Source of the DNA: a virus
Length of the DNA stretch: 40,239 bases
Virus record (IMG/VR): IMGVR_UViG_3300048121_001020
Location: 1 to 40,239 of that record
Direction: 5' to 3' (one strand)
The notes under the pieces are model-generated. The model saw only the letters and a program-made list of their open reading frames with translations, did not search any database and was not told the DNA's origin. Within the stretch, counting starts at the first letter, position 1. Each line of letters opens with the position of its first letter. The translations under genes and the position numbers were made by a program. Of this stretch, positions 1 to 40,239 are shown piece by piece.

Positions 1-2
1 AT

Positions 3-101
3 AAAGAAACTTATAGAGCTGATAGAAAAGCGGCTAGGAAAATATACAAGAAAGTTCAACAATCCCTAGAAGAAAGACTAAATGCAGGAGATAACTCTTA
101 A
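3..101 (+). CDS. C-terminal end of an upstream gene (partial, unknown function)
   Basis: The third reading frame is open from the window edge to a TAA at 99-101 and encodes about 32 residues. They are rich in Lys, Arg, Glu and Gln and probably helical, ending LEERLNAGDNS. The gene would overlap the next start codon at 82 by 20 bases. A competing reading is the first frame, which is open to a TAG at 67-69 (about 22 residues, ending KFNNP). Too little is visible to choose with certainty or to assign a function. The third frame is preferred because it is longer and overlaps are common in this region. Confidence 0.45.
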   Translation, partial: KETYRADRKAARKIYKKVQQSLEERLNAGDNS

Positions 102-396
102 GATAGCAGATAACGGTGTAATCAAAAATGTGACGGATGATAACATCAATGCGGCCGGCGAAAAATATGAGTCGGTTATTGTCTATGATTTTGACAAGGG
201 CATTGATGATAAAATTAGTTTTATTAAAGATATCTGTATTGATGTTGGATTAGATTTTGGTAATTCAAAACAATCCAATCAAATAAAGGTGGTGACAGAA
301 TGGGGAACTAATTACAGTCCTTCTTCCATCGAAACAAAACATAAAATCCAAACTCTTAAAGACAAGATTAAAGAGCTGGAGAAAATGATAAAATGA
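82..396 (+). CDS. Small hypothetical protein with C-terminal helix
   Basis: This encodes 104 residues that I do not recognise. The first 80 or so residues are mixed and acidic, with a hydrophobic segment around YESVIVYDFDKG. The last 25 residues (HKIQTLKDKIKELEKMIK) form a clear amphipathic heptad-like helix, suggesting a coiled coil for self-association or partner binding. No signal peptide or membrane segment is seen. The gene ends in an ATGA overlap with the next gene, so the two are probably translated together. It lies just before the baseplate module but has no promoter-like motif of its own here, so it belongs to the upstream transcription unit. A function cannot be given. Confidence 0.75.
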   Translation: MQEITLKIADNGVIKNVTDDNINAAGEKYESVIVYDFDKGIDDKISFIKDICIDVGLDFGNSKQSNQIKVVTEWGTNYSPSSIETKHKIQTLKDKIKELEKMIK

Positions 397-803
397 TAAC
401 AACGACCGAAATTAAAGAAATTACAATAGAATGTGTTTGGTGTAACAGCAGAAAGGAATTTAATAAATTCTGTAGAAACAATCCAGGAGAAACAGTCATA
501 GATTTTTATAGCATTAGAAACAAGCTTGTTAAATCAGATCCCTATGACACTGAACCACATCGTTCCGTAATCGGTCTAGCAATAAGAGATTCTTTCATTA
601 ATGTATTAAATAAGAATGCAGACTTAGAAAAAATCATTTATTTATTTAAAAATTTAGATGTAGAAACAATCGACAACTTTAAGATATTCTTACAAGAAAC
701 AATAGAACCTTCTGCCACCTTACAATTAACTGTTATTAATAGAGATGATTATCCTAAAGACGTTCTTAAAAGATTCGAAAGCGTCAAGATAATCGATCTA
801 TAA
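393..803 (+). CDS. Hypothetical protein, 136 aa
   Basis: This is an unrecognised cytoplasmic-type protein. Near residue 33, TVIDFYSIRNKL looks like a beta-strand followed by a helix. The C-terminal part alternates helix and strand, with a final LQLTVINRDDYP strand-turn and FESVKIID. This layout loosely recalls small alpha/beta nucleotide-binding folds, but no P-loop (GxxxxGK[ST]) is present, so a kinase call is not supported. Two cysteines near the start (CVWCNSRKEFNKFC) form a CxxC followed by a third Cys; whether they bind metal is unknown. It starts in an ATGA overlap with the upstream gene and ends in a TAATG overlap with the downstream one, indicating tight translational coupling. Confidence 0.75.
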   Translation: MITTTEIKEITIECVWCNSRKEFNKFCRNNPGETVIDFYSIRNKLVKSDPYDTEPHRSVIGLAIRDSFINVLNKNADLEKIIYLFKNLDVETIDNFKIFLQETIEPSATLQLTVINRDDYPKDVLKRFESVKIIDL

Positions 804-1393
804 TGATAAGACATAAATTATTTTCAAAGGGTGAAAGAATACATGCCCTTATATCCAACACTAGACATTCTCATATCGTATTTCCCGTTTATGGAATAAT
901 TCATGACGTTAAGTTCGATGAGGATATGCCAAGGTATCAAATAAGAATTACTAAGTTTCATGACAATATAGATTTCTTAAAAAGATATCTCTTCGGTATG
1001 AAGTTTTCAAAAGACTTTAATAATAGAACTACAACATTCGGTCTTTCTAGAAAGAACTATAAATCTATGAAAGACTTTCAGAATCAAATAGATTCTAAAT
1101 GGGAATCTTATATGATCTCAGTTGATTCTGTAATGTGTGTTAAAACCAAGACAGAGGTAATAGATCTATTTAATAATATACAAGATTTCTTAATCGAAAA
1201 GAATTTTAAAGATATATTTGAACTCTCAAGCAGAAGTGTATATTCTTCTGGCAAATATTATTATCAATCCAGGGGAGTATATGCTGCCCATCTCAAGAAG
1301 TTTTTAGGAGATAGAGAACCAAAGACGGATAAATATTATGATAAGCTTTTATATAGACCACAGTCAGACGATCTGGATGACATAGAATTGTGA
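803..1393 (+). CDS. Hypothetical basic protein, 196 aa
   Basis: This 196-residue protein is not recognised. It is rich in Lys, Arg, Phe and Tyr, with segments such as KFHDNIDFLKRYLFGMKFSKDF and SGKYYYQSRGVYAAHLKKFLG, and has an acidic tail (DDLDDIEL). The basic, aromatic character could suit nucleic-acid or protein binding, but no motif supports a specific role. It begins with a TAATG overlap from the preceding gene. Its TGA stop (1391-1393) forms the first bases of the promoter-like GAATATATA element that appears to open the baseplate module. This gene is therefore the last of the upstream unit. Confidence 0.75.
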   Translation: MIRHKLFSKGERIHALISNTRHSHIVFPVYGIIHDVKFDEDMPRYQIRITKFHDNIDFLKRYLFGMKFSKDFNNRTTTFGLSRKNYKSMKDFQNQIDSKWESYMISVDSVMCVKTKTEVIDLFNNIQDFLIEKNFKDIFELSSRSVYSSGKYYYQSRGVYAAHLKKFLGDREPKTDKYYDKLLYRPQSDDLDDIEL

Positions 1394-1400
1394 ATATATA
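1392..1400 (+). promoter_or_regulatory. Promoter-like element GAATATATA, copy 1
   Basis: The sequence GAATATATA lies in the 36-base gap before the gene at 1430, with 29 bases between the motif and the ATG. It overlaps the TGA stop of the preceding gene. It is followed by a segment, CTAGTAAAAAACATAA (1405-1420), that closely matches the one after copy 3. By position and by resemblance to the T4 late promoter (TATAAATA), it is inferred to be a late promoter for the hub module. Confidence 0.55.
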
Positions 1401-1429
1401 AAACCTAGTAAAAAACATAATATTACAAT

Positions 1430-3187
1430 ATGCCATTATTTGGATTGATACCAGCGGGTGCCGCTTCCAGTTTAAAATCATCAGTTTCAGGATTTGGAGA
1501 TAAAGTTGATAATTTCTTCGACTTTTCCAGCCCTGACGGCAAAAGCGTTCCAAAAAACGTGGATCCTCAGAATACAATACTTGGAAGTTTTGATAACCCT
1601 AACGCAAGAAGCAGAGCGCTTTTAGTGGGAGAACCTTTATCTAATGTTAGAAGTGGAGGTAAAGCACAGTATTATACCCAAGAAGCTGATTCCGTAGTTT
1701 ACTATAAAAGAGGTAAAGATGGTAAAGATACTAAAGAAAAAATCACAGACGGTCCTCATGTATATTCTACTTTTAATAAATATAGTCTTGTAAATTATAG
1801 AGGTAGTTTCTTTACACCCGGTGGATCTGCCAAATCTAAAGGAGTAGACTCTATTGAATATAATAAAATAGATGAAAGAACTTTAGACAATCCTACCGTT
1901 TCTAAAATAGTAGAAGTTACTAAAAATAATGCATCTAGTTCAAGTGGATATGGATATATGTATAATTATGCTGACTTTGCAATGTGTAGATATAATGGTA
2001 AAATACCTAATAATTATCTACTGACTTTGAGAAGATTTCCATATCCAGTTCAAGATGATATTATTACGCCGATGGATATTGATAAAGATGGTAAAGTGCG
2101 TGAAACAGATCAGCCCGATATTGCCAGAGCCGTAACGTGGATGAGTGAAGTAACTGGTAACAGTATGTCCTCAATCCTTAATTGGTCACATGGATATAAT
2201 TGGAAAGATGAATCTGCATCAATGCAGACAAAGCAATCTAACAATTCAAGCAGAAGAGGTGCATTTGGACAATTCCTAGATTCTAGTGTAATTGGTACTG
2301 CAGCGGCAAACGCAGCAGGTGGAGTAGACGGTATAACGGCCCAGAGAAGAAAAAACGGAGGAGGTGGATATGATGCCATGTCAACTACATACCCAAACCA
2401 TGTATTTGGACCTGTTAACGTTATTAAAGATGTTTCTTTTAGAGATCAGGGTTTAACGTTTAATCAAGAATTTAAGCTTAAATTTGAATATGAATTAAGA
2501 TCCTTTGGTGGTGCAAACCCTAAAATATTAATGCTAGATCAGCTTGCAAATATAATGGTACTAACTTCCAGTCAGGCTCCTTTCTGGGGAGGATCTGTAA
2601 GATACGTTGGAAACGGATCTGCTGGTAAACCCCTAGGTGATCTTAGTTTAATTAAATCGGGTAACTATAGTGGATTTATTAAAAGTGTTGCGTCTGGTTT
2701 AGGAGACATGTTTAAGGGAGTTGTTAATGACGTAAAGGGATTAGCTAACGGAAAAGATTCTAAATTTTTAAATAATATATTAGGAGGTACTTTAATGAAA
2801 ATGTTTAATTCTCCATCAGGAGGACAAGGTGCGGCTTCTTTATTAACAGGAGACCCTACAGGTGCATGGCACCTCACAGTTGGTAATCCTTTAAATCCTA
2901 TAATGCTTGTCGGTAATTTAACATGTAGAGAAACTAACGTTACATTTGAAGGAGGTATGGGTGTACAGGATTTTCCTGAAAGAATGACAGTAGAAATAAC
3001 TCTTAAACCAGGTAGAGCTAGAGATAAACTGGATATTGAGTCTATGTTTAACATGGGTAGGGGTAGATTCTATTTACAACCTGAAGATGGAGTTGACGTT
3101 AATCAAACGTATATAGAAACTGCGTATGGTGGTAAAGATAAGAGAAAGGCGCTTAACTCTGAATTTAGAAAAATAGCTAACGGATAA
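1430..3187 (+). CDS. Putative baseplate/tail structural protein
   Basis: This 585-residue protein is rich in Gly, Ser and Asn, as is usual for virion proteins, and has no signal peptide. The N-terminal 90 residues appear flexible. Two regions look folded. The first, roughly residues 322-400 (NHVFGPVNVIKDVSFRDQGL, then a strand-rich stretch with PKILMLDQLANIMVLT), recalls large-myovirus virion proteins. The second, roughly 478-575 (GNPLNPIMLVGNLTC through strand-rich sequence to GRGRFYL), has the alternating strands expected of a tube or baseplate beta-sandwich. It opens the unit holding the LysM-like protein and hub, and joins the LysM-like gene by a TAATG overlap. A place in the central baseplate or tube-cap region is inferred from context. 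I cannot match it to one T4 gene product. Confidence 0.7.
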   Translation: MPLFGLIPAGAASSLKSSVSGFGDKVDNFFDFSSPDGKSVPKNVDPQNTILGSFDNPNARSRALLVGEPLSNVRSGGKAQYYTQEADSVVYYKRGKDGKDTKEKITDGPHVYSTFNKYSLVNYRGSFFTPGGSAKSKGVDSIEYNKIDERTLDNPTVSKIVEVTKNNASSSSGYGYMYNYADFAMCRYNGKIPNNYLLTLRRFPYPVQDDIITPMDIDKDGKVRETDQPDIARAVTWMSEVTGNSMSSILNWSHGYNWKDESASMQTKQSNNSSRRGAFGQFLDSSVIGTAAANAAGGVDGITAQRRKNGGGGYDAMSTTYPNHVFGPVNVIKDVSFRDQGLTFNQEFKLKFEYELRSFGGANPKILMLDQLANIMVLTSSQAPFWGGSVRYVGNGSAGKPLGDLSLIKSGNYSGFIKSVASGLGDMFKGVVNDVKGLANGKDSKFLNNILGGTLMKMFNSPSGGQGAASLLTGDPTGAWHLTVGNPLNPIMLVGNLTCRETNVTFEGGMGVQDFPERMTVEITLKPGRARDKLDIESMFNMGRGRFYLQPEDGVDVNQTYIETAYGGKDKRKALNSEFRKIANG

Positions 3188-3660
3188 TGAAACTATATAG
3201 TGTAGATAAAAAGCAAATTGCGGATGGCAAATTAACAATGTCAACTCCTACTTTTATTTTTCTAGAACAAGAAGAGAGTTCAGTACAGGGTATACATATT
3301 GTGGAAAGTGACGAAACATGTAGAATTGATTTAGTTTCATTAAATGAATATGGTACCCATGATCACGCTGATGCTATTTTAAAATTTAATGGTATTTCAA
3401 ATCCATTTTCTATAAAAGAAGGAGATGTTCTTTTTATTCCTAAAAGAGACATAGCTAAAAAGAAATTTAAACTTACTCTTAATAAGAATTATAAAAATCC
3501 AATAAGAGATCAGTTTATAAATACTAAAAGATTACCGGTTAAAGACGCTAATAGAATAGAGTATTTAAGTAAGAAATATAATAAAGAAATTCTACCACCT
3601 AATATTTTACAATCAGGTAAAGAGAATATTGAAGTTACTAACGGAGAAATTAGAATTTAA
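3187..3660 (+). CDS. LysM-like baseplate protein (gpX/gp53-type)
   Basis: This encodes 157 residues. The middle part (about residues 50-90) has the LysM pattern: an early strand, then HADAILKFNGISNPFSIKEG followed by DVLFIPKRD. In LysM this is the helix-Asn-helix-loop-strand segment ending in G-(D/Q)-x-(I/L)-x-I-P. In contractile tails, LysM-bearing small proteins (P2 gpX; LysM-containing gp53 relatives) help join hub and tube or wedge proteins. The C-terminal 60 residues are basic and probably extended. The gene is coupled by a TAATG overlap to the structural gene upstream and is followed after five bases by the hub gene, the same neighbourhood as gpX-gpD in P2-like phages. The LysM recognition is fairly firm; the exact baseplate position is inferred. 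Confidence 0.72.
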   Translation: MKLYSVDKKQIADGKLTMSTPTFIFLEQEESSVQGIHIVESDETCRIDLVSLNEYGTHDHADAILKFNGISNPFSIKEGDVLFIPKRDIAKKKFKLTLNKNYKNPIRDQFINTKRLPVKDANRIEYLSKKYNKEILPPNILQSGKENIEVTNGEIRI

Positions 3661-3665
3661 AAAGG

Positions 3666-5144
3666 ATGCCAATAGATAATCACATTTTAAATGTATTAGA
3701 GCACTCTTTAGAATTAGACGTAATAAAGTTTGATTCACATGAAGAAGAAGAGGGTGCACAGAAGATAAGCCACGAGTATGGCGGTCCCGTACCGATGATA
3801 GTTGTTAATGGTAATTCATTTTCAGACGAATCTATTAAGAAAATGGAAATCGACTGTAGTGTAAGAATTCCAACAATAAGTGTAGTTATCACGGATACGC
3901 AAGGTACGTTTGATGCTGATAATACCCCAAGGGACGGAGATGTTATCTCAGTAAGAATAGCCGCCAGACAGCAAGATACTTTTAAAGATATTAGAATAGA
4001 TTTTGATATAGACGAAATATCAGGTCCTCCTGCTAATGATTTGAAAAGAGCAACAAATGGAGCTAAATATGTTTTTCAAGGAACTATGAAAATACCGACA
4101 ATGCATTCTGAAGGATGTGCATCCTATGAAGGTACTTCTAGAGAACAGATTGAAGAGTTTGCTAAAAATTTAAAATTAGGATTAGCTACAAATATAGATT
4201 CATCCGACGATTCTATGAAAGCTCTTAACGCATGTCAGCCTAACTTAGAATTTTTAAATAATTTAGTAGAACACTCATATATAGGTGAAGATAGTTTTCA
4301 AACATATTGTATAGATCCTTACTATAATTTATGTTTTGTTGACGTTAATGCACTATTAAATTCAGAAGAAGGCTTAGATGAAACTTTCATCAACATGGAC
4401 ATAGACTTTGACGAAGACGGAGAAGAACAAACTTCTAATAAAATAGAATCCCCTAATATATTAACGAACGCATCTTCAATGAATTCAACTAACACGTTTA
4501 TAGAAAGCTATAACCTTGTTAACAATGCAGGTGCTTTAGCTAAGAAAAACGGCTATAAAAGGAAAATGATATATTGGGAAAATGATTCAGTGGGTGTAGT
4601 TGCCCATGAGCTGGAACCTCTTGCAAGTGAAAACATGAAGGATATAGATGAACCTCTAAAGGGCAGAAGAGATGAAGACAGATATACTAAAGAGGTAAAA
4701 TCAAAGTATGTTGGAAGGCTTCCTATTCAATCCGACGATATGCCGAATGTTCATTTAAATTATTCATATTCTGCTATAAGCAATCAGCAAAATCTAGATG
4801 AAATGAATAAAATGAAACTAGAGGTAACTTTAAAAACGTTTAATCCGGGAATACATTTATGGCAGAAAATACCTGTTCAGATTATGAAATCAGGTTTTAC
4901 ACAAATTACTTCACAGCAGGGTATAAATGAAGCTAAAGATGATAAAGGATTTGATACAGATCAGGACGTAGAAGCTGAAAATGTAAATGAATTAAACGTA
5001 GATCAAGTTAAAGATGAATTCTTAACGGGTTACTATGTAATAGGAGGAATTAAATATATCTATAAGCAAAATACTGGTATTATTCAAAAGTTAACTATGC
5101 TAAGAAGAGAGTGGCCTAGTAGAATTAATAATCTAGAAGGATAG
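3666..5144 (+). CDS. Baseplate hub protein (gp27/gpD-like)
   Basis: This encodes 492 residues. The N-terminal half resembles the tail-hub fold (T4 gp27, P2 gpD, Mu gp44): strand-rich VVITDTQGTFDADNTPRDGD followed by VISVRI. Residues about 163-236 then give the typical sequence of a helix ending in LKLGLATNIDSSDD, a NLEFLNNLVEHSY helix, and DSFQTYCIDPYYNLCFVDVN. In related hubs this region describes a peptidase-like subdomain packing against the spike. The C-terminal part carries a conserved-looking FNPGIHLWQKIPVQIM and ends in GYYVIGGIKYIY, then a strand and MLRREW. The LysM gene precedes it and the OB-fold spike lies two genes downstream, as expected. The hub forms the trimeric base on which the spike sits. 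An acidic insert (about 236-262) is unusual. Confidence 0.82.
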   Translation: MPIDNHILNVLEHSLELDVIKFDSHEEEEGAQKISHEYGGPVPMIVVNGNSFSDESIKKMEIDCSVRIPTISVVITDTQGTFDADNTPRDGDVISVRIAARQQDTFKDIRIDFDIDEISGPPANDLKRATNGAKYVFQGTMKIPTMHSEGCASYEGTSREQIEEFAKNLKLGLATNIDSSDDSMKALNACQPNLEFLNNLVEHSYIGEDSFQTYCIDPYYNLCFVDVNALLNSEEGLDETFINMDIDFDEDGEEQTSNKIESPNILTNASSMNSTNTFIESYNLVNNAGALAKKNGYKRKMIYWENDSVGVVAHELEPLASENMKDIDEPLKGRRDEDRYTKEVKSKYVGRLPIQSDDMPNVHLNYSYSAISNQQNLDEMNKMKLEVTLKTFNPGIHLWQKIPVQIMKSGFTQITSQQGINEAKDDKGFDTDQDVEAENVNELNVDQVKDEFLTGYYVIGGIKYIYKQNTGIIQKLTMLRREWPSRINNLEG

Positions 5145-5158
5145 CACTAAACTAATAA

Positions 5159-5167
5159 GAATATATA
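5159..5167 (+). promoter_or_regulatory. Promoter-like element GAATATATA, copy 2
   Basis: GAATATATA followed by C lies in the 27-base gap between the hub gene and the gene at 5172. Only four bases separate it from the ATG. If it works as a late promoter, the transcript would begin at or very near the start codon. The match to the other seven copies is good; the close spacing lowers confidence. Confidence 0.42.
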
Positions 5168-5171
5168 CTAT

Positions 5172-6446
5172 ATGTCAGATTTCAAAAACAAATTAGATTT
5201 TCAAAAAGGTAAATTAGCCCAGTCTCCTTATCAGGATCCTACGTATCTTTCATTCGTTATATTATTTAACGTGTCAGATCACACTAATTCTCCTCTTTTG
5301 TCAGGTGCTGCAGAAGAATTTTATATGAATCATTTAGGAGCTAGTTACAGGGAAGAGACTGATTCTTCTAAAATGGATGGATCTCATAAATCTGAATCTG
5401 ATAAAAATAAGATGGGCGGACTTAGTTCAGGTGGTAATTCTGGAACAGTTAAATTTTATGAAGATAGATTATCAAATCTTGTTAAATTTAAAAAAGCATT
5501 ATTAGATATAAATAGAAATACTCCATGGTTCTTTCAAGGATTACAGGGAGTTGATAGAGCGATTACAGCATTCGATCCTAATAATCCATATTTTGGAGGA
5601 GATGATGCAAAGTTAACATTGAGCTGTTTAGAATCTATTAACCTTAGAGTTTCTGGTCTTATGCACCTTTATAGAAAGGCAGTATTCGATGAGGTTAAAT
5701 GGAATTGGATATTACCTGAGAATTTAAGAAAGTTTTCAATGGTAGTTTATATTACTGAAGTTAGAAAATTTCAGAACATATCTAGAATAGAATTATCTGG
5801 AGTTCCTAAAAGAATAGACTTAGCTGCTATTAAAGGTTTTCCTGGAAATATGAAACCAAGTTTAGGTGTTAATAATGGTAATGAAGGAATTTCGGGAAGT
5901 GCTAGCAGACCTTTCTTTATGTTTAGATTTGGAGAATGTGAATTTTCTTTAAATACTGGTTCAGAAATATTTGGAGAACTTACCAAAAATCCAGGTGAAC
6001 AAGCTCGACAGACTATTGAAATGTCGTATGAAATTATAGACAAGATGGACGCTAGGGTTTTAAATGGAATTGTATCAGACACTATTCCGGGTGGATTATC
6101 ACCTGCCCATGATTCTGAAGATTATAAAGCAGATGGAATACTTGGCCTTCTTGGAGATAAACTTAAAGGAAAACTTAAAGAATTAGGTGAAAGAGGATTA
6201 GATGATCTTAATAGATTAGCAAGAGAAAAGAAAGATGAATTAGTACAAGGTGCAAGAGATGCGGTAAGAGGTAGAGTCCCTAATTTCGAGAACATATATC
6301 AAGATGCTCTAAGTGGAGTTTCAGATGGAGTAGATAATATAGGAGCCAATATTGCTGAAAACGTATTTAATGTAGATACATCTGCAAGTGTAGGAGACGC
6401 TTTAACAAAGGCAGCCGCAGAATCCCTTGGTAATGTAAACGATTAA
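5172..6446 (+). CDS. Tail-tube-fold baseplate protein (candidate tube initiator)
   Basis: This encodes 424 residues. Residues about 175-310 look like the two-sheet tail-tube fold: WNWILPENLRKFSMVVYITE, then FMFRFGECEFSLNTGSEIFG, then a helix with GEQARQTIEMSYEIIDKM and RVLNGIV. This pattern (strands ending in a polar FxECEF turn, then a short helix and the IEMSYE strand) is shared by tube and tube-initiator proteins of large myoviruses. Residues 50-100 form a polar insert with DSS, DKNK and GGNSG. The C-terminal 100 residues are helical and charged (LKGKLKELGERGLDDLNRLA), then Gly/Asp-rich. It sits between hub and spike, where T4-like phages need gp54/gp48-type proteins to cap the hub and start the tube. 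The tube-initiator role is inferred from fold and position. Confidence 0.6.
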   Translation: MSDFKNKLDFQKGKLAQSPYQDPTYLSFVILFNVSDHTNSPLLSGAAEEFYMNHLGASYREETDSSKMDGSHKSESDKNKMGGLSSGGNSGTVKFYEDRLSNLVKFKKALLDINRNTPWFFQGLQGVDRAITAFDPNNPYFGGDDAKLTLSCLESINLRVSGLMHLYRKAVFDEVKWNWILPENLRKFSMVVYITEVRKFQNISRIELSGVPKRIDLAAIKGFPGNMKPSLGVNNGNEGISGSASRPFFMFRFGECEFSLNTGSEIFGELTKNPGEQARQTIEMSYEIIDKMDARVLNGIVSDTIPGGLSPAHDSEDYKADGILGLLGDKLKGKLKELGERGLDDLNRLAREKKDELVQGARDAVRGRVPNFENIYQDALSGVSDGVDNIGANIAENVFNVDTSASVGDALTKAAAESLGNVND

Positions 6447-6449
6447 TAT

Positions 6450-7175
6450 ATGTCAACCGAAAAAGAATTAAATACTGATAATCTCAGAGACACTCATTGG
6501 TTAGGAGAAGTTATCGATAATGTCGATCCTCTTAAAATGGGTAGATGTAAGGTTAAGGTCCTAGGTAAATATGATAATTTACCAGATGATGCTATTCCAT
6601 GGGCAACTCCTATGAATAGAGATGCAATAGGTTCACATCATGTTCCAAGAATAGGAGATATAGTTGCAGCTAGATTTGATAATGGAAATTTATATCATCC
6701 TGAATATTGGTTTCAAATAGAACAAAATCTTGATCTTAAAGAAGATATATTAGATGGAGCGGGTAATGCTGAAAACGTAATCAGCTTAGTGTATGATGCT
6801 GAAAGAAACGTAAGAATTTATCACTCAGAAGAAGATGGTCTTGTAATTACTAGAGGATTTGGCGCAAAAGAAAGACCTATAATTCAAATCGACGAAGTAG
6901 GTGATATTAAAATTTCTACGGACGATAGAATATTCATAGATTCAGGAGACGTATATTTAAGTAATACTGGTGAAAGTGGAGAAGATACTTCAGAACCTGC
7001 CGTAAGAGGTAAATCATTAGAAGCATGGTTAGATGAGTATTTAACTCTTTTTGAAAACCACATTCATCCAACTGGTGTTGGTCCATCTGGAACTGCGGTT
7101 TCATTGCCACCTACTCCATCTGGTGTTGCATCTTTAAAGAGTAAGCATCCAGACTATCAACAGGAAAATAAATAA
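6450..7175 (+). CDS. Baseplate spike, OB-fold (gp5/gpV-like, no lysozyme domain)
   Basis: This encodes 241 residues. Residues 17-91 are a clear phage spike OB-fold: WLGEVIDNVDPLKMGRCKVK, then AIPWATPM, then HHVPRIGDIVAARFDNGN and HPEYWFQI. This is the domain found at the start of T4 gp5, P2 gpV and Mu gp45. Residues 110-172 are short repeated strands, suiting a small trimeric beta-helix. Residues 190-215 contain LDEYLTLFENHIHPTGVGPS, whose H204-x-H206 resembles the HxH iron-binding apex motif of P2 gpV-type spikes. T4 gp5 carries a lysozyme domain between OB-fold and helix; none is present here, so peptidoglycan cleavage must come from elsewhere or not be needed. It follows the tube-like gene after three bases and precedes the gene at 7178 by two. 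Confidence 0.85.
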   Translation: MSTEKELNTDNLRDTHWLGEVIDNVDPLKMGRCKVKVLGKYDNLPDDAIPWATPMNRDAIGSHHVPRIGDIVAARFDNGNLYHPEYWFQIEQNLDLKEDILDGAGNAENVISLVYDAERNVRIYHSEEDGLVITRGFGAKERPIIQIDEVGDIKISTDDRIFIDSGDVYLSNTGESGEDTSEPAVRGKSLEAWLDEYLTLFENHIHPTGVGPSGTAVSLPPTPSGVASLKSKHPDYQQENK

Positions 7176-7177
7176 GA

Positions 7178-8893
7178 ATGACTGCACTTTGGCCACTATT
7201 TATAACAAACGTAACTGCAATACTTCTCAATGAAGATCCTAATAGTGCAGGCGATTTCGGCAATAAATTAGCAAATGAATATGTTGCAGCTGTTAAGGGA
7301 CTTTCTACATGTGTTCCTGGAACTGCAATTCATGAGAATTCCCCTGGAGAATCTACATTTATCTCAAGCTATGAGCAATGGTTTACTGACCTTTTTGAAA
7401 AAGGAGAACCTGTCATGGAAACACCAGATACAGAAGAAAAGAAAATAGGAATTGCAACATGGCTTGCAAGTGCAGCCGGAGCAGGATCTAGATTAAATAT
7501 TGCTGGAAAAGATAATGATCCAGAATATAATAAATTAGAAGGAGATATTGGAGGAGGAATTCAATATCAACCCACTGAAGAACTCGATAAGTATTTAGAG
7601 GAGTTTAAAGACGATAGCGAGGAAAACTTATATAGATTTAAGTATTTTGAATTTCACCGCTTAGATGGTGAAGAAACTGGAGATGAATTAGCTAGGATTT
7701 TTGCAACGAGACTATTAATGCAATTTGAAGATATTACAGATAAAGATAAAAGATATGCCTTTTGGGAATGGCTCGATAGATTTAGAAGAAATAAACATGT
7801 TTCAAACTCTAATGGAAGTACGGGTGGGTTTGGTAATAATGTTATTAATCAAAGAAAGGCTAATAGGCAATCAGCCATTCAAAAATTAAAGAGCCTAGAT
7901 TGGAGTTGGGATAGTTTTGTAAAAGATGTTGGTGAAGTTTATAATGCAAACGACAAGGGAGGCGAGTTTCATAAGTTAGTATCTATGTACGTTAGAGAAG
8001 AAATCTTAAAATCACACCCCCTAGATGAAGATGCTGTGGTTGCAACTAATAAAAATGGAGTAGGTAGCGTAACAACAGTGTGGCATGAAAGGGCTATAAA
8101 AATGGAAGCTTCACAGCCTATTAAATATCCATGGCCATTTGACACAGAGCTTCCAGAAAATTATGAAGAAATGGATCCTTCTGAAAAAATGAAGGTTAGA
8201 TATCCTTTTAAACTTACTAATTTAAAAATACAAGAGCCTTTTGACGAAAACAATAAAATGCCTCCCGTACTAACTACCAATGTTATTTCAGAATTCACAT
8301 GGAACGGAACAGAACACTATGGTCAAAGAAAGGATAAAATTAAACCTGATTTTATTAATAATGAATTAAGAAAAAAATGGCAAGGATGTCCGCTAACGGA
8401 AGCAGACGAAGATACAGGTTCTATTGTGAATATAGATATGTCTAAAACGGGAACTTTAGCAAAGCAAATTAGAAATACATTAATAGTTGAATTAGGATTA
8501 GAAGCTGCAATGCTAGCGGAAGGCGGTAGCAAGGACGATCCATATAAAGAGCTTGCAAAAGCAACATTAAAATATTGGAAAGATACTGCGATACAGCCTT
8601 TCGCAACATCTGCACCAACACCTCCATGTTCATCAGTTCCTCCACTGGGAGGAAAGTATATAGGTGTTAGCTATGGAAATCAAAAGAAATTAGCAGATAA
8701 TTTAAGAAGAGCTCTTAATTCAGGTAAAGATTTCGGATTAGATAAAGCTGGAGCTGCATCAGCTGTCGCAAAGGCACTTGCATATTCTTATTTTACTCAT
8801 CTTAGTGAAATGAAATTTATTTATCTTGGAGGTATTCCTGCAGGAACTGTTCCATATATTCCAATGATAGGATTTGACGCCACCGTAATTTGA
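7178..8893 (+). CDS. Large baseplate-associated protein with conserved ends and a long central insert
   Basis: This encodes 571 residues. The ends look like one small phage domain: the first 50 residues (ITNVTAILLNEDPNSAGDFG, then KLANEYVAAVKG) and the last 90 (APTPPCSSVPPLGG, then ALAYSYFTHLSEMKFIYLGG and VPYIPMIGF). Small baseplate-cluster proteins of about 150 residues with this shape occur in other myoviruses. Between them lie about 400 charged residues, including KYFEFHRLDGEETGDELARI and a helical DKRYAFWEWLDRFRRNKH. I recognise no enzymatic motif there. The gene ends the hub-spike unit; its TGA stop (8891-8893) overlaps promoter-like copy 3. A structural baseplate role is inferred from position; the central region is unexplained. 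Confidence 0.65.
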   Translation: MTALWPLFITNVTAILLNEDPNSAGDFGNKLANEYVAAVKGLSTCVPGTAIHENSPGESTFISSYEQWFTDLFEKGEPVMETPDTEEKKIGIATWLASAAGAGSRLNIAGKDNDPEYNKLEGDIGGGIQYQPTEELDKYLEEFKDDSEENLYRFKYFEFHRLDGEETGDELARIFATRLLMQFEDITDKDKRYAFWEWLDRFRRNKHVSNSNGSTGGFGNNVINQRKANRQSAIQKLKSLDWSWDSFVKDVGEVYNANDKGGEFHKLVSMYVREEILKSHPLDEDAVVATNKNGVGSVTTVWHERAIKMEASQPIKYPWPFDTELPENYEEMDPSEKMKVRYPFKLTNLKIQEPFDENNKMPPVLTTNVISEFTWNGTEHYGQRKDKIKPDFINNELRKKWQGCPLTEADEDTGSIVNIDMSKTGTLAKQIRNTLIVELGLEAAMLAEGGSKDDPYKELAKATLKYWKDTAIQPFATSAPTPPCSSVPPLGGKYIGVSYGNQKKLADNLRRALNSGKDFGLDKAGAASAVAKALAYSYFTHLSEMKFIYLGGIPAGTVPYIPMIGFDATVI

Positions 8894-8900
8894 TATATAA
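8892..8900 (+). promoter_or_regulatory. Promoter-like element GATATATAA, copy 3
   Basis: GATATATAA overlaps the TGA stop of the preceding gene and is followed by CTAGTAAAACATA (8901-8913), the same downstream segment as in copy 1. It lies 39 bases before the ATG of the S1-like gene. It is inferred to drive that gene separately from the tail genes. Confidence 0.58.
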
Positions 8901-8939
8901 CTAGTAAAACATACATTAACCCTTTTAAAAACAAAGTAA

Positions 8940-10268
8940 ATGTCAACAAAGACAACTCAAAAACAAAAGAGACCAAGACTCTCTACCACGACAAAGCTTG
9001 TAGAAGCTAATCAAGAAACAGAAGTTAAAGTAGAAACTTCTTTAAAATCAACAAATCCCGAAAAAGTTAAACCTGGCCCAGACACAGATTTTCTAGATGA
9101 AAATGGAGAATTCATGTGGGATCTTTACCAGGCGGATTGTCCTACTAAGTTTAGAAAACCAAATCCACATATTAAAGTACCTAAAGGTGTAAAGGTATAC
9201 AGTAGGGAGCCGTATGCCCAGGAGTTATTTGACTTAATGGAAGGACATTCACTGGCATCTAACACTCTATATTCTCTTAATATCGGTGAAAGCTACACTG
9301 GAAAGGTATATGGAATAGACACCGAGTGGGCTTCAATCGACGTAGGCTATAGAGAATTGATTTACGTAGATTTATCAAGAGAAACTCCAGAAGTAAAAGA
9401 ACTTTTAAAAGAAGGAGTTGAAGTTGATGTTCAGTTAATAGCTGACACGTCAATGAATGTTAAAAAATACATGATAGGTTCCGTAGCGGCAGGTCTTAAG
9501 ACAAAGGTTGTTAAAGAGATTGTAGCTTCAATAGATGATGGAAATACAGCGTATAGCGGTATTGTTAGTAAAATGATTCCAGGTGGAGGATATATTGTAG
9601 AGGTTCAAGGTGTTGATTGCTTTATGCCGGGTTCTTTAGCTGGCGTAAATAAATTACATAACTTTGAGTCTATTATTAATACAGAAATGTATGTAGTTCC
9701 TGTTAGTTATTCTGAAGAAAAAGGAACAGTCGTTGTTTCTCATAGAGCTTATTTAAGAGCACTTATCCCCAACACTATTAAAAATATTCAAGAAGATATT
9801 ACAGTAGAAAGAATAGGCCACGTTACTGGCTCTGCGAAATATGGAGTATTTGTTGAATTTGAAGGATGCTTAACTGGAATGATTCACGTTAACGACCTAG
9901 ATACTGAAACTTCAAAAGCACACAGAGACAGGTCTTTAGAGCCAGGTACTGAAATAAAATTCTATGTTAAAGAAGTTATTAATGAAAGAAAAATAACGTT
10001 AGTACAGGGTTCTCCAGCGGAAAAGAAGGTCGATCCATGGGAAGGTATTTCTTCAAGATACAATAAAAAAACTGAGGTAGTTGGTGTTGTAAAATCTACT
10101 AAAGACTATGGTTTATTTGTAGAAATAGAAGAAGGTGTAGTTGGATTATTACACATATCCGAGTTTCCTGATAATATAGATATTAAAGATATTTCTAAAG
10201 GTGCAGATATTACTGTTCAAGTGATCAGAGTTGAAGAAGATACTAGAAAAGTATTCCTTAAACTATAA
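8940..10268 (+). CDS. Ribosomal protein S1-like protein with four S1 domains
   Basis: This encodes 442 residues. Four S1/OB RNA-binding domains can be read: about 116-181 (TGKVYGIDTEWASIDVGYRE), 203-268 (YSGIVSKMIPGGGYIVEVQG, then CFMPGSLAG), 288-356 (GHVTGSAKYGVFVEFEGCLT, then GMIHVNDL), and 377-442 (GVVKSTKDYGLFVEIEEGVV, then GLLHISEF). The last two are textbook: G-x-V-x-x-x-x-x-[YF]-G-x-F-V then G-[LM]-[IL]-H. Domain 2 has the Cys-Phe-Met-Pro-Gly-Ser seen in the second domain of bacterial S1. The first 110 residues are basic, disordered, then helical (EPYAQELFDLMEGH), possibly the ribosome-docking part. Cellular S1 usually has four to six domains and brings mRNA to the 30S subunit. It has its own promoter-like element and terminator. 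Tex- or PNPase-type enzymes also contain S1 domains, but no catalytic domain is present. Confidence 0.88.
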   Translation: MSTKTTQKQKRPRLSTTTKLVEANQETEVKVETSLKSTNPEKVKPGPDTDFLDENGEFMWDLYQADCPTKFRKPNPHIKVPKGVKVYSREPYAQELFDLMEGHSLASNTLYSLNIGESYTGKVYGIDTEWASIDVGYRELIYVDLSRETPEVKELLKEGVEVDVQLIADTSMNVKKYMIGSVAAGLKTKVVKEIVASIDDGNTAYSGIVSKMIPGGGYIVEVQGVDCFMPGSLAGVNKLHNFESIINTEMYVVPVSYSEEKGTVVVSHRAYLRALIPNTIKNIQEDITVERIGHVTGSAKYGVFVEFEGCLTGMIHVNDLDTETSKAHRDRSLEPGTEIKFYVKEVINERKITLVQGSPAEKKVDPWEGISSRYNKKTEVVGVVKSTKDYGLFVEIEEGVVGLLHISEFPDNIDIKDISKGADITVQVIRVEEDTRKVFLKL

Positions 10269-10287
10269 TCAAATCTATAATTTAGTT

Positions 10288-10315
10288 GAAAGAGCCCGAT
10301 CACTCGGGCTTTTTC
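10288..10315 (+). terminator. Intrinsic terminator after the S1-like gene
   Basis: A 12-base stem, GAAAGAGCCCGA pairing with TCGGGCTTTTTC (one G-T wobble), closes a four-base TCAC loop. The GC-rich core AGCCCGA/TCGGGCT is followed by a run of Ts. It stands 19 bases after the stop codon in the window's longest intergenic gap. The A-run before the stem may also let it act on the opposite strand. It is by far the clearest terminator in the window. Confidence 0.92.
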
Positions 10316-10337
10316 ACGTTATAGTGTATCTAACAGA

Positions 10338-10346
10338 GATATATAA
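10338..10346 (+). promoter_or_regulatory. Promoter-like element GATATATAA, copy 4
   Basis: GATATATAA lies after the terminator and 27 bases before the ATG at 10374, exactly where a promoter is needed if transcription stops after the S1-like gene. Four bases later comes a perfect 10-base palindrome, AACTTAAGTT (10350-10359), which could be an operator or coincidence. Confidence 0.6.
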
Positions 10347-10373
10347 ACCAACTTAAGTTATATAATTACGTAA

Positions 10374-11669
10374 ATGAATAATATTAATAATTCAGACATA
10401 TTAAAGAATGCACTAGTAGGCGTTGAATTTGAATTTTATTCTAATAAGGATATCGATACGACTGCTAAGGAATTAGCGGGTCTTTTAGGTAAAAAGATTA
10501 GAGTAGAAGCAAAGGCACATAGTGATTTTGAAGTTACAAGAGATGAGTTTAAAATTGAACCTGATATGTCAGGTGGTGAAAAACTAATGGAACTTGTAAC
10601 TGGTGCACAGCCATATTATGCTGCAAGGATGATGATTATTAAAGTATGTAAATGGATAGAAGAAAATGGATATACAAATGATAGAAGTTCTATTCACTTA
10701 AACCTTTCTTTCGATACTGATAAAATAGAAAATAAGCATAGAATATCTAAGATGAATGTTCTTAAATTTATTTTAGATTTTAAAGAAAGTCAAGTCTTTA
10801 AGTTTTTTCCTGAAAGAAAGGATTCTGCATACGCAAAATCAATCAAATTCGTTCTACCCAAGTCAGATACTTATTTCTACGATGGATTAAATATTACTCC
10901 TAGTAATTTCATATATCCTGATTCTAAATATTATGGAATTAACTTTGAAAAAAGACATAAGAATTATTTAGAATTTAGATATCTCGGTGGAGAAGATTGG
11001 GAAAAGAAAACTTCTAAGATTCTACAAATGCTAGATCTTTTCATAACTCAATTGTGGAATAGTACAAGTGGAGTTCAATTTAATAATCTTAATTCTATAG
11101 AACTTAGAAAAATTCTTGCTAAGAATGAAAGAATTATAAAGGCTAGAAAAGATTGGAAAACTATTAATACAGGTTGGAATCAAGATGTTAAATTAACGGT
11201 TGATTTAAATGACAATGAAAAGATAATAGATTTACACTGGCCTAATATTAGGGAAAGAGTTCTTAGGTTATTTACTCATGGTGAATTAACAAAAGGACAT
11301 ATTAACTATGATGCCGATAATGGTACAATTCAAGTTGATCACGGTAACTTATCATATTGTGTAGAATTAGAAGGATATGAATTTGTAAGATGTTCTTTGA
11401 GAGGAGAATTTACAAATTGCGATTTCTTCGGATGTGATATAAATGGATCCGATATACACACTTGTAATTTTTATCAATCTACTCAAATTAATTCCTCTAA
11501 ATTAGAAAGTTCTTATGTTCATCAGTCATGTGTATTAAAAGACTGTTACATATATGGAAATGGAATAATGAAAGGGACGATGCAAGGTGGTATATTTAGA
11601 GATGGTAAATATGATAAAAGAACCGCAAGGTTTGACAATACTGAAAAAATACTTTATACAGAAGTTTAA
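10374..11669 (+). CDS. Amidoligase-like (glutamine-synthetase-fold) enzyme with pentapeptide-like C-terminus
   Basis: This encodes 431 residues. The first 230 match the GS-like amidoligase (COOH-NH2 ligase) pattern: G16-x-E18-x-E20 in LVGVEFEF; KIEPDMSGG then LMELVTG (D64, E73); SSIHLNLSF (H108, N110); and YLEFRYLGG (E200, R202). In this family these residues hold ATP-Mg and the substrate, and the enzymes join a carboxylate to an amine to form amide or isopeptide bonds. Residues about 328-410 form a different domain with near five-residue periodicity and regular cysteines (C340, C349, C354, C364, C386, C391), as in pentapeptide right-handed helices (CSLRGEFTNCDFFGCDINGS). It lies between hub and wedge genes, directly after the S1-like unit. 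Substrate is unknown: a virion protein, the host envelope or a ribosomal protein are all possible. Confidence 0.75.
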   Translation: MNNINNSDILKNALVGVEFEFYSNKDIDTTAKELAGLLGKKIRVEAKAHSDFEVTRDEFKIEPDMSGGEKLMELVTGAQPYYAARMMIIKVCKWIEENGYTNDRSSIHLNLSFDTDKIENKHRISKMNVLKFILDFKESQVFKFFPERKDSAYAKSIKFVLPKSDTYFYDGLNITPSNFIYPDSKYYGINFEKRHKNYLEFRYLGGEDWEKKTSKILQMLDLFITQLWNSTSGVQFNNLNSIELRKILAKNERIIKARKDWKTINTGWNQDVKLTVDLNDNEKIIDLHWPNIRERVLRLFTHGELTKGHINYDADNGTIQVDHGNLSYCVELEGYEFVRCSLRGEFTNCDFFGCDINGSDIHTCNFYQSTQINSSKLESSYVHQSCVLKDCYIYGNGIMKGTMQGGIFRDGKYDKRTARFDNTEKILYTEV

Positions 11670-11685
11670 AAATAAATAAAACAAA

Positions 11686-12519
11686 ATGAGTGATAATATA
11701 ATAGGAAATCAGTCTAACTTAACAACTCCACCTTCATGGGACACGGAGTGTTTTAATAATTTTGTAAATGAATTAGCATCTGAAGTAACAGGATCTTGTA
11801 TGATTCCTATGAATCTTCCAAAATCAGAAGTTCAGAATATTGTTAAAAGAGCAAAGAAGTGGTTCTATAAGAATTATGAGTATTCGATGAAAGAAAACTT
11901 TATGGTTTTACCAAAAGAAATTTTTAATTCTACTTATTTTAAAAATAAAAGATCTTTTACTCTTCCAAAGATGGATCCAGTTACGGGTGGTGGAGAAGTT
12001 TATTCAGTATATGGATGTTTTGAAACTGGATCAAAGTATGCAGGTGGAACAGATATTAGATTTTCACAAGGTGATTTTGCTATCGAAAGAATGATGTACA
12101 CTGGAATGTTTGGCGGAGATGGTGTAGTAGATGCAGCAGAGAACCTTCAATATTACGTGGTTAATGAAAGTTTCTTTGATATGGCTAGACAAATTCTAGA
12201 AAACCCCATTGGCTATCACTATAACCAACTAACACATGAGATTAAATTTACTGGAGAAACCCCTAACAGAGATATTATATTAGAAGTATATGAAACAATT
12301 CCAGAGTGTGCATTATTTGAAGATGAAGCATTCTTTAGATATTGTGCTGCAAAGATTAAAATTTCATTAGGACAAAAGTTAAGTATATTTGGTTTTGCTT
12401 TACCTGGAAATATTGAAGTCAATGCAGACGCAATTCAAGGTTTAGGTGAAGGAGAACTGGAAGCATTGATTGAAGAAATAAAAACAGATGAAGGCACCGA
12501 TTGGATGATGCATTCTTAA
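11686..12519 (+). CDS. Virion structural protein (neck/baseplate-type)
   Basis: This encodes 277 residues. The layout is of a type seen in large tailed phages: an N-terminal helical part (LPKSEVQNIVKRAKKWFYKN), a central strand-rich part, the strand pair HYNQLTHEIKFTGETP followed by DIILEVYETIP, then a helical bundle with EDEAFFRYCAAKIKISLGQK and LPGNIEVNADA, and an acidic helical tail ending EEIKTDEGTDWMMHS. A membrane segment and enzyme motif are absent. It shares a unit with the amidoligase upstream (16-base A-rich gap) and ends just before the gp25 gene. A connector, neck or wedge-periphery role is likely from this shape and position, but I cannot name one T4 counterpart. Confidence 0.6.
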   Translation: MSDNIIGNQSNLTTPPSWDTECFNNFVNELASEVTGSCMIPMNLPKSEVQNIVKRAKKWFYKNYEYSMKENFMVLPKEIFNSTYFKNKRSFTLPKMDPVTGGGEVYSVYGCFETGSKYAGGTDIRFSQGDFAIERMMYTGMFGGDGVVDAAENLQYYVVNESFFDMARQILENPIGYHYNQLTHEIKFTGETPNRDIILEVYETIPECALFEDEAFFRYCAAKIKISLGQKLSIFGFALPGNIEVNADAIQGLGEGELEALIEEIKTDEGTDWMMHS

Positions 12520-12521
12520 TA

Positions 12522-12530
12522 GAATATATA
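12522..12530 (+). promoter_or_regulatory. Promoter-like element GAATATATA, copy 5
   Basis: GAATATATA followed by G fills most of the 16-base gap before the gp25-like gene. Only five bases separate it from the ATG, as with copy 2. If it is a promoter, the message would be leaderless or nearly so. Confidence 0.42.
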
Positions 12531-12535
12531 GTTAA

Positions 12536-12889
12536 ATGGAGTTTTATATAAAAGCAAAAGGAGATCCTGGATTCGATCCAAGCAAATTAGAAATTAGTTC
12601 TGAATTAGCTAGGTTAATGACACAGATAGAAACTATTCTTTTTACAAGAAGAGGTGATGTATTAGGAGATCCCGAATTTGGCGCAAATCTAGAAGATTAT
12701 GTTTATTCTTTAAGTTATAATGACTATTTATTAAAAAAGGTAGTTGCTGAACAAATTTATAAATATGCGCCTTTGGCTAGAAAATTTAATGTAACTGTTG
12801 ATGTTGATTTCACGAAAGAAGTTGATAGGCATGCAGTGTTTGTAGACATACGAATTGATAATAGATATCAATTAGGAGTTTACGTATAA
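12536..12889 (+). CDS. gp25: Baseplate wedge protein gp25-like
   Basis: This encodes 117 residues, close to the usual family length (about 110-135). The signature is plain: the helix ELARLMTQIETILFTRRGD, then DVLGDPEFGANLEDYVY (residues 41-57). These give the family's T-R-x-G-(D/E)-x-x-x-x-P-E-F-G core (T37, R39, G40, P46, E47, F48, G49). A helix (YLLKKVVAEQIYKYAPL) and two strands follow, ending in YQLGVYV. gp25 (P2 gpW) is the sheath-initiator-like part of the inner wedge: its EPR-like core joins gp6 and starts sheath polymerisation. The gp6-like gene follows after 19 bases, as in T4-like and P2-like phages. No Shine-Dalgarno sequence precedes the start; the A/T-rich element ends five bases upstream. 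Confidence 0.93.
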   Translation: MEFYIKAKGDPGFDPSKLEISSELARLMTQIETILFTRRGDVLGDPEFGANLEDYVYSLSYNDYLLKKVVAEQIYKYAPLARKFNVTVDVDFTKEVDRHAVFVDIRIDNRYQLGVYV

Positions 12890-12908
12890 TAAAACTAATA
12901 AAATAAAA

Positions 12909-14729
12909 ATGGCAGATAATAATTTTTTATCAACATCTAGAATTAAAGTTGGAGAAATGATCGACGACGTAAGATCCTATGTTACTAGGGTATACGGAGA
13001 GGTAGAAGGAGCTTTTACAACAGCTTCACCCTTTTCACAACTACTTGATGTTATTTCGCAAATAGGTAGATTGATATTCTTCTACATAGAAGACGCAACA
13101 GTTGAACAGAATATTTTAACAGCACAAAATCCAGAATCGATATATGGTTTATCTAGGCTAGCTGGTCATGATTCATTTAGAGGAGCTGCCGCTTCAGGTG
13201 AATTAAAATTAAGATTAGGTGTTTCAGGTTTAGAAGATATTGCAGGAGACGCTTTAAACATTCCTGCCAATGCTATTATAGAATGTAAAGATAACGGTCT
13301 TAGATATACTCTAAGAACTAGTAACGATCAATTTAGATTAGAAAAATCAAATTCTAATTACATATTTGTTCCAGTGGTGCAGGGTGAATATGAGTCTCAG
13401 AATTTAACATCTACCGGAGAAGCCTTTCAATCTTTTAATGTTATAACAAAAAGCATGGTAGATCATTCTCAGGTTAGAATAAAAATAAATTCAAGCCTTT
13501 GGACTAAATATGACTCTCTATATGATATGAAAAAAGGAACCCAGGGATATCTTGTCAAAACAGGTATTACGGGTGGTTTAGATATTTATTTTGGAAATGG
13601 ATCCTTTGGTGAAATCCCTGATTCAGGATCTACGATAGAAGTAGAGTATTTAAAAATAGAAGGAGCCATGGGTAATTTAAACGGTAGAGCTGATTTATCT
13701 TTTGAATTTAAAACTGAAGGAACGGATTCACTAGGAAATACGCATGATCTAAATGAATTATTAGAATCTGAATTTACAGTTGCACCTAAAATGGGAGCAA
13801 ATCCAGAAGATATTGAATTAACAAAGTTAATTGCCCCATTACAGTCACATTCATTTGTATTAGCAACTCCTGATAACTATGAGCACTTTCTTTCAAGATA
13901 TGGTATGTTTTCTTATTTAGATGCATATAACACTACAGATGATGGATATTTAGACGATGATAATGTTATCTATCTGTTCATGTTGCCTAATACTTTAAAA
14001 AAGTTACAAAATAATAAGGATTATTTTAATTTAGATACTTCTGAATTCTTTTTTACAGAAATCGAAAAAGAAGGTATTAGAGGTTTATTAGAAAAATCAG
14101 GAAGGCAAATGGTAACTACAGAAATAAAAATAGTAGATCCGAAACCACAATATTTTAGAATGGATATCAAGGTAAGATATTTTGAAGGATACACTAAAGC
14201 TAATCTTGCTACTGAAATTAGATCAAAGGTTGCAGAATATTTAATAAATATTACTAGAAGAGATAGATTACCTAAATCTGATATTGTTGCAATAGTTGAA
14301 AATATTGATGGAATAGATTCAGTTAATGTTAAGTTTACTTCTGAAAAAGAAGAAACAGCAAGAAGGTTAGGGTATTACATATCTGAAACAGTGACTGTAA
14401 CTCCTTCAACTCCAGTATTAACTGAAATAGGAAATGGTAAACAAAAGATGGTTTTCTTTAAAAGAAACGTAACTACAAAACAGGTTAATTTTGAACCTGG
14501 TGCAGCTCTTCCTGAAAACGTAATAAACCTAGATTCATTTGGCGATATCATTCTTGAAAAAGAAGAGGTTGCCTTATTCAGAGGAGGATGGTTAGACAGT
14601 AAAAATTTAATTGTGAAAGACGAAGTTAAGACCGGAGAAAAGGCTGCAATGTCAATTTATTTTGACGAACCTGCCGTGAAGAATACTATATTTGCAAAAG
14701 TTCAAGCAAAAAATAGAAAATCAATATAA
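12909..14729 (+). CDS. gp6: Baseplate wedge protein gp6-like (baseplate J family)
   Basis: This encodes 606 residues, near the size of T4 gp6 (about 660). The N-terminal helices (PFSQLLDVISQIGRLIFFYI, then EDATVEQNILTAQNPESIYG followed by LSRLAGHD) are the usual opening of gp6/gpJ-family wedge proteins. A beta-rich middle follows (FGNGSFGEIPDSGSTIEVEY). The C-terminal third has VVDPKPQYFRMDIKVRYFEG-like strands (read here as IVDPKPQYFRMDIKVRYFEG) and RDRLPKSDIVAIVENIDGID, the region that forms the inter-wedge ring in related phages. gp6 dimers make the continuous inner ring of the baseplate and bind gp25 and gp7. Placement directly after gp25 supports the call. It ends in a TAATG overlap with the small gene at 14729. 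Confidence 0.88.
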   Translation: MADNNFLSTSRIKVGEMIDDVRSYVTRVYGEVEGAFTTASPFSQLLDVISQIGRLIFFYIEDATVEQNILTAQNPESIYGLSRLAGHDSFRGAAASGELKLRLGVSGLEDIAGDALNIPANAIIECKDNGLRYTLRTSNDQFRLEKSNSNYIFVPVVQGEYESQNLTSTGEAFQSFNVITKSMVDHSQVRIKINSSLWTKYDSLYDMKKGTQGYLVKTGITGGLDIYFGNGSFGEIPDSGSTIEVEYLKIEGAMGNLNGRADLSFEFKTEGTDSLGNTHDLNELLESEFTVAPKMGANPEDIELTKLIAPLQSHSFVLATPDNYEHFLSRYGMFSYLDAYNTTDDGYLDDDNVIYLFMLPNTLKKLQNNKDYFNLDTSEFFFTEIEKEGIRGLLEKSGRQMVTTEIKIVDPKPQYFRMDIKVRYFEGYTKANLATEIRSKVAEYLINITRRDRLPKSDIVAIVENIDGIDSVNVKFTSEKEETARRLGYYISETVTVTPSTPVLTEIGNGKQKMVFFKRNVTTKQVNFEPGAALPENVINLDSFGDIILEKEEVALFRGGWLDSKNLIVKDEVKTGEKAAMSIYFDEPAVKNTIFAKVQAKNRKSI

Positions 14730-14998
14730 TGAGTATTTTTGATAAATTATTTAAAAGCAGAAGAAAAAGATTATACTCTATTAGAGAAACTGCATTTGAC
14801 GATAGAAAGAATTTAGGTAATGAATATAGAAGTAACATTCTTAAAAATTCTATATCTAACCATATTTGGAGAAATAATCAAATGAATGACTTTGTTAATT
14901 TCATTCAAGAAATACTTGCTGATTGGGTTGATTCTGTAAATTACTTAAAAATTTACAAATCATATACGATGAAAAAGGAAGATAAAAAAATTAGGTAA
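14729..14998 (+). CDS. Small basic hypothetical protein between wedge genes
   Basis: This encodes 89 residues that I do not recognise. It is strongly basic at both ends (FKSRRKRLYSIRETAFDDRK; KKEDKKIR) with a hydrophobic, Trp-bearing helical middle (NDFVNFIQEILADWVDSVNY). No signal peptide or membrane helix is present. The TAATG overlap with the gp6-like gene and a two-base gap to the gp7-like gene show that it belongs to the wedge operon. A small clamp or assembly factor for the gp6-gp7 interface is a reasonable guess, but only context supports it. Confidence 0.7.
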   Translation: MSIFDKLFKSRRKRLYSIRETAFDDRKNLGNEYRSNILKNSISNHIWRNNQMNDFVNFIQEILADWVDSVNYLKIYKSYTMKKEDKKIR

Positions 14999-15000
14999 TA

Positions 15001-17832
15001 ATGTCATATCAAAATCTTAGATTCTTTGATAATAATTCTAACGAATTAAATTTAGAATACAACAGTGAACTGGGATATTCAGAAGGAACTGCGTTTTTAC
15101 CAGAGGTATCTACAGGTCTTTATGAAACTCTTAACATATATGTATTAGAAGAGGTAAGAGACAATTTAGATAACCCTAGGTTTGTACACCCAATATCGAC
15201 AGACGCTAACAACACTTCTTTGAAATTTAAATTTACTTCAGAATATGGAGAAAGTGAAGACATTTTCTTGTATAGTGGCAAGATGATAAAGGGAGATCTT
15301 GAAGTAATTGTAGATGAAACTCAATTAAGTGAAATGAAACCTAATACACTTTATAGTGGGTTAGATTCCGAAAATTTTAAAATAGTTTCACCAACAGCTG
15401 ACATGTTACAGCCCACTGCTTGTATTGCAAATGTCGCTTTAAGTTCTAGTGTAGAAGGTTTTCATATTAGAACACTTGAAATATATGCGCACACCAATGG
15501 CATTGATACTAAAGTAGCCTCTTTAAAAATATATGGTGAAGTTGTTGCAGAAGACGAAAGATTAAAAGATCTTTTGACTAATATGGCTCTTAACTTAGAT
15601 GAAATGGATTATCTTATTTTTAGAGAATCTGATATTAAAGATCTTGGTGTAGATTATAAAGTTTTAAATAGAAAAAGAAAAGAACTTTTATTACAGGCTT
15701 CTACTATAAAGCCATTTATCGGTACATATAAGGCTCTACTAAATGTTATTGATTTTTATGGATATAATAATGTAAGCCTTAGAGAATATTGGTTAAATAT
15801 AAATGAAAGTGCAGAGGGATTCGGTAAGATGATTGTTGTTCCTGTTGCTAACCAAACTGAGGTTGGTTTTTTAGCTAAGAAAAGTAGAAATACTAATCTT
15901 CCTAACTCTAACCAAAAGAAAACTTTTAGATTTTCATTAGCATATAGACTAAATGTTCCTACTGGAAGGTTAAATGAATTTGATTTACCGGAAGTCGAAG
16001 AAATTACAGATTTCTCGCCCGATGAAATATTAATTAAGTTATATGCTTTAAAGCGTAAATTACAGAGAGAGTATTTACCCCTTAATGCAAAAATCGTAGA
16101 CATTACAGCGGAAGGAGATTACTTCGATGGCGTTAATCAAAGAGTATGGAATAATCAACAACAGATTAAAACACAACAATCCGGACAAGACGTACATTAC
16201 GATGTTTTACCTGATGTTAAAACTATTTATATAGAAGATTTAAGAAAAGTAGATTATAGGTTAGAAGGAATTAATCAAAAAATAGAAGTATTTAGTAAGA
16301 CGGAGAGAAACGAATTAGAAGAATCTATACGAAATTTTTATACAGAATGGTATGATGAGGACATGTCTTCTTATAATACTATTGAGGGTATACCGATAGG
16401 AGCTCCTATTGTTTTAACAGGGACTTCTCTTAAAGATACATGGGATGATGCCGAGTTTACGTTTATTGACGCAAATGATACCGATGACGATATTGCATAT
16501 CCAATTTATAATGCAAACGGTACGATAGCCGATGATAGTGAGAATGATTTAAATCTTCAAACAGGTGGAATAAATCCAACCCAGGACACTTTCTTAACAT
16601 GGGATGATTGGTGGAAAAGAAGTGTATATGAAATTGAATGGATAATTAAAGGCCCTAGAGGTTACTATAAAACTATTAGAGGATCCGTTGACGACTGGTA
16701 TACTCTTCCCTTAATATTACCATATACGGGAGAATACGCAATAGATGTTGCATTTTGGGATTTATATAATGTTAGAAGCATTAGTCATAATAAAAAGATA
16801 AATGTTAAATCGAAGAATATACAAGTATATGGTCTTTATCAAAAGCTTACTAAAGAATTAGATTGGGCAAACTATAAGTATAATTGGGAAGAAGCTGGTT
16901 CTTCATGGGAATGGGGCAGAGAAAACCTAAACACTGTTGAAGAAAACATAGGTACATATTACCTAACTTTAGATAGAGCTAATTATTTAAATAGTGACGA
17001 AGACGGTAAAGAATTTTCAATAAGCAGAAGATATGAAGATTCAAATAGTCCTACTGGGTTTGCTGAAACAACTGGCGCATATCAATGGAAATCTTTAAGA
17101 AAACAGGTATGGAACGACGGACCAACTACCTCATGGAATCAGACTAGAATAGGTGCTGATTTAAATTCTTCATTTAAATTAGAGTTAAACGGAGATGCAA
17201 ACGGAACTATAACAGTTTCCCAAATAGATACATTCACTGGTCTAGAAATAATGGAATCATATACACCAACTGCAACATATCCTGTAAATCCACAGGATTT
17301 ATCTGCTTGGAACAATTTACAACAGGAAATTAATAATTTAAATCCTAATCAATATCCTATCTTTACCAAATTTAATTGGAATCCGATTTATTTTGATTCA
17401 GACGGAAATGTTTCAACAGGTATTGAAGGAGTTGATGAATGTACATATATGCTGGTAGTTTCTAAACAACCAAACGAAAGTTATGATTTCCACAACGCTA
17501 CGACAACAACAGGAACAATAGATCCTAGCAGCTTTGTTAAATATCAAGCGTATAATCCTAACTTTAACGACACATATATTATTGACGATCATGACACTAT
17601 AAGTTTATTAAATCATGTAACATTTTCTTATGATTTAACTAAAATGCCAGGTGTCATAGAGCAGAAATGGAGATTGATAAATAATAGTGTAAAAAAAGAA
17701 GATATATATTATGATAATCAGTGGCTGACATACTTATTCGATACGAAAGGAGAGTATAGTTTAGAGCTGGAATTAACTGATTTGAATGGAAATAAAAATA
17801 TAACAAGAAAAAACATCTTAACAATTAAATAA
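15001..17832 (+). CDS. Baseplate wedge protein, gp7/gpI-like with PKD-like domains
   Basis: This encodes 943 residues (T4 gp7 is about 1030). After a beta-rich N-terminus, residues about 184-270 give the helical segment KVLNRKRKELLLQASTIKPF followed by IGTYKALLNVIDFYGYNNVS and LREYWLNIN. This resembles the gpI/gp7-type segment that packs on gp6. Two Ig/PKD-like domains are likely: about 540-604 (YEIEWIIKGPRGYYKTIRGS, then LPYTGEYAIDVAFWDLYNVR) and the last 75 residues (EQKWRLIN, then FDTKGEYSLELELTDLNGNK). These show the G-x-Y-x-[LI]-x-[LV] strand with a D-L-x-N turn. Other parts are Asp-, Asn- and Trp-rich. Order gp25-gp6-(small)-this gene matches gp25/gp6/gp7 logic. The gp7 assignment rests on order and the 184-270 region; the PKD-like domains may be decoration. 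Confidence 0.68.
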   Translation: MSYQNLRFFDNNSNELNLEYNSELGYSEGTAFLPEVSTGLYETLNIYVLEEVRDNLDNPRFVHPISTDANNTSLKFKFTSEYGESEDIFLYSGKMIKGDLEVIVDETQLSEMKPNTLYSGLDSENFKIVSPTADMLQPTACIANVALSSSVEGFHIRTLEIYAHTNGIDTKVASLKIYGEVVAEDERLKDLLTNMALNLDEMDYLIFRESDIKDLGVDYKVLNRKRKELLLQASTIKPFIGTYKALLNVIDFYGYNNVSLREYWLNINESAEGFGKMIVVPVANQTEVGFLAKKSRNTNLPNSNQKKTFRFSLAYRLNVPTGRLNEFDLPEVEEITDFSPDEILIKLYALKRKLQREYLPLNAKIVDITAEGDYFDGVNQRVWNNQQQIKTQQSGQDVHYDVLPDVKTIYIEDLRKVDYRLEGINQKIEVFSKTERNELEESIRNFYTEWYDEDMSSYNTIEGIPIGAPIVLTGTSLKDTWDDAEFTFIDANDTDDDIAYPIYNANGTIADDSENDLNLQTGGINPTQDTFLTWDDWWKRSVYEIEWIIKGPRGYYKTIRGSVDDWYTLPLILPYTGEYAIDVAFWDLYNVRSISHNKKINVKSKNIQVYGLYQKLTKELDWANYKYNWEEAGSSWEWGRENLNTVEENIGTYYLTLDRANYLNSDEDGKEFSISRRYEDSNSPTGFAETTGAYQWKSLRKQVWNDGPTTSWNQTRIGADLNSSFKLELNGDANGTITVSQIDTFTGLEIMESYTPTATYPVNPQDLSAWNNLQQEINNLNPNQYPIFTKFNWNPIYFDSDGNVSTGIEGVDECTYMLVVSKQPNESYDFHNATTTTGTIDPSSFVKYQAYNPNFNDTYIIDDHDTISLLNHVTFSYDLTKMPGVIEQKWRLINNSVKKEDIYYDNQWLTYLFDTKGEYSLELELTDLNGNKNITRKNILTIK

Positions 17833-17833
17833 A

Positions 17834-18394
17834 ATGGCAAGTATTACTACAATTTTAGGGACACACAGTCTTTCTTCTTCAAGACTTACTATCAATAACA
17901 ACTTTGATAACATTAATGAAGAATTAGGTACAATTGAAAATGTCCTAGACACGACACAAGAAACACTAACCTTATCGAGTTCAGTTTCAGCAGGTCAACT
18001 TTTTGTTAATAACGGAAGTTTAGCTACATTTACTGTAGATGGATCTGCGTTAACATCTGGAGTTGAATCGACATTTAAAGAAAATGTTATTTTTGAGAAA
18101 GGACAACAAGTATCTATAATGGACACTGTTAATTTTCCAACTGGGATTCCAGTAAAAGGAGCATATCTATATAATGATGCACAAACCCCTATTTTATTAG
18201 GACCTTCTAATCCTGGACAGACTTTAACTGTTATCGGCACTGCTGAATTCTCTATAGATGCAAGCAACGGTAATCTTAATGGATACGACGCAAACTCTAC
18301 AATAGACGTTGCAATGAACGGATCTATTAGTTTTATAGGAGATATGAGCGGTAAATGGTATATTGTTGGTTCTAACGGAGCAACGATATCTTAA
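17834..18394 (+). CDS. Small beta-rich structural protein with an IN-x-NFD N-terminal motif
   Basis: This encodes 186 residues. The N-terminus (LSSSRLTINNNFDNINEELG) contains IN-x-NFD followed by a short helix, closely like the N-terminus of the two collagen-like fibre proteins in this window (KINYNF followed by N or D). After a helical LGTIENVLDTTQETL, the rest is short Gly/Ser/Thr strands ending SISFIGDMSGKWYIVGSNGA, which suits a small trimeric beta-prism or beta-helix. A role as a trimeric adaptor or small fibre on the wedge (as T4 gp9 and gp11 serve) is inferred. It follows the gp7-like gene by one base and precedes the 664-residue protein by 23 bases. Confidence 0.6.
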   Translation: MASITTILGTHSLSSSRLTINNNFDNINEELGTIENVLDTTQETLTLSSSVSAGQLFVNNGSLATFTVDGSALTSGVESTFKENVIFEKGQQVSIMDTVNFPTGIPVKGAYLYNDAQTPILLGPSNPGQTLTVIGTAEFSIDASNGNLNGYDANSTIDVAMNGSISFIGDMSGKWYIVGSNGATIS

Positions 18395-18417
18395 TTAAAA
18401 TAAAAACAATTAATTAG

Positions 18418-20412
18418 ATGGCTACACCACTAATAAGGATTCCACAGGAACAAGGAGGTACGATGTATGCGTTTGCTAATGCAGCAAGGGATCTGACACG
18501 TGCGTACTATAATCCCGATATCAATTTTGAATTTTCTAAATTTGCATTACTAGACTTGCCGGTATATGCTGATTTTGCATTAAGCGATGATAACGACCCT
18601 CACTCTGGCCCTAATTATATCAAATATACAAATTTATATGAAGCTGGCGGCGGAGAAGGTGCGGATCCATATAGCGATATAGCACATGATGGTAACGGAA
18701 ATGTGCATTTTGCACAAACTTTTCAAAGCTATGCTCTTAATTTAGAGAATTTGCTTCTTAACCCAGAGGTTAATGATGATTTTGACGATGTTTTATTTCA
18801 AAGTGACGCTGAAAAAATATTCTTTAAATACCTATATCATATTAATGCAATAAGAGTAAGAACTGCAACTTCACAAGAAGTTTCAACAGGATATTCTAGA
18901 ATGATAGAGCTAGATGATTCTACTCAAGCTGGTTCTGAATATAGTCAAGTTATAAAATACATTGGAAATATCGATGTAACTAACGATAAGAATTATAAAG
19001 GGCAACAGTACAACGAAATATTTGTTAACGTTCCTTCTTCTGTAGGATATACTCCTGAAGTTTTATTAGAAACATCTAAGTTTAATACTAATAATATTAA
19101 ATTTAATCCAAGCTTTGATGGCATGATTGAAGGAAGAACAACAGATGACATTCATCCAAATCATCCTCTTTTAGATTTACAAGCCTATGGTGATCAAGAT
19201 GATGGAACTTATAATACTAATGAAAATGAAATTCCAACATTTGGAATAGACTTTAACGCTTCTGCATATTCTAAAATAATAAACGATCCTAAGTTAGATA
19301 CATTATTAGACTATTCAAAGAGAGGTGGTGATTTTAGATTTAATGCAATATTAGTTTATTACGATTTATACTCTAAATCTAATATAGGTAATAAGGCTAC
19401 TAACCTTTATGGTATAATTTTATTAGACAACTGGAAAGAAGATACTTCTAACGATGGATGGTATATTCCGGAATTAACAAAATATAAGCCAAATGAAGTA
19501 ACTGGACTTAATGGTAATGCATTTGCTCTTAAATTAAATCTCAAATTTAATTCTTCATTAGACAATGTAGGTATAGAGAAAAATGTAAACGATTATTCTA
19601 CATTTTCAATGGATATTTTCTTAGACACGACAAGTGCTTTGGAAAATGCAGTTCAATTATTAAGAGATGCAAATAGCAGATATATTGATATTTCTAATAA
19701 AGTTGAGATGTTAGAAAGTTTCTTTTTGACTTCTGAAAATTTACAAGGAATATCTACAAGATTGGACTTAATTGAAAAAGACGTTGAAAATGCAACACTT
19801 AATTTTCAAGACGAAAGAAGTATCATGGACTTAATAACAGATACTAGTTCTAGGCTAAATCAGGTGATATCTGGTGACATTCCTACGGAATTACAATATA
19901 ATACTGATGTTTTAGAATCAGGTAACACAGGAGTCTCTATTGATAAATCAAGTAACGGTAAAGTTAAAATAAGTTGTATCAATTACGGATATTCTTTAAG
20001 CCCTGCCTATGTGTTTGATACTATTTCTAACACGAACGAAAGAATAATAGATAACAGCGGTCCTTTTTTACCGTCTGAATCTTCTACTAAAGCAGTTTGG
20101 CAAAGATTAAAAGAGTATGATAATTTAGTTAGAGTTTACACGGCCTTTGACGAGAGCTTTGATTCTAATCTAAATATATACCTAGACGATACTGTAACAT
20201 CATGGAAAAAAGGACAAGTTGTTAGAGTAACTTTTAAAAATAAAATCAAAAACTTACAATCTAATTCTATTACAATGTGGACAGATAAAGAAGGTGGATG
20301 GTCTCAAAAGATTTCAATCTCAGCTTCTTCTCTATTGAGTGCCACTCCCTATATAGAAATAGTTTGTGTTGATGAAATAAACAAAACGTTTGAATACGAT
20401 ATTTTAAGATAA
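18418..20412 (+). CDS. Baseplate-region structural protein with C-terminal coiled coil
   Basis: This encodes 664 residues. The N-terminus (MATPLIRIPQEQGGTMYAFA) and the strands FRFNAILVYYDLY and LYGIILLDNW around residue 310-345 are of a kind seen in large-myovirus baseplate proteins, though I cannot name the family. Residues about 406-490 are helical with heptad-like spacing (ALENAVQLLRDANSRYIDIS, then LQGISTRLDLIEKDVENATL), suggesting a trimeric or dimeric stalk. The final 150 residues are again beta-rich. Position after gp6/gp7-like genes corresponds to gp8-gp11 in T4, so a wedge-periphery role (gp8- or gp10-like) is inferred. The next gene starts one base after its stop. Confidence 0.62.
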   Translation: MATPLIRIPQEQGGTMYAFANAARDLTRAYYNPDINFEFSKFALLDLPVYADFALSDDNDPHSGPNYIKYTNLYEAGGGEGADPYSDIAHDGNGNVHFAQTFQSYALNLENLLLNPEVNDDFDDVLFQSDAEKIFFKYLYHINAIRVRTATSQEVSTGYSRMIELDDSTQAGSEYSQVIKYIGNIDVTNDKNYKGQQYNEIFVNVPSSVGYTPEVLLETSKFNTNNIKFNPSFDGMIEGRTTDDIHPNHPLLDLQAYGDQDDGTYNTNENEIPTFGIDFNASAYSKIINDPKLDTLLDYSKRGGDFRFNAILVYYDLYSKSNIGNKATNLYGIILLDNWKEDTSNDGWYIPELTKYKPNEVTGLNGNAFALKLNLKFNSSLDNVGIEKNVNDYSTFSMDIFLDTTSALENAVQLLRDANSRYIDISNKVEMLESFFLTSENLQGISTRLDLIEKDVENATLNFQDERSIMDLITDTSSRLNQVISGDIPTELQYNTDVLESGNTGVSIDKSSNGKVKISCINYGYSLSPAYVFDTISNTNERIIDNSGPFLPSESSTKAVWQRLKEYDNLVRVYTAFDESFDSNLNIYLDDTVTSWKKGQVVRVTFKNKIKNLQSNSITMWTDKEGGWSQKISISASSLLSATPYIEIVCVDEINKTFEYDILR

Positions 20413-20413
20413 T

Positions 20414-23400
20414 ATGAGCGCTAGCAATTCTATATCACACTTACTCGAACAGTTTCTTGAATTAAATACTAATTCACTAGAAACTTTTGAGCGTATCAAT
20501 GAGGCTATTTCTACAGATAAAGAAACAGTTACTATTGATTTATTCGATAATCGCACAGGCGAAATGACTGCGATTCAAATTCCAGCATTTGGTTTTTTGA
20601 AAAGAGAAATTGAAAGACTTGATAAGAATTTAACCGCAATAAGCGGCATTGACACTTCAAGTGCTAATGTTAAACTTAAAGATGGTTCTTATAGAAAAAT
20701 ACATACTTCTAGATTAAAAGGTCCTTCAGCCCCTATAACATCTTTAGCAACTCCTAAAGAATTTAACACTAAGCTAAACGATTTCTTTGAAGATTTTTTA
20801 AATCCACTATTAACAATTAACCTTGATGTTAAAGGTCAAATTCCAGTGGACACTGAAAGAGTATACACTGAAAGGTTTATATTTGATGATGAAGACGCTA
20901 CAACAGCCGAATCTTTTGACGAAATCTATAAAGGTCAAAATGATATTAATTATGAAAAGTTTGTAGCTAAAATTAAAGAAGACGGATTAAAATATAGAAT
21001 TGATGCAGAAACAGTGGATATGCCAGTTAGGTCTATTCAATATACTGGTTCTTTCGGTGTGTTTAAAGTTCAAAACGTAGCTAAGACGGTAATAGTTGAT
21101 GGCGTTAGTCAAACTAAAACGGTAAAAGTATATACTTTAAATAAACTAACATATTCTGACGCAAATAAAACAATGAAAGACACTGAATCTTTAAAGATAG
21201 GTGATTCATTAGTTGTAAATAACAAAGAATATAATACAAGGTATATTGTAAAATCGATAGATGTTTCAACTTCTCAAATTGAGCTATCTTTACTTGAAGG
21301 ATATGCTCCTATAAAAATAGGTTCGGATTCTTTAAGAATATACAAAGATATAGATTTATCAGTAGATGTTGAAATTAAAGTTGGATTTAACGAAAGACAA
21401 GTTGTTTTTGTTAAGCCAATTGACCCTATTTCTAAAATACCTTCAACAGATTATTCACCAGGTATTGCGTTTTTCTCAAATGAATTGACAATACAAGATG
21501 AAGACGGAATAGTTACTACTCTTTCTAAATATTATAAAGAAGAAGTAGCTGATTTCGGACAGTTTATAAAGGCTTTAAAGGTAGATTATATCCCACCGGC
21601 TTCGGTAGGATTAATTCCAGATTCACCTGACGTTATTGTTGATAACTTTAAGGTAACTCAAATTAATAAACACCTTACTGAAAATGCTACAGTTGAAAAG
21701 GTTAAAGCTATTAAGTCTGAAAAGATGGCTGCAAAGCAAGTTATTAAAAAGTTGGACGGAACTATTAAAAAGAAGCGTTTATTAATAGCTACTAAAAAGT
21801 TTTCTTCTAAAATAGAAAGAAATAGAGAAAAGAATGAATTAGTTTCTTTAATTAGAGAAAAAGCAGCTGAAACTAAAGTGTTTTCTTCAAGTGTTGGTGA
21901 AATAAAAGCTATCGCAGAATCAAATGAATTACCAAAGGTTTCTCCTAAATATAGGGTAAGAGGTTTTTGGTCTATTCCTGATGCTAAAAAAGTAGGTGAA
22001 GAAATATCACAGGAAGTGGTTCAATTCATAGCCAGATATAGATATATTTCTGCTACCGGTAAAACTTCGGTAATAGAACAAATTAAATTCAACAAAAAAA
22101 CTGCTGCATTTTCTAATTGGGTTGAAGTAAAAGGCCCTGTTAGAAAAAGAGAAAAGCAGGCCGATGGAGGTTTTAGATGGGTTATGGAATCTGAAGAAGA
22201 TGCGGAAGCAATCAACTTTAATTCTATAGATCTTCCAATTAGACCAGGTGAGAAAATTGAGATGATGGTAAAATCTGTTTCTGAAGCAGGTTTTCCAACA
22301 ACACCCGTTGAATCAGAATGGTCAGAAATAATTACAATTCCATTTCCAGAAGGAGAAATTGCAACTGATGGAGCAAACACCTTAGTTAATCAAAACGATT
22401 TAGATAATGTAAAGGTAGAAATTAATGATGATTTAGAAGCACAAGGTTTATTTCAGCATCTAGATTCAGGATTTACATCTAACGATACGTTCTTTGCACA
22501 TGGTGCAGATAGCTTAGCTTCTGGTTTCTTAACTGGAGAACAAAGCCCTATTAGCGTATACGATAAGCTATTAGAATTACAAAATCAATTAGAAAGATTA
22601 CAGGCTAAAGTTGAGGGTACTGTTGGTGAGCTGATGATTAAAATAGTAGACGAAGATGGAACTGCGACGATAGTTAAAAATAATACCAGTGCTAAAATAT
22701 TTGCAGGATATTATACGGATAACGCTCCAACCGGTGAAACTAAAGGGTACATTGTTACTAAAAACTTTAAAATAGAATTACATAACAGTAAAGCATCTGA
22801 TCTAGAATTATCTGCTAGAATAGTAGGAGACTTAAAACAACCTGCATACGTATCTACTAACACATCAGAATATGGACTTGGTATTATAAACGTTGATACT
22901 TCTGATGAACAAACCGGTGCCTTTGGCCCAGCTGATGCTATAGCAAATGATGCATATTATACAAGTGAAGGAAGATATGATCAAGTTCCTGTCGTTTATC
23001 AAAACTTAACAGGAGATGGAAATTCTTACAATCATTTTTCACCTTCCCCTGAACAGTCTACGCAATTGAACGGACAATATATTTATTCAAGGTTTAGGAA
23101 TATATCTAATAATGGATCATTATACAATACAGAGGACCCGGACAATGATACTGTAGTTACCGCGGTAAGAAATGGTGTTACAACAGCTGAATATGGATTA
23201 AGTTATAAATTTAGAAATCCTTCCACCGGTCAAACTTCAGCAGCATCGTTCCAGTCTGGTACTAGGCCACATCTAAGAGATTTTTCTACTATAGTTACAG
23301 ACGCTACGTGTGAAATTACTGATACCCCCGAGACTTCAAATGATGAAGCAGCTGCTTTGGCTTCTCCAGATTTTATATGGAATGGAACGTACGATGGTGG

Positions 23401-24241
23401 AAGTCTAGAAGCCGGAAGTGGAAATGCTGCCGGAGTATTAGATCTAGCTAAACTTTCTACAGTAGGAGCCGCTGATTATGATAGAGGTATATACTTATCA
23501 AAATTCCATCCAATCTTAACTGAAGGAGACCCTACGACTAGGTTATCGGTAGTTGATATTATAGGCCAAGGTTTAATTTCTATGCCTAAATACGCTGTTA
23601 AAAGAGCTAACGATAAAGATGGAAAACAACAAACACCATATCAACCTCTTTCAATTACATTTAGAGATGGAGGAGAATCAGGACCTATAGATAGAGAAGG
23701 CTCTATAATTGCTAGAAAATCTGTAAAGAATTCTTTTGAAGAAAATGATCAATATTTATTAGGTGGACTTTCATGCGGTTCTTTCTTATATCTTTCTCCT
23801 ATAAATCAAAATAGCTTATCAGTCGATGGACCTAATAAGTTTGGTAAGAAAATAGTAGAAGGTGGAAGTCAGAATGCAGTTTCAGTGGATATGGTATTTC
23901 AATATAGAATGACAGATTATCACGGTAAAGATACGGCTGGTAAAGGTAGAGTTGGTGGAATATATGGTAATACGTTCTCTAATTTAACATATTCTAAGAA
24001 AATTGGACTAGACATCATTGATACGTATAAAACTGAATTTAAATTTGATGTTGAAGTATATGCTAAGTATAAAGCGACAGGAACCAATAAAAACAGTATT
24101 AACAAAGTAATGCTACAGAGTTATAGAACGGGTACTGGTGGTAACTGGTGGTTTAACAGAAGAAGATTCTTTACTGGTTCATACTACAATGCATTTGGAT
24201 CATCTAGATTATACGATTTTGATGCTCGTCCATTTAGGTAA
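20414..24241 (+). CDS. Very large baseplate-region structural protein with FN3-like domain
   Basis: This encodes 1275 residues. The N-terminus is helical (SHLLEQFLELNTNSLETFER), then beta-rich. Residues about 430-490 are a Lys-rich helical stretch (EKVKAIKSEKMAAKQVIKKL). Residues about 510-646 look like a fibronectin-III-type domain (PKYRVRGFWSIPDAKKVGEE, then VVQFIARYRYIS, FSNWVEV, and the VKSVSEAGFPTTPVESEWSE edge strand). A coiled coil follows at about 709-739 (YDKLLELQNQLERLQAKVEG). The last 500 residues are Gly/Ser/Asn-rich and beta-structured, ending NAFGSSRLYDFDARPF. It is the last gene of the gp25-gp6 unit. A gp10-like or fibre-platform role is inferred from position; I cannot match the whole protein to one family. 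Confidence 0.62.
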   Translation: MSASNSISHLLEQFLELNTNSLETFERINEAISTDKETVTIDLFDNRTGEMTAIQIPAFGFLKREIERLDKNLTAISGIDTSSANVKLKDGSYRKIHTSRLKGPSAPITSLATPKEFNTKLNDFFEDFLNPLLTINLDVKGQIPVDTERVYTERFIFDDEDATTAESFDEIYKGQNDINYEKFVAKIKEDGLKYRIDAETVDMPVRSIQYTGSFGVFKVQNVAKTVIVDGVSQTKTVKVYTLNKLTYSDANKTMKDTESLKIGDSLVVNNKEYNTRYIVKSIDVSTSQIELSLLEGYAPIKIGSDSLRIYKDIDLSVDVEIKVGFNERQVVFVKPIDPISKIPSTDYSPGIAFFSNELTIQDEDGIVTTLSKYYKEEVADFGQFIKALKVDYIPPASVGLIPDSPDVIVDNFKVTQINKHLTENATVEKVKAIKSEKMAAKQVIKKLDGTIKKKRLLIATKKFSSKIERNREKNELVSLIREKAAETKVFSSSVGEIKAIAESNELPKVSPKYRVRGFWSIPDAKKVGEEISQEVVQFIARYRYISATGKTSVIEQIKFNKKTAAFSNWVEVKGPVRKREKQADGGFRWVMESEEDAEAINFNSIDLPIRPGEKIEMMVKSVSEAGFPTTPVESEWSEIITIPFPEGEIATDGANTLVNQNDLDNVKVEINDDLEAQGLFQHLDSGFTSNDTFFAHGADSLASGFLTGEQSPISVYDKLLELQNQLERLQAKVEGTVGELMIKIVDEDGTATIVKNNTSAKIFAGYYTDNAPTGETKGYIVTKNFKIELHNSKASDLELSARIVGDLKQPAYVSTNTSEYGLGIINVDTSDEQTGAFGPADAIANDAYYTSEGRYDQVPVVYQNLTGDGNSYNHFSPSPEQSTQLNGQYIYSRFRNISNNGSLYNTEDPDNDTVVTAVRNGVTTAEYGLSYKFRNPSTGQTSAASFQSGTRPHLRDFSTIVTDATCEITDTPETSNDEAAALASPDFIWNGTYDGGSLEAGSGNAAGVLDLAKLSTVGAADYDRGIYLSKFHPILTEGDPTTRLSVVDIIGQGLISMPKYAVKRANDKDGKQQTPYQPLSITFRDGGESGPIDREGSIIARKSVKNSFEENDQYLLGGLSCGSFLYLSPINQNSLSVDGPNKFGKKIVEGGSQNAVSVDMVFQYRMTDYHGKDTAGKGRVGGIYGNTFSNLTYSKKIGLDIIDTYKTEFKFDVEVYAKYKATGTNKNSINKVMLQSYRTGTGGNWWFNRRRFFTGSYYNAFGSSRLYDFDARPFR

Positions 24242-24262
24242 TATCCTGCTGTAGGAAAGCAT

Positions 24263-24271
24263 GATATATAC
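24263..24271 (+). promoter_or_regulatory. Promoter-like element GATATATAC, copy 6
   Basis: GATATATAC lies in the 57-base gap before the gene at 24299, with 27 bases to the ATG. It runs straight into a small inverted repeat: ACTCTA (24270-24275) and TAGAGT (24283-24288) around a seven-base loop. It is inferred to drive the giant structural gene and the first tail fibre. Confidence 0.58.
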
Positions 24272-24298
24272 TCTAACAAAAATAGAGTCTATTCATAA

Positions 24299-27200
24299 AT
24301 GGCGAAAATTATTAACACAGGAGCAAAGAGTGGTTTAGACAAAAATAAATCTTTTGCTTTATTAAGAACTAATCCCAAATTAACTACTAACATTAAGTTA
24401 GTGGCTGATTCTTCAGGAGATATTTATTTAAGCTCTATTAAAGCTAGTAGAGACTTATCCCAGTCTAGTTTTCAAAAACATGCTCTTTCTGAGTTTGGAC
24501 AATATAATAGGGATGTTGCAATATTTTATGGCAAATTACCTAAGGATAAAAGATATGAGGTTGGTAGAGAACACACTGACCTAGCCATAAGTAAAGAATA
24601 CTCTACACAATATGAAAACTTATATAATTATGGTGCTTCTTTTAATTATACAAAGGTGTACGGTGAGCAATATCGTATATTTTCACCAATATGGCTAGAA
24701 GATAAGGTTCCACAAAAATATGTAATCTATAGAATAAAGGACGTTGATTTTGATAGATCATATCGTGATAATGAATCCGGTCAAAATAATAGAATTCAAG
24801 AAATGCTTTCTAAGGCTACAATTATTAAGACATTTGATCTTACTAATAATTCTAAATTAGGAAAATATTTAAATAGCCATATCAATGACCCTCTATTTCC
24901 TAAATCACACGTTACTTTTAATTTTGAATTAGATGATCCTACTTATTTTTCGGGAATAGATGCGATGATAGGTGGTTTTGTTAAAAAATCAGACTATATT
25001 GATGATGACTATATAAGAGAAGATCTTCCGGAGATATTAGCTAATAATACTATTACCTCAAGTTTTGAAAGAAACGGAATAGTTTCAGCTAATATATTTA
25101 ATTTGGAATTCTTATTTGATGATCATGACGCTGAAGATTATAACATTTATAGATATTTCGGATTATATGTGGATGAGCATGTAGAGGGAGAAGTACTAGT
25201 AGACAATACTACTAAAGATGGTATGTTGTATATTTCCGGAGACAATAGTATTAATGGAGATTCTGAATTAATTCCAACAGAGGCAGAGACAAATATTCCT
25301 ATGTTAAGTTGGGTAAAAGATAAAAACGGAGAGTTTCATCATGTAAAAAATACATTTGACTCTAGAAATAGAAGGTTTTTACAAAATTCTAGAAGTATTA
25401 ATACTTCATTTAAAGGAGATAAAGAAAACTTTACTAAGAAGATAGAAAATGAAATACAGGTTCCTGTGATTTCTAAAGAACCTTTTAATGGATTTATTAG
25501 GTTTAAATTGACAAAAGCCCCTGTTCATAATGATAAAATATTTTTAGGAGATCTTTTAGAAATATCTATAGAAAACTTTAATTTAGGAGACTTTATCTTT
25601 ATCGCGGACGAAACTATGCCAATCGGTACGTATTCTGAAGGAAGATATTCATGTCAAGGTAATACTTCACAGATCGCTGCTGCTATTGCAGGTTCTATTA
25701 GAAATGGTGAAATAATACCATATAATGCGCGATCAATTAAGAATGAAATAGTAATAGATGACTATTCGCAAGGTAGAAATAAATACACTACAATATTTGG
25801 AATTCATTCATCAAATCCTTATACATTTTTAGATATGACTGATTGTGTTTCGGCGGATTCATTTTTTGAAAAAAGATATAATGAATTTATTGACGAAGGA
25901 GGTACGGTAACCGGTGGACTTCAATTAGGTGACTATGACATATTTACAATGTCAGGTGGATGTTCTATTAATCAGGGTATAACTGTTTCATCGAGCGATG
26001 TTGGTCTTCTTACAGTAGGTGATTATGTTAAACATTTCAGAAAGGAAAAATATACTAGAATTGAAGAAATTATCAAAGACCCTCTTTCTGATAACTTTAG
26101 AGTTGTTTTTAAAAATAAAGTTATTTTTTCAAATACTAATTTGATTTCTACCTATAAAATTTATATGACGCAGTTTGGTAAATTTGAAGGATATGACATG
26201 AAGGATTTTGATTTTGATTTTTACTCAACTGCCAATTCTGACATTTCTCATCTTACGCTAGAAAGTAAAAACTATTTAGACGATGAGAGCAGCTTTAGCC
26301 TAAGCTCTGCGAAACCTTCTAGTAATGATGTTTCTTTAGTGGTGCAACCAGACCCTAATTTTTCTGATCAAGTTGAAATAGATGGAGTGCAATGGACCGT
26401 ACTTATTGATGGTTTAGACGTAAGGCCATTTTTATCTAAGGGTGATTTTTTAAGAGGACAGGACGAACAGACACAAGAAGGAACTAATAAAACTTATACT
26501 GAAATTTTAATAGTTAAGTTTATTCCATCTTCATCTGGAGGATATACTATAATTAGAGTAAAAGAAGAGCCTAATAGCGTACTATACAACATATCTAATT
26601 CAGCTGATGATAAGACCTTTATATTCAAGCAAAGTGAAGAAAACATTAATATGTTTAGTTTTAAAAATTTATCTAATGTTATAGAAGATGATTCATCTGA
26701 AATAGATGAACAAACTACCATAGATATACAGAGTGAATACGATAGACTAAATGAAAACTCTTTAAAAGAAACGAGTGTAAGTTCCAGGATAATTCCAACA
26801 ATATGTAAGTTTGCTCTTAAGGACGGTACTGCAACAAATGCAAGAAGCTTACCATACATATTAAACGTAAATGAAGCCTTTGGCGTAGATAATTTATCAC
26901 CTGATATATCAGTAGCTTCTGATAGGGATTCTGATAAGTTAAACATGGAACACTTCTTAATATGGAATATTCCTCCATATTTAAAAACAACTTCCTCTAT
27001 TCCTCTTTTAAGAGATTATGTAAACCCTGAAGAAGATGCAATGTATTTTCCACAGGTTGCGGAAAGATTAAAAGATATAGAATATGATTTCTTTTCTTCG
27101 TTTTTAACATATATCGGAGCACATGTTGAAAATACAGATTCCGGTGGTTTTGCTACTACATCCCCTGGAGGTTTATACAATCCATTTAATCCAACAGTCA

Positions 27201-29251
27201 ATCTAGCAGAAGATGATAATTGGGCAGATTCAAAAACAAAAAGATTATATACATCATTTACTGGTGGTGATTCATTAGGATTCGCGTCTACTGTTTTTAA
27301 AGGACTTAGATATATTTATAAGGATAGGAAAGAGTTCTCTCTAAGTAACCCTATTTCATTCCAACCTTCTTCGAGTGTAAACGGATATAAATATTCAACA
27401 GTATTATGTTACACCAACAATCCGGCAAATTCAGATGAAAAGTATGAGGCTAAAACAGAATTTGAATTTATAAAAAATGAAAAATTTAAAACATTAACCC
27501 TAGTTATTCATGTATCTCTTCCTAATAATAATGTCGACTTTTTAGACATATATCAAGCCTATACATTGAGTGATATTGTTGATTCTAGTGGAGATACTAT
27601 TAATTCCAAGGTTAGAGGTTTTCTAGAATTTGGAGGAATTGGAGGAGGTTCTAATTGGAGCGATACAACTACACAGGTGACTAATTCTTTATTGTCAGTT
27701 GGTTTTAATTCTACCAAGTTTACTAAAGATATATTTAAAATAGATGAAGAATATTCATATCTGGTATTTTCACTCTATGACCAAGGTATTGGTGGTCCAA
27801 ATTCAGTATACTCCCTAAAAGTTGTTTCAGTTATAGACGATGAAAATATAATTGTAGCTGGGACTCCAGGTCGAGTAGATACTTCTGCCGCCGCCGGATA
27901 TCCTGAAAAAATTACAATACTTGATTATCTTGGTGAAACTGACACAACTAATCTAGGAAATGGGATAGAACTAGAATATCATCTAGGTGGTAAAAGAGGA
28001 TGGGAAAACGTACTAAGCTCAGTGGTTGCCCCTGGGATGGCTGAAAGAATAAACACCCATGATAATATTAAATATACTACAATAAGTGAAGATGGCGTAG
28101 AGTCAGATGGCTTATATTGTATTGAAATACAAGATGGTGTAGAATTAATTAAAACATCAATACTTGACATAGAGACAGATGAAGATAAACCTAAATCTTT
28201 TAAATTAAATAACGATGAAATAGGTCATGACCTTGTTGCGAGAGAAGATGGTGGATATTATACTAATCTTAGAAGAATGAATGGAGAATATGATCCTCTG
28301 TTTAAAGACGTAATAGAATTTACAGCAGCATATAGGCACAAAAAACTAGTACCTAGTGATGCAGCTACAACAAGACCCACTGTTGAGTATTTACGACAAC
28401 AGAGCATATATAACAGGTTATCTGAAGTTAATTGTGTTTTCTCTTCTTATTTGGAAGTTGATAAGTATTATGGAATTATTCCTAATTTCTTTTATCATAA
28501 AGTTAATGAAGAAGGCGGTAAGGTACTAAAGCTAGATCAGAATACAGATAAACCACCCCTATATCCCTTAATTGGAGAAATAGCAATAGATAAAAGAGAT
28601 TTAAATTTATTTAATAGTAAATATTCTTCTAATTATTACACTAGATCTTATGAAGGTGGAAAATATAAAAGAGTTTCAGGTACTCTAAGTCCAATAGAAG
28701 AAAGATCATTTTTTGCATCTACGATAATGAAAGTTAAGGACGAGTATGACATTACTGCATATTCTCCAATATATGTAAATTCTTTAAAAGAACTTGATAT
28801 TATAAGATACGATGAAAAAGAAAATCAATCTGCTTATGTATTTGAAGATTCACAAAAAATATACATTGACTTTTATATCATGGATTCTATTATAAACGAA
28901 TTAATAGAAGATGAAAAACTAGTCTCATATTATTCTAAATATGTTAAAGCTGAAAATTCATACGGAGATAAAACTTCTCTGAAAGACGATACAGTACTCT
29001 ATATAAAAGATAATATTATACCAAGGTTTGAACTAGATGAAATATTGATATATGGAAAACCGGTAACAAATGAAAATACAAATCTTGACAGTGTAGTGAA
29101 TCTAGAAGATATAATGTCAGATGGATATCTACCCTTGACTAATTTTGAAGTGAGAAGGTTTGCAGAAAAGCCTCTAGATTTTAGATTAATATATAATAAA
29201 AAACCAGGATATAACTATAAGTTTAGGGTCCATGCTAAAATAATCGCATAA
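24299..29251 (+). CDS. Giant virion structural protein (1650 aa)
   Basis: This is the longest gene in the window. The N-terminal region (GLDKNKSFALLRTNPKLTTN, then IKLVADSSGDIYLSSI) has a shape I associate with large structural proteins of Bacteroidota and T4-like jumbo phages, followed by an aromatic segment (YNYGASFNYTKVYGEQYRIF, then SPIWLEDKVPQKYVIYRI). The remainder is acidic, Asp/Asn/Ser/Tyr-rich and mostly beta-strand, without coiled coil, collagen repeats, signal peptide or enzyme motif. It is not a typical tape measure, which would be long, helical and often with hydrophobic segments. It has its own promoter-like element and is two bases from the first collagen-like fibre gene, so it may form a baseplate periphery or fibre-attachment platform. 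Function is inferred from position only. Confidence 0.6.
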   Translation: MAKIINTGAKSGLDKNKSFALLRTNPKLTTNIKLVADSSGDIYLSSIKASRDLSQSSFQKHALSEFGQYNRDVAIFYGKLPKDKRYEVGREHTDLAISKEYSTQYENLYNYGASFNYTKVYGEQYRIFSPIWLEDKVPQKYVIYRIKDVDFDRSYRDNESGQNNRIQEMLSKATIIKTFDLTNNSKLGKYLNSHINDPLFPKSHVTFNFELDDPTYFSGIDAMIGGFVKKSDYIDDDYIREDLPEILANNTITSSFERNGIVSANIFNLEFLFDDHDAEDYNIYRYFGLYVDEHVEGEVLVDNTTKDGMLYISGDNSINGDSELIPTEAETNIPMLSWVKDKNGEFHHVKNTFDSRNRRFLQNSRSINTSFKGDKENFTKKIENEIQVPVISKEPFNGFIRFKLTKAPVHNDKIFLGDLLEISIENFNLGDFIFIADETMPIGTYSEGRYSCQGNTSQIAAAIAGSIRNGEIIPYNARSIKNEIVIDDYSQGRNKYTTIFGIHSSNPYTFLDMTDCVSADSFFEKRYNEFIDEGGTVTGGLQLGDYDIFTMSGGCSINQGITVSSSDVGLLTVGDYVKHFRKEKYTRIEEIIKDPLSDNFRVVFKNKVIFSNTNLISTYKIYMTQFGKFEGYDMKDFDFDFYSTANSDISHLTLESKNYLDDESSFSLSSAKPSSNDVSLVVQPDPNFSDQVEIDGVQWTVLIDGLDVRPFLSKGDFLRGQDEQTQEGTNKTYTEILIVKFIPSSSGGYTIIRVKEEPNSVLYNISNSADDKTFIFKQSEENINMFSFKNLSNVIEDDSSEIDEQTTIDIQSEYDRLNENSLKETSVSSRIIPTICKFALKDGTATNARSLPYILNVNEAFGVDNLSPDISVASDRDSDKLNMEHFLIWNIPPYLKTTSSIPLLRDYVNPEEDAMYFPQVAERLKDIEYDFFSSFLTYIGAHVENTDSGGFATTSPGGLYNPFNPTVNLAEDDNWADSKTKRLYTSFTGGDSLGFASTVFKGLRYIYKDRKEFSLSNPISFQPSSSVNGYKYSTVLCYTNNPANSDEKYEAKTEFEFIKNEKFKTLTLVIHVSLPNNNVDFLDIYQAYTLSDIVDSSGDTINSKVRGFLEFGGIGGGSNWSDTTTQVTNSLLSVGFNSTKFTKDIFKIDEEYSYLVFSLYDQGIGGPNSVYSLKVVSVIDDENIIVAGTPGRVDTSAAAGYPEKITILDYLGETDTTNLGNGIELEYHLGGKRGWENVLSSVVAPGMAERINTHDNIKYTTISEDGVESDGLYCIEIQDGVELIKTSILDIETDEDKPKSFKLNNDEIGHDLVAREDGGYYTNLRRMNGEYDPLFKDVIEFTAAYRHKKLVPSDAATTRPTVEYLRQQSIYNRLSEVNCVFSSYLEVDKYYGIIPNFFYHKVNEEGGKVLKLDQNTDKPPLYPLIGEIAIDKRDLNLFNSKYSSNYYTRSYEGGKYKRVSGTLSPIEERSFFASTIMKVKDEYDITAYSPIYVNSLKELDIIRYDEKENQSAYVFEDSQKIYIDFYIMDSIINELIEDEKLVSYYSKYVKAENSYGDKTSLKDDTVLYIKDNIIPRFELDEILIYGKPVTNENTNLDSVVNLEDIMSDGYLPLTNFEVRRFAEKPLDFRLIYNKKPGYNYKFRVHAKIIA

Positions 29252-29253
29252 TA

Positions 29254-32200
29254 ATGAATATAAATATTAAAGAACTTTTTAAAAGCGATCTAGATCCGAA
29301 TAGCAATGAATGGTGGTCAAAGGATAAAATTGATAAAATCAATTATAACTTTAATGTTCTTAGTTTAGGAGGTCCAGCGGGGCCTACTGGAATAGAAGGT
29401 CCAAATGGACCTGAGGGAATTAAAGGAGTAGATGGACCCGAGGGAAATGAAGGAACACAAGGGGCACAGGGTGTTGAAGGTCCTAGTTCTTCAGGTAATT
29501 GGATATCAGAAACTGTGCTATATACGCAAACTTCACAATACTCAGTTGCACAAAAAAATATACTATATCCAACTGCGTCTGAGGCGCTAATCTCACAATA
29601 TGCTCAACCTGCTGGCCCTACTATTGTTCTCGGCGCATCTTCATATCAACAAAATCCCCCAAGTGATAACACATTTTTAAGTACGCTTTACAATGATACA
29701 AATGCTTCTCATAGCACAGGAAGCAGTTCAGCATTAACCGTAGTATCGCAATCAGCGACTAACACAGGAGTATATGGTAGCAATTCTACAATGGATTCTA
29801 TAATGTTAGCTAATATACCAATTCCTACTGGTATAAACTCACTAGACAACCATTGGCATGAAAGGACGTTTGTAATTTCTTTAAGTAAAAATTTAATGAC
29901 AGCTCCTGGAGTTGAAGAAACTAATTTACATATAGGTGTTTCTGATCAGGGATCTATTGTTTCTAATAATCTTCCAATGGGAATACAGGATTGGCCAGAT
30001 TTCCACTTAAACCACCTGGCTACTGCTACTTTCTTTGAGGCTAGAAATCTTTCTGGTCCTAACGTTAACGTTAAAATATCCGAAATTTCAGAAATAGAAC
30101 AAGGTATTAAAGTAATACACAGTGGTGTATGGGGTACTGATGATGATGGTAACCCAATTCCTACGGGAGAAAGCTGCACATTTACTGTAGGGAAAATAAA
30201 GTATGACGTTAATGCAAATGTAAATAATGTATTAGTTTCTCAAAATACATCTGGAGAAGTACAGTGGGATGGAGTAGCAAACATATTTAATGCAATGCCA
30301 ATTGGTAGTATTACTAAAATACCTACAGATAAATTTGAGACTTATTTTAGAACAACAACATCAACTACAACCTATGAAGGTGAAGGTGTTGGTTTTCCTC
30401 TTTTTAGAAGTAACTTTGGATCTGGTCAAGGAATGTACCAGGGATGGTATCTTTGTAACGGTCAAACATGGGGAGATGGAGGTGGTATATCATTTGAAGT
30501 TCCATCAATGTCCACCTTTCAATATGTAGTAAACAATATAGGTCCAACTGCACCCAACACTGCAAATAATGGAGTAATCATGATAGGGGATCGTATTATA
30601 CTTGGAGGTCTTAAATCATCTAGAGTAGAAGTAGATCCAAATGACCCAGATACTTTAATATCGGCTGATGACCCCATTGAACAAGATTCAACTACATTAT
30701 ATTTACACACTAATTCTGGACAACAGAACTCCGTTGAAAAAAGAAGGATGGGAGATCAATTTACTATAATTAGGTTAGGTAACCCTAATTTAACATGGGG
30801 TAATTTTGATTCTAATGTGAATTTACAAGATCTTAGTGGAAGTTTTCATGCGATGGAAAATTCTTTCGATCATCTAGGAAGAGACATAGCGGCAAGTTAT
30901 GCTTCAACCTTAGCAGAGGAAGATTTACAATGGACAGGATCTCAAGATCCAAATCAATCACAATGGACATATCAACAAGTATGGGCATCGAATTCAACAG
31001 GAGAATCCCATATAGTTGGTGCTAGATTTTATAAAAACGGAACCGAATTACAAAGCGGTTGGATTGTGATAGGTGGACTTGCTAGAGAATACATAAATTC
31101 ACAAGGTATTACAGATCAATCTTTTGTAGCACCATCTAACAACGAAGAAGCTTATATATATGCAGAAGCCTTTCAAGATACATCCGGTGGAAATAATGCA
31201 ATATTCGGTAATAATACTATTGAACTTAGTGATGTAAACGCTGCTGTGTCACAGGGACAAACAACTGAAGGTGTTACATGCGATAGATGGTTTGCAAATC
31301 ACCCTATGTCAAATCATCCTAATTCAACAACAGGTACTGGAAAATGGAGCGACTGGGACTTAAAAGTTACACATATATGGCAAGTCGATACGAGTAATAA
31401 TTCTATTATAAAACCTAATCAAGGATGGTATAGGCCTGTTGTAGATTCTGAACCATTTATATATAACAGTGCCGGATATGCCGGAGGATATTACATGACA
31501 TATCGAAAATATTGGTATGGCCCTGCGGTTAATGGATTTGAAGGAGAAACTATAAAGGCAACTGGATCCTATTGGTCTATAAATGATTTTACACTGGCAT
31601 CTGGAACCGGCTCAGCTAACACGGCATGTTCAGCTGCTAATACACATGTTTGTCACTTTATGCATGAGTATTATCCAATCACAACGGGTGAGATACTAGA
31701 TCATACTCCTAGTGACAATGAAATTAATGACATAACAGCGGCATTTCCTCCGAGTGGAAATAACCCAAGAACAATATATGTACCTTCTAATCAGAGTGCA
31801 ATAACAACTAGTGCTTCTGCTGCAAATAGGGGTAAATATCCATTTAAAAAAGTAATTAGTGACACATTTATACCTATGAACGGAAGTTATCCAATAATAG
31901 GTGACCCGTACCATACATTAAATTCGTCATGGGGAGCTCATTATTTTGAAATTAGCCCAAATTCTAAAATTAATACAGTGGCCGGGTATCAACAGTGTCC
32001 TGGTAATAATTTTGGTGGAAGTAATGAAGATTTCTTTACAATAGAAAGTAGTGAATTTTTAGATATTTCTAATCAGAATATACTTGATGTGGCGGATGAA
32101 TGGTCATTTTACCCAACTTTAGCAACATCTACATGGTGGCCAAATCCGGCTGATGCAACCATACTAGCTCCAGGTGCAGCATGTGCCCCTGGTACTGCCG

Positions 32201-32733
32201 ATTTCATCATCGATGGAAATAGATTTAGAGCCTTTGTTGGATGCTATCTTAAATCTATACCTCTTGGAGGAACATACGCATATTCATCGATACAGGATGT
32301 TGAAGTTGCCGAATGGACTAACAGCATCCTAGGAGGTTGTTTTGGTCCTGATGACCACGTTTCATCTCTTACTGATCCACAGGGAGTTGCATTCATGAAT
32401 ACAGACCATGCTAATACAGCGCTGATAAATGGATCTTTTGAACAGGAAGGTGGCACCTTTACTTATTCAACATCCTCAACTAGTGGTAGTATTGTAATAG
32501 GAACTACAACTTATAATTCTAACACTTTTAATAATCAATTATGGAAAAGTAATTCAACAACTACAGTAAATGTAAACGGAAGTGTAAACACGTATGATGT
32601 GTATGTAGAATTTGATTCCAAAGGAAGTGGATGGCCAGCGCCATCAAATCCAAATGGATGGTCAGCTTTGTTAGCTCCAGCCACTAATGGACATGTAAAT
32701 CATGCTCAACGCGTCCATTTTATAAAACAATAA
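29254..32733 (+). CDS. Tail fibre with collagen-like repeats and a tail-collagen domain (fibre 1)
   Basis: This encodes 1159 residues. The N-terminus has KIDKINYNFNVLS (about 25-37), a likely attachment segment shared with the fibre at 32797. Residues 40-78 are 13 uninterrupted Gly-x-y triplets. Residues about 347-455 form a phage tail collagen (PF07484-type) domain: MPIGSITKIP, then GMYQGWYLCNGQTWGDGG and FEVPSMSTFQYV. In T4 gp12 and many tail fibres this domain shapes the trimeric shaft or tip. The remaining 700 residues are Ser/Thr/Asn/Gly/Trp-rich beta-structure with scattered Cys and His, ending GHVNHAQRVHFIKQ. This is probably the receptor-binding part. It is the last gene of its unit and has a close paralogue next door. 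Confidence 0.82.
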   Translation: MNINIKELFKSDLDPNSNEWWSKDKIDKINYNFNVLSLGGPAGPTGIEGPNGPEGIKGVDGPEGNEGTQGAQGVEGPSSSGNWISETVLYTQTSQYSVAQKNILYPTASEALISQYAQPAGPTIVLGASSYQQNPPSDNTFLSTLYNDTNASHSTGSSSALTVVSQSATNTGVYGSNSTMDSIMLANIPIPTGINSLDNHWHERTFVISLSKNLMTAPGVEETNLHIGVSDQGSIVSNNLPMGIQDWPDFHLNHLATATFFEARNLSGPNVNVKISEISEIEQGIKVIHSGVWGTDDDGNPIPTGESCTFTVGKIKYDVNANVNNVLVSQNTSGEVQWDGVANIFNAMPIGSITKIPTDKFETYFRTTTSTTTYEGEGVGFPLFRSNFGSGQGMYQGWYLCNGQTWGDGGGISFEVPSMSTFQYVVNNIGPTAPNTANNGVIMIGDRIILGGLKSSRVEVDPNDPDTLISADDPIEQDSTTLYLHTNSGQQNSVEKRRMGDQFTIIRLGNPNLTWGNFDSNVNLQDLSGSFHAMENSFDHLGRDIAASYASTLAEEDLQWTGSQDPNQSQWTYQQVWASNSTGESHIVGARFYKNGTELQSGWIVIGGLAREYINSQGITDQSFVAPSNNEEAYIYAEAFQDTSGGNNAIFGNNTIELSDVNAAVSQGQTTEGVTCDRWFANHPMSNHPNSTTGTGKWSDWDLKVTHIWQVDTSNNSIIKPNQGWYRPVVDSEPFIYNSAGYAGGYYMTYRKYWYGPAVNGFEGETIKATGSYWSINDFTLASGTGSANTACSAANTHVCHFMHEYYPITTGEILDHTPSDNEINDITAAFPPSGNNPRTIYVPSNQSAITTSASAANRGKYPFKKVISDTFIPMNGSYPIIGDPYHTLNSSWGAHYFEISPNSKINTVAGYQQCPGNNFGGSNEDFFTIESSEFLDISNQNILDVADEWSFYPTLATSTWWPNPADATILAPGAACAPGTADFIIDGNRFRAFVGCYLKSIPLGGTYAYSSIQDVEVAEWTNSILGGCFGPDDHVSSLTDPQGVAFMNTDHANTALINGSFEQEGGTFTYSTSSTSGSIVIGTTTYNSNTFNNQLWKSNSTTTVNVNGSVNTYDVYVEFDSKGSGWPAPSNPNGWSALLAPATNGHVNHAQRVHFIKQ
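29371..29487 (+). repeat. Collagen-like Gly-x-y repeat in fibre 1 (13 triplets)
   Basis: Residues 40-78 of the fibre run as 13 unbroken triplets starting with Gly: GPA GPT GIE GPN, and so on to GPS. Pro is common at the second position and Glu, Asp or Gln at the third. Such stretches form short triple helices that trimerise phage fibres. Confidence 0.93.
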
Positions 32734-32734
32734 A

Positions 32735-32750
32735 TAATCTTATAAGATTA
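32735..32750 (+). other. Perfect 16-base palindrome between the two fibre genes
   Basis: TAATCTTATAAGATTA is a perfect palindrome. It begins two bases after the stop of fibre 1 and ends 15 bases before promoter-like copy 7. It lacks a GC-rich stem and T-run, so it is a weak terminator at best. It could be a regulator site, a short 3' end-protecting hairpin, or chance in AT-rich DNA. Confidence 0.5.
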
Positions 32751-32765
32751 AGATATTAAAATATA

Positions 32766-32774
32766 GATATATAC
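32766..32774 (+). promoter_or_regulatory. Promoter-like element GATATATAC, copy 7
   Basis: GATATATAC lies in the 63-base gap between the two fibre genes, 22 bases before the ATG at 32797. The following sequence, CTAAATAAAC, is A-rich like the leaders of other genes here. It is inferred to drive fibre 2 and the genes to 39653. Confidence 0.58.
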
Positions 32775-32796
32775 TAAATAAACAAAGATTTAAGTA

Positions 32797-35700
32797 ATGC
32801 CGATACCGAATTTAAAACAGATATTACAATCTGACACTCAGCAAGAAAGACTAGATAAAATTAATTATAATTTTGATCAGTTAGTCGCTAACGGAGGTGG
32901 TCCTATGGGATCTCCTGGTCCTATTGGAGAAACTGGAGCAACTGGTGTTACTGGTGATCAAGGACCACAGGGAGTACAAGGTATAGAAGGTGCACAGGGT
33001 CCAGTTGCATCCGACATTAATAACTATTGGAAACAAGGAGCGGATTATCCCTCAAATCAAGGTATTAGAGTACAAACATACGTTCCGGAACACGAACAAC
33101 TAACTGGAGGATCTGCGCCACCTGCTGTACTTTTAGGATTTTCATCTGAATATGAAGAATATGGTGATATTGCTGGAAGTGGAAATACCGAATCGGCATA
33201 CTATGGTAGTCAATTGGTTGTTAATAAAAATAGTAATTTTGTAGAAAGTAATATAAGACTAGTATCTGATAGGAACACTGATGTTTTTGCAGATCTAACT
33301 CTTGACATAGATCTTTCAGGTAATAGTGCAACAGCCGACTTTAACATTGGATTTGGAGAAGGTTTAACTGGAAATAATAATATAAAATATAAGGCAGATC
33401 TTTTTGAATTTAAAGATTTATTAGGTAATGAATTGCTTACGATGGATTCATCTAACGGAACTATTTTTACAGGTAATTTTATATCTACTGGTACAGCTCA
33501 TTTCGTAGGATCCATCTTTAAAATAGATATTGTTAGTGGTCTTACAACGACTCCTAACGATCCGGCCGCTGGAAAAGTAGCAGTTTCTTTAGACTCACAG
33601 GGTACAATTGGTTTTAAAACTCCTGAAGAAATTGGAGCAGGAATTCCAATAGGAACTATAATTTCTTTTTTAAGTAGTATATATGAAGACTCTAATAATT
33701 TTCAACAATCACAGGATATTTCAGGAGATATTAATGGCTTAGTGCCCACTGAGCCTGATGAAATTGAAATTGAAATAGGTAGAGGATTAATAGGAACTGA
33801 TTATGAGGGATGGTATTTGTGTAATGGTGAAACATGGCAAACGTCAGACGGAACAGTGTCTTATATTACTCCTAATTTAAATTCATTTACATATACTATA
33901 GATAATGGATTAGACAGTATAACATCAGGACCACAGCAAACAATATCTAATCTTTTGGGAGGTTCTTCAGTTGATATGGCAGAGAATTCTGGTATCATAA
34001 CTTTAGATTATCAAAATACCCCAGAAAACGTATATTTAAATACAGATTATAATGCACCTAATACGGCAGCTCATATTATAATGAGAGCGCCTCAATTAAT
34101 ATATTTAGGAAGAGGTGATTTAATATTTAAGGCAGCTGGTATTCCACCAACTGATTTGACAGTAGATTCGTTATATTCAGGAAGCACATTTGATGATTTA
34201 ATAAGTGGGTTTGGCTTAATTGAATTTCAAGGACTAGCAACTAGAAACAAAGATGCTATAACAAGTATTGAAATAGATGGAAACTCAACGGGTACGTTTG
34301 GAGCTTCTAGTATTTCTTCACTAGAATTTGATACACCTAAAATAATAGAAATAGAGATTAATGCAAAAGAATTTACTGGTCTTCCTCCGGCAATGCCTAA
34401 TGTTAATGGTGGAGATCCTACTGGTGGTTATGGGTGGTTTGTAAACTGGGACGAGCAAATGTATCATGACGATACACAACCCAATAAATTTAACACTCGT
34501 AGTTGGAATGATAGAGGTGAATTTGACTTTTATGCCACATATAACCCAGGCGACATAGTTGAAGAAGGTGGATATTGGTATACATTAGCCAAAGGGCTAT
34601 CATCCTTTAATGCGGCACAAAGCAATAATTTAGTGCTAAGCACATATAATTTAGCTGGTAGCTCGGTTTCAAGTTCATGGTCAAGCTTTGACCAAGTTGA
34701 GGATGCATATTGGTATAGGTTGCCACATGGAGGAGAGGATGAAACAATTGACAATGCAACTTTCCCAACGGGTTTTCCTAACGAGTCATTATATAACGGT
34801 GAAGGAGATCTTACTACTGGAGAGCAAGAAGGTCCATATAATAATGGATATAGTGGAAGCAACTCAGGTGGAACACCAGGACAGGGAGCAATAACTAGTT
34901 CTGATCAACAAGTCTGGATTTCAACGGACGGCAGTTCCTTTGAATACGTATATCCTCCTAAAATGACAATTGATGCATCAGATGATTTAGCTTCATATAA
35001 AGGTGCGTTTACGCAACCATTGCAGGTTTTCGCTGATCCTATAACAAATAATGGAATAACAAATGACTCAATAGTAATACCTGTAGTTACAACTGCTAAT
35101 TTAGCAGAAATACAAAGCAGATATCCTAATTTAGGAATTACAAGCGCTGATGTAGTACAATACTCAAATCCACATGGATATACTGATACTGCTGATTTCT
35201 GGGATGAAGATCCATGGAACTGGCAATATAATGGAATTGGAAGCACATATCGACTTAAGGGTGGACATGATATAAGTCAAGGAACCAACAGTGGTCTATT
35301 AAATAGTACGCATACCTGGCGACCATATCAAAAAGATACGGACTTTATGAGGTATAAAACTGTCACTATGAAGATTTTATTAGAACCTACTATTGTAAAT
35401 CAGCTTATAGCTACACAAGATAATCCAGGTTTAATAGGAGAAACTATAAATTTCGGAGTAGGTGTACACGCGAAGAGAAGAGATGAAAACATGGCACCAC
35501 AGCCTCAATATCAGAATGTCCCGGGATTCATGAATGTACAGCCTCTTGGAAAAAATAATACATCGGCTTCAGGAAATAATCAAAATTTCGCTCCGGCGCC
35601 TAATAGTGTTTCTATAACTAGTGGAAACGTACAGATAGATGATTCAACGCAACCATCAACCAATCCTACTGATACTGTTAACTTTACAGTGTCACCAGCA

Positions 35701-36195
35701 AATACAATACTATCGGAGAGTGATATTACTCTGAATTTAGGAGTAGGCTTCGCTACTGCTTTACAAGTTCAAATAGGTTCAGTAACTCACAATGGAGATG
35801 GAACGGGACAGTTTGTAATAGAAGTAGATAGCTATGGGTGTGCTCCTAATGCCTTTACATCCAATTGGCTGGATGGTGTTGTGATTACACATCCTAATGA
35901 TTCTAGCGAACAAGCCGGTGAAGACATTAATTTCACTCCATGTGTTTCTTCTATTAATTTTAATAATGGTCCACGTGTACCTTCTGGTCCTGTAGGAATT
36001 ACAACTTATGAAAGCGTTTACACTAGACAGGTGAATTGGATTTCCGGAACAGTGTATTATATTAATAGCAGCGGTGTAGCCACATCAACATCCCTTTCCT
36101 CCGGTAACACTACTATATGCCACCAAGGTTTTGTTGTGAATACTTCCAACGCGTACTTGGTGAGTGGACCAAATATTTCACTTACTTGCACTTAA
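32797..36195 (+). CDS. Tail fibre with collagen-like repeats and a tail-collagen domain (fibre 2)
   Basis: This encodes 1132 residues and is a paralogue of fibre 1. The N-terminus has RLDKINYNFDQLV (18-30), then 12 Gly-x-y triplets (35-70). Residues about 281-395 form a tail collagen domain: IPIGTIISFLS, then YEGWYLCNGETWQTSDGT and PNLNSFTYT. Between them, strands such as FNIGFGEGLTGNNNIKYKAD and a FTGNFISTGTAHFVGS beta-helix-like stretch suggest a trimeric shaft. The C-terminal 750 residues differ from fibre 1 and are Gly/Ser/Asn-rich; residues about 945-1035 look like an Ig-type domain (FTVSPANTILSESDITLNLG), and the end has several Cys (FTPCVSS, TTICHQG, SLTCT). Different tips on matching bases suggest two receptors or two fibre positions. 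Confidence 0.82.
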   Translation: MPIPNLKQILQSDTQQERLDKINYNFDQLVANGGGPMGSPGPIGETGATGVTGDQGPQGVQGIEGAQGPVASDINNYWKQGADYPSNQGIRVQTYVPEHEQLTGGSAPPAVLLGFSSEYEEYGDIAGSGNTESAYYGSQLVVNKNSNFVESNIRLVSDRNTDVFADLTLDIDLSGNSATADFNIGFGEGLTGNNNIKYKADLFEFKDLLGNELLTMDSSNGTIFTGNFISTGTAHFVGSIFKIDIVSGLTTTPNDPAAGKVAVSLDSQGTIGFKTPEEIGAGIPIGTIISFLSSIYEDSNNFQQSQDISGDINGLVPTEPDEIEIEIGRGLIGTDYEGWYLCNGETWQTSDGTVSYITPNLNSFTYTIDNGLDSITSGPQQTISNLLGGSSVDMAENSGIITLDYQNTPENVYLNTDYNAPNTAAHIIMRAPQLIYLGRGDLIFKAAGIPPTDLTVDSLYSGSTFDDLISGFGLIEFQGLATRNKDAITSIEIDGNSTGTFGASSISSLEFDTPKIIEIEINAKEFTGLPPAMPNVNGGDPTGGYGWFVNWDEQMYHDDTQPNKFNTRSWNDRGEFDFYATYNPGDIVEEGGYWYTLAKGLSSFNAAQSNNLVLSTYNLAGSSVSSSWSSFDQVEDAYWYRLPHGGEDETIDNATFPTGFPNESLYNGEGDLTTGEQEGPYNNGYSGSNSGGTPGQGAITSSDQQVWISTDGSSFEYVYPPKMTIDASDDLASYKGAFTQPLQVFADPITNNGITNDSIVIPVVTTANLAEIQSRYPNLGITSADVVQYSNPHGYTDTADFWDEDPWNWQYNGIGSTYRLKGGHDISQGTNSGLLNSTHTWRPYQKDTDFMRYKTVTMKILLEPTIVNQLIATQDNPGLIGETINFGVGVHAKRRDENMAPQPQYQNVPGFMNVQPLGKNNTSASGNNQNFAPAPNSVSITSGNVQIDDSTQPSTNPTDTVNFTVSPANTILSESDITLNLGVGFATALQVQIGSVTHNGDGTGQFVIEVDSYGCAPNAFTSNWLDGVVITHPNDSSEQAGEDINFTPCVSSINFNNGPRVPSGPVGITTYESVYTRQVNWISGTVYYINSSGVATSTSLSSGNTTICHQGFVVNTSNAYLVSGPNISLTCT
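32899..33006 (+). repeat. Collagen-like Gly-x-y repeat in fibre 2 (12 triplets)
   Basis: Residues 35-70 form 12 unbroken triplets: GPM GSP GPI GET, and so on to GPV. This stretch is richer in Thr and Gln than that of fibre 1 but has the same position after the INYNF segment. Confidence 0.93.
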
Positions 36196-36201
36196 TAAAA
36201 T

Positions 36202-37023
36202 ATGAGTATAATACAAACATATAAGCTTTACAAAAACGCAATTCTTTTCGGAGGACTTGCGATTTTGGTGTTCTGTCTTTTACAGCAGTGTAATTCAAAT
36301 CAAAACTTAAAGAGAGAAATAGTTCAGGTTCAAAAAGTTTCAGATAGAAACCTTAATAACTATAAGGCAATGCAAGATACTATTATTATTGAAAAGAATA
36401 AAAATAAAGAAATGGTTTCTAGTATAAGGTCTTTTGAATATGATGTAAACACTTTAACTGAAAATAATAGAAAGCTAGTTTCGAAATACACGAATCAATT
36501 AAATATTAATAGTGAATTAGAAAATGTTAACAACCTATTATCAACAACTCTCAATGTAAAAGATTCTATAATAAACGCAAGTGGAATAGTAACGGTAGAT
36601 ACTGATTCTATAAATAATATAGACACTATTACCGTTGAGGTAAATGATAAATATGAGTTTGATAAATATAATTGGAGAAGATTTCAAGGAAGCATTTCTC
36701 TTTTAAAAGATAGCACTAATTATAATTTATTTTCTTCAAGGTTTGACATAGTACAGGGAATAGGTTTAAGCGCTGCTATAATTAATGAAGAAGGTTTTGA
36801 CAGACTTAAAATTACAACTCCATACAAGGGAGTAACATTTACTAATATAGAGAACATAAACTTAGTTAATGATAGATTAAATAATAAATATGAGAAAAAA
36901 GCAGGGTGGTCTATCGGAGTCGGGTTTCAGTATGGAATTAACTTGAATAACAATCAAGTTATAAGTACTGGTCCATCGATAGGTATAGGAGTATACTGGT
37001 CACCTAAATTTCTTAGATTTTAA
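36202..37023 (+). CDS. Membrane-anchored coiled-coil protein with beta C-terminus (possible spanin)
   Basis: This encodes 273 residues. An N-terminal hydrophobic helix (about 13-29, AILFGGLAILVFCLL) ends in QQC30NSNQN. The LxxC could be read as a lipobox, but Gln before Cys is not typical, so an uncleaved anchor is more likely. Residues 35-125 are a polar coiled coil (LKREIVQVQKVSDRNLNNYK). The last 42 residues are alternating amphipathic strands ending in an aromatic residue (GWSIGVGFQYGINL; GPSIGIGVYWSPKFLRF), like an outer-membrane beta-hairpin. Proteins of this build are frequent in Bacteroidota phages. Inner-membrane anchor, periplasm-spanning coil and outer-membrane-seeking end together suggest an Rz-like or one-piece spanin. 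This is inference: no endolysin or holin is nearby, and the neighbours are structural genes. Confidence 0.6.
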   Translation: MSIIQTYKLYKNAILFGGLAILVFCLLQQCNSNQNLKREIVQVQKVSDRNLNNYKAMQDTIIIEKNKNKEMVSSIRSFEYDVNTLTENNRKLVSKYTNQLNINSELENVNNLLSTTLNVKDSIINASGIVTVDTDSINNIDTITVEVNDKYEFDKYNWRRFQGSISLLKDSTNYNLFSSRFDIVQGIGLSAAIINEEGFDRLKITTPYKGVTFTNIENINLVNDRLNNKYEKKAGWSIGVGFQYGINLNNNQVISTGPSIGIGVYWSPKFLRF

Positions 37024-37038
37024 AATAATAAATAAACA

Positions 37039-39096
37039 ATGGCACAATCATCCAAATTCTTAAGACTAGATGACGACATTCTAATGGAGTTCATGTACCA
37101 TGATCAAAATATTGATTATGTAGATGATGCTAGGATAGAAAATGACGACAACGGAAGTCAATTCAAATTTTTAAACACTGAGGCAAATAATGATTCTGCT
37201 TCTAGGTTCTTAATTCATGAATTAGGAGCAGATGTTGTAAACTTTAGTGTAAAGATACAAGATGGATATGTTTTCATTAATGATTTTGCATCTAGGCAAT
37301 TAGTTCTTAAAAACGGTAAAACTTATAAATTTAATTTATCAGATCCTACTATAGATAATATTAACGGATTTACAATAAACGGATCAACGACACAATTACT
37401 CGGTAACACTTTTGTTTATACACCGGGAGCTAATGGAAAATTCGAATATTCATATGAAAATTTAGCAGGAGATAGTGTAAGAGGCGGAGAAATAAATGTA
37501 GGTAATAGAGCTAATCCTCTTTTTGCTGAACCTGAACAGGAAACGGGAAACAGTATTAAAACCGCGACGGGAGAGGTTGGTAGATATTACGGAGTACCTT
37601 CAGAATATGATGGAAAATGGGCTTTATTAAAAAATGATTTAGGGTATTTAGATAGTTCAACATGGAATGGAACTGATTCTTCACTTGCTAACGTGAGTGA
37701 TAATATAGTAGGTGATGTATGGTATGATACTATTAGACTTCATTTAAAAACAGGGTTTTCATTTGCAGCTAGAGGTAAAGAAGGTTTTATGTTTCAGGTA
37801 AAAGTAAAAAGAGAATCTGGAGTTTATAATTATTTTACATCTATTGTTTATTTAAATCATTCTAATTTTGAAATCAGTAATCCTAATTCATTTGTATTGG
37901 GAGATACTTCTTATTCTAAATACATTCAAATTAAAGTTCCTTCTTTAATTCATTTCGATGACACTACAAAGAATGAAGATTTTCATGATGCATTCTTTGG
38001 ATCAGGTGCCGATGCTTTATTGAACTCAGCTAATTATGAAATAAGCCTAAAACTTATTAATACTATCACAGAAGAAAATGGCTTTGAATACATTAATGTT
38101 GAAGATACATTAGATACTACAGTCGCAATGGAAGACGAATATTTGGATATTTCTGCAAATATTGAAGAAGTTGAAGACATGGATTATTTTCAAGTATATG
38201 GAACTAAGGATGGATCAAGACAAGGATTTGAAAATTATATTAATACTAGATTACAAACATCTTCAGATGACATTATAATATTTCATGACATAGAAGTTAG
38301 TGAGCAAATTGGATTAGATTTTTTAGATACTTCTTCTATGACATTTACGCAAACTGCAAATTACGAAGCACCTATACCATTTAGGCCTATAATATTTAAT
38401 GCTAGCATTGCTAGTTCTTTTTATATAAGACATACAATGAGAATTTATAACGAAACCGATAATACTCAAATTATTAAAGTTGCGACTATGACTTCTTATA
38501 ATACTAAAAAGTATGGAACTAGAATGGAAAAGATTAATCTAAGAAACGTAGATCCTACTATAATTTATAATAAACTACCTAACACTACGGTAAATAGAGA
38601 ATTAAATCAATTTGTTAATTCAATTAGACCTAGTGTTGGAGAAACTAAGTATGTTCCAGTGGCTTTAGACACGTATGGCATTTTAGCTTCTGCAACAAAT
38701 GTTAAAACAGACTTGACAGAGGTTGAAGAGTTAGATAACATTAAATTCTTTGAAGAAGGTGAAGCTACTGTAAGGTTATCTAAGGTATCTGATAACTTTG
38801 TAAAATTTAATATTGCCCAACCAGACGGAGAAGATAAAAAAGCAGTTTCTTTAGTAAGTGCAGAAAATATAATTCTGATTATTAAAAGCGGATCTATAGA
38901 AAAAAGAATTCCACATGATCCTTCCTTTCCTAATATAGATTTAGGATTAGGAGAAGTGTTTTTCAAAATACCTAAAGATACAGCAGTGCGCTTTGATAGA
39001 AAAGACGCAAATGCTAAAAGCGATAATTTTTACATCAACATTAAGAATGGAGAAACAGAGTCTCTCCTTTATTACGGAAAAGTAGATATAATATAA
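37039..39096 (+). CDS. Virion structural protein, 685 aa
   Basis: The N-terminus SKFLRLDDDILMEFMYHDQN resembles openings of structural proteins in large myoviruses, but I cannot name the family. The protein is acidic and beta-rich throughout, with Ig-like strand patterns around residues 100-165 (VLKNGKTYKFNLSD; GKFEYSYENLAGDSVRGG). A middle region (about 430-520) has strands such as FRPIIFNASIASSFYIRHTM, and the C-terminus is again strand-rich (LGEVFFKIPKDTAVRFDRKD). No membrane segment or catalytic motif is seen. It joins the tube-like gene at 39096 by a TAATG overlap, which implies coupled production and perhaps direct contact. A baseplate, collar or tail-associated role is likely. Confidence 0.62.
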   Translation: MAQSSKFLRLDDDILMEFMYHDQNIDYVDDARIENDDNGSQFKFLNTEANNDSASRFLIHELGADVVNFSVKIQDGYVFINDFASRQLVLKNGKTYKFNLSDPTIDNINGFTINGSTTQLLGNTFVYTPGANGKFEYSYENLAGDSVRGGEINVGNRANPLFAEPEQETGNSIKTATGEVGRYYGVPSEYDGKWALLKNDLGYLDSSTWNGTDSSLANVSDNIVGDVWYDTIRLHLKTGFSFAARGKEGFMFQVKVKRESGVYNYFTSIVYLNHSNFEISNPNSFVLGDTSYSKYIQIKVPSLIHFDDTTKNEDFHDAFFGSGADALLNSANYEISLKLINTITEENGFEYINVEDTLDTTVAMEDEYLDISANIEEVEDMDYFQVYGTKDGSRQGFENYINTRLQTSSDDIIIFHDIEVSEQIGLDFLDTSSMTFTQTANYEAPIPFRPIIFNASIASSFYIRHTMRIYNETDNTQIIKVATMTSYNTKKYGTRMEKINLRNVDPTIIYNKLPNTTVNRELNQFVNSIRPSVGETKYVPVALDTYGILASATNVKTDLTEVEELDNIKFFEEGEATVRLSKVSDNFVKFNIAQPDGEDKKAVSLVSAENIILIIKSGSIEKRIPHDPSFPNIDLGLGEVFFKIPKDTAVRFDRKDANAKSDNFYINIKNGETESLLYYGKVDII

Positions 39097-39653
39097 TGAT
39101 ATTAAATAGCAGAAATAATTTATTTAATTTTAAGTTCCCTAGAACTTTTATCCCAAAAGAAGTAGCTGATAAATATAAGTCTTATTTAGGCAAGATGCCA
39201 GGTAATATTATAGAAGAACCTATTGATTTTGTTAATTACTCTATACAGGGTTTAAGTTTACCTGGAATTAATTTTGATCCAATACAGCAATCTCCAAACG
39301 ATGGAACTATTACATATCATAGAGGGTCTATTCCTATTCAGAATACAGTTGAAAGACAGTTCTCTATAGAGTTACAGCTATTAGACGGGTATATTAATTA
39401 TTGGATAATGCAAGATACTTTATTATATTATTATTCAAAACAAGTTAGAGACCCTTTTATTAACGATCTAAAACTTCAAATAATGGATGCAGAAGGTATA
39501 CATTTAATGAGTGCAGTTTTTGAAAAGCCTATTCTTAATTCTATTTCTGAATTAGAGTTAAACATGTCAAGTAATGTTGCTGATTTTTCTACATTTACAC
39601 TTAACTTCTATTATAATAAGTTTAATATTATCTCAGAGATAGACGGTAAATAA
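39096..39653 (+). CDS. Tail-tube-like structural protein
   Basis: This encodes 185 residues, near the length of T4 gp19 tube protein (163) and tail-terminator proteins. The sequence suits the tube fold: FVNYSIQGLSLPGINFDPIQ near residues 45-65, a polar loop, VERQFSIELQLLDGYINYWI, a helix with MQDTLLYYYSK, then LKLQIMDAEGIHLMSAVFEK and the final strands FSTFTLNFYYNKFNII. The N-terminus (FKFPRTFIPKEVADKYKSYL) may contact neighbouring subunits. Tube, tube-initiator and terminator proteins share this fold, so the exact role is uncertain; a minor tube-related protein is favoured because no sheath gene lies beside it. It begins in a TAATG overlap with the 685-residue gene. Confidence 0.62.
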   Translation: MILNSRNNLFNFKFPRTFIPKEVADKYKSYLGKMPGNIIEEPIDFVNYSIQGLSLPGINFDPIQQSPNDGTITYHRGSIPIQNTVERQFSIELQLLDGYINYWIMQDTLLYYYSKQVRDPFINDLKLQIMDAEGIHLMSAVFEKPILNSISELELNMSSNVADFSTFTLNFYYNKFNIISEIDGK

Positions 39654-39657
39654 ACGA

Positions 39658-39666
39658 GATATATAA
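39658..39666 (+). promoter_or_regulatory. Promoter-like element GATATATAA, copy 8
   Basis: GATATATAA lies in the 37-base gap after the tube-like gene and 24 bases before the ATG at 39691. It is inferred to drive the capsid-targeted protein and perhaps the nuclease gene that follows. Confidence 0.58.
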
Positions 39667-39690
39667 TCCATAACAATATAGACCAATATA

Positions 39691-40059
39691 ATGAAAACAT
39701 TTTTTGAATACTTAAGCGAAGAGAATATAACTAAAGAGGAAATTACCCTTTTAGAAGAATCTCTGCAGTCAGAATGGACTGATGAATTAGAGCAAAAAGT
39801 AGATGCTGCTTTAGAAGAATTTACTAGACAGTATGCAAATGAAGATGGAACGTTTGATTTTGAAAGATTTAATGAGGAATTAACAAATGAAGGTTTCTTA
39901 GGTTCTATATTTGGTGGCCTTACAGGATTTGCTCTAGGTAAAACAATTGGTAAAACAGTTGCTAAAGTTCTAGGAATTCAGAAAGGTATTTTTTACGATT
40001 TATTAACCTCAAGATTAGTTGGCGCTGGATTAGGTGCGGCTATCGGAAAATCATTCTAA
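39691..40059 (+). CDS. Putative internal head protein with T4-type capsid-targeting N-terminus and glycine-zipper C-terminus
   Basis: This encodes 122 residues. The first ten, MKTFFEYLSE, match the pattern of the T4 internal-protein capsid-targeting sequence (MKTYQEFIAE): M-K-T-aromatic-x-E-aromatic-[IL]-x-E. They end in an (I/L)-x-E site of the kind cut by prohead protease gp21. Further L-E-E sites end at E23 and E43. Residues 15-67 are acidic and helical. Residues 68-121 are a Gly-Ala-rich, hydrophobic stretch with glycine-zipper spacing (GSIFGGLTGFALGKTIGK; VGAGLGAAIGKSF), likely to insert in or perturb membranes. A protein packed in the capsid, trimmed at maturation and possibly injected with the DNA is the inferred role. 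A holin-like or membrane protein without packaging is the alternative. Confidence 0.68.
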   Translation: MKTFFEYLSEENITKEEITLLEESLQSEWTDELEQKVDAALEEFTRQYANEDGTFDFERFNEELTNEGFLGSIFGGLTGFALGKTIGKTVAKVLGIQKGIFYDLLTSRLVGAGLGAAIGKSF

Positions 40060-40060
40060 T

Positions 40061-40239
40061 TTGAATTACGTATCAGTAGACTTTTCATTAAATTCTCCAG
40101 GTATTTTTATATACCAAGAAGAAACTAACGAATATCATTTCATATCTTATATTAAAGAAGGTCAAGGAACCAAGAAAGAAAGAGCTTGGCAAGAAGACAT
40201 ATCTCATTTAAAGGGAGTTACTCTTATTAATCAACCTGA
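40061..40239 (+). CDS. N-terminus of a RuvC/RNase H-fold nuclease-like protein (partial)
   Basis: The frame is open from a TTG at 40061 to the window end, giving about 59 residues: NYVSVDFSLNSPGIFIYQEE, then YHFISYIKEG, and LKGVTLINQP. A first strand ending in an Asp (VSVDFSLNSPG), then a second strand, is how RuvC-like Holliday-junction resolvases and related RNase H-fold nucleases begin, with that Asp as the first catalytic residue. TTG is chosen because it places NYVSVDFS at the very start; a GTG at 40034 in the same frame would overlap the previous gene. No ATG is available. The T4 resolvase (endonuclease VII) is unrelated in fold, but many large phages use RuvC-like enzymes to resolve DNA before packaging. 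The other catalytic residues lie beyond the window. Confidence 0.5.
   Translation, partial: MNYVSVDFSLNSPGIFIYQEETNEYHFISYIKEGQGTKKERAWQEDISHLKGVTLINQP

What the first reader, a model, noticed from the sequence alone, without database searches (positions are those of the whole stretch)
8940..10268. Phage-encoded ribosomal protein S1-like protein inside the tail gene block
Four S1/OB domains with no attached catalytic domain make this look like a viral S1 rather than a nuclease or Tex-type protein. Seen directly: S1 signatures at residues 116-181, 203-268, 288-356 and 377-442. Known: S1 brings mRNA to the 30S subunit, and some phages encode ribosomal proteins. Inferred: in a phage whose genes lack Shine-Dalgarno sequences and use A-rich leaders, a viral S1 could replace or compete with host S1 and favour late phage messages. 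Its place between hub and wedge genes would match its output to structural-protein synthesis.
Basis: partly seen in the sequence, partly recalled or inferred. Interest (0 to 1): 0.82.

Follow-up and report, generated by a model that had tools for sequence, protein, structure and literature searches.

The report
Huge-phage copy of ribosomal protein S1
This gene encodes a phage version of the bacterial ribosomal protein S1, a protein that brings messenger RNA to the ribosome; it is a fixed part of the tail-gene block in a large group of phages of Bacteroidota, and it probably helps the ribosome make phage particle proteins late in infection, an idea already published for related huge phages.

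Summary
ORF 8940-10268 (442 aa) has four S1/OB domains and no catalytic domain. By sequence, profile and predicted fold it matches bacterial bS1 domains 1-4 in order, not Tex or an RNase. It also keeps bS1's ribosome-docking parts (N-terminal helix, basic loop-2 residue) and an N-terminal F-x-W motif found in 31/32 Bacteroidia S1s and 0/18 other S1s. It belongs to one old, phage-only S1 family in huge T4-like phages (Lak, LR7565xx, hundreds of IMG/VR contigs). In its own clade it is a core gene: 96/96 tail blocks carry it at the same place. It looks like a separate transcription unit: a promoter-like element shared with head and tail genes lies upstream (61/61 S1 genes), and a strong terminator follows in the window.

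Late expression and ribosome docking look likely. But Shine-Dalgarno-less, A-rich leaders are a host trait: related Tenacibaculum phages without S1 have them too. Viral S1 and its supposed role were published in 2020. New here: the docking and host signatures, the late-type promoter, the core-gene status, and frequent co-encoding of bS21 with the Bacteroidia-specific Tyr54. Ribosome binding and mRNA preference are not shown.

The parts
8892..8900 (+). GATATATAA, promoter-like element (RATATATAM) upstream of S1, shared with head and tail genes
   Evidence: Present 33-55 nt upstream of the ATG in 61 of 61 distinct S1 leaders; all 9 window copies are on the + strand although the number itself is not above chance; 31 + against 4 - in the 178.7-kb relative, upstream of portal, head protease, terminase-like, tail tube and baseplate genes
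8916..8927 (+). TTAACCCTTTTA, conserved element in the S1 leader; candidate translational or autoregulatory site
   Evidence: TTAAC/TTACAC...TTTA at about -21 to -26 in 41 of 54 distinct S1 leaders; a loose form of the motif is at background level upstream of other genes (8 of 200, S1 included). Function is inference
8940..10268 (+). phage bS1-type protein, 442 aa, four S1/OB domains
9111..9119 (+). F58-x-W60, N-terminal motif shared with Bacteroidia S1
   Evidence: Motif in 31/32 Bacteroidia S1, 0/18 other S1, 76/76 phage-clade S1; F58 and W60 invariant in 46/46
9216..9257 (+). N-terminal helix (residues 93-106; motif YAQEL(F/Y)D), equivalent of the bS1 helix that docks on uS2
   Evidence: Helix 93-106 in the AF2 model; aligned with E. 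coli S1 from residue 4 by hhalign; A93 invariant, Y92 45/46; docking role of the E. coli helix from PMC10123108
9285..9482 (+). OB domain 1; R138 takes the place of E. coli Lys43, which enters the uS2 zinc pocket
   Evidence: Best profile match D1, E = 4.5e-10; R/K in 46/46
9546..9743 (+). OB domain 2, with family motif CFMPGSLAGxNKL
   Evidence: Best profile match D2, E = 5.5e-14; invariant FMPGSLAG
9801..10007 (+). OB domain 3, canonical S1 RNA-binding residues kept (Y301, F304, H316)
   Evidence: Profile matches D5, D4, D3 in that order; residues conserved
10068..10265 (+). OB domain 4, preceded by the DPWxxIxxRY linker; Y390, F393, H405 invariant
   Evidence: Best profile match D4, E = 2.8e-21; invariant residues
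10290..10314 (+). intrinsic terminator after S1 (GAGCCCGA-UCAC-UCGGGCUUUUU)
   Evidence: dG -23.3 kcal/mol for 10269-10325, z = -7.1; hairpin plus T-run also follows most other S1 genes; the simple scanner did not list it
6450..7175 (+). neighbour: baseplate hub OB protein (gp5-like)
   Evidence: PF04717 E = 3.6e-6, phrog_37871 and phrog_430
10374..11669 (+). neighbour directly downstream: amidoligase-like protein, always next to S1 in this clade
   Evidence: PF12224 E = 3.3e-6; S1 followed by g11 in all 115 loci with S1 and in LR756500
12536..14729 (+). neighbours: gp25-like and gp6-like baseplate wedge genes
   Evidence: PF04965 and phrog_43; phrog_219 E = 1.3e-35

Best explanation
The gene encodes a shortened viral homologue of ribosomal protein bS1 (domains 1-4). 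It is made late in infection from its own promoter together with head and tail proteins. It most likely docks on uS2 of the Bacteroidota host 30S subunit through its N-terminal helix and domain 1. Domains 3-4 would then hold the A-rich leaders of phage messages near the mRNA exit site, taking over or supplementing host S1 while large amounts of virion protein are made; in many of these phages a viral bS21 acts at the same site. Shown here: the homology and domain order, the docking and host signatures, the core position, and the promoter-like element and terminator. Inferred: late timing from the shared promoter-like element, ribosome binding, displacement of host S1, preference for phage mRNA.
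For: Sequence, profile and fold searches all give ribosomal S1 first: phmmer 1.5e-35, profile against PDB 3.2e-51, Foldseek top hit the bS1-resolved 30S mRNA delivery complex 9gut at 5.4e-24. Domains 1, 2 and 4 match E. coli D1, D2 and D4 best. A93 and a basic residue at the Lys43 position are invariant and Y92 nearly so (E. coli contacts from PMC10123108). F-x-W motif: 31/32 Bacteroidia, 0/18 others, 76/76 phage clade. RATATATAM-type element upstream in 61/61 S1 genes and upstream of portal, head protease and tail tube genes. Core gene in 96/96 tail blocks under purifying selection. bS21 in 26 of 43 S1-bearing records, with Tyr54 kept (PMC9976891). An identical relative of the window (L003 record) has bS21 about 19 kb upstream of S1.
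Against: No experiment. Curated rpsA models are matched far below their cut-offs (133 bits against 577) and the branch to bacterial S1 is very long (4.6 changes per site), so function may have drifted. Domains 5-6 are missing. Residue-by-residue equivalence in the docking helix is ambiguous (hhalign places L96 and M100, not Y92 and L96, on Phe5 and Phe9). Related phages of Bacteroidota do without S1. Lak S1 has lost D4 and lies outside the tail block.
Confidence: 0.6

Rival explanations
1. Off-ribosome RNA-binding protein: the phage S1 binds late phage mRNAs and keeps them unfolded or shields them from nucleases, without being a stable part of the 30S subunit.
For: Domains 3-4 keep the canonical RNA-binding residues; Al-Shayeb et al. 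left open action 'on or off the ribosome' (PMC7162821); the family is far from bacterial S1; the Lak member lies beside RNA ligase and tRNA-His guanylyltransferase genes.
Against: The docking helix, domain 1 and the basic loop-2 residue would not need to be kept for this.
Confidence: 0.22
2. Virion component: the protein is part of, or packaged with, the tail or is injected with the genome, which would explain its fixed place among hub and wedge genes.
For: Core position in 96/96 tail blocks; next to g24/g25 homologues in LR756504 and to a tail tube gene in the 735-kb genome; shares the late-type promoter element.
Against: No match to any tail family; the RNA-binding residues are conserved; in Lak it lies among replication and tRNA genes; own promoter-like element and terminator set it apart from the tail operons.
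Confidence: 0.1
3. Counter-defence or resilience role: viral S1 replaces a host S1 that is degraded, modified or limiting during infection, with no preference for phage mRNA.
For: Same docking evidence as the main reading; frequent co-encoding with bS21, another exchangeable protein at the same site.
Against: Nothing here shows loss of host S1; relatives without the gene exist.
Confidence: 0.07
4. Host contamination or a misassembled bacterial gene.
For: Phage collections do contain such errors: the Acinetobacter 'phage' hit lies in a cmk-rpsA-himD chromosomal context.
Against: 115 syntenic loci in phage tail blocks, a phage-only clade with 100/100 support, conserved phage promoter element.
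Confidence: 0.01

Closest known systems
Huge-phage 'rpS1' (Al-Shayeb et al. 2020, PMC7162821; genomes LR7565xx, LR745206) and Lak megaphage S1
   Same: Same protein family: one clade with 100/100 support, shared D2 and D3 motifs; same lack of Shine-Dalgarno sites
   Different: The window's clade keeps the longer N-terminus with F-x-W, sits always between hub and amidoligase-like genes, and has the RATATATAM element; Lak lacks D4; the very large genomes other than Lak lack the F-x-W motif (0 of 5)
Bacterial ribosomal protein bS1 (rpsA), above all of Bacteroidia
   Same: Domains 1-4 in order, DPW-RY linker, docking helix, basic loop-2 residue, F-x-W N-terminus
   Different: No domains 5-6; about 27% identity; below NCBIfam cut-offs; distinct D2 motif FMPGSLAGxNKL; not a recent copy of a host gene
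Phage-encoded bS21 of Bacteroidota phages (Chen et al. 2022, PMC9723584; Mizuno et al. 2019, PMC6375957)
   Same: A viral initiation-site protein placed among structural genes and linked to late infection
   Different: S1 is the mRNA-binding partner, with its own promoter-like element and terminator; late timing here rests on sequence only, not on RNA data
bS1 of Microcystis jumbo phage PhiMa05 (PMC13157829)
   Same: Phage-encoded bS1
   Different: Reported as acquired from a Vampirovibrio-like host together with other ribosomal proteins; not compared directly here
BFVD entries A0A7S9STL2 (Virus NIOZ-UU157), A0A8D9CG03, A0A6J5NIG6
   Same: Closest viral structures (E 1.4e-40 to 3.8e-25), two already named 30S ribosomal protein S1
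   Different: Uncharacterised as far as found here; 21-40% identical

Membership tests
bacterial ribosomal protein bS1 | 4-6 tandem S1/OB domains without a catalytic domain | tested here: met
   Four domains; 4-6 repeats per PMC6375957
bacterial ribosomal protein bS1 | Domains in the D1-D2-D3-D4 order of bS1 | tested here: met
   D1, D2, D4 match their counterparts best; D3 matches D5 then D4 then D3, so D3 alone is inconclusive; continuous alignment 95-440 to 4-344
bacterial ribosomal protein bS1 | uS2-docking N-terminal helix and Lys43 loop | tested here: met
   Helix 93-106; R/K138 in 46/46; exact residue pairing in the helix ambiguous
bacterial ribosomal protein bS1 | Curated NCBIfam rpsA cut-off (TIGR00717 and PRK06299 models) | tested here: not met
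   133 bits against 577; all models below cut-off. So filed as an S1-type homologue, not as rpsA itself
bacterial ribosomal protein bS1 | Resides on the 30S subunit and supports mRNA recruitment | not testable with these tools
   Needs infected-cell ribosomes or in vitro assays
huge-phage S1 family | Common ancestry with LR7565xx and Lak S1 to the exclusion of bacterial S1 | tested here: met
   15 phage rows on one side, 100/100; long-branch warning noted
Tex / RNase R / PNPase | Full-length match with a catalytic or Tex core | tested here: not met
   Only single-domain matches to PNPase and Tex; bS1 fills the top structural ranks
phage tail structural protein | Sequence match to a tail family | tested here: not met
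   No PHROG match at E 0.1
phage tail structural protein | Presence in virions | not testable with these tools
   No virion proteome found for this clade

The most novel reading that the evidence does not exclude
These phages rebuild the mRNA exit site of the Bacteroidota 30S subunit late in infection with two viral proteins that would touch each other there (bS1 and bS21 are in contact in E. coli), giving phage-specialised ribosomes; the S1 gene keeps its own supply in check through the conserved TTAACCYTTTA leader element.
Probability: 0.25. Interest if true: 0.78.

Novelty: new member of a known kind. Interest (0 to 1): 0.5.

Why it matters
Whether a virus can specialise the host ribosome for its own messages is an open question. 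Bacteroidota ribosomes ignore Shine-Dalgarno sites, and S1 is suspected, not proven, to read their A-rich leaders. A viral four-domain S1 that kept the docking and RNA-binding parts, and often comes with bS21, is a natural tool to test both points. The comparison with S1-less Tenacibaculum phages also suggests that the published link between viral S1 and missing Shine-Dalgarno sites may largely reflect the host.

Tried and rejected
Tex, RNase or PNPase identity: rejected by domain coverage. Recent capture of the host gene: rejected by the tree, where phage S1s are one long-branched clade apart from all bacterial S1s, Bacteroidia included. Shine-Dalgarno absence as evidence for viral S1 function: rejected as confounded by host. 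Strict coupling of S1 and bS21: rejected, 26 of 43 records, absent in 234-kb contigs, LR756500 and Lak; some records are fragments. Count of RATATATAM in the window is not above chance (9 against 7.9); only strand, position and conservation speak for it. tblastn with a bS21 query across the phage collection was too insensitive (1 hit), so no background rate of bS21 was obtained. The weak Phage_capsid match is below cut-off and ignored. The faecal 'Bacteriophage sp.' and short ECO95/LM S1 hits were not examined. Pfam scans of the 178.7-kb relative showed only the top 25 of 47 and 51 families, so further translation genes cannot be excluded.

Full report
What is there. ORF 8940-10268 encodes 442 aa. 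Pfam finds S1 domains (E = 6.6e-21). phmmer finds E. coli bS1 over domains 1-4 (1.5e-35), and a 46-member family profile reaches 3.2e-51. An AlphaFold2 model (mean pLDDT 73; domain packing not reliable, pTM 0.44) shows a helix at 93-106 and four barrels. Foldseek ranks bS1 first, with the bS1-resolved 30S mRNA delivery complex at 5.4e-24 over 371 columns. Matches to RNase R, PNPase, NusA and Tex are partial or single-domain.

Which S1 domains. Profile comparison of each phage domain with each bacterial domain gives D1 to D1 (4.5e-10), D2 to D2 (5.5e-14) and D4 to D4 (2.8e-21, almost tied with D5). D3 matches D5, D4 and D3 in that order. The DPWxxIxxRY linker before D4 is kept. So the protein is an S1 cut after domain 4. 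Domains 3 and 4 keep the aromatic and histidine residues of canonical S1 folds (Y301, F304, H316; Y390, F393, H405). Domains 1 and 2 lack them, as in bacterial bS1, where the first two domains mainly serve docking (PMC10123108).

Docking module. In E. coli the N-terminal helix of bS1 (Phe5, Gln7, Phe9, Glu10) binds uS2, Lys43 enters the uS2 zinc pocket, and bS21 touches domain 1 (PMC10123108). The phage proteins have a conserved helix motif YAQEL(F/Y)D just before domain 1, and R or K at the Lys43 position in 46 of 46. The register in the helix is ambiguous: by eye Y92-A93-Q94 matches Phe5-Ala6-Gln7, while hhalign shifts it by four. Upstream of the helix, a motif F-x-W-(D/E/N/H) is present in 31 of 32 Bacteroidia S1 proteins, 0 of 18 other S1 proteins and 76 of 76 phage-clade proteins. 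I know of no described function for the motif. It ties the family to Bacteroidia.

Family and distribution. In annotated phages the clear relatives are the huge phages LR756500-504 and LR745206 and the Lak megaphages. IMG/VR holds 531 confirmed stretches. A tree of domains 1-4 puts all 15 phage rows together (100/100), separated from bacterial S1 by a very long branch (long-branch warning applies). This is an old phage family, not a recent host capture. The closest baseplate gp6 homologues in the phage collection come from the same S1-bearing genomes, followed by Tenacibaculum phages that have none.

Position. The 64 close relatives keep the order hub - g09 - S1 - amidoligase-like - g12 - wedges wherever the contig reaches far enough. 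Of loci with the gp6-like wedge gene and more than 7.5 kb upstream of it, 96 of 96 carry S1 there; part of these loci were fetched with S1 itself and only the best 80 wedge hits were kept, so more distant phages may differ. LR756500 keeps the order at 30-40% identity. In LR756502, LR745206 and LR756504 the gene lies beside other genes of the window's late block, and in the 735-kb genome beside a tail tube gene. In Lak it lies beside a tRNA-His guanylyltransferase, a DnaB helicase and an RNA ligase. The tail association is therefore strong but not absolute, which argues against a structural tail role.

Expression. Every one of 61 distinct S1 leaders has an ATATATA/TATATAA element 33-55 nt before the ATG. 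In the 178.7-kb relative the element RATATATAM occurs 31 times on the coding-rich strand and 4 times on the other, and precedes portal, head maturation protease, a terminase-small-subunit-like gene, tail tube and several baseplate genes. In the window all nine copies are on the + strand and seven lie within 60 nt upstream of a gene start, although their number is not above chance. A strong hairpin with a T-run follows S1 (dG -23.3, z -7.1) and most relatives have one too. S1 thus looks like a separate late transcription unit; the more distant huge phages do not show the element upstream of S1. A second element, TTAACCYTTTA, lies at about -21 to -26 in most S1 leaders but is at background level elsewhere. 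Because E. coli S1 represses its own mRNA (established knowledge), an autoregulatory site is a fair guess and no more.

The bS21 partner. bS21 is encoded in 26 of 43 S1-bearing records, including four of the five very large genomes other than Lak that were searched (LR756501, LR756502, LR756504, LR745206; not LR756500), and by the record L003, which is identical to the window over 18 genes; there bS21 lies about 19 kb upstream of S1. The phage bS21s keep the tyrosine equivalent to Tyr54, which in F. johnsoniae stacks on the 16S tail and is unique to Bacteroidia (PMC9976891). The host is therefore most likely a Bacteroidota.

Shine-Dalgarno argument. The window (2 of 25 genes against 0.9 by shuffling) and the relative (7 of 154 against 5.2) lack Shine-Dalgarno sites and have A-rich leaders. 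Tenacibaculum phages PTm1 and pT24 show the same (1 of 50 and 0 of 25; A about 0.51-0.56) and have no S1 domain and no bS21 by HMM.

Mechanism. The best reading is a late-made viral S1 that docks on the host 30S subunit and handles A-rich phage leaders, replacing or supplementing host S1. The structural logic is that bS1 domain 4 lies near mRNA positions -12 to -15, where Bacteroidota leaders are A-rich (PMC6847099). Ribosome binding, displacement of host S1 and mRNA preference are inferred.

Novelty. Huge-phage rpS1 and its proposed role were published in 2020 (PMC7162821), and late-stage use of viral bS21 in 2022 (PMC9723584). Not found in the papers read: the Bacteroidia F-x-W signature, the kept docking module, the conserved late-type promoter element and terminator, and the core-gene status. 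Supplementary tables were not available, so some of the co-occurrence with bS21 may already be listed there.

Noticed in passing
window 10374-11669: Amidoligase-like protein (PF12224) that always follows S1, with dN/dS 0.02-0.05, the lowest of the genes compared; the role of an amidoligase in a tail block is unknown.
   Followed up: partly
window 8916-8927 and S1 leaders of relatives: TTAACCYTTTA element at about -21 to -26 in most S1 leaders, at background level in other leaders; candidate autoregulatory site.
   Followed up: partly
window 1393, 5160, 8892, 10338, 24263, 32766, 39658 (+): RATATATAM promoter-like element 12-48 nt upstream of structural genes; looks like the late promoter of this phage group.
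   Followed up: partly
L157, L223, L224 around 1193-2053: Phage bS21 lies between two small genes whose products resemble each other (shared ...YFEE.EEYE.C... motif); function unknown.
   Followed up: no
Bacteroidia S1 N-termini (L158-L187, L212, L213): F-x-W motif just before the uS2-docking helix, nearly universal in the Bacteroidia S1 sampled and absent in the other S1 sampled; no described function known to me.
   Followed up: partly
L028:5698-6009: S1 reading frame stops after 103 aa in this otherwise normal tail block; sequencing error or a broken copy.
   Followed up: no
L218 (CAKLQH020000011.1): Record named Acinetobacter phage carries cmk-rpsA-himD-pyrF, a bacterial chromosomal context; likely contamination of the phage collection.
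   Followed up: yes
L072, L073 (Lak phages): Lak S1 has fewer recognisable domains: D4 is replaced by a charged tail and D1 is barely recognisable; the gene lies beside tRNA-His guanylyltransferase.
   Followed up: partly

Follow-up and report, generated by a model that had tools for sequence, protein, structure and literature searches.

The window analysed here is a 40,239-nt stretch of viral DNA (IMG/VR record IMGVR_UViG_3300048121_001020, positions 1 to 40,239). At 10374..11669 it contains an ORF encoding a 431-aa protein in which a glutamine synthetase (GS)-fold amidoligase domain is followed by a β-solenoid, apparently of pentapeptide type. The features of the locus are as follows:

6450..7175, +, baseplate spike/hub OB-domain protein (profile matches)
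8940..10268, +, S1-domain protein, upstream neighbour of the ligase (PF00575, 7e-21)
10287..10316, +, terminator-like hairpin and U-run, closing the previous unit (-20 kcal/mol, z -6.2)
10338..10345, +, GATATATA, promoter-like element judged from position and strand bias, 36 nt before the ligase start codon
10350..10359, +, AACTTAAGTT, perfect palindrome directly after GATATATA, near-exclusive to the region upstream of the ligase gene
10374..11669, +, GS-fold amidoligase and pentapeptide-type β-solenoid protein, 431 aa (ORF call, Pfam, AlphaFold)
10410..11078, +, GS-like catalytic domain, residues ~13-235 (GS fold and invariant motif residues)
11286..11666, +, right-handed β-solenoid, probably pentapeptide type, residues ~305-431 (separate model, pLDDT 93.5)
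11686..12519, +, neck/head-tail adaptor-like protein, next gene after the ligase (phrog_211, 2e-10)
12536..12889, +, gp25-like baseplate wedge protein (profile matches)
12909..14729, +, gp6/Baseplate_J-like wedge protein (phrog_219, 1e-35)
39096, tail-tube-like gene in the same window

A sequence-only reading of this DNA had placed the ORF within a baseplate cluster, and this setting was borne out by the gp25-like, gp6/Baseplate_J-like, spike OB, neck-like and tail-tube-like genes. The same reading had described a GS-fold amidoligase with the residues of COOH-NH2 ligases in order, and both descriptions held. The 431-aa protein matched Amidoligase_2 (PF12224) with 27.6 bits (Pfam cut-off, 22; E = 3.3e-6), as did 26 of 51 relatives at E ≤ 1. 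An AlphaFold model built from the 51-member alignment (pLDDT 90.7, pTM 0.81) was compared with known structures using VIA-align, and its residues ~1-233 matched ~50 glutamine-synthetase-family entries (Z 10.7-12.0), superposing with an rmsd of 3.1-4.2 across 177-195 residues. The structure prediction, which the reading had suggested as a check, returned the fold of glutamine synthetase. At E ≤ 0.001, a structure search with the model matched 47 viral entries, of which many are named amidoligase. The best of these, UniProt A0A6J5PQ40 from an uncultured Caudovirales phage, was matched over its whole length (TM 0.86/0.84), but it is 24% identical to the window protein and is uncharacterised, without an assigned function. 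The catalytic motifs of the window protein (G16-V-E18-F-E20, D64 and E73, H108-L-N110, and E200-F-R202) were invariant in all 51 aligned relatives. With equivalence to the GS ligands judged by the order of the motifs and the similarity in fold, E18, E20, D64, E73, H108 and E200 are putative Mg/ATP ligands and R202 is a putative substrate arginine; all of these residues were retained in 141 of 143 distinct full-length proteins. Comparison of the window gene with four relatives (78-96% identity) gave dN/dS values of 0.06-0.13, showing that the ligase gene is under strong purifying selection, and the GS domain was the most conserved part of the protein in lineages with an intact active site. By its family score, GS-like fold, and ordered ligand and substrate residues, the protein is a member of Amidoligase_2, and ATP-dependent amide ligation is predicted for the intact-site lineages.

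The model of the C-terminal domain has a short strand about every five residues and a conserved cap motif, GGIFRxGK, in which G406, R409 and G411 are invariant. VIA-align of this domain gave Z scores of 8-9 to AlbG, MfpA and Qnr, with similar scores from other β-solenoids. The family profile matched a solved AlbG-type pentapeptide protein at 6e-4, and single relatives matched Pentapeptide_4 (best, 5e-6; the scores shown with cut-offs were all below them); because of these two results, the sequence evidence favours the pentapeptide type. Profile searches, also suggested by the sequence-only reading, therefore agreed with it in part, as Amidoligase_2 was matched above its cut-off whereas the Pfam pentapeptide profiles matched the window protein below theirs (E 0.17-0.27). 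Its cysteine-rich, pentapeptide-like ladder stood as regards the ladder and the abundance of cysteine, with seven of the eight Cys residues lying within residues 329-391, but the cysteines did not prove to be a special feature. They occupy the inward small-residue position of the repeats and are substituted by Ser in relatives in the 51-member alignment. Because this exchange occurs at ordinary pentapeptide-repeat positions, Cys is not a functional feature, and a cysteine ladder serving as a metal or redox device was ruled out. A DNA-mimic β-helix (Qnr/MfpA-like) is unlikely, given a net charge of -3 (family median, -4). An anchoring module common to other huge-phage β-repeat proteins was also rejected, the similarity being weak (5e-4 to 8e-4; hhalign probability 54%); the proteins compared carry WxNGxFNGG repeats. 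Large huge-phage proteins built of WxNGxFNGG-type β-repeats were observed at L160:3129-5198 and L161:2375-6349.

The gene order in the window clade was fixed: spike, a variable portion, S1 protein, ligase, neck, gp25 and gp6. In Mahaphage-type genomes the cluster was rearranged, with most loci keeping recognisable tail-cluster genes near the ligase. To avoid circularity, 80 loci were gathered using the neck-like neighbour as query; the ligase was present in all 80, lying less than 400 bases from the neck gene or slightly overlapping it. It was also present in all seven loci gathered using the gp6-like gene. The S1-domain protein (8940-10268) is conserved beside the ligase within the tail cluster. 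In about one-quarter to one-third of loci, the gene immediately upstream of the ligase encodes a ~270-aa protein with a MSKFKTYNQFVNES-like N-terminus, for which no Pfam family was found (L051:7143-7952, L071:7160-7948 and their homologues in some of the window clade). The C-terminal tails of the neighbours were compared in search of a ligase substrate; some are conserved (e.g., YQQxxK in the spike and GTDWMMHS in the neck protein), but none stood out as Pup-like.

Scans of viral contigs returned more than 500 relatives, and the fusion of ligase and β-solenoid was present on hundreds of these contigs, mostly beside tail or baseplate genes; it is no oddity of a single phage. With tblastn, homologues across most of the protein were found in six records of 462-735 kb that are putatively huge/Mahaphage-type. 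A survey of huge phages assigns the largest of its genomes to the Mahaphage clade (PMC7162821). Each huge genome searched had one full-length copy. Atu_ph07 and SCTP-2 encode relatives of the catalytic domain that have no β-solenoid (hhalign probability 97%). A cellular origin was rejected, as the scan of bacterial and archaeal genomes gave a single fragmentary match, in a metagenome-assembled genome. The ligase is a core tail-cluster gene of a huge-phage group, and it can serve as a marker of this group, which includes the largest phages known. In the literature searched, no paper connected phage amidoligases with pentapeptide domains or tail clusters.

Upstream of the ligase, the hairpin at 10287-10316 was equalled in stability by none of 200 shuffles. 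The GATATATA element also precedes the genes at 8940, 24299, 32797 and 39691, lying 31-48 nt before them. The window has six copies in total, each of them on the coding strand; this total is not above chance. Across 31 related loci, 72 copies were on the coding strand versus 4, with ~30 of the 72 inside coding sequence. Position and strand suggest that GATATATA is a promoter-like element common to the ligase and tail genes. In the same 31 loci, 14 of 15 occurrences of the AACTTAAGTT palindrome sit 23-26 nt before the ligase gene, making it a possible operator. Other candidates were rejected: the T4-type late promoter TATAAATA was not above chance in frequency, sigma-70 promoters occurred at chance, and a 5′ hairpin ahead of the start codon was unstable in the window.

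Two of the 143 distinct proteins, from separate lineages, had a destroyed active site; both were full-length and encoded at the same locus. Each dead form is one protein sequence, seen in four assemblies (L206-L209: E20D, D64S, E73S, H108K, N110D and R148Q) or two (L218/L219: G16S, E18D, D64E, E73K, E200R and R202N). The losses were separate, because L218 nests with the active-site-intact L214-L217 in the tree (support 1.0) and L206 lies elsewhere. Among themselves, the intact sisters L214-L217 are 86-88% identical in the GS domain and 70-78% in the β domain, whereas L218 is 50-53% and 54-59% identical to them, respectively, with pN well below pS in both domains. Since identity drops far more in the GS domain than in the β domain, it was chiefly the catalytic domain of L218 that was freed from constraint, and the protein was kept. 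Judged by their residues, the dead-site lineages apparently carry a pseudoenzyme. Their largest fragments (132 and 71 kb) each had one ligase match, and a second active copy could lie elsewhere in their genomes. A protein retained without catalysis must have another role, for which a structural or scaffold function in tail or neck assembly would be the simplest explanation of both retention and location. The active/dead pairs inside one lineage are a natural experiment by which catalytic and structural function can be told apart.

Taken as a whole, we give an even chance to the interpretation that this is a morphogenetic protein belonging to the tail module of a group of huge phages and doing two linked jobs, one non-catalytic and the other a predicted ATP-dependent amide ligation. 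The protein would be anchored on an intermediate of tail, baseplate or neck assembly by its β-solenoid together with the GS-domain shell. In most lineages, this GS domain would use Mg-ATP to activate a carboxylate, glutamate-like to judge from the E-x-R motif, and would then link that carboxylate to an amine, which most likely belongs to a virion protein; such a target would fit the constant linkage to tail genes. Ligation may occur during late assembly in the cytoplasm, because ATP is available there, and the non-catalytic role would be strong enough to outlast catalysis. That the ligase covalently joins or tags tail or neck proteins as a fixed assembly factor of the largest phages known, and is a purely structural pseudoenzyme in some lineages, is proposed tentatively, at somewhat less than even probability; the additional part as a tail building block or assembly helper is suggested because two branches kept the protein after active-site loss. 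Known virion cross-links, e.g., those of HK97 heads, form autocatalytically, and we know of no dedicated phage ligase that covalently modifies tail proteins. If true, such enzymatic modification would be new, and an enzyme would have been converted into a virion or assembly part.

Tail clusters can house enzymes unrelated to structure, and the ligase might be a cytoplasmic amidoligase acting on cell-wall precursors or producing a small peptide (superinfection exclusion), merely sitting among late genes. It shares its Pfam family with the cassette amidoligase of LUZ24, phiEco32 and RIO-1, a cell-wall or small-peptide role has been proposed for the podoviral relatives (PMC5498523, PMC10580990), and three of seven huge-phage records contain γ-glutamylcyclotransferase-like genes. 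However, the latter genes are far from the ligase, and GATase_6 and COOH-NH2_lig were not found in the seven records, using a LUZ24 control that was positive for both. Constant linkage to neck and baseplate genes in the window clade also argues against this role, and a pure metabolic enzyme does not readily account for retention of the protein after active-site loss, so that we consider this role unlikely. The two separate losses with full length kept, the β-solenoid and the linkage to tail genes would instead suit a protein that is chiefly a structural or scaffold component of the tail, baseplate or neck, its GS domain an exapted shell and catalysis minor. This too seems improbable, as every ligand position is kept in 141 of the 143 distinct proteins and conservation in active lineages is greatest in the GS domain.

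Very unlikely, in our estimation, is a head-internal enzyme injected with the DNA. This possibility is raised by amidoligases whose N-termini resemble T4 capsid-targeting peptides: those of Salicola phage SCTP-2, which has a tandem pair of amidoligase-like proteins starting MKFNQIKTNQINEG and MNMKFEHIKNNRTIQEGV, and that of Agrobacterium phage Atu_ph07, which starts MRWQDISSKKLTEL. The gene in Atu_ph07 is one gene from the portal gene and apparently in a virion-protein-rich region (PMC6102473; gene number inferred). The window family, however, is without a targeting peptide: the expected cut has no E, and the N-terminus leads straight into the first strand at residue 13. It is the next upstream gene that carries a targeting-like N-terminus in ~1/3 of window-family loci; these phages thus have the signal, but their ligase does not. 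In SCTP-2 (L087:10846-14606), both tandem amidoligase-like genes have targeting-like N-termini. Many ORFs of Mahaphage-type loci (L183-L202, L155-L157) also start like T4 capsid-targeting sequences (MIKTFDEFINES, MVKRYKQFINEG, MKKFSQYINEQ); a loose targeting pattern was matched by 91 of 395 ORFs in these loci versus 31 and 44 in two controls, which suggests that head-internal, possibly injected proteins are very numerous in Mahaphage-type genomes.

Viewed as a tail-module protein with a predicted ligase activity, the window family shares sequence family, motif order and GS fold with Amidoligase_2 (PF12224), reportedly treated by Iyer et al. in 2009. The compared members from LUZ24, Atu_ph07 and SCTP-2 have no pentapeptide-type domain, unlike the window family, which is also fixed in the tail cluster, includes members predicted to be dead, and had no detectable GATase or second-ligase partner. 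The podoviral cassette (LUZ24 gp16, gp18-22; phiEco32; RIO-1) combines an amidoligase of the same Pfam family with a second ligase, glutamine amidotransferase, ATP-grasp and cyclotransferase (PMC5498523). Because the glutamine amidotransferase and second ligase (GATase_6/COOH-NH2_lig) were not found in seven huge-phage records, this cell-wall cassette is a poor model for the huge-phage ligase; architecture and context differ as well, and hhalign gave no alignment of LUZ24 gp18 with the family profile. The Pup ligase PafA and the depupylase Dop belong to the same carboxylate-amine ligase superfamily and act on proteins, and PafA, which makes protein isopeptide bonds (PMC3511204), therefore provides a precedent for protein ligation within the superfamily. 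A sequence search between solved PafA/Dop and the window family gave no match, which remains compatible with kinship of fold. To our knowledge, the small C-terminal domain of PafA/Dop is not a β-solenoid, and the phages of the window family have no known Pup. Finally, AlbG, MfpA and Qnr resemble the C-terminal domain in being β-solenoids with ~5-residue rungs; unlike them, the window protein is not markedly acidic and is joined to an enzyme domain.
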